Source: Candidatus Acidiferrales bacterium (GTDB taxonomy: Bacteria > Bacteroidota > Ignavibacteria > Kryptoniales > JAKASW01). From it: a stretch of 55,490 nt of DNA. The notes under the pieces are model-generated. The model did no database searches, was not told the origin of the DNA, and saw nothing but the letters and a program-made list of their open reading frames with translations. How positions within the stretch are numbered: the first letter of the stretch is position 1; each line of letters begins with the position of its first letter. The DNA is taken from the NCBI GenBank assembly GCA_035515795.1, contig DATJAY010000036.1:1-55490 (forward strand), given 5' to 3'. A program made the position numbers and the translations under genes. This document shows positions 1 through 55,490 of this stretch, one piece after another.

Positions 1-1561
1 TTTGAATTCAAACGGCCAGGACCTCTCGATCAGCGATCATGTCGGTAATCTCGGCTTTTATCTCTCAGCATCACGTCAGGAAACCGATCGCCGAATTGAC
101 ACCCCTGTACCGAACCTGTTCCATGATCATGGCTTCGATTACTTCCTCTACGGCAAGTTCGATTATATACTCAGCGATGTCGATTACCTGACGGCAAATT
201 TGAATTTCGGGAGAACAAACACAGAAGTTCCTTACGATCCCAATGTGCAAATTGCCTCCGATGTCCAGGAGACCACAAATTCCTTTCAAGCTATCTCTTA
301 TTTTCGGGAGATAAACACAGAGTCAGATCACCAGGAGAATTTGTTTGTCGGAGCGTATGCGCGTCAGGGTGGTCTGATCTATAATCCGGGAGACATCGAC
401 CCTCCGAATTTCAAATTCACATCCCAATATACTAGTGACACCACGGAGTCGTATCGCCTATTTGAAGATAGAAATTTCAACACTTTCGGCGTCCGATCTA
501 CTTATGACAAAAGAATATCTCACGAGTTTATGTATAAGACCGGCGTCAATTTCAGCAGCGCCGTAGGGAGAGAAAATTTTTCCTCTCAAGATTCCGTCGG
601 CAATCAAGGGCCATCACTTCACAGTCCTTTTGCGGGGTCAGATTTTGGAACATTCCTCGAAGCAGACTGGCGCGTTCTCGATTGGACTTCTTTCGATGCG
701 GGAGTTCGCTACGATCAACATATTGCTCCAGATGTTGAAATACAGCATCAGGTTAGCCCGCGCTTCCAGTGGAACTTTCTGATCGATGATAACAATTCAG
801 CGTATGCATATTACGGCAAACTCTTCATGCCGACAAACATCGAAGGCCTACGATCAATAGCTCAAAATGTCAGCAGCTCAGTAACACCAACATATCCCGA
901 GCGGAGCGATTTCTACGAGGCCGTCTATACACATAGCTTCTCCGTCGGCCTTCGGTTAAAATCAGCAGGCTTCTACAAATATGCACATCCATTTACGGAC
1001 GATGCCACAATTGGTAACACGGCAATCAAGACTCCATTCAACATTTCTACGGTGAGAACGACCGGAGTAGAGCTGTCTCTGTCATATAGCGATCCGGGCA
1101 CACCATGGTCGGGACATCTGAACTCGTCGGTTATCCATGCGGTCGGTTACGGTGCATTGACGGGAGGATTTTTGCCTCCTAGTACTGATGGTTCCGGAAC
1201 AGATCTCGATCATGACCAGAGACTCTCAGTTGTCGCCGACATCAATTACCAGCCGCAGGATTGGTTCGTCAATCTTGAGGCCATCTACGGCTCAGGCCTT
1301 TCCAACGGACTTCCGCAAGCCATCTCCGTTTATAAAACGGGATTATTCGATTTCAACCAAGCGGTACACACGACTCCGTATTGGATACTGAACATCGGTG
1401 CGGGATATACTTTCTTTCTTACGGGAGAATCCTTCTTCCGTCCATCTCTTTATGTAACAAATGTATTTAACCACATACATTTGATAAAAGGGGCATATAC
1501 AACTGGCGCGAGCTGGGAAGAGCCGAGAAATGTGGTATTTAAAATCGCATATCACCTATAA
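1..1561 (+). CDS. TonB-dependent receptor, C-terminal part (5' end outside window)
   Basis: The reading frame is open from the first bases of the window, so the gene starts upstream; the TTG at position 2 is not a credible start. About 519 residues remain. They show alternating aromatic and polar beta-strand patterning typical of the 22-strand barrel of TonB-dependent outer-membrane receptors, including a barrel strand at the very C terminus ending in a hydrophobic residue after an aromatic (VVFKIAYHL). The plug domain and TonB box would lie outside the window. The family imports siderophores, metals, vitamins or sugars across the outer membrane; nothing here identifies the substrate. A broken CDF metal-efflux gene follows 38 bases downstream, which weakly hints at metal handling. 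Confidence 0.85.
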   Translation, partial: LNSNGQDLSISDHVGNLGFYLSASRQETDRRIDTPVPNLFHDHGFDYFLYGKFDYILSDVDYLTANLNFGRTNTEVPYDPNVQIASDVQETTNSFQAISYFREINTESDHQENLFVGAYARQGGLIYNPGDIDPPNFKFTSQYTSDTTESYRLFEDRNFNTFGVRSTYDKRISHEFMYKTGVNFSSAVGRENFSSQDSVGNQGPSLHSPFAGSDFGTFLEADWRVLDWTSFDAGVRYDQHIAPDVEIQHQVSPRFQWNFLIDDNNSAYAYYGKLFMPTNIEGLRSIAQNVSSSVTPTYPERSDFYEAVYTHSFSVGLRLKSAGFYKYAHPFTDDATIGNTAIKTPFNISTVRTTGVELSLSYSDPGTPWSGHLNSSVIHAVGYGALTGGFLPPSTDGSGTDLDHDQRLSVVADINYQPQDWFVNLEAIYGSGLSNGLPQAISVYKTGLFDFNQAVHTTPYWILNIGAGYTFFLTGESFFRPSLYVTNVFNHIHLIKGAYTTGASWEEPRNVVFKIAYHL

Positions 1562-1599
1562 GTGGCTGAGTTTTTTTTGTCCATGAAGGAATAAAGTAG

Positions 1600-1893
1600 A
1601 TGTCACATGTCCGAAAACCAATTGCCGGGGCTTTGATACTCAACACGTCAATTTGCTTGGTGGAAGCTCCGGCAGGTTTTTCGGCGAACAGTCTCAGTTT
1701 AGTCATGGACGGATTTCATAACATGCCGGATGAGACAGCACCGGTGTTTCTTTACCTTGCATTTATTTTATCTGCTAATCTATCTCGGAAACCGCATTAG
1801 ACCTTAACCGCAGCCAAAGGCTTATTCTTCAGTGGAGCCGCGTGGGGAGAGCCGAGGAGTTTTATGTCTAAAGTCTCGGTGAATGTGGATTAA
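1600..1893 (+). pseudogene. Truncated cation diffusion facilitator (CDF) efflux protein
   Basis: A 66-residue frame (1600-1800) resembles the first two transmembrane helices of CDF zinc/cobalt exporters: a hydrophobic segment, then the hallmark stretch SLSLVMDGFHNMPDE (compare the family's L-x-x-D-x-x-H-N-x-x-D), then a second hydrophobic helix and a SRKP turn. A TAG at 1798-1800 stops it. The same frame continues to a second stop near 1893 with a sequence that no longer resembles the family. Full CDF proteins have about 300 residues and six helices, so this is a remnant. The assignment rests on motif recognition only. Confidence 0.6.
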
Positions 1894-1899
1894 GAACGT

Positions 1900-2595
1900 T
1901 TATTCCGCCAGATGAAACTCTTGGTATGTGTTCCTTGTCGTATCGATTTGGACAGTCTTCTGAAAAGTGTGTCCACCTGGCGTGCGGAGGACAAATTCTA
2001 TTTTCGTGGAGACATAGACGGTATCGGCGGTATTGTTCACATCATATTTAGTGAACGGGATTCCGAACCCAAAAATCCCATGGGGTAGGAAGAAATTGCC
2101 TGATTCATCTGTGATTGCCAAGGGAGTTTTCTTCACGAGAGATCCATAGTCGACGTCACAGAGCTCGATTCTAATATCCAGTACCATGGTATCCCCTACG
2201 AAGTGAATAACGTAAATGCCGTTGGTAATCTTAAGTGAATCCCAATCAATCAAAATCGGCGCAGTGCCCGTGGTGTCTTCAAATATTTTCCCCATGAACT
2301 CTCCGGTATACCAACGATAGAGCGTCATCGTCACATGATGGAATCGATAGCCGGGAAGTTGATACGGGATCGAATCCGATGGACATGTCCTCCCGATTTT
2401 CTCGAAAAGTGGAACCGGCTCAGTATCAAAAACATAATGAATACCAACTGCACCGATTGGGTCTCCGAAACTATCGACTACGTGTCCATAGAACATCCGT
2501 GACTCTTGCTCAACGCCAACGGGGTTACTTCCTTTATTGCAACTTTGGGAAACTATCGCAACGAACACGCAAAAACAGGTAATCGCCTTTTTCAT
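1900..2595 (-). CDS. Lipoprotein with carboxypeptidase-regulatory-like domain
   Basis: 231 residues. The N terminus is a lipoprotein signal peptide (MKKAITCFCVFVAIVSQSC) with the lipidated cysteine at residue 19. After a short linker the segment FYGHVVDSFGDPIGAVGIHYVF (about residues 35-56) matches the start of a carboxypeptidase-regulatory-like Ig-type fold, where GxVxDxxGxPIxGAxV is typical; ITDESGNFFLPHG near residue 165 looks like the later 'T-D-x-x-G-x-F' element of the same fold. Such domains are common in Bacteroidota surface lipoproteins and are structural or adhesive. No enzyme motif is visible. It is monocistronic and convergent with the upstream CDF remnant. Confidence 0.7.
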   Translation of the reverse strand: MKKAITCFCVFVAIVSQSCNKGSNPVGVEQESRMFYGHVVDSFGDPIGAVGIHYVFDTEPVPLFEKIGRTCPSDSIPYQLPGYRFHHVTMTLYRWYTGEFMGKIFEDTTGTAPILIDWDSLKITNGIYVIHFVGDTMVLDIRIELCDVDYGSLVKKTPLAITDESGNFFLPHGIFGFGIPFTKYDVNNTADTVYVSTKIEFVLRTPGGHTFQKTVQIDTTRNTYQEFHLAE

Positions 2596-2708
2596 ATCCT
2601 GCAGCCCATTAACTCTGGAAATTACTCCTCCTATTCCGCGAATGCAACCCGCGAACCGTATTGGTTTAATAGAGAGAAAGACCTCCGACTTCGACGAGTC
2701 CGCTCATT

Positions 2709-4022
2709 CTACATCCACCGCTTCTCTTTTGCGAAGCAGGTCAACTCGTCTCTGAACTTCGGGTGAGCGATGTCGATAAGCGCTTTTGTTCTCTCGCTGA
2801 TCTTCTTGCCGTGCAGGTTAACGACCCCAAATTCAGTCGCAACGTAATGCACGTCGCCCCGCGAGGTCGTCACGCCTGCACCCTCGGCGAGATGGGTCGC
2901 GATTCGCGAGACCGTTCCGCTCTTTGCTGTCGACGGGAGCGCCACGATAGGTTTTCCGCCTTCCGATCTTGCCGCGCCGCGGATGAAATCCACCTGCCCG
3001 CCGAAACCGCTGTAGAAATTGTAACCCATTGAATCGGCGCAAACCTGGCCGGTGAGATCGATCTGAATCGCCGAGTTTATCGCAACCATTTTCTTATTCT
3101 GGCTGATTATGAATGGATCATTGACGTAATGAGTTGGATGGAACTCGGCTATCGGATTATTGTGGATAAAGTCAAAGAGTCTCTTGCTTCCAAGAACGAA
3201 CCCGGCGACCATCTTTCCCGGGTGGAGCGATTTCCTTTCATTCGTTATTATCCCGTTCTCTACAAGTTTTATTATGCCGTCTGAAAACATTTCGGAATGG
3301 ACACCGAGATCCTTCTTCCCTTCGAGCGACATCAACACTGCGTCGGGAATTTTCCCGATGCCAAGCTGGAGAGTCGATCCGTCTTCAATAAGCCCGGAAA
3401 TATTCTCGCCGATTTTCCTATAGACATCGATTTCATCCCCGGTCGCGTCCGGTTCAACCTGAGGAAGCTCCATTATCGGCGCGTCAACTTCGACCACTTT
3501 ATGGACTTTGCTGATATGGATGAAGCTGTCTCCTAATGCCCGCGGCATGCTGTGGTTCACCTGCGCGATGACGACTTTTGCGACATCGGTTGCTGCCTTC
3601 GTTATGTCGACTCCTACTCCGAAGCTGCAGAAGCCATGTTCGTCGGGAGGTGAAACATGAATAAGCGCAACATCTATTTTTATTTCGCCCGAATAGAAAA
3701 GGCCCGGTATTTCCGAGAGAAATATCGGTACGAAATCGGCGCGGCCCTCGTTGACGGCATCGCGGACATTCTTTCCGAGGAACAATGCCGTGTGCCTGAA
3801 GTGATTTGCCATGCCTGGCTCGGTATATTTTGCCTTGCCAACAGTGAGAACGTGTATGATTTCACAGTCACAAAGTTCCGGTGCGCGTGCCACCATGGCA
3901 TCGACGAGTATTTCGGGAACAGCGCAACCCGGGTGGAGATGAATCTTGTCGCCGGATTTGATGACTTTCACCGCTTCTTCAGCGGTGGTAACCCTGCTTC
4001 GATATGTATCAACCCAGGACAT
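2709..4022 (-). CDS. Acetyl-CoA hydrolase/transferase family protein (4-hydroxybutyrate CoA-transferase-like)
   Basis: 437 residues, the usual length of the AbfT/Cat-type CoA-transferases, which move CoA between acyl groups or hydrolyse acyl-CoA through a glutamyl-CoA thioester. The family motif VHSEMFSDG is present, placing the likely catalytic glutamate at residue 244. LQLGIGKIPDAV (about 219-230) and SGFGGQVDF near residue 345 are conserved CoA-binding and C-domain segments. It starts 6 bases after the stop of the alanine-dehydrogenase-like gene, so the two are one transcription unit, which suggests fermentation of amino-acid carbon to an organic acid. The exact acyl substrate cannot be read from sequence. 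Confidence 0.88.
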   Translation of the reverse strand: MSWVDTYRSRVTTAEEAVKVIKSGDKIHLHPGCAVPEILVDAMVARAPELCDCEIIHVLTVGKAKYTEPGMANHFRHTALFLGKNVRDAVNEGRADFVPIFLSEIPGLFYSGEIKIDVALIHVSPPDEHGFCSFGVGVDITKAATDVAKVVIAQVNHSMPRALGDSFIHISKVHKVVEVDAPIMELPQVEPDATGDEIDVYRKIGENISGLIEDGSTLQLGIGKIPDAVLMSLEGKKDLGVHSEMFSDGIIKLVENGIITNERKSLHPGKMVAGFVLGSKRLFDFIHNNPIAEFHPTHYVNDPFIISQNKKMVAINSAIQIDLTGQVCADSMGYNFYSGFGGQVDFIRGAARSEGGKPIVALPSTAKSGTVSRIATHLAEGAGVTTSRGDVHYVATEFGVVNLHGKKISERTKALIDIAHPKFRDELTCFAKEKRWM

Positions 4023-4028
4023 TGGCGA

Positions 4029-5144
4029 TCACAGACATCCTTCTATCGGCTCAAATTTCTTTCCGAAAATCTTAGCCGCCCTCTCCTGCGTAAAGTGACC
4101 ATCGAATGCACAAACTCCTCTCGCAAGCCCGCGATCCTCTTTCAATGCCGGTATAACGCCTTTCAGCGCAATCTCAATTACATAAGGCAAAATAGTATTG
4201 GTCAATGCGTAGGTCGCAGTTCTCGCAACCGCTCCGGTTATGTTCGGCACGCAATAATGGATCACATCATGGAGCACGAAAACCGGATCCTGAAGTGTCG
4301 TCGGCCTGCTCGTTTCAACACAGCCACCCTGGTCAATCGAAACATCGACGATCACTGCCCCCGGCTTCATCGATTTGACCATTTCCTCAGTCACGACATG
4401 CGGAGTGCGCTCTCCTCTCATGGAAACCGCTCCGATCAGGACATCCGCATAGGCCACACTTTTCTTCACGTTCACGGGCGTGACAAGCGCTGTCGTGACG
4501 CGTTTCATGAGAAGTTGATCAACCTTTCTCAGCTGTTTGATGTCGCGATCAAGTACGATTGCCTGCGCACCGAGTCCGACGGCCGTACGCGCAGCTTCGG
4601 TACCGACAACGCCCGCGCCGAGAATCACGACCGCAGCCGGAGCAATTCCGGCGGCACCGCCAAGAATTATGCCGCGACCATGGTTATCCGTTTCAAGCAG
4701 ACGCGCCGAGATAAAAATTGAGAGCTGCCCTGCAATCTCGCTCATCGAATGGACAACAGGTCTATCGCCGTCTTCAGTCTCCACAAATTCATAACCGATC
4801 ATATTGATCTTCTTCTGCAGAACGGATTCGATCAACTGCGGCTTTGCCACGGGGAGATTTAAAAAGCTGAAAGTGGTTTGTCCGTGCTCCATCATGTCGA
4901 TTTCTTCGACCTTCGGAGCTTCGACGGAACAAACCAGCTCGCACCGCCTGAACACTTCGTCCTTGGAATAGACTACGGTAGCGCCCGCTTTCCGGTATGC
5001 TTCGTCCCCGAAACGGCTCAACTTCCCCGCGCCGGTTTCGACATAAACCGTATGACTATGGTGGACGAGCGTTGCAACAGCCGACGGGGTCAGCGATACG
5101 CGATTCTCATGCTTTGCAAATTCATTCGGAATGCCGATGTTCAT
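4029..5144 (-). CDS. Alanine dehydrogenase/PNT-family protein
   Basis: 371 residues with the alanine dehydrogenase/transhydrogenase-alpha fold order: the N-terminal IPNEFAKHENRVSLTP (substrate arginine at residue 15), the Rossmann motif GAGVVG at 176-181, and VDVSIDQGGCVETSRPTT followed by HYCVPNITGAVARTA in the C-terminal half. Canonical alanine dehydrogenase converts L-alanine and NAD+ to pyruvate, ammonia and NADH. Two residues essential in the well-studied enzymes appear to be replaced: the lysine of the KVKEP motif (here SVEAP) and the histidine of YLHL (here FLNL). This matches a Bacteroidota subfamily usually annotated as Ald, but the activity should be treated as unproven. It is the first gene of a pair with the CoA-transferase. 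Confidence 0.8.
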   Translation of the reverse strand: MNIGIPNEFAKHENRVSLTPSAVATLVHHSHTVYVETGAGKLSRFGDEAYRKAGATVVYSKDEVFRRCELVCSVEAPKVEEIDMMEHGQTTFSFLNLPVAKPQLIESVLQKKINMIGYEFVETEDGDRPVVHSMSEIAGQLSIFISARLLETDNHGRGIILGGAAGIAPAAVVILGAGVVGTEAARTAVGLGAQAIVLDRDIKQLRKVDQLLMKRVTTALVTPVNVKKSVAYADVLIGAVSMRGERTPHVVTEEMVKSMKPGAVIVDVSIDQGGCVETSRPTTLQDPVFVLHDVIHYCVPNITGAVARTATYALTNTILPYVIEIALKGVIPALKEDRGLARGVCAFDGHFTQERAAKIFGKKFEPIEGCL

Positions 5145-5235
5145 AGCTCGGTTATCAGATTAAAGCTGCCATGTTTATTTAATAGTTGCCAAATGTCTCG
5201 GTTCTAAGTCCGTATTCAAAAATGTCGGATCACGT

Positions 5236-6810
5236 TCACTTTGTTACTTCATACAGCACAGCAAGCCGCGGACCGGTAATACACAGAGGCTTCAGCCCTG
5301 GATGCGGCACGTCGAGTTGAAGAAGATTGAGAAACTGAGGCCTCAATCCCGCCTCCAAATTACCATAGTAAAGAAATTTCACATCGTCCCTTCTTAGAAC
5401 GGCTAGCAGCGAATCGTAATTACCAATCATCGGAAATGGATAGAATTGCATTCCAAGAAGATATGCAATATGCGGCTTCCTAGCAACGATCTTCGCGTTA
5501 TCATACTGACCATGATATGCTTCGTGGAAGCAGTCTCTGACGAAAAGCATTTCATTCGGGCCGCTGCTTATATTGCGAGAATTGAACGAATATGAATCCC
5601 AAAAGGAGATTATGAGCAGAGCCAAGACAATATAGCTAAGTGATGGTCGCACATTTTTCTCCGCCCCAAACTTCGCAAGAAATGCTTTCAAAAAAAACGC
5701 AAAGGATAACATATACATCGGAACCAGGAATAGCGAAAATCTCTCCGAATAAAAGACCAGCAGTAAAATCACGAAGAAAGAAATGAAGATTATCATCAAT
5801 CCGATTTTCTTTCTATCTGGACGAAAGAAAACCAAAAACAATCCCCCGGATAGAGAAAGGATGCCTATCGCAATGTTGGTCAAGCGCGAGAGATCATTAA
5901 TTAGATGAGTAAAAGCGTTTGCCAGGAGAGTCGCGAGAAACAAAAACGGAGCTTTAAAAACAACGTCTGAGTAACCCGTGTATTGGTTGGCGAATTTAGA
6001 CCAGAAATTGTCCCAGGTAACTCTCCCCCGTGAAAATACCTCGTAAGCGATGTTCTGATAATTCTTGTCGTAGAAAAAACTTCCGCGGTTTAGTTTCAAA
6101 TAGATAGACCATGGCGCAGCAAAGACGACAAAGACCGCAACCCAAATCACGACAGCGGAATACCTCGTCAGACCTCTGACCTGGACAGATCTCAACAGAA
6201 TTACGAATGGAACTACCAGGAGAAAAACAAGACCGACGTATCTCACGAGATACGCCAGCGACATGCATGCCGCAGATAGACAGAGTTCTGAAACCGTAAT
6301 CACGGGTCTCCGAAACAGAAGGAGTAAACCCGCGAGAGAGACGGCGACGAAAAACATGTCGGTACTCGCTGTGTAAGAGTATTGAACGAACGATTTGTTG
6401 ACTGATACGAAGACTGTGGAAACGAATGCAACATCGGAAGAAAACACGGATTTTAAAATCTCGAATATGAAAAGCAAAGAGAGGGATGCCGAAAGGGCTG
6501 AAATAATAATGCCTGACCTGAACAGATCTCCGAAGACCTTGCCAAACAATCCGAGAGTCCAAGGATATAACGGACCATGGAACGCATCTATTGTAATCTT
6601 GCCGAGCAAAAAATCCCGTGCCTGAGGAGCATACCCCCAGTAGAAATCGGTCTCAGCGCCGAAATCGCCTACCTTATGAAAAGTCAAACCAAAGAATAGC
6701 AGAGCAGCGAAGTATACTCCGGCAAATATCGGGATGAATCTCCTTGAATCGTAAAGCGGCTCCAATTGCGGAAACAATTTGGTCCGATCTAATTGCTCGG
6801 TGATATTCAT
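5236..6810 (-). CDS. GT39/ArnT-like multi-pass membrane glycosyltransferase
   Basis: 524 residues with about eleven hydrophobic helices. The first helix is followed by a luminal loop containing AETDFYWGYAPQARDFLLG and FHGPLYPW, the acidic-residue arrangement seen in protein-mannosyltransferase/ArnT-type GT-C enzymes that use lipid-linked sugars. The C-terminal 100 residues form a soluble domain. The likely role is transfer of a sugar from a polyprenyl-phosphate donor to a glycan or protein on the periplasmic face of the inner membrane. No other cell-wall glycan genes are adjacent, so the acceptor is unknown. A GGAGG lies about 17 bases before the ATG, a wide spacing. Confidence 0.75.
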   Translation of the reverse strand: MNITEQLDRTKLFPQLEPLYDSRRFIPIFAGVYFAALLFFGLTFHKVGDFGAETDFYWGYAPQARDFLLGKITIDAFHGPLYPWTLGLFGKVFGDLFRSGIIISALSASLSLLFIFEILKSVFSSDVAFVSTVFVSVNKSFVQYSYTASTDMFFVAVSLAGLLLLFRRPVITVSELCLSAACMSLAYLVRYVGLVFLLVVPFVILLRSVQVRGLTRYSAVVIWVAVFVVFAAPWSIYLKLNRGSFFYDKNYQNIAYEVFSRGRVTWDNFWSKFANQYTGYSDVVFKAPFLFLATLLANAFTHLINDLSRLTNIAIGILSLSGGLFLVFFRPDRKKIGLMIIFISFFVILLLVFYSERFSLFLVPMYMLSFAFFLKAFLAKFGAEKNVRPSLSYIVLALLIISFWDSYSFNSRNISSGPNEMLFVRDCFHEAYHGQYDNAKIVARKPHIAYLLGMQFYPFPMIGNYDSLLAVLRRDDVKFLYYGNLEAGLRPQFLNLLQLDVPHPGLKPLCITGPRLAVLYEVTK

Positions 6811-6872
6811 CTCTCAGTTCGGAATGCCTCCTTTGTTGAAGCGGAGCCTCGCGCTTCACTTCAATTTTGATT

Positions 6873-8300
6873 TTAAGCCTTGGACTTCCGATTTTCCAAA
6901 TACTCATCAATTGCCGCCGCGGAACGCTGGCCGTCTTCCATCGCAAGAATGACTGTCGCGCCGCCGCGTGAAAGATCGCCGCCTGCGAAAACTCCCGGAC
7001 GGCTCGTCTGACAGTTCTTATCGACGACGACAGTCCCTCGCTTCGACATATCGAGACCGGGAGTCGTCGCCTGCAATATCGGGTTAGGCCGCTGACCAAT
7101 TGCGAGGATGACTGTATCGACGTCCATGATGAAACCGGAACCGGGAATCTCGACCGGTCTTCTTCGTCCCGATGCGTCCGGCTCGCCCAGCTGCATCTTG
7201 ACACACTCCATTGCCTTCACCCATTTGTTTTCGCCGGCGATGATCCTGACGGGGTTGGTCAGCATGTGGAATTCTATGCCTTCCTCCTCAGCATGATGCA
7301 CTTCCTCTTCACGCGCGGGCATCTCTTCCTTGCTTCGCCTGTATACCAGATATGCCTTCTCGGTCCCGAGACGGTTTGCAGTCCGGACTGCATCCATGGC
7401 CGTGTTGCCGCCTCCGATCACCGCGACTCGTTTCCCAATCTTCACCGGAGTGTCATATTCCGGGAACTTATATCCATTCATAAAGTTGACGCGCGTCAGG
7501 AACTCGCTTGCAGAGAAGACACCGGGAAAATTCTCTCCCGGGATTCCGAGAAAGTTCGGGGTTCCCGCACCGGTTCCGAGGAACACTGCGTCGAAACCAA
7601 AATCGTCCATTAACTCATCGACCGTTGCTGTTCTCCCAATGACGAAGTTGGTTATTACTTCCACGCCAAGCTTCTTTACGTTTTCAATTTCCAGGTCGAG
7701 AATCGATTTCGGCAGACGAAATTCCGGAATCCCATACCTGAGGACTCCGCCGGCCGCATGAAGGGCTTCGAAGATCGTTACTCTGTATCCGAGTTTCGCA
7801 AGCTCGGCCGCACACGTCAACCCCGCGGGCCCCGATCCGACGATTGCGACTTGCTCTTTGCGTTTCTCATGTGCCATGGACCCGTTGGATAGATTGTGTA
7901 TCCTCTCATAGTCCGCAACGAAACGTTCCAACTTACCGATCGCAACGGGCTGATGTTTTTTGCCGATAGGGCAAACCGCTTCGCATTGGGTTTCCTGCGG
8001 ACAAACCCTGCCGGTGATCGCAGGGAGATAATTTTTCTCTTTTATTTTCTTCACCGCCCCGAAATAGTCTTTCTCGACCATCAGCTTGATAAAACCGGGA
8101 ATGTCTATTCCAACCGGGCAGCCTTCGACACAAAGCGGTTCTTTGCAGTCGATGCACCGGAGCATTTCCCGTGACACAAGATTTTCATCGAAGCCGAAAG
8201 AAACTTCCTCGAAGTTATGTCTGCGGACATCCGCATCCTGCTCTATCGGGACTTGTCTCGAAATCTTCAGGCGTTCAGAAGGCTTCAACGTGTTAGGCAT
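6873..8300 (-). CDS. nfnB: NADH-dependent ferredoxin:NADP+ oxidoreductase, large subunit (NfnB / GltD-like)
   Basis: 475 residues from the ATG at 8300, chosen because an AAGGAG lies 7 bases upstream; a longer frame to 8489 has no family similarity and lies inside nfnA. The N-terminal domain has two iron-sulfur cysteine groups, C49-C52-C57-C61 (CIDCKEPLCVEGCP) and C100-C106-C110 (CPQETQCEAVCPIG). A first dinucleotide fold has GSGPAG (155-160), a second GGGNTAMDA, and the FAD-closing motif GVFAGGDLSRGG is near the C terminus. In the Nfn complex this subunit carries the bifurcating FAD and reduces NADP+. It is also homologous to the small subunit of glutamate synthase and to sulfide dehydrogenase SudA, but the overlap with an NfnA gene favours Nfn. 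Confidence 0.9.
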   Translation of the reverse strand: MPNTLKPSERLKISRQVPIEQDADVRRHNFEEVSFGFDENLVSREMLRCIDCKEPLCVEGCPVGIDIPGFIKLMVEKDYFGAVKKIKEKNYLPAITGRVCPQETQCEAVCPIGKKHQPVAIGKLERFVADYERIHNLSNGSMAHEKRKEQVAIVGSGPAGLTCAAELAKLGYRVTIFEALHAAGGVLRYGIPEFRLPKSILDLEIENVKKLGVEVITNFVIGRTATVDELMDDFGFDAVFLGTGAGTPNFLGIPGENFPGVFSASEFLTRVNFMNGYKFPEYDTPVKIGKRVAVIGGGNTAMDAVRTANRLGTEKAYLVYRRSKEEMPAREEEVHHAEEEGIEFHMLTNPVRIIAGENKWVKAMECVKMQLGEPDASGRRRPVEIPGSGFIMDVDTVILAIGQRPNPILQATTPGLDMSKRGTVVVDKNCQTSRPGVFAGGDLSRGGATVILAMEDGQRSAAAIDEYLENRKSKA

Positions 8301-9192
8301 TCGCAGGCTCCTTCGTACCGACTTTGCTTCTCGTGGTGCATTCGCAGCCGGAGGAATCGTTTTGAGCAAACTCTTTGTCAAATTTATCGAGCGAGATTTT
8401 TTCCAGCTCCATATAACTTCGATTCCTCGTGATAAGCTCGTTGAAATCGACGAGGTGTCCGTCGAACTCGGGGCCATCCACGCAGGCAAATTTTGTTTCG
8501 TTCCCGACCGAAACGCGGCATGCTCCGCACATACCTGTCCCGTCCATCATGATCGGATTCAAGCTCACGAAAGTCTTGATTCCGAGAGGTTTCGTGAAAT
8601 CCGAAACCGCTTTCATCATTATAATCGGCCCGATTGCGTAGACACCTTTGACATCCGGATCATTCTTCAAATATTCATCGAGCGCGTTTGTGACCAATCC
8701 CTTCATGCCGTACGAACCGTCGTCGGTCGTCGCAAAAAATTCATCGGAAAGTCCCCGCAGCTCATCCTCGAGTATTATAAGGTCCTTCGATCTTGCACCG
8801 ACAATGGTGATGAGTTTATTCCCGGCATTCTTCAATGCCTTCGCTATCGGATAAACTTCGGCAGTCCCGACGCCCCCGCCGATGCAGACCACCGTCCCAT
8901 AGTTGTGAATCGGCGTCGGGTTTCCGAGCGGTCCGGCAACATCCAGAAGAAATCCGCCTTTCTTCTGCAGGCTCAGAAGCTTCGTCGTCTTGCCGATCGT
9001 CTGTACCATGATGGTAATCGTACCGCCATCCGGATCGGAGTCGACAATCGTCAGAGGGATTCGCTCGCCGCGATCGTTCACGCGGAGGATAATAAAATTG
9101 CCTGCTTTATGTTTCCTGGCTACATAAGGAGCTCTGATCACAAATTTCGTTATGGATTTGGCTGGAGTTTCCTTGGAGAGAATTTCAAACAT
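8293..9192 (-). CDS. nfnA: NADH-dependent ferredoxin:NADP+ oxidoreductase, small subunit (NfnA / SudB-like)
   Basis: 299 residues of the ferredoxin-reductase/PyrK type: an FAD-binding barrel with RIPLTI (44-49), an NAD-binding fold with GGGVGTAEVYP (105-115), and a C-terminal [2Fe-2S] site with D217, C222, C225 and C237 in DGTGMCGACRV and FACVDGPEFDGH. The aspartate plus three cysteines is the pattern known from NfnA. It binds NADH and passes electrons to the large subunit, so that NADH and reduced ferredoxin are coupled to NADPH formation. Its stop overlaps the start of nfnB by 8 bases and its ATG overlaps the stop of the upstream small gene by one base, so all three should be co-translated. 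Confidence 0.9.
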   Translation of the reverse strand: MFEILSKETPAKSITKFVIRAPYVARKHKAGNFIILRVNDRGERIPLTIVDSDPDGGTITIMVQTIGKTTKLLSLQKKGGFLLDVAGPLGNPTPIHNYGTVVCIGGGVGTAEVYPIAKALKNAGNKLITIVGARSKDLIILEDELRGLSDEFFATTDDGSYGMKGLVTNALDEYLKNDPDVKGVYAIGPIIMMKAVSDFTKPLGIKTFVSLNPIMMDGTGMCGACRVSVGNETKFACVDGPEFDGHLVDFNELITRNRSYMELEKISLDKFDKEFAQNDSSGCECTTRSKVGTKEPANA

Positions 9193-9359
9193 TAACTAAC
9201 CTTTCGCTGCATTTTTCTTTTTGATTTTTGATGGACAGGGATATCCGGGACTTGGTGAAAGCCGCTTTCATCCTGGTAACCGATCGGTGCCCTGAGCGTC
9301 TCAATCAACAGCCATAAAATTGCCAGCGGCTCACCTGCTCCAACTATCATCCAAACCAT
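9192..9359 (-). CDS. Small single-span membrane protein leading the nfnAB operon
   Basis: 55 residues. The ATG at 9359 is preceded by a strong GGAGG (ACGGAGGAAAA), and the stop TAA overlaps the nfnA ATG by one base (TAATG), a translational-coupling arrangement. The N terminus is one hydrophobic helix (MVWMIVGAGEPLAILWLLI, with an internal GE), followed by a polar tail with a cluster of basic residues at the end. I do not recognise a family. The coupling and ribosome site argue that it is a real gene and part of the Nfn operon, possibly a membrane tether or regulator; that role is inference. Confidence 0.6.
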   Translation of the reverse strand: MVWMIVGAGEPLAILWLLIETLRAPIGYQDESGFHQVPDIPVHQKSKRKMQRKVS

Positions 9360-9389
9360 TTTTCCTCCGTTACATATTAGATCCGTCAC

Positions 9390-9782
9390 ATTCCTCTTGT
9401 ATCTCTATCTTACTTTCTCCTGATCCATAAGCTAACGAATTCATGCGAGCATTTCTCCGGATATCTCTTTTGTCCGCGAATAAATTGAGTCAATGGTTAT
9501 GCCGATTTTCCATTATCAAACCAGCTGTTATGAAGCGAAATTCGTATGAATAAGGACAATCATGGCGATCACCACCAGAATCGGCGAGAAACAGGTCAAT
9601 TTTCCGCAAGATTCGGAGGCAAGTTTCCAATTTCGCGTAATCAAAAGAGCTGTTCGAACATGATTAGCACTCCGATCACTGGAGTGCTTGCTTTTGAGAT
9701 TTCAATGAGGTAAATTAGCAATCACGAATTGATAGTGCCAATTACAAATCTAATGATTACCAATAACAAGGAGGATTAATAA
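9390..9782 (+). other. Intergenic region between divergent nfn and groESL operons
   Basis: About 390 bases without a gene. It must hold the promoters of both divergent operons. The only sharp signal is the CIRCE operator (9664-9690). A purine-rich ribosome site (AAGGAGG) lies just before groES at about 9769-9775. No further RNA or repeat was seen. Confidence 0.6.
9664..9690 (+). promoter_or_regulatory. CIRCE operator (HrcA binding site) upstream of groESL
   Basis: TTAGCACTC (9664-9672), a 9-base spacer, then GAGTGCTTG (9682-9690). The consensus is TTAGCACTC-N9-GAGTGCTAA, so the left arm is perfect and the right arm differs in its last two bases. It lies 93 bases before the groES start. HrcA is the known repressor that binds CIRCE and releases it on heat shock, so groESL here is very probably HrcA-controlled. 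hrcA itself is not in the window. Confidence 0.93.
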
Positions 9783-10064
9783 ATGAAGATTAAGCCATTA
9801 GCAGACAGGGTAGTCGTAAGGCCGCTTGAAGCAGAAGAGAAAACCAAAGGCGGACTTTATGTGCCCGACACTGCAAAGGAACGCCCACAGCAGGGCGAAG
9901 TGGTCGCCGTCGGACCGGGACGAACCGAGGACGGGAAAAAAATTGTGCCCGAAGTAAAAGTCGGAGACAAAATCTTATACGGCAAGTACTCAGGCACCGA
10001 AGTCACTTATGACGGTATCGAGTACCTCATCATGCGCGAAAGCGACATTTTTGCAATCATATAA
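9783..10064 (+). CDS. groES: Co-chaperonin GroES
   Basis: 93 residues, the standard 10-kDa length. It starts [13 protein letters not shown], has the mobile-loop region [20 protein letters not shown] (residues about 16-35) and the roof segment [15 protein letters not shown]. It forms a seven-membered lid on GroEL in the cytoplasm. AAGGAGG lies 8 bases before the ATG. It is the first gene of the groES-groEL operon with a 19-base gap, under the CIRCE element. Confidence 0.98.
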
Positions 10065-10068
10065 ATGA

Positions 10069-11709
<1,641 letters not shown>

Positions 11710-11734
11710 GCCGAATTCAATAGATTGGCAAATG

Positions 11735-11768
11735 AAAAGTCCCGCTTTAGCGGGACTTTTTTTATGTT
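11735..11768 (+). terminator. Rho-independent terminator of groESL
   Basis: AAAAGTCCCGC (from 11735), a TTTA loop, then GCGGGACTTTT continuing into TTT. The 11-base-pair stem is perfect and is followed by a T-run, 25 bases after the groEL stop. Confidence 0.95.
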
Positions 11769-11897
11769 GCGCACTCCCCTGCGCGATTTGATGGCTATTA
11801 GGTTGCCGGTTCATGCTATCCACAGATTGGAAGAAATATGCCGCCAGAAACACGGAGACGAGGTGATATCGATTTCCGGACCACTATGCCGTATTGC

Positions 11898-11926
11898 TTG
11901 ACAAAGGTGAATCGTTGAATTAAATT
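11898..11926 (+). promoter_or_regulatory. Predicted sigma-70-type promoter of the recombinase gene
   Basis: TTGACA (11898-11903), a 17-base spacer and TAAATT (11921-11926). The ATG at 11935 is only 8 bases after the -10 box, so transcription from it would give a nearly leaderless mRNA. It could also read through into the cassettes, because the recombinase and cassettes share one direction. Some relatives of this lineage use different promoter consensus sequences, so this is a moderate call. Confidence 0.5.
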
Positions 11927-11934
11927 GCAAAGTT

Positions 11935-12837
11935 ATGGTTGCGGTTGTCAGGGAACAATCGGATGCAGGCAGGCCTGATAGGTCGGGAAGCCTGTTCGAA
12001 CTTCTGCGTCAGGAACTAAGCCTCAGGAACTACTCGCACAAGACATTTTCGGCATACAGAAGTTGTCTGAGGAATTTTGTGAATTTTTTTTCGCCGAAGA
12101 ATCCGCGCGAACTGAATGAGAGTGATATTCGCAGGTATTTATTATACCTCATCGAGCAGAAACATCTTTCAATATCGAGTATTAACCAGGTATTCAACGC
12201 AATCAGGTTTTTGTACGTAGATCTGTACCAGCAATCGTTCAAGGTCGGTTCAATCCCAAGACCGCTTAGATATAGAAAACTGCCGACGGTTCTGAGTGAG
12301 GAAGAAGTTCTTCGAATTCTTGATTCCGTGCGAAACATCAAGCACAGATCGATTCTGAGCATAATATATTCAGGTGGCCTCCGTGTGGGCGAGGCGGTAA
12401 AATTGAGGGTTTCCGACATAGACAGCAAGAGGATGTTGATTCGCGTATGCGGGGCGAAGGGAAGGAAGGATCGGTACACGCTTCTTTCGGATGAGACACT
12501 TGAGCTGCTGCGGGATTACTTCAAGAAATACAGGCCGAAGGAATTTTTGTTCGAGGGAGCGAATGGGCGGAAGCATTATTCAGAGCGAAGCGTTGAATCG
12601 ATCTTTGCAGATGCTAAAGCGGCTGCTCAAATAAGGAAGGAAGTCACGGTACACTCGCTGAGGCATGCATTTGCGACACATCTTCTGGAGTTCGGGACAG
12701 ACCTGAGGTACATTCAAGAGTTACTTGGGCACGCGAGCAGCAAGACCACGGAGATTTACACGCATGTTACACATAGTAAGCTGGGCAGGATAATGAGTCC
12801 GCTGGATCGTGCCCGGAGGAAGATAAAGGAGAAATAA
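11935..12837 (+). CDS. XerC/XerD-like tyrosine recombinase, candidate cassette integrase
   Basis: 300 residues. Residues about 20-105 form the core-binding SAM-like domain (LFELLRQELSLRNYSHKT...); residues 115-290 form the catalytic domain. All active-site residues are visible: R150 (SGGLRVGEA), K175 (GAKGRKDR), H240 and R243 (HSLRHAFATH), H266 (LLGHASSKTT) and nucleophile Y275 (IYTHV). Only about 60 residues separate the lysine and HxxR motifs, so the extra alpha-helical insertion that marks integron integrases (IntI) is absent; yet the tail IMSPLDRARR resembles the IntI ending 'RSPLD'. It lies 57 bases upstream of the first cassette core site and reads toward the cassettes, whereas most intI genes read away. 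The first 20 residues (GC-rich, with a bit of palindrome) look like an added extension. Likely role: strand exchange between attI-like and attC-like sites; a Xer housekeeping role is the main alternative. Confidence 0.9.
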   Translation: MVAVVREQSDAGRPDRSGSLFELLRQELSLRNYSHKTFSAYRSCLRNFVNFFSPKNPRELNESDIRRYLLYLIEQKHLSISSINQVFNAIRFLYVDLYQQSFKVGSIPRPLRYRKLPTVLSEEEVLRILDSVRNIKHRSILSIIYSGGLRVGEAVKLRVSDIDSKRMLIRVCGAKGRKDRYTLLSDETLELLRDYFKKYRPKEFLFEGANGRKHYSERSVESIFADAKAAAQIRKEVTVHSLRHAFATHLLEFGTDLRYIQELLGHASSKTTEIYTHVTHSKLGRIMSPLDRARRKIKEK

Positions 12838-12903
12838 ACGCAATGCGTATATCACGCCATAATGGGTGCATAAACGCAATTCGGTTATACAGTAGTTAGC
12901 TGA
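12834..12903 (+). other. Candidate attI site: two direct repeats and first core site
   Basis: ATAAACGCAATGCG (12834-12847, overlapping the recombinase stop codon) and ATAAACGCAATTCG (12870-12883) are direct repeats, 13 of 14 identical, 36 bases apart. Twelve bases after the second lies the core site GTTAGCT (12895-12901), where cassette 1 begins. Direct repeats next to an insertion core are known integrase-binding elements of class 1 attI sites. The function is inferred from position. Confidence 0.6.
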
Positions 12904-12941
12904 AACTGTTTTGCTTATTATATCATGAAAGGCCTGAATTA

Positions 12942-13904
12942 ATGTCGTATGGTTTTCAAGATGGCAAGACGCTGCTGAGAGAGAGCCTGACAATACTCGG
13001 TCGCTTTCCGAAATTGAACGTTCCACTTGCGTTGACATGGTTAATCTACGTGCCAACAGCATTCTATGCTAAGTTCTTGTTTCCTTGGGAGCAGGCTGGC
13101 ATCCTCAAAGATTTTGCATTTGCTCTGTTGGCAATTTTGATCCTTTCTGCAACAATTGGCTTCTCTTGTCTTGTCCTCCTTGAGATGCTTCGTCAGCAGG
13201 AAAGAGGAGAAAACATAAGTATCTTCCGTGCTTTTTTTCATGCTATCTTCCCGGATCTTCCCAAGGCATTCCCAGTCATTTTGTTGTGGATACTGGTTTG
13301 GTTTGGGCTTACGATCGTCGAGTTCTTTTCGAAGCCATTAAGCTCAGCTGACTCGAACGAGCAAGCGTCAGCAGATAGTGCAACAAAAGCGTTAGCTGGA
13401 CTTACATCAACTGCAGACTTCACCCAAGCGTTGTATCAAGCCGTGAAGAAGGGCCTCCGCCTGGTGGTCTTTCTTGTGCTGCCTGCCGTGGCGTGGGATC
13501 ATTTATGGCCAACCTCTGCCATAAAATACGGAAGGGATATGGTTAAGACACACGTGAACGCTTTTTCGAGTGCCTTTGTCTTGACAGATTTTGCTACATG
13601 GATGCTAATGATTCCGACTTCGTTTCTCGTAGTCGTAAGCGTGAAATGGAACCTTGCGCTGGCAGATCCTGTGTGGTACGCACTTATCCCAGTGTGTTCG
13701 CTCGCATGGAGTTTTTCTCTCTTTGTCGAGCAAATGTTTGCTGCCCAACTCTATTTATGGGACCTCAGGTGGCGGGAAGCCTGCAAGGTCGCTGCAGAAT
13801 CCAACCGAGCCCTACCAAATTTGGAGAGTGTTGCGAAGCCATCAATCTTGGAAATTTCACCAGAACTGGTGGCCGTAGGCAAACTGGGAGGAAGACGTTC
13901 TTAA
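12942..13904 (+). CDS. Cassette 1: multi-pass membrane protein of unknown function
   Basis: 320 residues with about six hydrophobic helices: around residues 27-45, 60-85, 108-128, 170-190, 222-245 and 250-268. A polar, Ala/Ser/Asp-rich segment (residues 133-160) lies between the third and fourth helices. The last 45 residues are soluble. The layout recalls membrane proteins annotated as DUF6159, but I cannot confirm that by eye. It is the only gene of cassette 1 and follows its core site by 46 bases. A GAAAGG sits 13 bases before the ATG. Confidence 0.75.
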   Translation: MSYGFQDGKTLLRESLTILGRFPKLNVPLALTWLIYVPTAFYAKFLFPWEQAGILKDFAFALLAILILSATIGFSCLVLLEMLRQQERGENISIFRAFFHAIFPDLPKAFPVILLWILVWFGLTIVEFFSKPLSSADSNEQASADSATKALAGLTSTADFTQALYQAVKKGLRLVVFLVLPAVAWDHLWPTSAIKYGRDMVKTHVNAFSSAFVLTDFATWMLMIPTSFLVVVSVKWNLALADPVWYALIPVCSLAWSFSLFVEQMFAAQLYLWDLRWREACKVAAESNRALPNLESVAKPSILEISPELVAVGKLGGRRS

Positions 13905-13922
13905 TGGAAGCAAAACAGCTTC

Positions 13923-14057
13923 AGCTAACAAGCAGGAAGAAGACGCTCAATTATTATATATCATGGTGTTCGCTTCATTGCTCTCGCCCAAAGTCTCGAC
14001 GCTACGCGACATTTATAGCGGGCGAGAGCGACGACTTCTTCCTGCGGGACGTTATGT
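13923..14057 (+). repeat. attC-like site 1 (end of cassette 1)
   Basis: Left core AGCTAAC (13923-13929); inner arm GCAGGAAGAAG pairs perfectly with CTTCTTCCTGC near the right end; right core GTTATGT (14051-14057). The bases CAAAACAGCTTCAGCTAAC ending at the left core are the reverse complement of the cassette start at 12895, with one mismatch in 20. Length about 135 bases; the apical part contains its own GCTCTCGCCC / GGGCGAGAGC hairpin. Confidence 0.85.
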
Positions 14058-14111
14058 GCAACGCGCCGAAACAGGCAACTCTATGCTATCAATTTTGTGA
14101 AGGGCATTCCG

Positions 14112-14702
14112 ATGGCTGCAGGTAGCGAAATGTTAAAAGCAGCATTTGTGCGAATTCTCGTGGTTGGAGGTATAGTGATCGTCACTAGTTATGTCACGTT
14201 TGGATCTATCGCTTTCGAACCATTATCGCTATGGTTTGAGTTCGTAGTGAATGGCGTTACAATCACATTGGCTTACGCGGCGTTAATGTCAGGGCGAGTG
14301 TGGAATGTGGTTGTCGCTGAGATGCTTTGGTGCGCATTCACACTGCTAGTCGTGCCGCTCCCATATGGCCACCGGGGGAATTTCGTCATGGTCACTTCGA
14401 ACGTAATTGCGCTTACCTTGGCTGTCTATCTTTACATTTTGGTGGTCAACAGACACATCGTTAATGTTCCGATTCTAAGGCTCATCGTGGCAGTCCTGCT
14501 TGTCGGACTCGCTCACGCGGTGGTCGTCATTTTCCTACCACTGGCAGGCGTAGAAGTATGGCTTCATCCAGGTAGGGTTCTTGAATGGAGCATTTTATAT
14601 GTAAAGAATGGCATGGCAATAGGTATAATTTGCGCGATCGGCATGGAATTGTCTGAGTATCTTATCAATCTGATCGTAGCTCATCGAGAACGAGTCTGCT
14701 GA
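14112..14702 (+). CDS. Cassette 2: multi-pass membrane protein of unknown function
   Basis: 196 residues from the ATG at 14112; the in-frame GTG at 14097 is also possible, but AAGGG lies just before the ATG. There are about six hydrophobic helices (around residues 7-27, 40-60, 66-86, 95-115, 122-145 and 165-190), making nearly the whole protein membrane-embedded, with few charged residues. No family is recognised. It is the only gene of cassette 2 and starts about 60 bases after its core site. Confidence 0.7.
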   Translation: MAAGSEMLKAAFVRILVVGGIVIVTSYVTFGSIAFEPLSLWFEFVVNGVTITLAYAALMSGRVWNVVVAEMLWCAFTLLVVPLPYGHRGNFVMVTSNVIALTLAVYLYILVVNRHIVNVPILRLIVAVLLVGLAHAVVVIFLPLAGVEVWLHPGRVLEWSILYVKNGMAIGIICAIGMELSEYLINLIVAHRERVC

Positions 14703-14745
14703 CATGCTATTGACTGGGCAAATACCTGTGAGACTGGTGCGCTGC

Positions 14746-14861
14746 GCATAACATGCGGGACAAAGACGCTCGACATTTGTATATGCAACGTACTCGCTTC
14801 ATGGCACACACATTATATCAAGAAGGAACGCGCCACGACTTTGTTCCGCGAGACGTTATCT
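14746..14861 (+). repeat. attC-like site 2
   Basis: Left core GCATAAC (14746-14752); inner arm GCGGGACAAAG pairs with CTTTGTTCCGC with one mismatch; right core GTTATCT (14855-14861). The left core complements the GTTATG that opens cassette 2 at 14051, not the right core of this same site, as expected for an integrated cassette. Complementarity with the cassette start continues for 14 of 17 bases. Confidence 0.85.
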
Positions 14862-14922
14862 GTCATGGACGCCCGCACCATGAAATAGAAGGGCTATAAG
14901 TTAACAAGAAATGGAGGATTAT

Positions 14923-15480
14923 ATGAGAGGATTAATCATGTTGTGCTGCTTCGCCATTCTTTTGTTTGGATGCAGCCATACATCAGTCGGCCCAAGTCCG
15001 AATGCGCCAGCGAATACCGCGATGTACAAGCTAGCCTATGTGAATTCGCTTGCAGGGTCGTATGGGAAAGGATTACAGTTGGTGATAGTTGAGAATGGTA
15101 CTGGTGGAGTAAATACTGACGGCACGTCAGAGGAGTGGCTGTATGCTTACGTAGCGACCTCGACGCCTCACGCGACCTATTGGTTCCACGCAAACGAAGG
15201 TGGAGTTGCATACGACAGCACTGGCGCGGCACTTCCAGGAATGGGAATCATAAATCAGACATGGTTCAATAGCGATTCCGCTCTCGCTGTCGCAGAAAAA
15301 AACGGCGGGTCCCAGTTCAGAACGCAGAATCCGCATTGCATAATAATGGCCGCCCTTGGCGAAGCAGTCGTGCCGAATCCGAAGGCATTCTGGTATGTAT
15401 CATACTACTCAACCGATAACAAGACAGTCTTTGTCCAAATCAATGTTGATGCGAGCAGCGGTGAAGTTTTTGTCCTCTAG
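14923..15480 (+). CDS. Cassette 3: lipoprotein with PepSY-like C terminus
   Basis: 185 residues. The ATG at 14923 is preceded by GGAGG; an ATG at 14911 lies upstream of that site and is rejected. The signal peptide MRGLIMLCCFAILLFGC ends in a lipobox. The mature part ends YYSTDNKTVFVQINVDASSGEVFVL, resembling the last strand and the 'DAxTGEV' turn of PepSY-type domains. No enzyme motif is present. It is probably anchored in the outer membrane or on the surface. It is the only gene of cassette 3. Confidence 0.75.
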   Translation: MRGLIMLCCFAILLFGCSHTSVGPSPNAPANTAMYKLAYVNSLAGSYGKGLQLVIVENGTGGVNTDGTSEEWLYAYVATSTPHATYWFHANEGGVAYDSTGAALPGMGIINQTWFNSDSALAVAEKNGGSQFRTQNPHCIIMAALGEAVVPNPKAFWYVSYYSTDNKTVFVQINVDASSGEVFVL

Positions 15481-15519
15481 CTATAATCGCCTCTTGGAAC
15501 ATCGCGGGCGTCCACGAAC

Positions 15520-15659
15520 AGATAACAACCGCAAAGAAGACGCTCGATTATTGTATATGTATATGATGGAGCTCGCTTCATCCCGATTGCCGCAGGCCAT
15601 GGAGCTACGCACATTTGTAGGCGGCAATCGGGACGACTTTTTTCTGCGGTACGTTATCT
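15520..15659 (+). repeat. attC-like site 3
   Basis: Left core AGATAAC (15520-15526); inner arm CCGCAAAGAAG pairs approximately with CTTTTTTCTGCGG; right core GTTATCT (15653-15659). The stretch CGGGCGTCCACGAACAGATAAC before and including the left core is the reverse complement of the start of cassette 3 (from 14855), with one mismatch and one gap over about 21 bases. The apical part carries a CCCGATTGCCGC / GGCGGCAATCGGG hairpin. Confidence 0.85.
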
Positions 15660-15701
15660 GCCATTTGCACTGAGTGATAAATGAAAGGAGGAATAGATAA
15701 A

Positions 15702-16184
15702 ATGAAAATGATGACAACGCTCGCATTGATTGCTATCCTCATTGCTGGGTGCGACATTCTCAAGACGAAGTCCAACGGTAATGGTGGACTCACCGCAACG
15801 TTTTCCCTCACCGATACGACTGGGCACGTGGCCACCGTGTTCCACTCTGGCGAGCAGTTTTTAATGTCTTTTTCCGTCGTGAACACAACCAACGATACGC
15901 TGACCTATCATTACTCAGAACCTCCCGTGATATTCAGTATTCTAAAGGATGGTAATGTGGTGGCTTCATCAACTGACGGATATGTGTTCCCCATGAACGT
16001 TAACGCTGGTTTCGTAGCACCTGGGAAGGCGCTTGCAGGCTCTTGGAAGGCTCCGAATACTCCAGCTCAGAATCCGAAGGTTATGCTAGCTGCGGGTACC
16101 TATCAAGCTAGCGTATCATTTTCTCAATTTGAGGAGGCGAAAGTAAATCCCGTGTCCACGATAACCTTCTCAGTGATCCAATGA
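15702..16184 (+). CDS. Cassette 4: lipoprotein with BsuPI-like beta-sandwich
   Basis: 160 residues from the ATG at 15702, which has AAAGGAGG about 10 bases upstream. The lipoprotein signal MKMMTTLALIAILIAGC is followed by a single beta-sandwich domain: FLMSFSVVNTTNDTLTY, then ILKDGNVVASS, FVAPGKALAGSW and LAAGTYQASVSF. This order matches the intracellular proteinase inhibitor (BsuPI) domain, 'N-x-T-x-x-x-L-T ... x-x-D-x-x-G-x-x-V ... L-x-P-G ... G-x-Y'. That fold also occurs in many secreted proteins of unknown role, so inhibition is not claimed. It is the only gene of cassette 4. Confidence 0.75.
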   Translation: MKMMTTLALIAILIAGCDILKTKSNGNGGLTATFSLTDTTGHVATVFHSGEQFLMSFSVVNTTNDTLTYHYSEPPVIFSILKDGNVVASSTDGYVFPMNVNAGFVAPGKALAGSWKAPNTPAQNPKVMLAAGTYQASVSFSQFEEAKVNPVSTITFSVIQ

Positions 16185-16230
16185 GACCCTCCGCACAAAG
16201 TTATGGTGGACACCATTCCGTGCAAACGGC

Positions 16231-16344
16231 AGATAACAACGAGAAAAGAGATGCTCGGTTATTATATATTATGGTGCTCGCTTCACGGCGCGAACATTAT
16301 AAAAGAAGGATCGCGCCGCGACTTTGTCCGGCAACACGTTAGCC
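16231..16344 (+). repeat. attC-like site 4
   Basis: Left core AGATAAC (16231-16237), right core GTTAGCC (16338-16344). The bases before the left core (GTGCAAACGGCAGATAAC) complement the start of cassette 4 at 15653 in 17 of 18 positions. The middle contains GGCGCGAACATTATA and ATCGCGCC, which pair to form the apical hairpin. Confidence 0.85.
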
Positions 16345-16398
16345 GACACGCGACATCTAACAAGCGTTTAGGCTGAAGCACAACATAAAGAGGATACA

Positions 16399-16839
16399 GT
16401 GAAGCACGCACTTATTTTCATGACGTTAATGCTGGTGGCCGCTGGTTGCACCAGCACCAAGAACCCGGTCTCTGCAGGTTCAGGTACTTTACAATACATC
16501 CTAACCACTGCCAAGCAGACCTACACTGCCGGCGATACGCTACATTTCACGTTGAGTGTTCATAATGTCGGTTCTGCGACAGACTCGGTCGCTATTGGCG
16601 ACGCTATATTGATCACATGGTCTCTGAAGAATACTTCTAGTGCCGTGATGTACTCTGGTCAAGCTCCCACCGGTAATTTGATAGGCCTAGTTCCCGTGGC
16701 TCCTGGCGACTCAAAAGTAATCGACGCATGGACGCACGGCTTGACCGACTCGTCCGGCAGCCCCCTCCCGACAGGGTCCTATACGTTCGCTGTGGACTAT
16801 GGCACCCACTTCGCTTCTGCAGATTTAAGTGTACAGTAA
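16399..16839 (+). CDS. Cassette 5: lipoprotein with BsuPI-like beta-sandwich
   Basis: 146 residues starting at GTG 16399, with AAAGAGG about 7 bases upstream. The lipoprotein signal (VKHALIFMTLMLVAAGC) is followed by a beta-sandwich with YTAGDTLHFTLSVHNVGSATDSV, SLKNTSSAVMYS, VPVAPGDSKVID and LPTGSYTFAVDY. The spacing of 'LxPG' and 'GxY' elements is like that of cassette 4, so the two may be distant relatives carried in neighbouring cassettes. It is the only gene of cassette 5. Confidence 0.75.
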   Translation: MKHALIFMTLMLVAAGCTSTKNPVSAGSGTLQYILTTAKQTYTAGDTLHFTLSVHNVGSATDSVAIGDAILITWSLKNTSSAVMYSGQAPTGNLIGLVPVAPGDSKVIDAWTHGLTDSSGSPLPTGSYTFAVDYGTHFASADLSVQ

Positions 16840-16877
16840 ATGTCAAGGCATCGGGTTACTTCAGGGAGTTGCGCGTC

Positions 16878-16972
16878 GGCTAACAAGCGAGAAGAAGACG
16901 CTCGCCAATTTTATATGTCGAGCTCGCTTCATGGCGCGAAGCGCCACGACTTCTTCCCGCATCACGTTAGGC
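16878..16972 (+). repeat. attC-like site 5 (shortest)
   Basis: Left core GGCTAAC (16878-16884); arm AAGCGAGAAGAAG opposite CTTCTTCCCGC; right core GTTAGGC (16966-16972). At 95 bases it is the shortest copy and shows the minimal parts: outer cores, inner arm, GCTCGCTTC segment and a tight GGCGCGAAGCGCC apical hairpin. Complementarity with the start of cassette 5 extends over 15 of 17 bases. Confidence 0.85.
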
Positions 16973-16997
16973 GAAATGCGCGGCATGGATGTAAACC

Positions 16998-17906
16998 ATG
17001 AGAAGTGAATTGATGAAATACAAGTTCCTTTTGCGATGCTTCTCTTTTATTTCCCTTTCAACTATTCTGTATCCGTCATCAGGCAATGTTGCAGGTGTCG
17101 GGAATGGAGGTTCAGATTCGACCAGACCTTCAATAACAAATGCAATCCAGAGGCTTGAAAAGGCAATGAAATTTAAGTTCGCGTTAGGCTTCTTGATTAG
17201 CCATCGGCGTCTCTTGAATCTCGAATACTTGGAGGACTCTGACACGACACGAATACGGATGGAAAGAAACCTTTTTGCTGATAACCTGATTGAGAGATTT
17301 GAGATCGCAGATTACACTTACGATCTGTGGAAAGTTAATTCGATGAGGGGAGACAAGGAATACTACTTGCTCACCGATTCCACATTAAATGGAACAGGCG
17401 AACTCGATCTTTTTCTCTTCGAAGCAGGCCAATCGCGCTTTTGCGATTCACTTCAGTTGAGTTCTCGAGATGAGGGATTGTATCAATTTACCCAGTTAAA
17501 CAATCATAGCGTCATCAAAGTCGAAAGAGCCTTTGATGCAACGGGTTACTACCGAGAAGATGAAGCTTTCGTGGGAATAAGCGATGAGAAGTTTCAGGAT
17601 CTTTTCGATTTTATAAGGCTTGAATTTTACCGACCGGAAGACGAAGAAAACGCGAAATGGAAAGTTCAAAAAATATCTTTCGTTGATCTGAACCAGGACG
17701 GCTTTGTGGACATTGTTGAAAGCGAAAAAAAGGAAATAATAAATATCCCCGAAGCTGAATGGGGAGCATTTGCTTCAACTAAACTTTGGTTGAGAACAAA
17801 AGACAGCAATTATTTCTATGACCTGAAAGCCGAGAAGGTCCTCTCGAAAAAGCAATACAAATATCTATGGGACGAGAGAAGATGCATCTTTTCCAAGGTG
17901 CCTTAA
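16998..17906 (+). CDS. Cassette 6: probable secreted protein with EF-hand-like loop
   Basis: 302 residues from ATG 16998; a second ATG at 17013 (MKYKFLLRCFSFISLS) would give a more typical signal peptide. A hydrophobic segment at residues 9-26 is followed by a charged, mostly globular protein. Residues about 228-240 (VDLNQDGFVDIVE) match the DxNxDGxxDxxE calcium-binding loop of EF-hand/dockerin type. No other motif is recognised. Its base composition is visibly more AT-rich than that of the neighbouring cassettes, suggesting a different source. It is the only gene of cassette 6. Confidence 0.7.
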   Translation: MRSELMKYKFLLRCFSFISLSTILYPSSGNVAGVGNGGSDSTRPSITNAIQRLEKAMKFKFALGFLISHRRLLNLEYLEDSDTTRIRMERNLFADNLIERFEIADYTYDLWKVNSMRGDKEYYLLTDSTLNGTGELDLFLFEAGQSRFCDSLQLSSRDEGLYQFTQLNNHSVIKVERAFDATGYYREDEAFVGISDEKFQDLFDFIRLEFYRPEDEENAKWKVQKISFVDLNQDGFVDIVESEKKEIINIPEAEWGAFASTKLWLRTKDSNYFYDLKAEKVLSKKQYKYLWDERRCIFSKVP

Positions 17907-17953
17907 TGTGTTCAACCGAGAAAGAAAATGAATAGTCTAAAGCCGCACACTTC

Positions 17954-18069
17954 GCCTAACACGCGGAAAAAAGACGCTCCACATCTGTATATATCGTGGT
18001 CGCTTCATGTCGCGCACGTAGTGGGCTTCAAGGAGCACGGCACGAACGTGATTGCCGCGGACGTTATGC
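17954..18069 (+). repeat. attC-like site 6
   Basis: Left core GCCTAAC (17954-17960) matches RYYYAAC exactly; right core GTTATGC (18063-18069). GCCGCACACTTCGCCTAAC complements the start of cassette 6 at 16966 in 17 of 19 positions. The right arm is more diverged than in the other copies (CACGAACGTGATTGCCGCGGACG). Confidence 0.82.
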
Positions 18070-18103
18070 GTCATCGGTTTGCGCGAACCGGAAGGGAGCA
18101 CAC

Positions 18104-18748
18104 GTGAGAACATGTATCGATTTATTGCTGGTCGTTGTCCTAAGTTGGGCTGCCTCTGGATGTCAGGGCATCCTTGGTCCAAAGTCAGATGGCAACTCCA
18201 ATCAACTTCTTCCGTTGCACGTTGGGAACCAATGGGTTTACAGCGTCACCGTGTTTGACAGCTCTGGCAATCAGACATCGTCCTATCTCGACACCGCAGT
18301 TGTCAAAATTGATACTACAATTGCGGGCCTAACATGGTACCTTGTTCCCACGCTGCCCGGGATTGACACAGAACCTGGTTTATACCTCACGTATTATGCT
18401 AATGAGAACGATGGACTTTGGGAGCGGCTCTCGTCGCATGATACAGTATTCCAAGTATTCTTCTTCAAGTATCCGGCCAATGAAGGTGAATCTTGGGAAA
18501 CTCACCCCAGGGATTCCTCATGTGTTCGGGCGGCTGATTGCCAACTCTCAGTGCCCTACGGCTCGCTGCATTGCATCAAGTATCAGATGGGTATAGAGTT
18601 CTCGCGCTATGACAGCGTCTTCGCATACTTCAAGCCGGGCCTCGGTCTCGTAATGTTCGAGGAATACCTTAACAATGGAAACCAGTTTTACTCCGGCCGC
18701 TTTTGCTTGGCCGCCAAGGCTGTCTTAGTGAGTGCATCAGTAAAATGA
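18104..18748 (+). CDS. Cassette 7: lipoprotein of unknown function
   Basis: 214 residues from the GTG at 18104, which has GGAAGGGAG 5 bases upstream; a longer frame from 17996 would run through the attC site and is rejected. The lipoprotein signal is VRTCIDLLLVVVLSWAASGC. The mature protein starts LLPLHVGNQWVYSVTVFDSSG, a beta-rich opening common among Bacteroidota lipoproteins of unknown role, and contains four further cysteines. It is the only gene of cassette 7. Confidence 0.72.
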   Translation: MRTCIDLLLVVVLSWAASGCQGILGPKSDGNSNQLLPLHVGNQWVYSVTVFDSSGNQTSSYLDTAVVKIDTTIAGLTWYLVPTLPGIDTEPGLYLTYYANENDGLWERLSSHDTVFQVFFFKYPANEGESWETHPRDSSCVRAADCQLSVPYGSLHCIKYQMGIEFSRYDSVFAYFKPGLGLVMFEEYLNNGNQFYSGRFCLAAKAVLVSASVK

Positions 18749-18770
18749 ACCATCACGCAAACCGACGAAC

Positions 18771-18901
18771 GCATAACAAGCGGAAGAAAGACGCTTCCCG
18801 ATCAGGAGTATATCGGGACAGGCTATTTAAGGATCGCTTCATGGCACGCACATTATATAAAGAAGGAGCGTGCCACGACTTTGTCCCGCCAGACGTCAGC
18901 C
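18771..18901 (+). repeat. attC-like site 7 with variant right core and REP-like insert
   Basis: Left core GCATAAC (18771-18777). The right core is GTCAGCC (18895-18901), with C instead of T at position 3. The left side is interrupted by a palindromic unit (about 18795-18823, CCCGATCAGGAGTATATCGG followed by GACAGGC) absent from sites 1-6. The bases before the left core complement the start of cassette 7 at 18063 in 21 of 23 positions with one gap. Confidence 0.8.
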
Positions 18902-18927
18902 CCAATTGTTTTGGATGACTTGATAAG

Positions 18928-19401
18928 ATGCTAGACTTGCTTCATACGCCTCGACGAAAATCAACCTTTGCGATATTCGCGTTCGTAATGATAGCCCTGT
19001 CGCCGATTCTTAACATTATCGACTGGTACCAATCCGACCAGAAGCTCGTCTTCGTGCCGATTGGAATTGACTCGCTAACGATAACAATTTGGCAGTATCT
19101 TCTTCTCTGGTCGATGTTTGGTGTACCGTCAATCATTTTCACCTCCGTTTGCCTGGCAGGATATCCTGGTCGCAAGAGTCTTTTTGGTTTCAATAAGGAT
19201 CGCCCAGTATGGAGCACCGTATGGAGTATTTTATCAATAGGCACCATTGCCTATGCTACGTTCATGTATGTTGAGCCAAATTCCAGGATCATGGTGCTTG
19301 AACGACTCTATACGGTTCTCCTGGTGGTGCTGGTCTTACATCTTAGAACCGCTGTTATATACTCGAATCTCTTTGAGAGAGCGCACAGTATCAAAGCATA
19401 G
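18928..19401 (+). CDS. Cassette 8: four-helix membrane protein of unknown function
   Basis: 157 residues with four hydrophobic helices (around residues 12-30, 48-78, 95-112 and 120-142) and short polar loops. No family is recognised. No clear ribosome site is seen before the ATG. It follows the variant core of attC 7 by 33 bases and is the last cassette with a recognisable left attC core. Confidence 0.65.
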   Translation: MLDLLHTPRRKSTFAIFAFVMIALSPILNIIDWYQSDQKLVFVPIGIDSLTITIWQYLLLWSMFGVPSIIFTSVCLAGYPGRKSLFGFNKDRPVWSTVWSILSIGTIAYATFMYVEPNSRIMVLERLYTVLLVVLVLHLRTAVIYSNLFERAHSIKA

Positions 19402-19429
19402 TGGAAACCATAAACGGCAAAACAATTTC

Positions 19430-19690
19430 GCCTGACGGCCAGAAAAAGGACGCTTCCCGATCAAGAGTATATCCCGCTCATTATTATTAGAAAAGGAGTA
19501 TGCGGGATGCCGCAAGGCGGCATCGGGACAGGCTATCCCTGATCAAGAACATATCAGGGCAGGCATGGATCGCTTTCCCGAACACGATGTTCGGGAAGCC
19601 GATCATCACGGGATGTTATTTTGGATCGGCTCACGGCGCACACATTTTATGTCCTAGAGAGGCGAGCCCCGATCTTCTCTTACTGCATAT
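19430..19690 (+). repeat. Decayed attC-like site 8 filled with palindromic repeats
   Basis: The left core GCCTGAC (19430-19436) is preceded by CAAAACAATT, which complements the start of cassette 8. After GGACGCTTCCCGATCAAGAG the site is interrupted by nested REP-like palindromes up to about 19610. Then comes a recognisable middle piece, CACGGCGCACACATTTTATG, and a poor right arm (about 19660-19690) without a clear GTTRRRY core. The array appears to end here by decay. Confidence 0.6.
19454..19612. repeat. Cluster of nested REP-like palindromes
   Basis: Three short palindromic units share a CCCGATCA-spacer-TATCGGG-like stem, two of them with a tail ACAGGC or GCAGGC: TCCCGATCAAGAGTATATC ... ATCGGGACAGGC (an outer unit split by an inner GATGCCGCAAGGCGGCATC hairpin), CCCTGATCAAGAACATATCA with GGGCAGGC, and TTCCCGAACACGATGTTCGG with GAAGC. 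A further copy lies inside attC 7 (18795-18823) and a related one at about 20351-20388. These look like a genome-specific REP family. Confidence 0.6.
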
Positions 19691-19728
19691 TTGTGAAATT
19701 CCAAACCAGACTTTCCGGAGGTATTGAT

Positions 19729-20316
19729 ATGGGAAACTTAAACATTGATGCGGGCAAGCATCCGTCAAAGAAGTACCCGACAATCGGTGTCTGTGGTCTT
19801 GATTGCGGTTTATGTCCAAGGTTCTACACCGTAGGCCCATCGAGATGCCCGGGGTGTGCTGGTCCCGGCTTTCATGACAAACATCCGACATGTTCATTCA
19901 TAACCTGTTGTGTAAAGAACAAGAATCTTGAAGTCTGTTCGCAATGTTCGGATTTTCCATGCGCAAAGTTCAAAAGCGCCGAAGAATACGGGCTAGCGAA
20001 TGAGTCTTCTTCGTATCCATCATCCAGGAAAATTTTGCCGAATTTGTGTTTCATTAGGGAACACGGGATCAAGAAGTTTATGAGTCAACAGAAGAAACGT
20101 ATCGATTTGCTTGAGACCATGATAGAACAATTTGACGATGGAAGATCGAGAAGCTTTTTCTGCAGAGCGGCCATTTTTCATGATTCTGCGGCCTTGGCGA
20201 GCTCAATTCGGAAAGCGACAAAGATAATTGAAGGTAAAAAGATTAAAAAAAACGATAGGAAAACCAAAGCAAGGATTCTTAAAACAGTCATTAATGAGAT
20301 CTCCTTGACAGAATGA
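19729..20316 (+). CDS. DUF3795 cysteine-rich protein
   Basis: 195 residues from the ATG at 19729, preceded by CGGAGG; the frame upstream to 19621 lies in repeat sequence. The first 80 residues carry a cysteine cluster typical of DUF3795: VCGLDCGLCPRFYTVGP, CPGCAG, HPTCSFITCCVKN, LEVCSQCSDFPCAKF. The spacing suggests binding of a metal or iron-sulfur cluster. The C-terminal 40 residues are strongly basic. The function is unknown. It lies just past the decayed attC 8, so it may have been a cassette or may flank the array. Confidence 0.75.
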   Translation: MGNLNIDAGKHPSKKYPTIGVCGLDCGLCPRFYTVGPSRCPGCAGPGFHDKHPTCSFITCCVKNKNLEVCSQCSDFPCAKFKSAEEYGLANESSSYPSSRKILPNLCFIREHGIKKFMSQQKKRIDLLETMIEQFDDGRSRSFFCRAAIFHDSAALASSIRKATKIIEGKKIKKNDRKTKARILKTVINEISLTE

Positions 20317-20528
20317 TAGAGATGTAATTGTTTACAGTACTTCGAGAATCTTTCCCGGACAGCGTTTGCGAGTTCGCGGGACAGGCGGCTAAAGGCACTC
20401 ATCATCATAGAACAAGACTACGAAAGACCAACAATGCAGATGACGATTAACCTCGGTGATTTTCATGATAAACTACCCATCGATTAATCCGCTCGCACAC
20501 AGCATGATCCAACAGATATAACTTTTTT
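20317..20528. other. Intergenic region with one REP-like palindrome
   Basis: About 210 bases. TTTCCCGGACAGCGTTTGCG ... GCGGGACAGGCGGC (20351-20388) is a palindromic unit with the ACAGGC tail found in the array's repeats. No attC-like site is present after the DUF3795 gene. Confidence 0.45.
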
Positions 20529-21236
20529 ATGAAAAAGAAAATAGCTTCTGCAGTATTTCTTATCTGCCTGTATAGCGGCGCGGCAGAGGCGCAATCATTT
20601 GCCTTTGGCGATCACTGGTATAATAACCCGTTGGGCTTTTCTCCGTTGGAGCTCCACGCAGCGAACGGATTTCTTATTCCTGCAGCGGCAGTCACTGCCT
20701 GTTTGCTCTTAACAAATAACGACACATCGCTAACGAACCGATACTCATTCTATAATGAAGATGGAGTATCGTGGGGTTACAAGATTCCTTACACAACCCT
20801 GTTTCAAGATAACATAGGCATCACCTACGGTTTGCGGCGATGGATGCAAGCGGGAGCGGAGCTGAGTTTTTATTTTCCCAGAGACGAATACAACAATACC
20901 GCAGGAATTGGAATACGGCCGTTCGCGAGATTTTTCCCTGTGAACGGGGAAAATTGGAGATTATACTTTGAGTGCGGAGCAGGTTTGATTTATTTCTTTG
21001 ATAATTTTCCGAAGTCAACTTATGCCGACCCTCGACTCGGCACTTATTTGAATGCCACGTCAAAGTATGGCATCGGGTCTGGAGTCAATCTGGACAAATC
21101 GACGTCGCTCGTGTTTGGCGTGAGGCATATCCACGTGTCCAACGGAAATCTTGAAGGATCGAATAGGAACCCATCGCACGACAGCAACGGCTTCTTCATC
21201 GGCTTCACTTACGAACCGCGCAGAAGCCTGCCATAG
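20529..21236 (+). CDS. PagL-type lipid A 3-O-deacylase / acyloxyacyl hydrolase family protein
   Basis: 235 residues. The signal peptide MKKKIASAVFLICLYSGAAEAQ is followed by an outer-membrane beta-barrel with aromatic strands. Near the C terminus, FGVRHIHVSNGNLEGSNRNP contains the histidine-x-serine-asparagine arrangement of the PagL active site, followed by SNGFFIGFTY as last strand. PagL enzymes remove the 3-O-acyl chain from lipid A in the outer membrane. The assignment rests on this motif and the barrel pattern; the rest of the family is very variable. Confidence 0.7.
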   Translation: MKKKIASAVFLICLYSGAAEAQSFAFGDHWYNNPLGFSPLELHAANGFLIPAAAVTACLLLTNNDTSLTNRYSFYNEDGVSWGYKIPYTTLFQDNIGITYGLRRWMQAGAELSFYFPRDEYNNTAGIGIRPFARFFPVNGENWRLYFECGAGLIYFFDNFPKSTYADPRLGTYLNATSKYGIGSGVNLDKSTSLVFGVRHIHVSNGNLEGSNRNPSHDSNGFFIGFTYEPRRSLP

Positions 21237-21267
21237 TCAGACCGGCAATCTTCAAGACTGTTTGCAC

Positions 21268-21549
21268 ATGATGGACACGTCTTCCTTGTCAAAATATGAA
21301 GCGAGCGTCTACATCGGACTCGATTCAGGAAAGAACCGATACGTTGCGCATTGGCTCGACTCATTCGGCGGAGCAGGCGCACGGGTCGTCGGTATCGGGC
21401 CGCTGTCACCGGAGAAGATAGAGATTGTGTACCCCTATACGGAAGGAGGCTTCAGAAATCTCTTCACATACGACGCACAAGCCGACAGATGGGAGCTTCT
21501 CATTGAATCGGAAGACGCGGGCGATCGTCGGAGATTAGTTGATGGATAA
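21268..21549 (+). CDS. Short ORF, possible C-terminal remnant of a DUF1579-like protein
   Basis: 93 residues (MMDTSSLSKYEASVYIGLDS...). The sequence YVAHWLDSFGGAGARVVGIG and YPYTEGGFRNLFTYDAQADRW resembles the second half of small lipocalin-like DUF1579 proteins (typically about 150-190 residues). The first half is missing, and the preceding bases belong to the end of the PagL-like gene. It overlaps the next gene by 8 bases. It is either a truncated gene or a short real one. Confidence 0.45.
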   Translation: MMDTSSLSKYEASVYIGLDSGKNRYVAHWLDSFGGAGARVVGIGPLSPEKIEIVYPYTEGGFRNLFTYDAQADRWELLIESEDAGDRRRLVDG

Positions 21550-22096
21550 AAGACTTAGGTTTAAGACAAGGCTAGAATATCATAACTGGCTCCAAAAGAA
21601 TTGTTCGACGAATGAACCGATATGGATAGAATTTTATAAAGACGGGACAAAAGGGATAACATATGATGATGCCATCGAAGAATCATTATGTTTTGGATGG
21701 ATCGATTCTCTGATAAAGAAGGTCGACGAAAAGATTTACGTAAGAAAGTTTTGCAGGAGGAGATCAAACAGCAAATGGTCCGAAACGAACCGGAAAAAAG
21801 CGGAAGAATTAATCGAGCAAGAACTAATGACGCGACACGGATTGAAAACAATTCTAGAAGCAAAGAGTAACGGTCAGTGGGAAAAAGGAGACGAAAGAGA
21901 AGAGATTATTAACGTCAGCGGGTTGAGAAGTGTATTGAAAAATAAATTAAGAAGCCTCACTGAATTCGATAGGTTAAGCGAATCGTTAAAGAAACATTAC
22001 TCGTTGTTTTATTTCTCAGCTAAGAAGGAAGAGACCAGAAACAAAAGAATAGAATTGATAATGGAATATATGAAAACAAAAAAGAGATTTATGTAG
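21542..22096 (+). CDS. YdeI/OmdA-family protein
   Basis: 184 residues from ATG 21542 (GGAG about 11 bases upstream). The family signature is clear: PIWIEFYKDGTKGITYDDAIEESLCFGWIDS, then YVRKFCRRRSNSKWSETNRKKAEELIEQ and MTRHGLKTI. Members are annotated as bacteriocin-protection or OmpD-associated proteins, but the biochemical role is not established. The gene is clearly AT-richer and more lysine-rich than its neighbours, suggesting recent acquisition. Confidence 0.85.
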   Translation: MDKRLRFKTRLEYHNWLQKNCSTNEPIWIEFYKDGTKGITYDDAIEESLCFGWIDSLIKKVDEKIYVRKFCRRRSNSKWSETNRKKAEELIEQELMTRHGLKTILEAKSNGQWEKGDEREEIINVSGLRSVLKNKLRSLTEFDRLSESLKKHYSLFYFSAKKEETRNKRIELIMEYMKTKKRFM

Positions 22097-22136
22097 AAGT
22101 TCTCAAGTCAGTGACTACGTTATAAGAGGAAATATT

Positions 22137-22547
22137 ATGCTAATAGGTGCCCATTGCATCATACACAGCAAAAATCCTGATGCCGATCGCGCCTTCTTCA
22201 AAGATGTGCTGAAATTGTCCAATGTGGATGCCGGCGATGGCTGGCTCATTTTTGCACTCCCACCTTCTGAAGTTGCAATCCATCCGTCAGACAAAAACAG
22301 CATTCATGAATTGTATCTAATGTGCGAAGACGTCGATCAATTTGTTTCCGAGATGGAGAAGCTCGGCATTCTGTACAGTCCTGTCGAGAATCGGGGTTGG
22401 GGACTGCTTACAGAGCTCACATTGCCGAGCGGAGGCAACCTCGGAGTATATCAGCCTCACCACGAGAGACCCAGGACCGATAATAAACGAACACAACGCA
22501 GACCCGTAAAACATTTACCCAGGAAGACGAGAATTCGGCGTAAGTGA
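22137..22547 (+). CDS. VOC-superfamily (glyoxalase-like) protein with basic C-terminal tail
   Basis: 136 residues. The first 110 form one vicinal-oxygen-chelate module pair: MLIGAHCIIHSKNPDADRAFFKDVLKL, then DGWLIFALPPSEVAIHP, HELYLMCEDVDQFVSEMEK and GWGLLTELTLPSGGNLGVYQP. This is like small glyoxalase/bleomycin-resistance proteins. The last 26 residues (HERPRTDNKRTQRRPVKHL...) are very basic and not part of the fold, so the original stop has probably been lost and the frame reads on. AAGAGG precedes the ATG. Confidence 0.75.
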   Translation: MLIGAHCIIHSKNPDADRAFFKDVLKLSNVDAGDGWLIFALPPSEVAIHPSDKNSIHELYLMCEDVDQFVSEMEKLGILYSPVENRGWGLLTELTLPSGGNLGVYQPHHERPRTDNKRTQRRPVKHLPRKTRIRRK

Positions 22548-22675
22548 GGCGGCCGCCAGCTTGCGAACACTGGTTGGTTCCTAAATTTCGTGCAACAATG
22601 TGTTTGGACGTTCGTTAACCTAAGAAGGTGACGGCTTGACGGTAATCCCTGACGGCGTTCTATGAACGTGCTCGG

Positions 22676-23059
22676 CTATTTCTTCGCGGGATAGGTATAT
22701 TGAATGTTCTCCTCTTTCATCTTGATCGGGCGAACTTCAATTCTGGCGGTGGTTCCATATTCGAACTCCGGATTGCGTTTGGCGATTGCTATGGCTTCAT
22801 CGATGTCCATTACCCGGACATGATAGTAACCAACGATCACTTCTTTGGATTCGCTGTATGGTCCGATGTCCCAGGTTCCATTCGAGCCGGAGATCATTTT
22901 TCCTTCTCTCGCGAGCGGCTGCGCGGAGATCAGCTTTCCCTGTTTTGTCAGATCATCTATGTATACTCTGCACTCCTCCACAAATTGTTTTTCACGTTCA
23001 GGTGACCAATTCGCCTGGTGATCATGATGGTTGCGTATAAGTAACATGAATTCCTTCAT
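22676..23059 (-). CDS. YciI-like protein (YCII domain)
   Basis: 127 residues from the ATG at 23059, chosen for its AAAGGAG 9 bases upstream. MKEFMLLIRNHHDHQANWSPE opening, GKLISAQPLAREGKMISG, the VGYYHVRVMDIDEAIAIAKRNPEFEYG segment and RIEVRPI match the YCII/DGPF ferredoxin-like fold known from many small stand-alone proteins. The biochemical role is unknown; the family has proposed active-site His/Asp residues. Confidence 0.8.
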   Translation of the reverse strand: MKEFMLLIRNHHDHQANWSPEREKQFVEECRVYIDDLTKQGKLISAQPLAREGKMISGSNGTWDIGPYSESKEVIVGYYHVRVMDIDEAIAIAKRNPEFEYGTTARIEVRPIKMKEENIQYTYPAKK

Positions 23060-23375
23060 CAGTTTCACTCCTTTCATTAAGCGCAGGATGTTTTTGTATT
23101 CAACCACCATCAATACACAAGAGTTCCATTTGAATTGCGCCATGGATAATGCCAGATAACTCACACAAAGGCGATTCTGATTAAATATGCGTCGGCATGA
23201 TCAACTCGATTATTGCCCGGAGTATGTCCATGCCGAGATTCTCCGTATGCCATTAAGTCTATGCCGCTCTCTTTACGATCCCCTTCCCTATGCGATAGAA
23301 AATAAAAGTAAATTTCGTTTGATACGAATTGATAGCGGCAGGACTGAGACAATCGTCCGGACGGGCCGTCGCCAC
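23060..23375. other. Intergenic region without a supported gene
   Basis: About 315 bases between the YciI-like gene and the end of otsB, both on the minus strand. Short frames exist on both strands but none has a ribosome site plus a recognisable domain. No hairpin with a T-run was seen. Confidence 0.4.
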
Positions 23376-24149
23376 TTATCTCATCTCTGCGACAAACTTC
23401 GCAAGCTCATCCACCAATTCCGCAGGCGACTCTACTTCGTATTTTGCGGCAGTGCTGTGGTGCTTGTTGCCTACGAAGATACTTATCCCGCCCATCTTGT
23501 TGACTTTCTTGAAGCCGAATTCGTCAGTTGTATCGTCGCCAAAGAAGATAGGAGTTCCCTGGTTGCCAAACTTTTTTAATATCAACTCAATCGCTTTACC
23601 TTTGTCCCACTCCACGGGCGCTTTTATCTCGACCACCTTCTTCCCGTGGAAGACATCTATCCTGCCTTTGCGGACAGGGCCGGAAATAATTTTGTCCAAA
23701 TCCCGCAAAAGCGGTTTTACCTTTGTCGGCTCGACAGTCCGGTAGTGGATAGAAATGGAATATTTTTTCGAGTTTACTCGTGACCGGTAAGGCCGAAGAA
23801 CTCTCTTGATTTTTTTCCCAAGCGAAGTAATGTAGCCTGAAGACTTTGCGGAATTCGGCTCGACGAACTTCAAGCCGGGTCCTTGGATTTCAACTCCGTG
23901 GTTTCCCGAATAATAAATTCCGTTAATCCCAACGAGTCTTCTGAGGTCTGAGAGCTTTCTGCCGCTTATGATTCCGATGGGAAAATTCTTCCCAAGCTCC
24001 TCGATGACGCGCTTTGCCTTCTGAGTCAAACCCGCCTCCTCCGGAGTTGGAACAATTTCTGCAAGTGTGCCATCAAAGTCGAAGAAGAAAACAGGGTTTT
24101 CGTCCGCGGCTTTCGCGAGGATCTTATTCGTGAATTTCCGAGGTGACAT
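23376..24149 (-). CDS. otsB: Trehalose-6-phosphate phosphatase
   Basis: 257 residues of the HAD superfamily. Motif I is FFFDFDGTLA with nucleophile D24 and acid/base D26; motif II is GIISGR (about 60); the metal-binding motif is PIFFGDDTTDEFGF (about 205). GNHGVEIQGPG is the trehalose-phosphatase signature and HGKKVVEIKAP is the substrate-cap motif. It removes phosphate from the product of OtsA to give trehalose in the cytoplasm. It is the last gene of the otsA-mscS-DUF5752-treT-otsB cluster, 135 bases after treT. Confidence 0.95.
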   Translation of the reverse strand: MSPRKFTNKILAKAADENPVFFFDFDGTLAEIVPTPEEAGLTQKAKRVIEELGKNFPIGIISGRKLSDLRRLVGINGIYYSGNHGVEIQGPGLKFVEPNSAKSSGYITSLGKKIKRVLRPYRSRVNSKKYSISIHYRTVEPTKVKPLLRDLDKIISGPVRKGRIDVFHGKKVVEIKAPVEWDKGKAIELILKKFGNQGTPIFFGDDTTDEFGFKKVNKMGGISIFVGNKHHSTAAKYEVESPAELVDELAKFVAEMR

Positions 24150-24284
24150 GCAAAGTCTCTTTCAGTATAGTTATGAAAGGCAGAAAGTGACAAAGGCACA
24201 CGGGCTCAAAGGAAGAGAAGGCTCATGAAGCGCCCTGACTCTCTGACTTTGTTACATCGCGCGTCCGTGCCCGACATGAGAAAT

Positions 24285-25505
24285 CTACAGATAGACTAAA
24301 TCCTTATCATAGAACAGCGATAGCGACAGTAAAAGATAGTCGCGCAGATGCCTGGTAATCAAGAAATTCTGCCTGATATGTTCCCTGCCGTTCCTTCCGA
24401 GTTCACCTGCAAATGCCGAATCATTGATCAGCTGCTTGATCCAGTATGCGGTTCCTTCGATGCTGTGGGTCAGGATTCCGTTATATTTGTGCTTGATCTG
24501 CAGCGGGATCCCGCCGACGGCAGATGCAATTACGGGTTTCGATTTCCAAAGCCCTTCCGCAACTGTCAACCCGAATCCCTCCTTCAAAGATTTTTGCAGG
24601 ATGACCGTCGACCCTCTTTGAAGGGCATTTATTTCCAGATCGCTCGATGGCGGAAGAAGGAGCACAAAAATATCTTTATCGCCTTCGGCGGCATTCCTCA
24701 CCTCATTCAGGACTCTATCACCTTCCGGATCATCCGTTGCGCCGCCGCCGGCAAGGACAAGCTGACAATCGACATACTGCTTGACGAGCTTGTAGGCTTT
24801 TATCACACCGACAGGATCTTTCAAATAATCGAAGCGTGAAATCTGCGTCACTACCGGACGGGTTCGATCTATGCTAAATCTGTCAAAAATGTCGCTCACA
24901 TAAGACTCTTCAAGATCACGGTTCTTATCACTCAAAGGATCAATCGACGGAGAAATCAAGAACTGTCTCGTTTTTAACGGTCGGCTGAAAGCAGGAGCGG
25001 AGAAAATTGCCCCGTCAAACCGCTCTATGAAATCTTTCAAGAACAGCCATACGTTCTCTTCTGGCTCGGAGAAGTCGATGTGGCACCGCCACACCCATTT
25101 GTTATCCAAGTGAGAACGTTGTTCAACCAACCCGATCGGCTGCGGGTCATGGATGAAAACCACGCTGCTATCGAAATTCATGGATCGCCCGTTGTTCCGG
25201 TCCACTTCGAGAAAATGATTCCACTCATCGTCGGTGAAACTCTCACTGACTCCGTGCAAAGCGTTATGCATCTTCTTGGTGATTGTAAAAAATCTTTCGC
25301 CGCCCTTTATTACGTCCCATCTCGCTTGAACTCCCAGTTCGTTCATCATCGGAACGAGCCGCGTGAGTATCTCCGCCACTCCTCCGCCGACTGCGGTGGA
25401 ATTCACGTGCTGGACAGTCAGGGAACGCGCCCTATCGCCGATAGTGAACAACTCATCCATGACGGGTTTTCCGACGATGTCTATGTAATCCCTAACCTGT
25501 GCCAT
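24285..25505 (-). CDS. treT: Trehalose synthase, TreT-type GT4 glycosyltransferase
   Basis: 406 residues from ATG 25505, with AAGGA about 10 bases upstream; an in-frame TTG at 25514 is less likely. The opening NSTAVGGGVAEILTRLVPMMNELG is characteristic of trehalose glycosyltransferring synthases. The C-terminal Rossmann half has VTQISRFDYLKDP and KEGFGLTVAEGLWKSKPVIAS, the GT4 nucleotide-sugar site. TreT joins NDP-glucose and glucose directly into trehalose, and can run in reverse. The gene overlaps the upstream DUF5752 gene by 14 bases. With otsA and otsB alongside, the cluster encodes two independent trehalose routes. Confidence 0.88.
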   Translation of the reverse strand: MAQVRDYIDIVGKPVMDELFTIGDRARSLTVQHVNSTAVGGGVAEILTRLVPMMNELGVQARWDVIKGGERFFTITKKMHNALHGVSESFTDDEWNHFLEVDRNNGRSMNFDSSVVFIHDPQPIGLVEQRSHLDNKWVWRCHIDFSEPEENVWLFLKDFIERFDGAIFSAPAFSRPLKTRQFLISPSIDPLSDKNRDLEESYVSDIFDRFSIDRTRPVVTQISRFDYLKDPVGVIKAYKLVKQYVDCQLVLAGGGATDDPEGDRVLNEVRNAAEGDKDIFVLLLPPSSDLEINALQRGSTVILQKSLKEGFGLTVAEGLWKSKPVIASAVGGIPLQIKHKYNGILTHSIEGTAYWIKQLINDSAFAGELGRNGREHIRQNFLITRHLRDYLLLSLSLFYDKDLVYL

Positions 25506-26142
25506 GACCAACAATCCTTAAGAGCCTCGCTCTCAGGCCTTCGAGCGTGAAAGTGTAGGGATCGAGCCGCGAAATCAAATTCGCCTCCCGTTCCCTTCCC
25601 GCTTCACGGAGCCAAATGGAAAAATCATTGTCTCCTTTCTCGAGCCGGAGCTTCGCTTCGAACATGTGGAAGTAAATCGAGTGGATACTGACAGTCATCA
25701 GACCTTCTCTGAATTCATTTATGTCGCGGGCAACTTTCCCGGTCGGGACAACAAAAATACGGGAACTCATGAAATGGAACTCTTCACCTTCGGGAGACCT
25801 TTGACTGACGCTGTGATCGGCCGATTTCAAATAGTCGTCCAGTAGCTCAAGGAAACGGCGCCTGAGGTCGGCAAGCCGGGTAAATTGCATAATGTCGATG
25901 CTTGCGAGTCTCTCGCCCGCCACGTCATCGTTCAGTTCATTTGTCACCCAATACGCAAAATCATTCGGCGGCTCGGGAGAAAGAAAGTGGTGCTGTTGTA
26001 AGAAACGGTGGGTGTGGTGGTAAATCGATGAGAGGGGGACCGTCCGGATACCGTCCGCCAATTCCGGAAGAGTAGCGGCTTTTCGCCCCAGCATTTCCGT
26101 AAGAATCAATCTCGATTTGAACTCGAAGGGAGCACAGCTCAT
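25492..26142 (-). CDS. DUF5752-family protein, partner of the trehalose cluster
   Basis: 216 residues, mostly helical and charged. Segments PLSSIYHHTHRFLQQHHFLSP and TVSIHSIYFHMFEAKLRLEKG form an internal repeat of a His-rich 'S-I-Y-x-H-x-(H/F)' motif, followed both times by a D-F-(A/S)-x-W motif. I recognise this as the DUF5752 type often next to trehalose synthases; the biochemical role is not known. Its ATG overlaps the mscS stop (ATGA) and its end overlaps treT by 14 bases, so it is tightly coupled to both. Confidence 0.65.
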   Translation of the reverse strand: MSCAPFEFKSRLILTEMLGRKAATLPELADGIRTVPLSSIYHHTHRFLQQHHFLSPEPPNDFAYWVTNELNDDVAGERLASIDIMQFTRLADLRRRFLELLDDYLKSADHSVSQRSPEGEEFHFMSSRIFVVPTGKVARDINEFREGLMTVSIHSIYFHMFEAKLRLEKGDNDFSIWLREAGREREANLISRLDPYTFTLEGLRARLLRIVGHGTG

Positions 26143-27254
26143 CGAGCCCTTTTCCTTTTAGCCTTCCGCCCGTTTGTTCTCTCGGACGGCTGCGGCGCCT
26201 CGTCCGGGCGGACTTCCCCATTAGCATCGTCCAGATGCACCGTGCGAATTGGGAATGGAATCGAGATGTGTTCTTTGTCGTATCTTTCCTTCAGCCGTTT
26301 TATGAACTCATGTTTCATCAAATATTGGTCAACATACGTATTCCCGCGCAGAATCACCGAGAACTTAATTGCTGAATCGCCGAACTCGTTAAACCGAATG
26401 AACGGCTCAAATCCTTTCTGCGCCCCCTCGACGGATCTCTGAACTTCACGCGCCACTTCGACCGTAACGTCCTCTACTTTCCTGAGGTCGCTCGAATAAT
26501 CTACGCCGAGATTAAAAACGATAGATATGTCTGGCTTTGGCTTTTCGTAGTTCGTCACTATTAGATTCGCAATACTCTTGTTCGGAATAATGACGTGATT
26601 ACCTGAGAGTGTCCTGATGACGGTCGCACGCCAATTGAGATCTTGGACGAAGCCTTCATCGCCGCTGCTCAGCCGGATATAGTTCCCCACCTGAATCTGT
26701 CGTGCGACGAGTATCTGTATGCCAGAAAAAAAATTTGACAGTGTCTCCTGAAGTCCGAGACCGATTGCGATGCCGCCGACACCCAATGCCGTCAGCAGCG
26801 GAGCTATGGAAACGTTCAAGCCATCGAGGATAATGAGAATCCCTACCGAATAAACCGTAATCCTTATGACATTCTTCAAGAGAGTCGTTGCAGAGGCCAG
26901 GCCGACGATGACCGATCTGTAATACTCGATTATCTCAGTACCGATATTAGAGACTACTGCAGTAACTGAAAAGATTACGAGGACGCCGAGTATCTTTGAA
27001 GAAACTTCCGTAATTGCCTTCGGCAAATCTTGTGTCTGCACTGATACATAAAGCCCGAGCGCAAGCGACCACAGGATAATAGAGCTCCGGACAGACGCTA
27101 CCACGACATCGTCAAAACGCCACTTCGTTCGTGCGGCCAGCTTCGCGAGGCGACTCATCACCACCCTTTTGAACAACCAGCCGAAGAGGAGAGAGCCGGC
27201 AACAATCGCTGACGGAGCTACGAGCTGCTCAATTATTGACAGCGTCAGCACCAT
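26139..27254 (-). CDS. MscS-family mechanosensitive channel
   Basis: 371 residues with five hydrophobic helices before the pore helix. The MscS signature lies in GVGGIAIGLGLQETLSNFFSGIQIL, the Gly/Ala-rich pore-lining TM3, followed by the beta-domain start VGNYIRLSSGDEGFVQDLNWRATVIRT and NHVIIPNKSI. The C-terminal 30 residues are basic. It is an inner-membrane channel that opens under osmotic downshock and releases small solutes. It starts inside the last 26 bases of otsA, so it is co-expressed with trehalose synthesis. Confidence 0.92.
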   Translation of the reverse strand: MVLTLSIIEQLVAPSAIVAGSLLFGWLFKRVVMSRLAKLAARTKWRFDDVVVASVRSSIILWSLALGLYVSVQTQDLPKAITEVSSKILGVLVIFSVTAVVSNIGTEIIEYYRSVIVGLASATTLLKNVIRITVYSVGILIILDGLNVSIAPLLTALGVGGIAIGLGLQETLSNFFSGIQILVARQIQVGNYIRLSSGDEGFVQDLNWRATVIRTLSGNHVIIPNKSIANLIVTNYEKPKPDISIVFNLGVDYSSDLRKVEDVTVEVAREVQRSVEGAQKGFEPFIRFNEFGDSAIKFSVILRGNTYVDQYLMKHEFIKRLKERYDKEHISIPFPIRTVHLDDANGEVRPDEAPQPSERTNGRKAKRKRAR

Positions 27255-28728
27255 ATTCTACAAACTCGAAATTGAATATTTCGCTCAAAAGTTTTGCCGC
27301 CCACCTGTAGACGTTCTGATGACCGACTACTTCTCTCATCTTGCTCATTCTTCTCTGACGCTCATCGGGCGACATCTCGACCGCCGTTTTTATTGCATCC
27401 GCCAGCCCGTCAGTGTAATAAGGATTCACCAGCAACGCATCGGGCAGCTCCCTCGCAGAGCCCGTGAACTCGCTAAGTATCAATGCCCCTTGCAGTTCGT
27501 TTCGCGCCGCCACAAACTCTTTTGCGACAAGGTTCATCCCATCATGGAGCGACGTAACCATGGCTACGTTTGCGATGCCGTTCCATGCGGTCACTTCCTC
27601 TTTGGAGTGATTCGCCCGTGTCATCATTATCGGCTTCCACCCCGAAAACTGGTACTTCTGATTGATGCTGACCAGCAACTCATTCAGAGAGTCATTGAGC
27701 TCCCTGTATTCAGGAATCTGCATCCTGCTTAGGGCGCCTAATTGAACGAGCACGAATTTGCCCAGGTACTGAGGGTTCTTCTCAAGAAATCTGTCAACTG
27801 CATGGAATCGCTCCGCGATTCCTTTTGTGTAATCAATCCTGTCGACCCCGACGGCAACTATCTTGTCTTTCAGCCTGTACTTCTTGACCAGTTCGTTTCT
27901 CAGGTTTCCTATACCCGCGCTTGAAGACATGTCGGAGACGTACTGAAAATCAATACCGATTGGAAATGCCCGGACAAGCGTGGTCTTTCGGCCGCGCGTT
28001 ACGCGCGAGAGGTCGTATTCGACTCTCGACTCGAGATACCGGTTGACGGTATCCAAGAAATTGATTAGATGATATTGGGTCTGAAACGCCAGGAGATCGT
28101 TGTATAACAGACTGTCGAGCAACTCTTCCTTGAATGGCAGAATTCGTACCACTTCGCTATTCGGCCACGGTATGTGCCAGAACTGTGCAGTAACCACGTT
28201 GCGAATCCTCTCCTTGAGCATCTTCGCAAGATTCGCAAAATGGTAATCCTGGATGAACACGAACGCAGGCCTGTCCCCGACGATATCTGCAACGGCGTCT
28301 GCATATTTCTCCTGAACCTCTTTGTAGATGCGGTAGTCGGATTGTTCGAATCGCGGCCTGACATAGGCAACATGGCAGAGCGGCCAGATCCCGCCGTTTG
28401 CAAAATTATAATAGAAGCCCGTCTCTTCTTCTTTGGAAAGGAACACGCGTTTCAGAGTAAACTTCGGGTTCTCGGGAGGGCACGCAACCTCATTTGATCC
28501 GTTGATCACCAGGTTATCGGCTTCACCCGATGCCTGAGCAACCCAGTATCCGCCGCTTGCTTCCATCACCGGATCCAGAGCAGTAACGAGTCCTCCGGGC
28601 GGAACGTAGCACTTTATTTCGTCGCCATCAAAAAAATGCACGTACGGTTCCCTGTTGGAAACCACAATGAGGAGTCTGTCGCCAAGCTTGGACTGGATAA
28701 GCTCGGATAATCTATCCTTTGTCCACAT
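27229..28728 (-). CDS. otsA: Alpha,alpha-trehalose-6-phosphate synthase (GT20)
   Basis: 499 residues. The first glucose-binding region is PPGGLVTALDPVMEASGGYWVA. FIQDYHFANLAKML and FWHIPWPNSEVVRILPF are GT20 signatures, and VGVDRIDYTKGIAERFHAVDRFL and SLHDGMNLVAKEFVAAR carry the nucleotide-sugar contacts. The enzyme makes trehalose-6-phosphate from NDP-glucose and glucose-6-phosphate. First gene of the cluster; there is no typical ribosome site before the ATG. The C-terminal end encodes the start of mscS in another frame. Confidence 0.95.
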   Translation of the reverse strand: MWTKDRLSELIQSKLGDRLLIVVSNREPYVHFFDGDEIKCYVPPGGLVTALDPVMEASGGYWVAQASGEADNLVINGSNEVACPPENPKFTLKRVFLSKEEETGFYYNFANGGIWPLCHVAYVRPRFEQSDYRIYKEVQEKYADAVADIVGDRPAFVFIQDYHFANLAKMLKERIRNVVTAQFWHIPWPNSEVVRILPFKEELLDSLLYNDLLAFQTQYHLINFLDTVNRYLESRVEYDLSRVTRGRKTTLVRAFPIGIDFQYVSDMSSSAGIGNLRNELVKKYRLKDKIVAVGVDRIDYTKGIAERFHAVDRFLEKNPQYLGKFVLVQLGALSRMQIPEYRELNDSLNELLVSINQKYQFSGWKPIMMTRANHSKEEVTAWNGIANVAMVTSLHDGMNLVAKEFVAARNELQGALILSEFTGSARELPDALLVNPYYTDGLADAIKTAVEMSPDERQRRMSKMREVVGHQNVYRWAAKLLSEIFNFEFVEYGADAVNN

Positions 28729-28877
28729 ATAGTTAATATAAAAACATGCCGGAGAAAACCAAGACTAACCAGATAGAATAACTGGAACGGCAAATGAAAA
28801 GAAAAACACGAGGCAAGCGACAACAGCATGAGACAGGATTTCTGGTCCCCGACTCTTACTTCTCGCCTCTGGAAATA

Positions 28878-28940
28878 GTAGAGATGCGTGGAGTCTCCGC
28901 CTGAGGCGAATGCGGCTTCGGCGCAGAACCCCGGTCCGAA
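28878..28940 (-). repeat. Second, interrupted copy of the tmRNA 3' end
   Basis: Read on the minus strand this contains TTCGGACCGGGGTTC (28940-28926), then about 31 extra bases (28925-28895) built from short inverted repeats (CGCCTCAGGCG), then GACTCCACGCATCTCTAC (28894-28877). The intact tmRNA end 6 bases away has TTCGGACCGGGGTTC directly joined to GACTCCCCGCATCTCCAC. The copy therefore equals the T-arm and acceptor end of tmRNA with a palindromic insert in the T loop. Confidence 0.75.
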
Positions 28941-28946
28941 ATTTTG

Positions 28947-29309
28947 TGGAGATGCGGGGAGTCGAACCCCGGTCCGAAGATAGGACTCGATGAGCCTCTA
29001 CGTGCATAGCTTCGACCAAAAATTTCATCCCACACTACTTGCGAAGCAAAGCTATGTGGGACAATCTCGACTGAATATTTTCGTCCGACCGCCGAGAACC
29101 TTCAGACGAAAAGCCTGCCTGAGCGACGCCCATTCCAAAGCCGACAGACAGAACTTTTGGATGGACGGGTTACCTTTTTTTAATTAGGCAGCCAATGCGT
29201 AGTTATTGTTCGCATTTACAGTTTTACCGATTTTTTAACGCGGCACCAGTAGAACCTCGGCACGCAACTCACCGCTTCCCGAATCCTCGTCGATGCCAAT
29301 ATCATCCCC
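28947..29309 (-). ncRNA. ssrA: Transfer-messenger RNA (tmRNA)
   Basis: The 5' end GGGGATGATATTGGCATCGA (from 29309) and the 3' end GGTTCGACTCCCCGCATCTCCA (to 28947) fold into a tRNA-like domain; GGGGATG pairs with CATCTCC with one G-U. The tag reading frame ends at 29184 and encodes ...ANNNYALAA-stop, an ordinary proteolysis tag ending in ALAA. The 3' CCA is not fully encoded (ACAA follows). Length about 363 bases, one-piece type. It rescues stalled ribosomes. Confidence 0.95.
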
Positions 29310-29316
29310 AAATTTT

Positions 29317-29583
29317 TCAAAGAACAAGCGCATCTGAAATTTTCTTGACCAAGTCAGCCACCTCACCTAAACTGATTTTGCGGACGGATCGTTCCAGCTC
29401 ATGCGCCATCGTTGAAATTTCAGGATAACCGAACGATTTCGCCGTGCCGCCGATTTGATGAGATAACCTGCCGACGGCATCCCAGTTTGAATCTACGACT
29501 GCCGATTGCAGCGCCTTTATTTTTTCTGCCATGTCGTCATGGAACAGAGTTTTCAGATGTTCAAAACCCTCGTCGTTGCTCAA
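29317..29583 (-). CDS. HPt phosphotransfer domain protein
   Basis: 88 residues, a single HPt four-helix domain. The phosphorylated histidine is H42 in RLSHQIGGTAKSFGY, matching the HxxKGxAxxxG pattern with small variations. It relays phosphate between response-regulator receivers. The only suitable start is a TTG at 29583 that overlaps the stop of the response regulator (TTGA), so translation is probably coupled. The next ATG (M18) would remove the first helix. Confidence 0.85.
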   Translation of the reverse strand: MSNDEGFEHLKTLFHDDMAEKIKALQSAVVDSNWDAVGRLSHQIGGTAKSFGYPEISTMAHELERSVRKISLGEVADLVKKISDALVL

Positions 29584-29945
29584 GAGTTATATATCTCTAG
29601 AATCTGGTTCGCAAAAGTTTTCGGTTCGATAGGCTTCGGCAAGTAACCGTCGAACCCAGCTGCCTCAAATCTCTCTTTGTCGCCACGCATCGTGTAAGCG
29701 GTAAGAGCGATGACCTTGATTTCTTTCGTCGACCTGTTTTCTCGTATCTGCTTCAGAACCTCCACGCCGTCTATTTCAGGGAGCTGGATATCAAGCAGAA
29801 TGACATCCGGCGATTGTTTTTGGAGAAATTCGAAAACTTGCTTCCCGGAATCGGCCTCATAAACATTATAGCCGCTTTTCTTGAGCAGGTATACGGCAAG
29901 CTGGCGGTTTATCGCATTGTCGTCGACGACCAAGATATCTTTCAT
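29580..29945 (-). CDS. Stand-alone response regulator receiver (CheY-like)
   Basis: 121 residues, receiver domain only. The acidic pair is D8-D9, the phosphorylated residue D52 (VILLDIQLPEIDG), with threonine in ALTAYTM and lysine in LPKPIEP. There is no output domain. It is followed directly by the HPt gene, so the two form a phosphorelay module whose kinase lies elsewhere. Confidence 0.93.
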   Translation of the reverse strand: MKDILVVDDNAINRQLAVYLLKKSGYNVYEADSGKQVFEFLQKQSPDVILLDIQLPEIDGVEVLKQIRENRSTKEIKVIALTAYTMRGDKERFEAAGFDGYLPKPIEPKTFANQILEIYNS

Positions 29946-30003
29946 GGGTTACACATAGAATATACTAACCGCGAGATGCAAAGGCAATCACGAGAAATCC
30001 GAC

Positions 30004-32253
30004 TCATTGATCCAAATCTGACTTTCCGCAGTTGCCCCTGAGATAAAGGTTAAGATACTCATCATAAGTTTTCAGCAGCAAGAGGTAAGTGACGGAACTG
30101 TAAACTGCACCGTGGGCGCCAGGCGGAAAAATCCTGAGGTCTACATCTTTGCCGGCATTCTCCAAGGCCGTCAGGAGCTGCATCGTGTTGATCGGGTGAA
30201 CATTATCATCCATCATCGAATGAACGACAAGCAACTTACCTTTGAGGCTGTCGGCGTAAGTCATGCAGGAGCTTCTGATGTACCCGGAGTCGTTTTGGGA
30301 AAGAAGTCCCATGTAACGTTCGGTGTAAATATCGTCGTACAGTCGCCAATCAGTCACAGGGGAATTTGCTATTCCAACTTTAAATATTCCGGGATGCGTC
30401 AGCATCGTGAAGACAGTGCTATAACCGCCATAACTCGTCCCCATGATCGCCATCTTTGTTGAATCGACGTAAGGAAGTGATGTGAGGTAACGCGCCGTCT
30501 CGACAAAATCGCGGCTTTCCCAATAACCTAAATTATCATACACGACTTTCATAAATGCGCTTCCGTAGTTTGCATTGCCGCGGTTATTCACATTCACGAT
30601 GATGTAGCCGTTTTGCGCCAGCCACTGGTCCCATCCGGAGGCATCGAAAGAGTTGTACACGCCGTGGGATTCCGGTCCTCCGTAAATCGCCATTATGACC
30701 GGATATTTCTTCGTCGAATCGAAGTCGATCGGCTTAATCATAGAACAATCTAACTTGACGGAATCGGACGTTGTAAAACTGAAAAGCACGCGCGGGGAGT
30801 ATTCGTGACTTTGAACAAATTCGCCGACCGAAGCGTTGTCTTCCAGTTTTTTGACCATCTTTCCGTCGGTGCTCCACAATTCAACTTGACGCGGCTGCCC
30901 GACATTCGAATAGGTGTCGATGTAATAATTGCAGTTAGGCGATAAATCGAAAGCATGAAATCCGGATGCTTTCGACAGACGTTTTTCTTTTGTTCCGTCG
31001 AAATTGATTGAGTAAATGTTTTCTTCCAGGGGAGAAGCTTCAGCCGATGTGTAATAAATAATTTTCTTGTCCGGATCTATCCTCAAAACTTTTATCACGT
31101 CCCAATTCCCCTGCGTCACCCGGTTCAGCAACCTACCATTATAGTCATATCGATAAATCTGATAGTAACCGCTTCTATCTGAGACCCAGAAGAACTCGCG
31201 TATCTTATCGGGAAGAAACATCATGTCATTCACGTTTGTGTAAAAATTAAAAATTGCAACCCACGTGTTATTTTTCTCCTCCATGAGCAGCCGCCGGCTA
31301 CCGTCAGTCACATTGAAAAAATAAAGCTTGAGGTCGTTCTGCGCCCGATTGAGAACGATCATGGCAAGTATATTCGGCTGGCTGGTCCAGTAAACTCTTG
31401 GAATGTAAAAATCTCCGTTTTCACCAGGATCCAGCCTTATATTCTTCCCCGTCATTACATCGAGGACTCCGATCCGAACTCTGGGATTCGAATCGCCGAC
31501 CTGCGGTATAGGAATCTTCTCCCATTCGTTGTGGAGTCCTTCATAATTCGAGATCTGTATCTCGGGGACCGGACTTTCGTCGAATTGCCAGTAAGCGATG
31601 TGCTTATCGTCAGGCGACCAATTCCATGCCTGCGCCTGACCGAATTCTTCTTCATAGACCCAATCGTAATGGCCATTGAAAATTTCTCCGGTCGCGTCGT
31701 TTGTCAACTGAGTTTCCTTCTTCGAAGCGAAATCGTAGACAAACATATTCCCACCGCGCTCATATCCAACCATGGAACCATCGGGAGATAATTCTGCCGT
31801 CCTCGCACTCTTGGCGGCGACTTTTAACTCCTTGTTATCTAAAGAATAAACATAATAATCCGAGATCCCGGACCTCCGATAAATCTTTCTGAAATTCGTC
31901 TGGAATAAAATATGTTTCGAGTCTCGCGCCCACTGAAAGGATTGATATTCAAATTGTCTATTCGTGTCGGGAAAAGTCAATCCTTGCGCATCAAACACAA
32001 GTTCATCCTTTCCAGTCCCCGGATCGAATGAGCGAATCTCTTCATGTTTTGTTGAATCGTTGGTCGCAATGTACGAATATTGCTTGCCTCCGTCGATCCA
32101 GTTCAAGCTTCTCGGTCCGGATTTTCCCGTCAGTATTGAGGTTGAACGAAGCGCTTCCTCTATGTTTGCGTAGGCCTTTTTCGATTGAGCGTCCGCAAAC
32201 GACGGAATCGCGACAACCAGAAGTAACATGGTACACAGACTATGGTTCTTCAT
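30004..32253 (-). CDS. Dipeptidyl-peptidase IV-like serine peptidase (S9B)
   Basis: 749 residues from the ATG at 32253 (AAGGAG upstream); this gives a signal peptide MKNHSLCTMLLLVVAIPSFADAQ, whereas a longer frame would bury it. The N-terminal 470 residues are a beta-propeller (for example YDWVYEEEFGQAQAWNWSPDD, which contains the paired glutamates that hold the substrate N terminus). The C-terminal alpha/beta hydrolase has nucleophile serine in GTSYGGYS (about 606), aspartate in MMDDNVHP (about 681) and histidine in PPGAHGAV (about 713). Such enzymes release Xaa-Pro dipeptides from peptides in the periplasm or outside the cell. Confidence 0.93.
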   Translation of the reverse strand: MKNHSLCTMLLLVVAIPSFADAQSKKAYANIEEALRSTSILTGKSGPRSLNWIDGGKQYSYIATNDSTKHEEIRSFDPGTGKDELVFDAQGLTFPDTNRQFEYQSFQWARDSKHILFQTNFRKIYRRSGISDYYVYSLDNKELKVAAKSARTAELSPDGSMVGYERGGNMFVYDFASKKETQLTNDATGEIFNGHYDWVYEEEFGQAQAWNWSPDDKHIAYWQFDESPVPEIQISNYEGLHNEWEKIPIPQVGDSNPRVRIGVLDVMTGKNIRLDPGENGDFYIPRVYWTSQPNILAMIVLNRAQNDLKLYFFNVTDGSRRLLMEEKNNTWVAIFNFYTNVNDMMFLPDKIREFFWVSDRSGYYQIYRYDYNGRLLNRVTQGNWDVIKVLRIDPDKKIIYYTSAEASPLEENIYSINFDGTKEKRLSKASGFHAFDLSPNCNYYIDTYSNVGQPRQVELWSTDGKMVKKLEDNASVGEFVQSHEYSPRVLFSFTTSDSVKLDCSMIKPIDFDSTKKYPVIMAIYGGPESHGVYNSFDASGWDQWLAQNGYIIVNVNNRGNANYGSAFMKVVYDNLGYWESRDFVETARYLTSLPYVDSTKMAIMGTSYGGYSTVFTMLTHPGIFKVGIANSPVTDWRLYDDIYTERYMGLLSQNDSGYIRSSCMTYADSLKGKLLVVHSMMDDNVHPINTMQLLTALENAGKDVDLRIFPPGAHGAVYSSVTYLLLLKTYDEYLNLYLRGNCGKSDLDQ

Positions 32254-32408
32254 GACTCCTTCTCTCCCGATTTTCATCTGTAATGATGGCACAATTTAAA
32301 AGAAGCTGCGGGAATACTCAAGCATACAGACTCCGGTTCAAATGCAACCGACATCGGCATTTGAATTTTCGGCCGTCGTTTCATAAATAGTACAAAATGG
32401 AGAAAACG

Positions 32409-33101
32409 ATGAAACCACTTCCCTTTCTTTTCATTTCACTGTTCGTCGCCGGAACAAGTTATTCACAGACCGAATCCTCAAGGACTGAGATCAATTCAGA
32501 AATAACGGTCTCTGCAGAAGCAACCGTTTCTGCAGAACCTGATATAGCAGAGTTCCATCTCGCCATAGTATCTAGACAGCAGCTCGCGACGGACGCGTTC
32601 AAACATTACGCGAGCACTTACGGAGCTCTTCAGAGTTCTCTCGGTGAATTGATCGATTCGAAGGAGTTGAAGACGGGAAAATTGTCTATAACTCCTTCTT
32701 TCAATGAAAAAAATCCCGACCAGACGACGCCGATTTATTATCAGGTGTCTGCACTCATGACACTCTCGGTGCCTCTCTCGCAACTCAACAAACTCCTCGC
32801 TCAGATTACTTCCGTAGAAGGAGTTACCATTAATGGGATCGAGTTCCGTGCGAAAAACCAGGACAGCCTGCAGACCGCTGCTCTGGAAGACGCGGTTAAG
32901 AAGGCACATGAGAAGGCTCAGGCAATCGCAAAGTTAGAGAATCTCAGAGACCTGAAAGTGAAAACCATGACTACTTCCATCTCCCGTCCTCCTGTGCCAT
33001 TTTACGGCGCGCGAATGGAATCGATAGCGGCGGCCCCATCATTGAATGCCTCGGATGTTACCGTTTCGGCATCCATCACAGTTACCTATTCGGCTAGGTG
33101 A
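32409..33101 (+). CDS. SIMPL-domain protein (DUF541)
   Basis: 230 residues from ATG 32409, with GGAG 6 bases upstream; an ATG at 32397 lies just before that site. Signal peptide MKPLPFLFISLFVAGTSYSQ. The domain opens with ITVSAEATVSAEPDIAEFHLAI (VSAEATVSAEP is a small tandem repeat) and contains LKTGKLSITPSF, GVTINGIEFRA and the helix DAVKKAHEKAQAIA before the closing VSASITVTYSAR. These are periplasmic oligomeric proteins of poorly defined function. The stop overlaps the GTG of the next gene (GTGA). Confidence 0.88.
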   Translation: MKPLPFLFISLFVAGTSYSQTESSRTEINSEITVSAEATVSAEPDIAEFHLAIVSRQQLATDAFKHYASTYGALQSSLGELIDSKELKTGKLSITPSFNEKNPDQTTPIYYQVSALMTLSVPLSQLNKLLAQITSVEGVTINGIEFRAKNQDSLQTAALEDAVKKAHEKAQAIAKLENLRDLKVKTMTTSISRPPVPFYGARMESIAAAPSLNASDVTVSASITVTYSAR

Positions 33102-34324
33102 ATCTCCTTCTGAAGAATCCCGAGCTGGTTGTCACGTGTTCCGGCAACGCGAAGCGATTCAAACGCGGTTCAGAAATGAATGATGTCGGAATCCTATCCG
33201 GCGTGGATATTTACATTGAGGACGGTACAATAAAAAAGATCGGGAAGATTACGCCGGACTCGGACTGTGATGTTCTTGATGTTTCCGGAAAAATCCTTGT
33301 TCCGGGATTTGTTGATCCACATACTCACGGAATTTTTGCAGGCACGGGGGAACACGAATTTGCGCTGCGTGCAAAAACGACGGTCCCCCTTGAAACCACA
33401 TTCGACAACTCCGGGATTCTGGAGACCGTAAGAAAGACGCGCGAGGCATCGAAGTCATATCTTCGTACTCACGCCGAACGCCGATTAGACAAGATGTTGA
33501 AATGGGGAACCACGACCGTCGAGATAAAAAGCGGTTATGGGCTCGATTTTAAGAACGAGATAAAACTCCTCGAAGCTATTCGAGAAATGGAAGCTGAGCT
33601 AATCCCTGACATAGTCGTAACATTTCTCGGCGCTCATGTAATTCTACCTGAACACGACCATGACGCTTACATGAATATTTTGACGGAGGAACTTATTCCT
33701 TACATTGCCAAGAAAAGACTCGCGGACTTCTGCGACGTCTTCTGCGATAGAGAAGGTTTTACAGCTGAGGATGCAAGAAAGATTCTCGCTGTTGCCCGCG
33801 ACCAAGGTTTCAAGTTGAAGATGCACACGGGCTCAAGTTCCACAAGCGGCGGGGTCAAACTTGCCGTCGAACTCGGTGCAACATCAGTCGACTGCATCGA
33901 AAAAATTTCTTCGGATGAAATCGAACTTCTCTCGCGGAGCGATACCGTCGGGGTGATCTTACCGGCCACGTCCTGCTACCTTCGAGCCAGACCTGCGCCG
34001 GCAAGAGAAATGATCGACCAAGATTGTGCAATTGCAATCGCCAGTGATTTCGGTCCATGCACCTCGATGGTCGATAATATGCAGACGACCATGTGGCTGG
34101 CGATCTGCTTCAATTCAATGACCGTCGAGGAGGCTCTGAATGCCGCGACAATCAACGCTGCCGCCGCCCTCGGGCTGTCGGACGTATTGGGAAGCATCGA
34201 GGTGGGAAAGCAGGCTGATGTCCTTATTGTGGATGCAAAAGACTACGCATATCTTCCGTACCACTTTACTGAGAACAGAATCGAGAAAGTTGTGAAACGA
34301 GGGATAGTTCTCGAATTCCCTTAA
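33098..34324 (+). CDS. HutI-like amidohydrolase with altered substrate pocket
   Basis: 408 residues, the length of imidazolonepropionase. Zinc ligands are present: DPHTHG (about residues 73-78), the KMHT histidine and the aspartate of ASDFGP; VEIKSGYGLDF is a HutI signature. Several conserved HutI positions are changed: the arginine of 'GGSRE' is glycine (AGTGEHE), the 'HADE' glutamate is serine (HTGS), the 'SADHL' histidine is cysteine (SVDCI), and 'GGGI' is NSGI. In studied HutI these contact or activate imidazolonepropionate. The fold is certain; the substrate is probably different. Starts at GTG overlapping the SIMPL stop. No other hut genes are nearby. Confidence 0.8.
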   Translation: MNLLLKNPELVVTCSGNAKRFKRGSEMNDVGILSGVDIYIEDGTIKKIGKITPDSDCDVLDVSGKILVPGFVDPHTHGIFAGTGEHEFALRAKTTVPLETTFDNSGILETVRKTREASKSYLRTHAERRLDKMLKWGTTTVEIKSGYGLDFKNEIKLLEAIREMEAELIPDIVVTFLGAHVILPEHDHDAYMNILTEELIPYIAKKRLADFCDVFCDREGFTAEDARKILAVARDQGFKLKMHTGSSSTSGGVKLAVELGATSVDCIEKISSDEIELLSRSDTVGVILPATSCYLRARPAPAREMIDQDCAIAIASDFGPCTSMVDNMQTTMWLAICFNSMTVEEALNAATINAAAALGLSDVLGSIEVGKQADVLIVDAKDYAYLPYHFTENRIEKVVKRGIVLEFP

Positions 34325-34372
34325 GTGTAGGAGATAAAATTTATCTGCCTGCTGCTCATCATGCCCGAGATT

Positions 34373-35326
34373 TCAGCTTACGGCAGGTTCGTCAATTGCA
34401 AACTTCTTTTTCAAGGGGTCAATTGAAACGAGCGTCCCAATCGGCAGAGTCAATTTCATAGGCAGGTGGCCGTAAGGGATGTTCGTCACGGATGCTCTTC
34501 CATCGGAAAGTAAATCTTTCCTGAATATTTCTTCCAGGGTTCGATGAGGCTTGTCAGGCTCCTCGGGAGCACAATTGGTAAACTGGCCGAGCGCAAAAGC
34601 CGAGACGCCTCGCAGGATCCCCGCAAGACGAAGCTGGGTTAACATTCTATCGATCGAATACGGCTCCTCCGAGACCTCCTCAAGGAGAAGCACGCCGCCG
34701 AAAAAGTCCGGGACATATTCGGTACCAAGGATCGATGTGATCAGAGATAAATTCCCGCCCAAGAGCCTTCCATGGGATTTCTTTTTCCCATGAAATGAAA
34801 GCCGATAATCTTTGTGGCTCTTTACGACGCCGGTTTTTTTATGGCTCGTAATCATTTCGAAGAACCTCTCCTCCGTAAACGAGTCGACTTTTTTGCCGAA
34901 CCCCACACCAAATTCAACTGCCATCATGGGACCGCTGAATGTTATCATGCCGGTTTTCTTGAAGATGGCAAGCTGCAATGCTGTGATATCAGAATATCCG
35001 ACAAGGATTTTGGGATTCTTCCGTATCGTTCCATAATCGATCCTGTCGAGTATGCGAGGTGTACCATAGCCGCCGCGCGAGCAGATGATCGCCTTCACGT
35101 TTCTATCGGAAAATGCCTGGTTTATGTCTTCAGCTCTTTCTTCGTCAGTGCCCGCGAGGTAGCCTTCTACGTTAAAGACGTTTTTGCTTATAGTTACCCT
35201 GTAACCCAATGACTCAAAATACTTCGCTCCACTATGCACCTTTTCCGATTCAAGAGGCGCACTCGCAGGAGAGATTATCGAAATGAGATCACCTTTCTTA
35301 AGTCGTGGTGGTTTGATTACGTTCAT
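34373..35326 (-). CDS. LD-carboxypeptidase (peptidase S66, LdcA/MccF-type)
   Basis: 317 residues from ATG 35326; the longer frame to 35374 adds a non-family extension. SPASAPLESEKVHSG opens the N domain, CSRGGYGTPRILDRIDY and VGYSDITALQLAI carry the serine nucleophile, LLLEEVSEEPYSIDRML the glutamate and NIPYGHLPMKLTLPIG the histidine of the S66 catalytic triad. The enzyme cuts the L,D-bond in peptidoglycan tetrapeptides in murein recycling, or related substrates (MccF). It is convergent with the HutI-like gene. Confidence 0.92.
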   Translation of the reverse strand: MNVIKPPRLKKGDLISIISPASAPLESEKVHSGAKYFESLGYRVTISKNVFNVEGYLAGTDEERAEDINQAFSDRNVKAIICSRGGYGTPRILDRIDYGTIRKNPKILVGYSDITALQLAIFKKTGMITFSGPMMAVEFGVGFGKKVDSFTEERFFEMITSHKKTGVVKSHKDYRLSFHGKKKSHGRLLGGNLSLITSILGTEYVPDFFGGVLLLEEVSEEPYSIDRMLTQLRLAGILRGVSAFALGQFTNCAPEEPDKPHRTLEEIFRKDLLSDGRASVTNIPYGHLPMKLTLPIGTLVSIDPLKKKFAIDEPAVS

Positions 35327-35455
35327 TCTATCAGCGCCTAAATGAAAATAACCTTGCGAGTGTTGAAAATGCAAATTTTGTTATGAAAAGGATTTTCAGC
35401 TTGAAGAATTAGGCCCGCAAAATTATATTATTGCACTAAAAAGACTTTCTTGATC

Positions 35456-35531
<76 letters not shown>

Positions 35532-35540
35532 AATTCGCGG

Positions 35541-35891
35541 GTTTTAGTCAGGGTGGTTGAGACGTAGTTGACTTTCTGCAGTGCATTATGGCACAAATGA
35601 CTTTCACGAACCTCTCCTACATTATGCTGTTAGACCATCAGCTTTCTAAGCCGGGGGTTGCATGTTCGAGTCACGCACGGCGCGCCGATTTTGATGGTTC
35701 ACGAAAGGCTGCGGTATTTTCTGGTTACGCTTTTATTCTTGCGATATTATAAGAGGATACAGAGGGGTCGGCCTTCCGCCAGCGGTTTGTACACGATCAC
35801 CAACTTATCATTGGTACATAGTATGGGGCGGGTCACAGTGACCAGTCGTTATGAAGCAGAGGATATCCGTTCCAACCATGTTGTTTCCACT
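35541..35891. other. Gene-poor start of the tRNA-Phe island
   Basis: About 350 bases. It holds a degenerate tRNA-Arg-like fragment (35621-35690) and short frames with no domain or ribosome site. A 100-residue frame at 35658-35960 overlaps that fragment and the end of the next minus-strand gene and is not accepted as a gene. Confidence 0.5.
35621..35690 (+). pseudogene. Degenerate tRNA-Arg (UCU)-like fragment
   Basis: TCAGCTTTCTAAGCCGG has an anticodon-loop-like TTTCTAA with TCT in the anticodon place, and GGGTTGCATGTTCGAGTCAC resembles the variable loop and T-arm of tRNA-Arg(TCT). The D-arm GCTGTTAGACC is weak, both stems have a mismatch, and no 5' acceptor strand pairs with the 3' end ACGGCGC. 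It is a remnant at best. Confidence 0.4.
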
Positions 35892-36431
35892 TCATTTTGG
35901 TTTGCGGCTTTGACGAGTCGATCCCTTCGGTTGAAGTCTTCCGACGGTATTCGTGAGTGAATCAAGCGTTGATGTGACTTTTGCTAATGCGGCTGACATT
36001 ACATTGATCGATGACATTAATCTCTTGTCGTCAATTGCAATGCTGTCGACCCTTCCAGACAATATCCGGACCTGTTCTGCTAAATCACCAATGTGTGAAC
36101 CTTGAGTTTCGATGATGCCCATTTTATCCTGAGAAAGGTGAAGTTCAAAACGAAGCTCACTGATCCACTTATCATACTTATCAGGGTACAGTGCGTCATT
36201 AAGTAATACTGTATCCGGAGCAAAGTCTTTTTCAAGCCTATCAATATCGGCACTGACCGCTCCACATTCCTGAACAGTTGCGGCCTTCTTGATTGATTCA
36301 CTTATGTCATTGCACTTTGACTCGAACGATTCTACAATTGAGTAGTCCAATTTGACTTGAGCCGTACCCATGGAAACAAAAGCAAACGTGACACCACAAA
36401 TAACGCTCAATGCACTCGCGAGATATCTCAT
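35892..36431 (-). CDS. Secreted coiled-coil protein of unknown function
   Basis: 179 residues. The signal peptide MRYLASALSVICGVTFAFVSMGTAQ is followed by helical, charged sequence. The second half (VRILSGRVDSIAIDD..., LAKVTSTLDSLTNTVGRLQ) has heptad-like hydrophobic spacing, suggesting a coiled coil. No family is recognised. The ATG overlaps the stop of the upstream lipoprotein gene (ATGA), so the two are coupled. Both are inside the tRNA-Phe island. Confidence 0.65.
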   Translation of the reverse strand: MRYLASALSVICGVTFAFVSMGTAQVKLDYSIVESFESKCNDISESIKKAATVQECGAVSADIDRLEKDFAPDTVLLNDALYPDKYDKWISELRFELHLSQDKMGIIETQGSHIGDLAEQVRILSGRVDSIAIDDKRLMSSINVMSAALAKVTSTLDSLTNTVGRLQPKGSTRQSRKPK

Positions 36432-36916
36432 TTCGTATTCTCCTTCTTGCCTCCATCTTTTGTAAGCATGATCGGTTTGTCGCGGCCGTCGACTAATTCA
36501 ATGAAAAGGGTCCTTTGATTAAATCCAGGAGACAAAAGCCCATCTTCTGAAACCGCTATTTTATTTTCGAGTACAAGACAACCCTCAGCCTGTCGGAACA
36601 CATATACGTTTTTGAACTGTGGCCCGGTAAGGTAATAATACCCTTGTACATCTCGAATGATATCGATCAAACGACCGCTGACATTGACGGAGTCATTTGT
36701 TTCTTCATACAGCAGGGGTTTGACATTGAAAGAAATGCGGTAACGATCTTCTTGTATCATACCACCCGCATCGACCTTAAGCTCATTTTCGATGGGCCAC
36801 GAAAAGTTCGCGGACTCAAGTGTCAGTGAAGAACACCCGGCCGCTAATAATGAAGACAGGCTAGTCACGAATACCACAACATGCCCTTTCAAGTAATTAT
36901 CCCATATTTGGATCAT
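36428..36916 (-). CDS. Lipoprotein of unknown function
   Basis: 162 residues from ATG 36916, chosen because AAAGGA lies upstream and the lipoprotein signal peptide (MIQIWDNYLKGHVVVFVTSLSSLLAAGC) then starts correctly; the frame to 37093 would bury it. The mature part is beta-rich (YRISFNVKPLLYEETNDSVNVSGRLIDIIRD). No family is recognised. First gene of a two-gene unit with the coiled-coil protein. Confidence 0.68.
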   Translation of the reverse strand: MIQIWDNYLKGHVVVFVTSLSSLLAAGCSSLTLESANFSWPIENELKVDAGGMIQEDRYRISFNVKPLLYEETNDSVNVSGRLIDIIRDVQGYYYLTGPQFKNVYVFRQAEGCLVLENKIAVSEDGLLSPGFNQRTLFIELVDGRDKPIMLTKDGGKKENTK

Positions 36917-37225
36917 ACTCGTTCCTTTGATTTTGTAGAACAAAAAGCTGTGATCTTGTAAAAGAAATGTAGGCAGTGTTAAAGAAGGATGCAAGTGAAA
37001 TTGAGAATCGGCCCCAAGATCAGGATGCCTTCCCCTAACAATGAGAAGACAATTGGCTTTTTCATGGTGATCTGCCCCCAATTGATGCACCAATGATAAG
37101 CTAGTGATTCTGTGTCGGTGAAAATATTAAATTAACACCGAATCACTTCTTGGGGGAATAGGTCAAAGATAAGAACAAGCATGTAGACTTGTGAAACATC
37201 TTATCAGTTTTGATCGTAATGTTGA

Positions 37226-37834
37226 ATGAATAACGTGAAGAGAATCTTGGCTTTTGTGATTACGGCGTTCATGCATTTATCAATGTCGCCTGCAACTGGT
37301 CAGATGGCAGCGCCACCGGCCGCAATTTCAACGCAGAGCAAGAATGAAGCAGTGGCCATGCGGGTGTTTGAAGAGATACTTAATCAAGGAAAATTCGGCG
37401 TTGCAGATGAAATTTATGCAAAGGATTTCGTCAATCACGGGCTGCACAGGGTTGCTGGATTGGAAGAGGATCAGGCGGCAGCTCGCTGGGAGAAGAAGGC
37501 TGTGCCTGATCTTACAATGACGGTGGATCTGATTTATGCGGATAGTGATCTGGTCACGGTCGTGTGGACAGCGCGGGGCACGAACACCGCTGCTGCAGAC
37601 GGAATACCTGCGACAGGTGCAAAACTCGAATTACGAGGTATCACAGTGTGGCGTATTGTCGATGGGAAAATTCGTGAAGAATGGACTTCATACGATCGAT
37701 TACGAATCATAAATCAAGTGGTGTCGCACTTGAAGTGGCTCCTGATAGGTGTTCTTCTTGCGTTACCAATTCTGATTTTCATAACCGTCAGATTCATCCG
37801 AAGCAAGCGGCTTGCCCGTGGTCTTCAAGTCTGA
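37226..37834 (+). CDS. SnoaL-like protein with signal peptide and C-terminal membrane helix
   Basis: 202 residues. Signal peptide to about residue 25 (ending SPATGQ), then a SnoaL-like alpha+beta domain (residues 42-155): VFEEILNQGKFGVADEIYAKDFVNHG, LTMTVDLIYADSDLVTVVWTARGTN, GITVWRIVDGKIREEWTSYD. The last 45 residues contain a membrane helix (LLIGVLLALPILIFITVRFI) and a basic tail. SnoaL-fold proteins include polyketide cyclases and many uncharacterised proteins; an exported, membrane-anchored form is unusual. It lies inside the tRNA-Phe island, on the opposite strand to the other island genes. Confidence 0.75.
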   Translation: MNNVKRILAFVITAFMHLSMSPATGQMAAPPAAISTQSKNEAVAMRVFEEILNQGKFGVADEIYAKDFVNHGLHRVAGLEEDQAAARWEKKAVPDLTMTVDLIYADSDLVTVVWTARGTNTAAADGIPATGAKLELRGITVWRIVDGKIREEWTSYDRLRIINQVVSHLKWLLIGVLLALPILIFITVRFIRSKRLARGLQV

Positions 37835-37908
37835 TCCTTCGTCTCCTGATTTACTATTCTAGGGTCCGGCACTTTTTTCGTAGACATGCCACCTTCTTAG
37901 GCGAGGAA

Positions 37909-37937
37909 AATTCTGCCCCTGTCCGCCAAATTCGCGG
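37909..37937 (+). repeat. Right att-like repeat, partial copy of the tRNA-Phe 3' end
   Basis: AATTCTGCCCCTGTCCGCCA plus AATTCGCGG, 27 of 29 bases identical to 35512-35540. There is no tRNA 5' part here, so it is a displaced copy of the tRNA end. Confidence 0.75.
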
Positions 37938-38201
37938 TAATCGGTCTTTTCGCTGCCAGACCCTGAATCATTTGATATCCTTTTTGACAAGACACTCAAC
38001 TCCATTTCATCTTGGTCACACTTCTTTCGGCGTTTGGGCAAATATTTTACTTCTTGTACGATCACCGGTGACGTTTTGGTTACTCGTGTATAATGTAGAG
38101 CAGAGTGATCCCCGCCGTGGTAATGATTTGGTGACCAGAATAAAAAGTCCCGCCATGAGTTCGTATGGCAGGACTTAGATGAAAAACTATAAGCTGATAC
38201 C
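37938..38201. other. Intergenic region downstream of the island
   Basis: About 260 bases. No gene was seen. It contains the minus-strand terminator of the polysaccharide-use block at 38140-38176. Confidence 0.5.
38140..38176 (-). terminator. Rho-independent terminator of the secreted-protein block
   Basis: On the minus strand AAGTCCTGCCAT, an 8-base loop, then ATGGCGGGACTT followed by TTTATTC. The 12-base-pair stem has one mismatch. It lies 25 bases after the stop of the beta-propeller gene and closes a run of eight minus-strand genes. Confidence 0.85.
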
Positions 38202-39500
38202 TTACTTCATCAGCAGCATCTTCCTTGTCGAAATGTAAGTCCCACATCTCAACTGATAAAAATACATTCCGCTTGCAACTCGTGTGCCTTCGAAAGTAAC
38301 CTTGTATTGCCCGACGGTCTGATTTGCGCTGACGAGAGTCCGGACCTCGCGTCCTAACGCGTCGTACACCGTCAGGGTCACCATCCCATCGGCCGGAACA
38401 GTATAGCTAATGACTGTGGTCGGATTAAATGGGTTAGGATAATTCTGGGAAAGGGAAAACTTACCGGGCATCGCTTGTTGGGATTTCTTCCTGATGTCCG
38501 TCACTTTCGCCATCATCGCGCTAATTGGCAAACTCCAAATCTCTCCGTTCGACGAACCGGCAAATAGCTTGGAGCCGTTTTCCACAAAGCAATAAATGTA
38601 TCCGTCAGTTAATCCTGTATCGATCGCGGTCCAAGATGTACCGTTATCCAAAGAGACAAAAACTCCCTGCCCTGACGTGCCAACAAACAGATCAGGATTA
38701 AGAATAACAAAGGTGTTAATGTACGTCGTCGTCAATCCCGAGTCTCTCAAACTCCAACTGAATCCGTCGTCATTGCTAAAGTACACCCCTTCCGTATTCC
38801 CCATGTAGACATTTGGACTATCGACCAGAATGTTGTAAACAAACAAATTATTTATTCCTAGATTGCTCTGAGTCCAGCTCTGACCATAATCATCCGAATA
38901 AAAGATTCCGTCCCCCCATGTCCCTGCAAAAATCCGTTTCCCATCAGATGCAATCGTGCGGACATATGAATTTGTCAACCCGTTATTGGCCTCGACCCAG
39001 GAGTCTCCGCTGTCCGACGACATGTAGATGCCGCCTCCCCATGTTCCTGCAAATACGACCGAGTCAATCCTGGCAAAGGTATAAATATTCGTGTCCGCCA
39101 GAGAACTGTCGGCTTTCTTCCAGTTTGTACCCTGATCCGTTGAAATGTAAACGCCGCTTCCCGACCCGTGCATTCCGTAAGTGGCGTTAGCAATGTTCCC
39201 ATAGCATCCGACATACAACATACCGCCTGTCGCAAGGATCGAAGTGATGTCGGAGGTTGTCAATCCGGAATCTATACAAACCCAAGTGTTCCCGTTGTCG
39301 CTGGACTTGTAGACATTACCGCCGAGAGTCCCTGCAAAAACGTTCATGCTGTCTGTAGCCAGACAACTCACTCGACCTGGCAGGGCGCCATGGCCGTAAG
39401 GTGGATCAGGGAGCACTGTCTTTGTCCATTGTGCGAACACAGTCCGGGGAAAAAATGACGCGACACACAAAAGAATCGAAAGGAAAAAATACTTTTTCAT
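38202..39500 (-). CDS. Secreted beta-propeller (BNR/Ycf48-like) protein with T9SS sorting domain
   Basis: 432 residues from ATG 39500 (signal peptide MKKYFFLSILLCVASFFPRTVFAQ). Six to seven similar repeats of about 45 residues follow, each with an S-x-D-x-G-x-T/S-W turn (for example SSDNGNTWVCIDSGL, STDQGTNWKKADSSL, SSDSGDSWVEANNGL), the Asp-box pattern of sialidase and photosystem-assembly propellers. The C-terminal 85 residues are a type A T9SS domain starting LSQNYPNPFNPTT and ending STRKMLLMK, so it should be exported to the surface and processed by the type IX system. No catalytic sialidase residues were seen. It is last in the gene block. Confidence 0.88.
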   Translation of the reverse strand: MKKYFFLSILLCVASFFPRTVFAQWTKTVLPDPPYGHGALPGRVSCLATDSMNVFAGTLGGNVYKSSDNGNTWVCIDSGLTTSDITSILATGGMLYVGCYGNIANATYGMHGSGSGVYISTDQGTNWKKADSSLADTNIYTFARIDSVVFAGTWGGGIYMSSDSGDSWVEANNGLTNSYVRTIASDGKRIFAGTWGDGIFYSDDYGQSWTQSNLGINNLFVYNILVDSPNVYMGNTEGVYFSNDDGFSWSLRDSGLTTTYINTFVILNPDLFVGTSGQGVFVSLDNGTSWTAIDTGLTDGYIYCFVENGSKLFAGSSNGEIWSLPISAMMAKVTDIRKKSQQAMPGKFSLSQNYPNPFNPTTVISYTVPADGMVTLTVYDALGREVRTLVSANQTVGQYKVTFEGTRVASGMYFYQLRCGTYISTRKMLLMK

Positions 39501-39555
39501 TTCATCATCCAAGTTTCTTTTGATACGATTGTAAACATCTCATATCACCGTTCAG

Positions 39556-40596
39556 TCAAAAGCTGATCCCGAGACTAAATTGCTGCACATATGTCAGCCT
39601 GCCGAAATCTTGATAAGCATAGTCAAAGGAAAACGCAACATTACCCATGAGGGCGTGTTTTAAACCGAAGCCAAGTGTAAACGATTCTTCGGAATCTCTC
39701 AGAAAAAGGGACTTGTATCCGCCTCTGATCGCAATCAGATTGTCAAAAACATATTCAGCCCCGACATTCACGCTCTCATAATTGTCGTTCGGATGGATCG
39801 CATCAACATCCAGTGTCAATTGATGCATATCAGTGGAGATGGGACTGTACGCCAGACCAACTCGAAAATTCAGCGGAAGCGACCACGCATCTGTCCCGAG
39901 GTAAGCGGGGATCTTGCCGTTATTTCCGGTCGTATTAACATCAGGATCATAAGTAACCAAAAGGGATTGACCTTGCATTTGCATTTTCGTCCCAAAATTC
40001 GATATAGACATTCCCAGTACGATTCCATCAAAAGGTGTTTTGTAAAGGATCCCCAGATCCATTGCAAAGCCGGTCGCGCTTGCCTCCCAGATGGATTGGT
40101 AGATAATTTTGGGATTGAATCCTATGGCAAAGTTGTCGGTAAGGTTTATCGCATAGCCCAGACTAAAGGCGATGTCCGTAGCCGTAAACAATTGCCCTGT
40201 GCCATTCGGATTATCGACGGTGGTGACTTTCATGTCACCGTAATCCGACGCGATAAAACTAAACCCCGCAGTTCCCATTCCACCCAGGTTATAAGAAGCC
40301 GCGAGATAGTTGTAGGCAACGCTTGCCAACCAGTTCGTATGGTCGAAGATGACGTCGATGCCATCCATTTTCGCCAATCCTGCCGGGTTCCAATAGAATG
40401 CACTCAAGTCGTTGTCGACCGCAACAAACGCGCCACCCATAGAAGCGGCTCTTGCACCTTGACCAATCTCAAGAAACGAAGCGGCAGTGGTTCCTCTTTT
40501 TGAAACGTTTGAAATGAAATCACTCTGGCAAAAAGCAGTCGAAGAAATCAGGATTACCATCAACAATTCAACCGTCTTTACAATTTTCATCTTCAT
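39556..40596 (-). CDS. PorV/PorQ-family outer-membrane protein
   Basis: 346 residues. Signal peptide (to STAFCQ), then TAASFLEIGQGARAASMGGAFVAVDNDLSAFYWNPAGLA, the hallmark opening of the PorV/PorQ (UPF0164, FadL-like barrel) family, followed by beta-barrel strands to a terminal FSLGISF. PorV is the outer-membrane shuttle that carries T9SS substrates to the sortase; PorQ is a related factor. It stands among several T9SS-tagged proteins, so a role in their delivery is likely; which member it is cannot be told from sequence. Confidence 0.85.
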   Translation of the reverse strand: MKMKIVKTVELLMVILISSTAFCQSDFISNVSKRGTTAASFLEIGQGARAASMGGAFVAVDNDLSAFYWNPAGLAKMDGIDVIFDHTNWLASVAYNYLAASYNLGGMGTAGFSFIASDYGDMKVTTVDNPNGTGQLFTATDIAFSLGYAINLTDNFAIGFNPKIIYQSIWEASATGFAMDLGILYKTPFDGIVLGMSISNFGTKMQMQGQSLLVTYDPDVNTTGNNGKIPAYLGTDAWSLPLNFRVGLAYSPISTDMHQLTLDVDAIHPNDNYESVNVGAEYVFDNLIAIRGGYKSLFLRDSEESFTLGFGLKHALMGNVAFSFDYAYQDFGRLTYVQQFSLGISF

Positions 40597-40602
40597 TCTC
40601 CG

Positions 40603-43600
40603 CTATTTTATGATGGCAAATTTGCCGATGTAATTGCCAATTCCGGGTGCATCCACATGAAAGAGATACACACCATAGGCGATATCCATTCCATCGTCGG
40701 AGACTAAGTCCCACGTCGTCGCGCCGCCATTGTTCAAGTTTGAATCATCTTTGCGTAGAGTCTTCACCAGCGCACCCGCAATCGTATATATCCTGATTGT
40801 GCATTTTGCCGGAAGATTTATGAAGCTTATCTGTCGTGTGCCGCGGCCGGTAGGATAAAGGGATCTCGGTTCCCAGGGGGCCGCTGCGATGTAAGGATTC
40901 GGGACGACGGAGATGTTGGACAGCGACTTGTTGGCCACAGTGTTATTTACCGACATCGCCTTTGTCGTGAAACTAAAATAGTCGCCGTTGGCAAAGGGCC
41001 TCTTCGTATGAATCATGAACTTGTCTCCCGCCTGAGGATAAACTGGAGCAATCGCGGGATTCATGGGTCCCTGATAATGGATTTCCCAAGTTCGTACCGT
41101 GGTGCTTGGCGCCTCGAGCTGTGTCATGATTATGTCGTCTCCGAGAGTCAGCGAGTGTGAACCGTCATTATCAATTATAATGGTCGCAACTTTCTGGCCA
41201 CTGCTCAGATCCGTGATCAGGTAATTGACCGGAATATTTACGGTCGATGATTTAACCGTGTCGACCGGGTGGTCGTAAAACTCGATCTGATAATCCGTAG
41301 GCCACGCAACGCCACCGCTGGGATATCTGATAACGGCAAGGTTTAAATTGCTCTTGCTGCCATACCACCCGGTTGATGAATCGTTCACCGAAACCATGAC
41401 GTCGTTGTTGAAAGAAAAAACCATTCCGTCGAAAGGAGCGCTGTAGACGGTGCTGCCAAAGACTGTCGCATCGACATTTCTCTGCAGAGTATCTACCATG
41501 CCGCTGTCGCTTCTGGTAATAAGATATGACGTCGTCGTATAGTTCGGAACCGTTCCCTGCGCAGTGTAAATGATCTGGTATTGGGCCCCATCGTATATCG
41601 CGCCTGGATTCAAAACCTGCACACTAATCGAGCCTGTTCCCAGGCCATTGGCGACCCTATCCAGGTTCCCAACCACCTGAGGCGGAACGTATCCCGCGAC
41701 TGGCGCATTCGGAGTAACCACAGCACAATTCTGGTCCACAAAAGTTATGTTGCCCGAATAATCCTGCGTGATGATCTTCGAGCACTCAGTAGGCTGCAAA
41801 CCAGTAGGTACTCCATTGACTACGTCATAGGCTGAATCACCGATTGAATAAGAGCACACCGCGTAAAAGTAAGTTCTCCCATTCTCGACTGTAGTATCCA
41901 CATATGAGTGCTGTAAACCACTGTTGCTGCCTCTCCAGAAACGCGCGCCATTTATTCCGACCGGATCGGGGCCGTATAATGAATCTACTAGATCAAATTG
42001 GGCAATCGGTTTGTAATAGGTCGGTTCACCTTGAGAGTCTGTTATCAACTTATCATCTTCGAATTGGGGTTCTTCGCTTCTATATACAGTATATCCTTCA
42101 AAAGCTTTTCTATAACCTTGCCGCGGGTCGTTGTTCTGATCGCCGAGAAACTGATCCCTGAATTGTTCGGCAATATTATCCCAATACAAATAGACTCTCC
42201 TGTCTCCTGCGACGGCATGCACAGTTGGCTTATAAGGCGGCTTGGTGAAATTGTAATTTGCATTATAGATTGCTTGAACAGTCCGTTTATGAAACAGCAG
42301 TTGATCGAGGTCGTTCCCCATAATCAATGCTATGGAGAATCTTTCTCTCAGACCCTTTCCGAGAATGAATGGACCAGAAGCAAAGACCATCTGAATATTG
42401 GTGTTTGCTACTGTAGTATCCACGAAACCATTATTCATAGACTTCCACATCACATTGTCATTCTTCGGCCACATACCGTTCGCTGATTTATCCGCAAGAG
42501 TTCCCAGAGTTACCGACGTCAGTCCAATCTGGTCAGATTCGTCTTTGTCCGTAGCGTCGAAGTGCGGCTCGCCGTGCGTGGGTAGTCCATCACCTTCTCC
42601 AACATCGGGACCTGTATAACCGGGATCCCACGGACCCAATCCATCGGCACCAACATCATCATTCAGGGGTTCATCCGAGTCCCATGTCCCGTTTCCGTTT
42701 AGATCAGTGTATGGCACCCAATTATGATTGTTGTCGATGTTATCGTCTCTTCGCTCATCGATCATGCCATCATGGTCATTGTCCACACCGTCGAAAGGAT
42801 TCCCCGGACTCTCGAGATAAGCAAATCCCAAGTAGCCGGTTTTGTAGTTACCGGGATTTCCTATGCCCGATGGGGCCCACGTGTATGCTATATTTAACAA
42901 GGTGTTATAATAAGCGCTGTTTGCCGGCTCGGTCGAATTTGCTCCTCCTACACCTGGATCGGCATAAAAACCAAACGCAGTGCTGTCATAAGTATGATCT
43001 GATATGTTGACGATGTCATAATGCCAGAAGATGACGTCCTCTGCCAAGACATGGGACCACTGGAAACCACGCACTTCTACGCGCAAGCCCAAACCGCCTC
43101 TCTCGGAATCGCTTGCTACAGGATAATAATTGAACGGAGGTAATGTAAATTTTTTGTCCTGGGCGTCATCCATGACAAAGAACGTTTCGAAATCCGCATT
43201 GGAAACACCTTTGCCAAAATAACCATACCACTTTCCATTCCACGATGGGTCCAGCCCAAGCGCCGCCGGCCAAATGGACGGCAATGAGTTATTGTAGTTG
43301 CCGTTGGCATCTACAGCCGGGCTTGTGCCGCTTGGATTTGCATAGCCCGGTACAGGTTCCAATCCCCACGGCGTACCTGTGACAGGATCCTGACTGTATT
43401 CTTCCCTGTAAGCCGAGACGAGTGGCGTAATCCTCTGACCAGCGGGAGTTGTAACTCTAGCACCAATGAGTACGGCGGTTCCATCTAAATAGTTATGACC
43501 GGTGCCGGCCGGCCATTCGATCGATGGAGCAAATTCCCAATATCCAATTTCGCCATAATTATAGTACAACGTGTTTATTCTGTTTCCCACCATTATCCCC

Positions 43601-43743
43601 TGTCTTCGATATCGATAATTCCCCAATGAATCGGCGCGATAAAGCGGCACACGCGGATCCTCCTGTCCGATATCAATCTGTGCAGCAGCAAAATCGGTAA
43701 ATGCTCCAACCAAGAGCAGTGCGGTTAACAATCTAGACTTCAT
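40603..43743 (-). CDS. Large secreted protein with Fn3-like and FlgD-like C-terminal domains
   Basis: 1,046 residues from ATG 43743 (GGGAGAAC upstream; signal peptide MKSRLLTALLLVGAFTDFAAAQ). The N-terminal 450 residues have no recognised fold but contain calcium-binding-like D-x-D-x-D-G loops (DGVDNDHDGMIDERRDDNID; DLNGNGTWDSDE). Around residues 500-680 is an Fn3-like region (VYLYWDNIAE ... YFYAVCSYSIGDSAYDVVNG). The last 100 residues (ISVVPNPYIAAAPWEPR ... YGVYLFHVDAPG) are a FlgD-like Ig fold related to T9SS sorting domains. Proteins of this layout commonly follow a TonB receptor in this lineage. Their role is unknown, probably surface or cell-envelope associated. Confidence 0.75.
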   Translation of the reverse strand: MKSRLLTALLLVGAFTDFAAAQIDIGQEDPRVPLYRADSLGNYRYRRQGIMVGNRINTLYYNYGEIGYWEFAPSIEWPAGTGHNYLDGTAVLIGARVTTPAGQRITPLVSAYREEYSQDPVTGTPWGLEPVPGYANPSGTSPAVDANGNYNNSLPSIWPAALGLDPSWNGKWYGYFGKGVSNADFETFFVMDDAQDKKFTLPPFNYYPVASDSERGGLGLRVEVRGFQWSHVLAEDVIFWHYDIVNISDHTYDSTAFGFYADPGVGGANSTEPANSAYYNTLLNIAYTWAPSGIGNPGNYKTGYLGFAYLESPGNPFDGVDNDHDGMIDERRDDNIDNNHNWVPYTDLNGNGTWDSDEPLNDDVGADGLGPWDPGYTGPDVGEGDGLPTHGEPHFDATDKDESDQIGLTSVTLGTLADKSANGMWPKNDNVMWKSMNNGFVDTTVANTNIQMVFASGPFILGKGLRERFSIALIMGNDLDQLLFHKRTVQAIYNANYNFTKPPYKPTVHAVAGDRRVYLYWDNIAEQFRDQFLGDQNNDPRQGYRKAFEGYTVYRSEEPQFEDDKLITDSQGEPTYYKPIAQFDLVDSLYGPDPVGINGARFWRGSNSGLQHSYVDTTVENGRTYFYAVCSYSIGDSAYDVVNGVPTGLQPTECSKIITQDYSGNITFVDQNCAVVTPNAPVAGYVPPQVVGNLDRVANGLGTGSISVQVLNPGAIYDGAQYQIIYTAQGTVPNYTTTSYLITRSDSGMVDTLQRNVDATVFGSTVYSAPFDGMVFSFNNDVMVSVNDSSTGWYGSKSNLNLAVIRYPSGGVAWPTDYQIEFYDHPVDTVKSSTVNIPVNYLITDLSSGQKVATIIIDNDGSHSLTLGDDIIMTQLEAPSTTVRTWEIHYQGPMNPAIAPVYPQAGDKFMIHTKRPFANGDYFSFTTKAMSVNNTVANKSLSNISVVPNPYIAAAPWEPRSLYPTGRGTRQISFINLPAKCTIRIYTIAGALVKTLRKDDSNLNNGGATTWDLVSDDGMDIAYGVYLFHVDAPGIGNYIGKFAIIK

Positions 43744-43767
43744 TCTATGTTCTCCCAATCGATTTGT

Positions 43768-46509
43768 CTAAAAATCCAGGCTGCAGCCGATGCGAAGGGA
43801 ACGGGGGGCCGAGTAGCTTGATGGATCGTTTGTGTATTGCTGAAGAGTGTTAAGTCCTATAATTGTCCCCGCGGAAGTAATATCTTGAATGGGAAGGTCG
43901 TTGGCTCGCCCTGTATACGCGTTCACACCGTATTCGTTCTCTATGTCCAGCAGATTGTAAACCAGTAGAAAGAGATTCAAACCAATTCCTCCCACGTTAA
44001 AAGTTTTCTGAGCTCTCAGGTCAACATTGTAAGTAGGGGGTTTCATGCCATTATTGTCGAAGAGTATTCCCTGCGAAACCCGCACATCCTCGGTATACGG
44101 ATAGCCGGAGCCATAATTGAATATCAGTCCGACAGTCCAATCGGTAGCCGGTCCAACATCTATTTCGATGTTCAAGGTATTACGCTGATCCCAATCGAGT
44201 GGAACAAATATTTTGTTTGTCTCTATGGGAGGACTGCTTTGATTATTATAGAATACGGACATCGGGTCCGAAGCGTCTCCTTCCGCTAATTGAAATGTGT
44301 AATCCAACTTTGCGCTGAAGAAAGCTGAAAAATGTTTGTCGAGCGTGACTATGAAACCTTTCACGTTCGCATAATCCCTGTTTATGAACCGGGCATAGTT
44401 TACACCCTGGTATGTATTTATTATTTCCATGCCAAGCCAATTTCTTATGTCTCTGTCGTAGACCGTAAAATCCAAAGAGAGATCAGCTGCTAGAGCCTGT
44501 TGGAGTCCAATCTCATACATCACCGTCCTCTGAGGATTCAAATCAGGATTCCCCATTATGCTTGTCAGGCCGCCCGTTTCCAGAACCAACTCTCCGGGAT
44601 TATCATACAAGTTTGAGAAACTCGGGATCTGGAAGAAATGGCCATATGAGAAATGGATAATGCCTTTATCGGTAATGGGAAAAGATATGCCGAGCCGCGG
44701 ACTGACCTGCGTTTTCGCGGAGGCATTGACCATTTTACCAGCATTGGAGAAGTTTGGATCTCTCAATGGATTTTTCAGATCATATAAATATTTTGCGTTT
44801 GGCTTGAAGTAGTCGAAGCGCAATCCCGCGTTTATGATCATGATATCGTACTCAGCCTTGTCCTGAAAGTAAGCCGAAAACTGAATGGGGTACCTCGCAT
44901 AGAGCTGGTTGCCGGCCGGATCCTGACTGCTTATGCTTCCCAGTTGGAGATACATTGGTTTGTAAACAGAATCCAAGCCCGTCCCTGTAGCAGGACTTAT
45001 GAGAGTGTATTCATGGTCATAGAGTTTGTACCAATCAAGCTCAGCACCTACTCCAATCTTGTGATTTTTAGAAACTTGATCGTCAAGCTGCCATTTGACA
45101 ATGCTTTCAATCGTCTCTCTTTCATATCGTCCCGACTGCTGTCCACCCGACTGAAAAGTATAAGATGAAAGTGGAGAACCTTGTGCTGGATCGACATAAC
45201 GTGTATCATAAGGATCGGCGTAAACGTAGCCGCGATAGTCGTATCGATTCACGGCAAACTTAAGAGTCTGAAGGATGTCCGCCGAAGGGACATGACTAAT
45301 CTGAAAACTATGTATCCAATTATTCATATAGTTGTTCATGAGTCCATCCGGAGTCCATTTCCATGCCTCACTGAAATATTTGTTCCAATCATTATTATAA
45401 AACAAACTATACGAGAATTTTAATAAAAGAAGTGAGTAAGTCAGCTTCCCATTTATGGAATACATCCGGGACGGGTTCATCGGGACGTAAGTCGAATCAC
45501 CCGTATGCGGCATAATGTAAATTGGATTTCCGTTTTGGTCGAGAATGTCATTGCCGCTTGGATCAATCAATGGAAACGGTGACCTGTCAGAAGTGTTGTA
45601 TATTCTGGTTCCGTAAAGGTATCCGGGGTCATCATAATATCTCCCGGTTGCAAAAAAGGTAACTTCGGGGAGAATTACTGACGGACCGCTCAAAGTAAAT
45701 TCATAGTCTCTCGTCCTCAAGGTGGTTAACTTCCCAACGTCGGGAAAAAGATCGGTATGAGTTGTGACATAGTCCCCCGCATAAGCGGAGAGTGATCCAT
45801 GAAAGTTTTGTGTGCCGTCCTGCGTAACGATGTTTACGATGCCCGACATCACTTGACCGTACTCTGCGTTGAAAGTTCCACTAATAACCTCTATCTCTCT
45901 GATAGTCGAATTATCTACCTGTAGAGGCAGCGAGCCATTAAAGGGATCGGTCACCGGCAGTCCATCAACCAAATAGCCGACTTCATCAGAACGTCCACCC
46001 CTGAAATGGCCTCCGACCACTCCCGCCTGCAAACCGATTATCTGGCTCACACTTTCGACAGGCATCTTACTAATCTGGTCCGATGAAACCGTGACTGAGG
46101 TAGAGGTCAAATCCTTCTGGACGAGTGGCCGTTGCGCAGTTACGACAACCTCTTTGGAACTTATCGTCTCTTGATTCATTCTCATGTCTAGAGTAAAAGT
46201 CAAATCGATTTTGATAGGGACGCTCTTCACTACTACCTTCTGATATCCGACGGCGCTGATCACCACAGTGTAATCTCCAGGTGTAATGTAGTCGATGTAG
46301 TAGTACCCATTGACGTCAGTTGCAGCACCCATAGTGGTCCCTTGAAGAAGCACGGTCGCACCGACCACCGGCTCGCCGGTCTCAGCATCCGTTACCTTGC
46401 CTGCTAATTTCCCTGTAGTCCCGGCAAATGAACTGTCGTGGAGCACCGCCAAGAAAAATAACACAATTAATACCCCACGCAAATTCGTAAGAAAGCATCC
46501 TGTGTTCAT
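43768..46509 (-). CDS. TonB-dependent receptor with carboxypeptidase-regulatory domain
   Basis: 913 residues from ATG 46509 (AGGTG upstream). Signal peptide to about residue 30, then a carboxypeptidase-regulatory-like domain (GKLAGKVTDAETGEPVVGATVLLQGT, GYYYIDYITPGDYTVVISAVGYQ), a TonB-box-like VVVTAQRP, the plug domain (VSQIIGLQAGVVGGHFRGGRSDEVGYLVDGLPVTDPFNG ... EYGQVMSGIVNIVTQDG) and the long barrel ending SYSAPRSLRIGCSLDF. It should import a large substrate across the outer membrane. It lies between a CBM9-type secreted protein and a PorV-like gene, in a block with GH3, GH30 and a sugar symporter, so a glycan is the most likely substrate. No SusD lipoprotein follows it. Confidence 0.9.
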   Translation of the reverse strand: MNTGCFLTNLRGVLIVLFFLAVLHDSSFAGTTGKLAGKVTDAETGEPVVGATVLLQGTTMGAATDVNGYYYIDYITPGDYTVVISAVGYQKVVVKSVPIKIDLTFTLDMRMNQETISSKEVVVTAQRPLVQKDLTSTSVTVSSDQISKMPVESVSQIIGLQAGVVGGHFRGGRSDEVGYLVDGLPVTDPFNGSLPLQVDNSTIREIEVISGTFNAEYGQVMSGIVNIVTQDGTQNFHGSLSAYAGDYVTTHTDLFPDVGKLTTLRTRDYEFTLSGPSVILPEVTFFATGRYYDDPGYLYGTRIYNTSDRSPFPLIDPSGNDILDQNGNPIYIMPHTGDSTYVPMNPSRMYSINGKLTYSLLLLKFSYSLFYNNDWNKYFSEAWKWTPDGLMNNYMNNWIHSFQISHVPSADILQTLKFAVNRYDYRGYVYADPYDTRYVDPAQGSPLSSYTFQSGGQQSGRYERETIESIVKWQLDDQVSKNHKIGVGAELDWYKLYDHEYTLISPATGTGLDSVYKPMYLQLGSISSQDPAGNQLYARYPIQFSAYFQDKAEYDIMIINAGLRFDYFKPNAKYLYDLKNPLRDPNFSNAGKMVNASAKTQVSPRLGISFPITDKGIIHFSYGHFFQIPSFSNLYDNPGELVLETGGLTSIMGNPDLNPQRTVMYEIGLQQALAADLSLDFTVYDRDIRNWLGMEIINTYQGVNYARFINRDYANVKGFIVTLDKHFSAFFSAKLDYTFQLAEGDASDPMSVFYNNQSSPPIETNKIFVPLDWDQRNTLNIEIDVGPATDWTVGLIFNYGSGYPYTEDVRVSQGILFDNNGMKPPTYNVDLRAQKTFNVGGIGLNLFLLVYNLLDIENEYGVNAYTGRANDLPIQDITSAGTIIGLNTLQQYTNDPSSYSAPRSLRIGCSLDF

Positions 46510-46596
46510 TACACACCTATCATTACAATTACACATGATCATTTATCTACAACCATGAGAAAGTAAGAAACCAAAAGAACTCAAAGTATAACTCAT

Positions 46597-46629
46597 ACGG
46601 TCCGTCCCCACAACGGAGACGGACCGTAC
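46597..46629. promoter_or_regulatory. Perfect hairpin between the CBM9-protein gene and the TonB receptor gene
   Basis: TACGGTCCGTC (46597-46607) and GACGGACCGTA (46619-46629) form an 11-base-pair perfect stem with an 11-base loop. There is no T-run on either side, so it is not a standard terminator; it may be an RNA stability or processing element that separates expression of the two genes. Confidence 0.6.
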
Positions 46630-46642
46630 ATCGTGTCTGATT

Positions 46643-49237
46643 TCACTTAAGGAGAAGCATTTTCTTTACGTTTTCAAATGAACCAGACTTGATCCGATAA
46701 AAGTAGACGCCCGTCGAAAGTTTGGAAGCGTCGAGGATGACAGCGTGACTGCCAGCTGTCTGAATAGCGTTAACCAGCGTAACCACTTTTTGGCCCAGCA
46801 CGTTGTACACAGTCAGTGTAACTAAACCCGGCTTCATTATCGAATATTGAATTGTTGTGGTCGGGTTGAAAGGATTCGGATAATTTTGCAGCAAGGAATA
46901 TGTATTGGGTATCTGCCCGCCCTGCTTGACTCCGAGTGTCATCTTGTCTCCGATCCATGTGTATGACCAGACGGCGACGTTTTGATACGAATTACCATGA
47001 GCGAGACTTGAGTAATCGAGTTGCCCATTCCTTGACGTATTGCCTGAACTGACACTATTAATTTCCGCATCGAACGGAATCCTCGCACCAACTTGAGGAG
47101 CAAACACGCTGTCGGTGCCACTGTAACCGCCATTTCGTTTGTGTGCTATGTCGGTCCACGATATTCTCGCTTCGAAATTGTATCCATCAAGAGGATCGGG
47201 CACCAGTCTTTGTCCCCAATAGTAATTTTGACCCGGGGTTACTAGCGAATCCGTTCCTTTGTTATCGATTATCACACGATCTTCTGCAAATCTGAAATGA
47301 TAATCAGGTTCCGGGCCGCCTTCCAGGGCGCTATGCGGCATCCCGTGCCAGTTATAGAAACCAAGAAATATGTCCGTCGATGTGTTCAGCCAGGAAGACT
47401 GCGATGAGTTAAAGACAATGTTGTTTGTATTGATGTGACCTGCGATGTACAAATATGTCTTATCCATCGCAACATAAATGTCGCCGGAGCTTACAGTGTC
47501 GCTTGATATTATGCTGCCGGTGACAGGCGTCCCGCTGCCATCACTTACGTACAATCTGAAAGGTTCAATCCCGGCATTTTTCCATTCACTGATATCGCCA
47601 TCTGCTGCAAAGTTGAATTGCGAGCTCAATTTCCAGAGAGGAGAAATCGACGGGATACCCTTTGCCGTATTTGTAACCGCAGCACTGTATACTGCGGGTG
47701 TGCCAAGAAGGCCGTCGCTGCTTCTGCAAACAACGGCATAATAATAAGTAACCGATTGATCTGCCAGAGGAGCCAGAAGCAAGTGAGTGTATGAGTCGGT
47801 CCCATGCGCAACACCTGTGGCGGCAACATCAACGATAGAGGAATCAATATTCGTTATCGGTGAGGTCGAGAAGTAGACATTGTAAGTCTCACCGGTTTGT
47901 CCAGGGACGTCATTCCAGCTGATTATGTTCGAGTAATTCGATTTTGTCACCACAGCAATTCCGGTTGGCGCTATAGGAGGCACCGGATGCGGCGGGTTGC
48001 CCGTCCATATGTTTGATATATAAATGTTTTTTCCAGCAACACCGGCACCGTTCTCGCAAATGAATTGCAGGACCAGAACGCTGTCCGCATTGAAACCTGT
48101 GGTTCCATCCTGCGGCACAAAATTTCGCAGCGGATAAATGAATTGATGCCATTGGCCGTCGCCGTTAGGCTGGAATTTAGTGCTGACTTTCGAAACCGTC
48201 GATGTGCCATTCAATCTAGATTCAAACTGGACTCTCACGGTATCCGCGCCTGCATCCGATTTGTACATGAACTTCAGGCTGTCTACAGGCCAGCCGCCGG
48301 ACATATGAAATGGACCTCCGGCGCTCGCTCCTGCAAGCGGACCGATGTTGAAGCCTGCTCCATTCCATCCGGAAGCAGTGACCCAATGCAGCGAGTTCGT
48401 GTTCGCAACCGGACCATTCCCAGTTTCCAGACTGAAAGTGGAACCGCCCCAGGTGAACGTGGATTCACTATTTGGGAGACCAAGGCCATTGAAGAACGTG
48501 ATCGGAACTGGCCTGTTTCCGGTTCTGTCAAAGCCGGCATACTTGACCTCGATCGAATCCAAAGGCACATTGGTGTAACCGGTCGGTGGATTCGGAGTGA
48601 GAGTGGTGGTCGTTGTTACCATCACTATGTTCCACCCGACTATATTAGCTATGTCCAATTTATGATTATTCCATGTGAAGCCTCCCCAATTGTACGGAGC
48701 CTCAACAAAGCCGCTGTCGCCGGGAGCAACTGTACCACTTTGCGAATTGATCTCATGCAGAGGAATCTTAAGCTGGTACCAGCCCTTAACCACATCCAGA
48801 ACTGAATCGTTCTGATAGATGAAAGTTTCCAATGGATCTCCGGCATTATCTTGATCGACAAGCTGAATCCTGAACGACATGTACTGAGGGAATAACGGAG
48901 CTTTAATAATTTTCACCCAGAGTCTTAGTGTATCGCTCGAGCTAAAGTCCATATAATGTCCGGTGGGCAGTCTATAGATAAGTTGAGAGAAACTTCCCCA
49001 CGCATGCAGCGAATCAATCTTTGTCTTGATATCAAGCGACGCGGCAAAACCTGTGGGCTTGTCTACAGCATCTTGAGCCCAGACAAAAGAGCTATGGCCG
49101 CCCTCGACGTTTGCTGCCCACACAAAATTCGAATCTGCAGCAATATTGCTAAGGCTATCAATCATAGTTTCTTGGGCGTAAGCCGCGGAAGACCATGCAA
49201 TGACAGCAAAGAGAACGGGTAGAATGACCCTTTTCAC
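46643..49237 (-). CDS. Secreted glycan-binding protein: CBM-like, Fn3 and CBM9-like domains, T9SS-exported
   Basis: 864 residues. Signal peptide MKRVILPVLFAVIAWSSAAYAQ. Residues about 30-245 and 250-420 are two beta-sandwich modules of carbohydrate-binding type. About 425-520 is an Fn3 module (PTGIAVVTKSNYSNIISWNDVPGQTGETYNVYFS). About 535-770 (NFAADGDISEWKNAGIEPFRLY ... DKTYLYIAGHINTNNI ... FEARISWTDI) matches the CBM9/DOMON-like sugar-binding family. The end is a type A T9SS domain starting LLQNYPNPFNPTT. There is no catalytic module, so it probably binds polysaccharide at the cell surface, taking the place of SusD/SusE-like binding proteins. Confidence 0.8.
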   Translation of the reverse strand: MKRVILPVLFAVIAWSSAAYAQETMIDSLSNIAADSNFVWAANVEGGHSSFVWAQDAVDKPTGFAASLDIKTKIDSLHAWGSFSQLIYRLPTGHYMDFSSSDTLRLWVKIIKAPLFPQYMSFRIQLVDQDNAGDPLETFIYQNDSVLDVVKGWYQLKIPLHEINSQSGTVAPGDSGFVEAPYNWGGFTWNNHKLDIANIVGWNIVMVTTTTTLTPNPPTGYTNVPLDSIEVKYAGFDRTGNRPVPITFFNGLGLPNSESTFTWGGSTFSLETGNGPVANTNSLHWVTASGWNGAGFNIGPLAGASAGGPFHMSGGWPVDSLKFMYKSDAGADTVRVQFESRLNGTSTVSKVSTKFQPNGDGQWHQFIYPLRNFVPQDGTTGFNADSVLVLQFICENGAGVAGKNIYISNIWTGNPPHPVPPIAPTGIAVVTKSNYSNIISWNDVPGQTGETYNVYFSTSPITNIDSSIVDVAATGVAHGTDSYTHLLLAPLADQSVTYYYAVVCRSSDGLLGTPAVYSAAVTNTAKGIPSISPLWKLSSQFNFAADGDISEWKNAGIEPFRLYVSDGSGTPVTGSIISSDTVSSGDIYVAMDKTYLYIAGHINTNNIVFNSSQSSWLNTSTDIFLGFYNWHGMPHSALEGGPEPDYHFRFAEDRVIIDNKGTDSLVTPGQNYYWGQRLVPDPLDGYNFEARISWTDIAHKRNGGYSGTDSVFAPQVGARIPFDAEINSVSSGNTSRNGQLDYSSLAHGNSYQNVAVWSYTWIGDKMTLGVKQGGQIPNTYSLLQNYPNPFNPTTTIQYSIMKPGLVTLTVYNVLGQKVVTLVNAIQTAGSHAVILDASKLSTGVYFYRIKSGSFENVKKMLLLK

Positions 49238-49307
49238 ACTATCATCTCCTTTTTGTTTCGTTGAATGTTTACGGCTTGCATGTCCACTTCGGACACGGCC
49301 GATTTAC

Positions 49308-50939
49308 TTAGAACCAAATGCTCCATAATCCAGCAATTATCAGAAGGATTAGAATAGAAAACAAAGTACCAACTTTATAGGAATTCACAGTTACTTCACC
49401 AGCGGATGCAAAGTCCCCGCCGATTGTCAACCCTGGAATCTGGAATCTCAGCTTGTCCTCCAAAGCCTGATCAGACCTATATGCCAACAGACTGATCGAG
49501 ACGAAGACTACCGAGCTAAGCAAGAAAAGGAAAATGGAAAAGTGAAGAAAGTTTATGTTCACCATCGATACGAGTAATTCATTGTCCACCGATCCGGATT
49601 TGACAAGCAATTCGCTCACCAACCGGAGTAATCCGATGGCTTCTCCAATTACAAGAGTCCATATCGCGGCTGCGGAACTTCCTTTCCTTTTCATCACAAA
49701 AGCAAAAAGGAATACCGCCGCGATAGGCGGGCTTACAAATCCCTGAATACTCTGTAAAAACAAATACACCTGTGAACTGATTAACTTGACCAATGGAATA
49801 CTGAGGACTGCGATGACAACCATGAGAGTGGTGACAAGTCTGCCGGCTAAAACCAATTCCCTGTCCGTGGCTTCAGGGTGCTTCGGTTTATAGAAATCAT
49901 TCGTGACGAGAACGGCGGTTGAAGAAAAGATACTCGCCAGCGAAGACATGATTGCTGCAAGCAAACCCGCCACAACTATCCCTTTTATGCCGCTCGGCAG
50001 CAAACTGCTTGTCAGCAGAGTTGGATACGCCTGATCACCATTTACGCCAGGGAAGATTGCAGCTGCAAGGAGGCCTGGAAGAACAAGTATGAACAAGGGG
50101 AGCACTTTCAGCGATGCCGCAAAGAGAGAACCCAATCTCGCTTCGTTCAGATTTTTTGCCGAAAGAACCTTCTGAATGAAATATTGGTCCGTCAACCAAT
50201 ACCAGAACGCGATGATCGGAGCACCGAACAACACGCCGGTCCACGGGTAATCCGGATCGCTCTCGGGCTTGAACATATGGAAAAAATCAGGCGGCAATTT
50301 CTGCTGAAGGCCGGAAAATCCGCCTGCCGCATTTAAGCCGAAGACCGTCAATAGAACCGCACCCACGATAAGCACAATACCCTGGAACACGTTGGTTCTT
50401 ATGACGGCGTTTGCACCACCTAAGATTGAATACAAGCCTGTAAATAAAACGACGATCACCGCCGAAGCATACACATTCAAGCCAAACAATCTATTGAAGA
50501 GTATTCCGCCCGCAAAAAAAGTAACGGTAATCTTTGTAAATATGTACAAGACTATCGAGACCGCGGCAAAGGGTTTTCGCAATGACTTGCCAAATCTCTT
50601 TTCTAAAAATTCGGGAGTGGTCGCTACTCCAGACTTAAGATAAATAGGCACAACAACCCAACCCAAGAATATCAAGACAAAAATGGCCATCAACTCGAAT
50701 TGGCCCACTGCAAGCCCCCTTGTAGCTCCTGCACCGGCAAGTCCTATGAAGTGCTCGCTGGAAATGTTAGTCGCAAAGACAGACATCCCGATGGCAAACC
50801 AACCGACGTTTTTCCCCGCAAAGAAATAATCATTAAAGGTAGGCTCTCTCTTCCCCGAGTAGTACACCCCCATCGCTATTATGATCCCGAGGTACAGAAA
50901 CATCACTATGGTATCGGCAAACGTAAAATCAATCGACAA
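49308..50939 (-). CDS. Sodium:solute symporter (SSS family, SglT-like)
   Basis: 543 residues with about thirteen to fourteen transmembrane helices. The opening YFFAGKNVGWFAIGMSVFATNISSEHFIGLAGAGATRGLAVGQFE is the SSS first-helices signature with the sodium-site segment. PIIAFWYWLTDQYFIQKVLSAKN and AIMSSLASIFSSTAVLVTNDFY (sodium-2-type site, SS motif) are typical of vSGLT-like sugar transporters. It imports a monosaccharide across the inner membrane with sodium. Placed between GH30 and the CBM9-type gene, it would take up the glucose released by the glycosidases. Confidence 0.9.
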   Translation of the reverse strand: MSIDFTFADTIVMFLYLGIIIAMGVYYSGKREPTFNDYFFAGKNVGWFAIGMSVFATNISSEHFIGLAGAGATRGLAVGQFELMAIFVLIFLGWVVVPIYLKSGVATTPEFLEKRFGKSLRKPFAAVSIVLYIFTKITVTFFAGGILFNRLFGLNVYASAVIVVLFTGLYSILGGANAVIRTNVFQGIVLIVGAVLLTVFGLNAAGGFSGLQQKLPPDFFHMFKPESDPDYPWTGVLFGAPIIAFWYWLTDQYFIQKVLSAKNLNEARLGSLFAASLKVLPLFILVLPGLLAAAIFPGVNGDQAYPTLLTSSLLPSGIKGIVVAGLLAAIMSSLASIFSSTAVLVTNDFYKPKHPEATDRELVLAGRLVTTLMVVIAVLSIPLVKLISSQVYLFLQSIQGFVSPPIAAVFLFAFVMKRKGSSAAAIWTLVIGEAIGLLRLVSELLVKSGSVDNELLVSMVNINFLHFSIFLFLLSSVVFVSISLLAYRSDQALEDKLRFQIPGLTIGGDFASAGEVTVNSYKVGTLFSILILLIIAGLWSIWF

Positions 50940-51124
50940 ACAATTCTCGCATTTCTGTCTTCACACTTTCATAAAGGATGCCACGGAAATATCTGTAGAT
51001 CGAATCAAAAAGGAAGACTTTTACACCCTGACATAGCAAGATATGACCCGACTTATCGGTTTAATAAAATGTTGGTTATTACATTAATAAATTGCCGGTC
51101 TCAGTGTGATCTCGGACGGCCATT

Positions 51125-52600
51125 CTAAAGAATAATTGATACCACGCCGTTTGGTGGTATCCTGCCCTTTAGCACTTTTCCGCTTACCCAGAGTTGAAAC
51201 ATTTCAGCGCAGTCGTTCTGATTATAAATAACCGTCACGATCTTTCCGTCTGTGTTGATAAATGCCGTGGCTTTAAGGTTGTCGTCATTCGAAGTACACG
51301 CAATTCTCTTTGCTCCTGGTTTAATAAACCTTGAAAAATGCCCAAAGACATAATAAGCGGGATTGAATATGACATCTCCAGTGAGCAGGTCAGCAGTGAC
51401 AATGTTTGCGCCCTCAAGTCCTCCAGCATGCCTTGGCCCACCATCCTGGTCCAAAAGCAAGTTCCACGTCACCCAGCCGACCGCCCAATTATTCAAGTCG
51501 TTAATTACATTTTCAGCCAGTTTGTAAGCATCATGCCAGGAACCACCTACACTGGCTTCAGTGAAAAGAATTTGTTTGTCTGGAAAGGCATCATGGACGA
51601 CCCGGACGTTGTCAAAGTGCCCGCCGACGTACCAGTGGAAAGCTGTTCCCCAAATATACCGCGAAGCCTTCGGATCCTCATAGGCTGCCTGAGACCTTTG
51701 GTACATTATACCGCGATTGTGATCCCAGACCATGATCTTCACATTACCGAGGCCATTGTTATCGAATGCAGGACCCAGGTTATCTCTAACGAAATCCTTC
51801 TCTTCTTCGGCCGTATAAATACACGATTCCCAAACCTGAACCGCCATTGGTTCATTTTGAACAGTCACTCCCCAAATAGGGATTCCCTCTTTTTGATATT
51901 CTTTAATGTACTTAACAAAATAATCGGCCCAGGTTTGATAATATTCCGATTTCAGTTTTCCGCCGTAGAGCATATTATCGTTTGTCTTCATCCATGCCGG
52001 CGGACTCCACGGGGAAGCAAACAATCTCAAGCTCCCTCGCGCAATCTTCATCGCTTCCTTGATGAGCGGGATCCTGTATTTCAATTCGTGTGCAATCGTA
52101 AAATGTTCCAGGTTCCCGTCTCCTTTCACATCATCGTAGGTGTACATTTCGTCGGAGTAATCACAGCTGTTGATTGTAGTGCGACACAGATTGTACGCAT
52201 TACCACTATCGGGATCGAAGCATGCCCTTACGAATTTTTCCTGCGACTCTTTCGGCAATCTGGCAAAGACGAGGGCTGCCGCATCAGTGAACGCACCGCC
52301 AAATCCCTCTATCGTTTGGAAAGTCTTTGTCTCGTCGATCATGACGGTCGGATAATTTTCGTCCGGCTGCTCGACCGGTTCCAATGCCCGAGATCCCTCG
52401 TCGGCAAGAAATTGGTTCGTGGACTTAGCCGTTACAAACACCTCGCCCATTTCATGTTGTTTCTGCTGACCATAAGAATGGACTCCCATCAACACCGAGA
52501 GCGCATTGTAAGTCAGCAGGCATCGGAACATGAAACTGAAAACTGCGCTGAATACGTTCATCCTGTCCCTCATTGAATTGGACACAATTGGTAAAATCAT
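51125..52600 (-). CDS. GH30 glycoside hydrolase (glucosylceramidase / endo-1,6-beta-glucanase type)
   Basis: 491 residues if read from the ATG at 52600, which overlaps the stop of the GH3 gene (ATGA); an ATG at 52561 has a better ribosome site (GAGGGACAGG) and may be the real start. Signal peptide, then a GH30 TIM barrel: FQTIEGFGGAFTDAAALVFA near the N terminus, RLFASPWSPPAWMK, acid/base glutamate in VTVQNEPM and nucleophile glutamate in QILFTEASVGG, then the beta-sandwich tail typical of GH30. Subfamily 1 acts on beta-1,6- or beta-1,3-linked glucose. Exported; substrate inferred. Confidence 0.93.
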   Translation of the reverse strand: MILPIVSNSMRDRMNVFSAVFSFMFRCLLTYNALSVLMGVHSYGQQKQHEMGEVFVTAKSTNQFLADEGSRALEPVEQPDENYPTVMIDETKTFQTIEGFGGAFTDAAALVFARLPKESQEKFVRACFDPDSGNAYNLCRTTINSCDYSDEMYTYDDVKGDGNLEHFTIAHELKYRIPLIKEAMKIARGSLRLFASPWSPPAWMKTNDNMLYGGKLKSEYYQTWADYFVKYIKEYQKEGIPIWGVTVQNEPMAVQVWESCIYTAEEEKDFVRDNLGPAFDNNGLGNVKIMVWDHNRGIMYQRSQAAYEDPKASRYIWGTAFHWYVGGHFDNVRVVHDAFPDKQILFTEASVGGSWHDAYKLAENVINDLNNWAVGWVTWNLLLDQDGGPRHAGGLEGANIVTADLLTGDVIFNPAYYVFGHFSRFIKPGAKRIACTSNDDNLKATAFINTDGKIVTVIYNQNDCAEMFQLWVSGKVLKGRIPPNGVVSIIL

Positions 52601-55490
52601 TTTACCATCACCATTTTTTTTACGGAGGCATAATTGCCCGCAGTCAATCTGCAGAAGTATACGCCGCTCGAGAGCTTGCTGCCGTCGAAGTTCACTTTGT
52701 AATAGCCCGCGTTTTCTTCATCGTCAACAAGCCCGGCGACTTTCCTTCCGAGTACATCATACACATCGAGTGATACCCGGCTCTTGACCGGAAGCTGGTA
52801 GCCAATCATCGTGGTTGGATTGAACGGATTGGGGAAATTATCGTCCAGAGAATATCTATCGGGCACATGCAGCGATCCCTCGACAGCGGCGGTCGTGTCC
52901 GAGGCATAAACGTCAAATTCGTATAAAGAATATCCCCATTGAGTTGCCCTCTGGATTCCATACATCTCTACATATCTTGCCTGCATCGAGATGGGCAAGG
53001 TGTTCAATCCGCCGGTGCCATTCGTAACGTGCTGAGCAACCTCCCAACTGGTATCGTCTCTCGAAATCAGGATCTCAAACTCTTTCGCATATGCAGCTTC
53101 CCATGAGAGTGAAACCTGATCGATGTTATATACCGCGCCGAGATCAACTTTAATCCACTGAGGATCGCTGAACTGGGAAGACCACCGAGTAGAGGAATTG
53201 CCATCAACTGCGTAAGACGGCGGGTAGCTCGAGGACTCAATCGACGATGCAGTCGCGGTCTTGTAAAGCGCTATGTTAATGGGCGGTTTCGAAATCACCA
53301 CTACTGTGTCCTCGCAAATATTATCGTCGGGAATGAGCTCGTCTATGGAATTGTCAGCGTTGACGTTCGCTTTCACCGCGAACGTTCCGACCTGGTCAGC
53401 CCGCCATGAATTCGTTCCGGCATTGATACCAGTATCTGCACAAATTAATGCCATTCCGCCGGCGGGTATGGATCCTTTGAATCTAATAGCATGGCTTACT
53501 TCGATTCCATTGACGGAGAAATCAACTTTGAGCGGTGCGTCGGCCGGGCTGGGACCTGTACCTTGATTTTTCACCATTGCAAGAAAAACCACGTTGTCTC
53601 CCTGAACGGGAAAGCGTGGAAACCACTTGAAGTTGGTTATCACGAAATCCGGTTTGGGAGGCGCCGAGAGAATATCAAAATCCCCGGTAAGCGGTAGATT
53701 ATCAGATGACCCGCCTACCTTCACGGTGTATGTACCAGGATCCACCTCGTATGAAGATGATGTCGTATCATAATAATAAAATTCGTCGCTCGTCAGAGTG
53801 AATGTTATTGTCTTTGTTTGTCCAGAATCCAGCGAGACTCGCTTGAATCCTCTAAGCTGCTTAACAGGCATCCAAAGTCCTGTTGAGGACACGTGCGACA
53901 AATAGAGTTCCACAACTTCGTCACCAGACCTGGAACCCGTGTTCGAAACGTCAACGCTCACGGTAACATTCTGTCCCTCTGCAACCGATGTCGGTGTGAT
54001 CGTAAGGCTGCCATAATTGAAGCTCGTGTAACTTAGTCCGAATCCGAATGCAAATTCGGGAGTGTACCCCATCTGATCAAACCAGCGATACCCTGCACCA
54101 TATTCATTGTCGTAGCTCAGGGTGTACGGCGGAAGCTGCGAATCGGATCTCGGCATCGTAACCGGCAGCTTGCCTCCTGGATTGTAATCGCCGAAGATCA
54201 CGTCCGCGATCGCGTTGCCGCCCTCCTGTCCGGGATAAAAACCGTAGATCAAACCTTTCATGCTTTGTATGCAGCCGTCGATACCACACACTCCCCCACT
54301 CTCGATCACGCAGATCAGACTTTTGTTTACCGCGCTCAATCTATTTACCAAAGCTTCCTGCTCACCCGGAAGATCAATAGAACCGCTTGCCCGATCGAAG
54401 CCCTCACCTTCCTGTGTACCATCAAGTCCGCCGACATAAATAACATAGTCGGCAGATTGAGCAGCGCTGATCGCGCCGGCAAATCCGGAGGTATCAGTAC
54501 TGTTGATGTCACATCCTTTGGCATAGACCACCTTCGATGAGCCGATTTTGTTTTCTATTCCTTGAAGCGGAGAGACGGAGTAGAAGGGCGTAACCCAGCT
54601 GCTCCCTGATGCATCCGTCTGACAGACGGAAGCGCTCGGACCGATGACAGCAATGGTTCTTACCGAATCTTTATCGAGAGGAAGTATGTTGTCCCGGTTT
54701 TTGAGCAAGACGAGACTTTCCCTGCCCGCTTGCAGGCAAAGCTGCTGATGCTCAGTACTGTTCACATCGCTCGAATTGCCGGGCAGATAATAATCCAGCA
54801 TCCCGGCAAGCGCCTTGGTTTTTAATTCATCCCTGACGGCGTCATCGATTGTTGAGACGCTGACCGATCCACCGTTAATGTCGTTCATAAGATTATCCTG
54901 GTACTGGGTATCGCCCATGTCAATCGTGCATCCAGCATTTACGGCATTGGCAGTATTCCAGATCGATCCCCAATCCGATACCACATAAAATGGGAATCCC
55001 CATTGAGTTCTCAAAATGTTCGTCAACAGATTGGGATTCTCGGCGCACTTCTGTCCATTGATCAGATTGTACGCGTTCATCACGCACATCACGCCGCCTT
55101 CCTGGACTGCAGTCCTGAAGTTGAGGCCATATTCTTCCATCAGCATTCTTTGGCTGATTGACACATCATTGTTCGTACGATTGTTCTCTTTTCCATTTGC
55201 ATTATAATGCTTCGCCGTAGCGATGCATCCCGTGCTCTGCGCCCCTTTGATCAAAGATGTCGTTATCCGGGCACAGAGATAAGAGTCTTCACCGCCGCTT
55301 TCAGGACTTCGGCCGTACCTCGGATCACGGCATATGTCCATCGATGGACCGAGCATCTGGTGGAATCCTTTTCCGCGGAACTCCTGTCCGAGCGCCACAC
55401 CGACATCTCTGATTAAATCGATATCCCAGGTTGCGGCCATCCCTATGCTGACAGGGAAACTTGTCGCCATGCCATACCTGACACCATGCG
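52597..55490 (-). CDS. GH3 beta-glucosidase with Fn3-like, CARDB, F5/8 type C and T9SS domains (5' end outside window)
   Basis: At least 964 residues; the frame is open to the window end, where HGVRYGMATSFP matches the start of the GH3 barrel. The nucleophile aspartate is in YVVSDWGSIWNT (about residue 170). The second GH3 domain contains LVLLKNRDNILPLDKDSVRTIAVIGPSA and YVGGLDGTQEGEGFDR. Then come an Fn3-like domain (EVVELYLSHVSS ... LRGFKRVSLDSGQT), a CARDB domain (PDFVITNFKWFPRFPVQGDNV), a discoidin/F5-8 type C module (NIALYKTATASS ... WIKVDLGAVYNID) and a T9SS tail starting DNFPNPFNPTT. It removes terminal beta-linked glucose outside the cell. Confidence 0.93.
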   Translation of the reverse strand, partial: HGVRYGMATSFPVSIGMAATWDIDLIRDVGVALGQEFRGKGFHQMLGPSMDICRDPRYGRSPESGGEDSYLCARITTSLIKGAQSTGCIATAKHYNANGKENNRTNNDVSISQRMLMEEYGLNFRTAVQEGGVMCVMNAYNLINGQKCAENPNLLTNILRTQWGFPFYVVSDWGSIWNTANAVNAGCTIDMGDTQYQDNLMNDINGGSVSVSTIDDAVRDELKTKALAGMLDYYLPGNSSDVNSTEHQQLCLQAGRESLVLLKNRDNILPLDKDSVRTIAVIGPSASVCQTDASGSSWVTPFYSVSPLQGIENKIGSSKVVYAKGCDINSTDTSGFAGAISAAQSADYVIYVGGLDGTQEGEGFDRASGSIDLPGEQEALVNRLSAVNKSLICVIESGGVCGIDGCIQSMKGLIYGFYPGQEGGNAIADVIFGDYNPGGKLPVTMPRSDSQLPPYTLSYDNEYGAGYRWFDQMGYTPEFAFGFGLSYTSFNYGSLTITPTSVAEGQNVTVSVDVSNTGSRSGDEVVELYLSHVSSTGLWMPVKQLRGFKRVSLDSGQTKTITFTLTSDEFYYYDTTSSSYEVDPGTYTVKVGGSSDNLPLTGDFDILSAPPKPDFVITNFKWFPRFPVQGDNVVFLAMVKNQGTGPSPADAPLKVDFSVNGIEVSHAIRFKGSIPAGGMALICADTGINAGTNSWRADQVGTFAVKANVNADNSIDELIPDDNICEDTVVVISKPPINIALYKTATASSIESSSYPPSYAVDGNSSTRWSSQFSDPQWIKVDLGAVYNIDQVSLSWEAAYAKEFEILISRDDTSWEVAQHVTNGTGGLNTLPISMQARYVEMYGIQRATQWGYSLYEFDVYASDTTAAVEGSLHVPDRYSLDDNFPNPFNPTTMIGYQLPVKSRVSLDVYDVLGRKVAGLVDDEENAGYYKVNFDGSKLSSGVYFCRLTAGNYASVKKMVMVK

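Follow-up and report, generated by a model that had tools for sequence, protein, structure and literature searches.

What is the 2.4-kb interval that separates an intact tRNA-Phe gene from a second, displaced copy of its own 3' end? The window analysed here, a stretch of 55,490 nt, is the entire contig C36 of a 4.08-Mb genome (designated as G000), and it carries a tRNA-Phe (GAA) gene with an encoded CCA end at 35456–35531 on the plus strand (ARAGORN and Rfam). Comparison of the repeats showed that the segment that begins in the T-loop and ends 9 nt beyond the CCA (35512–35540, plus strand) recurs in the same orientation at 37909–37937, at a spacing of 2397 nt. These copies are designated as the proximal (attL-like) and distal (attR-like) repeats, respectively, and the latter carries two substitutions relative to the tRNA copy. 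The repeat of 29 bases with 27 identities, as described by the first-pass annotation, was borne out, and its limits are sharp: only 9 of 56 positions upstream and 15 of 60 downstream are identical, which is at or below chance. Because identity ends this abruptly, the distal copy is not what is left of a decayed second tRNA gene, and the 9/56 identity upstream rules out a second tRNA-Phe gene that decayed gradually. The locus has the anatomy of a tRNA-gene island, being bounded by the intact tRNA on one side and, on the other, by a displaced 3' fragment that keeps its orientation.

The 29-mer is essentially unique in its surroundings. Its best other match in the 55-kb window, with both strands considered, is 18/29, and the 16-nt core AATTCCGCCCCTGTCC has only three sites with one mismatch or fewer in the whole of G000, namely the tRNA gene, the second copy and C35:298526. 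In addition, the genes of the interval are absent from the tRNA-Phe slot in all relatives in which the locus was recovered. The finding that would have contradicted the island reading, namely both repeats and the same genes occurring at this locus as part of the core genome of relatives, was looked for and did not occur. Both the repeat statistics and the missing genes leave next to no room for a chance repeat or a run of ordinary core genes.

The tRNA-Phe locus was recovered in 11 of 12 genomes of the same genus (G001–G012), the exception being G008. An S66 peptidase gene adjoins tRNA-Phe in nearly all of the 11 (in G004 the two lie on separate contigs), and the DNA past the tRNA gene differs in almost every genome. 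Intact tyrosine integrases identified with Pfam directly follow tRNA-Phe in G006, G007 and G010, with two convergent integrases in each of the latter two, and G005 retains a broken integrase, a C-terminal remnant, in the slot. An efflux-pump block that is 87% identical between G003 and G004 starts 661 nt from the tRNA-Phe start in one of these genomes and 3336 nt from it in the other. Toxin-antitoxin, restriction or AbiE-type genes occupy four of these slots. G004 encodes a SocA/Panacea protein there and G006 a type IIG restriction-methylase, G010 carries an AbiEi/AbiEii pair, and G011 combines an AAA ATPase with genes for HATPase and D12 methylase proteins. G007 possesses a displaced 48-nt copy of the 3' part of tRNA-Phe at C53:14803, and the DNA to its left (C53:929–14850) carries type I-C CRISPR-Cas genes as well as genes for an HTH protein and a large serine recombinase; the CRISPR and recombinase genes may share one island with tRNA-Phe, contigs C36 and C53 of that genome being unjoined in the assembly. 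In G009, 61-nt direct repeats at 117–177 and 2217–2277 from the tRNA-Phe start flank 2.0 kb and enclose a 644-aa ORF (no family assigned). These repeats resemble a 3' half of tRNA-Phe with its T-loop interrupted by a hairpin-like insertion, and one copy of the same type follows tRNA-Phe in G011. We considered whether GATGGAGTTTANCCCG, found in G009 and G011, is a genome-wide repeat and rejected this, as it is rare and tied to tRNA-Phe in both genomes; a match to GATGGAGTTTANCCCG at G004:C103 falls in unrelated sequence. Taken together, these genomes show that the DNA after tRNA-Phe serves the genus as a recurrent integration site rich in defence genes.

Comparison of this locus among relatives, which had been proposed in the first-pass annotation as a check, thus yielded the other inserts that were anticipated but not the empty sites. 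Neither an empty site nor the same insert was seen among the relatives, the nearest of which are ~65–69% identical at the neighbouring gene. Because the relatives are this diverged and none has an empty site, the insertion is not directly visible, and we infer it, as well as the type of recombinase and the order of events, from the anatomy of the locus and its counterparts.

The right-hand side of the locus raises the question of whether the gene order has been scrambled. The genes from 38202 on (38202–50939) encode a BNR/T9SS protein, a PorV-like protein, a TonB-dependent receptor, a transporter and others. This cluster is conserved in G001, G002, G005 and G012, where it is located on contigs other than the tRNA-Phe contig, and its left neighbour is different in each genome examined. 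The intergenic DNA right of 37938, compared in order to place the boundary, gave no significant similarity. Since the cluster is not on the tRNA-Phe contig in the relatives, a rearrangement may have taken place at the right-hand junction, and these genes are not necessarily the native right neighbour of tRNA-Phe. On the proximal side, the ~90 bp immediately inside the repeat are similar to the DNA flanking the tRNA in G002 (shuffle p=0.037), a likeness that would be unexpected if the flanking DNA were element-specific and that the simplest model appears to leave unexplained.

The 29-nt copy could accordingly be viewed as the product of a rearrangement or of a short duplication that was not site-specific, with the slot varying merely through general shuffling of gene order. 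Such a view would accommodate the different places of the right-hand cluster, the G002-like proximal flank, and the short tandem repeat of a tRNA-Arg 3' end with its flank in G007:C33. However, the copy begins in the T-loop and ends shortly past the 3' end, which is the standard geometry of att sites; integrases or their remnants occupy this very slot in four relatives; and a further, independent displaced copy in G007 is accompanied by other recombinase genes. We therefore regard rearrangement as unlikely and site-specific integration as the better account of the repeat.

The state of the tRNA 3' end bears on how many insertions occurred. CCA is encoded in the tRNA-Phe genes of G000, G006, G007 and G010, the last three of which are integrase-adjacent, and is not encoded in those of G001–G005, G009, G011 and G012 or in the displaced G007 copy. 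Most simply, CCA-bearing ends may have arrived with the elements. That both copies in G000 carry CCA is a hint of repeated insertion, while a single base change could have produced this state instead. In a rival view, the two repeats might delimit only a part of a larger, accreted island, whose outer end would lie beyond the contig and which would also include the DNA right of 37938. The presence of CCA on both copies when most genus members lack it would fit an earlier replacement of the 3' end, G009 offers an example of tandem att-like copies, and the contig stops at 55490. On the other hand, no third copy of the 16-nt core (one mismatch or fewer) was found on the contig, the right-hand genes form the cluster conserved in four relatives, and CCA is one base away from the G002 flank and may have arisen by chance. 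An accreted island of this kind is rather improbable.

The composition of the interval is only mildly deviant and does not clearly indicate a foreign origin: its GC content is 0.450 versus a window mean of 0.477 (percentile 5), and its tetranucleotide percentile is 83. As for its contents, a lipoprotein/coiled-coil pair, a SnoaL-like protein and a decayed tRNA-like fragment had been noted along with the lack of an integrase, and the ORFs, Pfam and Rfam confirmed all of these points.

The tRNA-like fragment (~35624–35684) scored 21.3 bits with Rfam, below the gathering score of 29 bits. By similarity to the intact gene of the same genome, it comprises the decayed 3' half of tRNA-Arg(TCT) at 35631–35683 on the plus strand and is 91% identical over 53 nt to tRNA-Arg(TCT) at G000:C32:357–431. 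Its start coincides with the tRNA position at which a displaced tRNA-Arg 3' copy at G000:C28:155–206 begins, and this shared start suggests that it derives from the att site of a tRNA-Arg element. The intact tRNA-Arg(TCT) is near one contig end of G000 (C32) and the displaced 3' copy near another (C28), and these sites are probably a second tRNA-targeted island of this genome. As a separate observation, in G007:C33 (4932–5405) the tRNA-Arg 3' end with ~30 nt of flank recurs shortly downstream, beside a palindrome.

The gene pair lies on the minus strand and consists of a truncated coiled-coil protein of 179 aa (35892–36431) and a lipoprotein-like gene (36428–36916), whose ORFs overlap by 4 nt; both assignments are based on ORFs and paralogue comparison. 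The pair's lipoprotein occurs once in 10 of the 12 relatives, away from the slot, and again in G000 at C35, and the core pair is mostly found in a common neighbourhood with aldo-keto reductase genes. The full-length coiled-coil paralogue at C35 has 428 aa, and the window protein stops after ~167 aligned residues. The window lipoprotein is 63% identical to its C35 paralogue and sits on the longest terminal branch of the tree (0.58 versus a median of 0.14), its position being unsure. As judged from these comparisons, the window pair is an extra, broken copy of the genus-type pair rather than novel cargo. The decay of the interval is thus directly visible.

Two copies of a dispersed repeat resembling an insertion-sequence end flank the pair, one at 35795–35835 on the minus strand (83% over 42 nt to a G002 repeat) and an inverted one at 37068–37113 on the plus strand (87% over 46 nt). 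The repeat has a sharp TGACCTGCCCCC end. It is present as solo copies in G000 (also at C16, C19 and C3) and in a longer, multicopy form in G002, with ~10 matches in the former and ~20 in the latter, many at contig ends. We rejected the inverted arrangement as a transposon, since both copies point their outer ends towards the pair and the surroundings of the other G000 copies revealed no transposase.

The third gene encodes a SnoaL-like protein (37226–37834, plus strand; Pfam E=1.9e-27) with a signal-like stretch at its N-terminus and a transmembrane-like stretch at its C-terminus. No match at E≤1e-15 was found in 19 other genomes of the order, and the closest relatives are Acidobacteriaceae proteins with 62–64% identity; the gene is foreign by distribution. 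No tRNA and no obvious mobile gene was found around these Acidobacteriaceae relatives.

Neither the ORF list nor a relic search of the interval revealed an integrase or its relic, and no integration or transfer genes were recognised in it. Likewise, Pfam and PADLOC detected no recognisable gene of an integrative and conjugative element (ICE) or IME, and a defence function of the three interval genes was rejected, PADLOC giving no match for any of them.

These contents also bear on whether the unit still moves. A remnant and a satellite dependent on an outside recombinase had both been offered in the first-pass annotation as explanations for the missing integrase; the truncation, the decay and the two repeat substitutions favour the remnant, while the interval contains nothing that resembles phage-satellite functions (its own integrase or genes for helper-dependent replication or packaging). 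A non-autonomous satellite that is mobilized from outside, for example by an integrase encoded at G000:C5, would explain the retention of both repeats, and the C5 protein (338 aa) indeed shares 41% identity with the integrase beside tRNA-Phe in G006. Nevertheless, the gene truncation, the decayed fragments and the mutated distal repeat speak against it; no second copy of the 2.4-kb unit was found in the rest of G000 or the 12 relatives; and the tRNA-Phe 3' core has no exact match in 2.9 million viral contigs. A living satellite is very unlikely, and we give equally little credence to excision and movement of the unit in trans by recombinases of other hotspot residents. With both repeats and no recombinase, the remnant has the anatomy of a cis-mobilizable element (CIME) that is probably no longer moving. 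Elsewhere in the window, a gene for a 300-aa tyrosine recombinase is located near groEL (11935–12837), and a paralogue of 414 aa (50% identical) is encoded at G000:C4, ~490 nt after tRNA-Leu(CAG).

Integration by a tyrosine recombinase had been proposed from the repeat itself. Site-specific integration is supported by the integrases in the relatives' slot and the displaced G007 copy, and a tyrosine enzyme is likely rather than certain, because a large serine recombinase gene is located close to the G007 copy and because islands with T-loop tmRNA targets are placed by a serine recombinase (PMC3146451).

Our preferred explanation, which we hold to be probable, is that the interval is an old, decayed and integrase-less island remnant, resembling a CIME, in a tRNA-Phe hotspot shared across the genus. 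As suggested by the anatomy and the integrases in the relatives' slot, a mobile element would have recombined into the 3' part of tRNA-Phe, its own copy of the 3' end restoring the tRNA gene and the displaced original end being left at 37909–37937. The integrase, the transfer or phage genes and most of the cargo would later have been lost, and patching by repeats and further insertions may have produced the present mosaic of the tRNA-Arg piece, the truncated pair and the SnoaL gene, which is intact and acquired.

Integration, decay to a CIME and possible accretion have been described as a three-step scenario (PMC5704250), and by analogy it may describe the course of the interval, here a candidate CIME. 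The interval shares with CIMEs the pair of att-like repeats at the 3' end of a tRNA gene, the lack of integrase and transfer genes and the decayed contents, but it is very small, includes no gene with recognisable descent from an ICE or IME, and has att sites that are putative. The closest worked example is the ssrA islands of Dehalococcoides, which are placed at T-loop tmRNA targets by a serine recombinase and of which 15 have no integration module (PMC3146451). Common to both are a hotspot after a single-copy RNA gene, strain-variable content, short direct 3'-end repeats starting in the T-loop, and members without an integration module. In contrast, the target is tmRNA there and tRNA-Phe here, many tandem repeats are present there and one pair here, and the serine recombinase there has its counterpart in tRNA-proximal tyrosine integrases of the relatives. 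The account of integration into tRNA genes by Williams (2002), as far as it is conveyed in PMC2647930, agrees in a repeat that begins in a tRNA loop and takes in the 3' end and in the restored tRNA; the interval differs in having no integrase whose subfamily could be matched to the T-loop start.

As an individual remnant, the interval is ordinary, and its value is as a pointer to the tRNA-Phe hotspot of the genus. Depending on the species, the cargo of this hotspot comprises restriction-modification, AbiE-type toxin-antitoxin, an AAA ATPase/methylase cluster and probably type I-C CRISPR-Cas, and looking after tRNA-Phe is a quick way of locating such genes in further genomes of the group.
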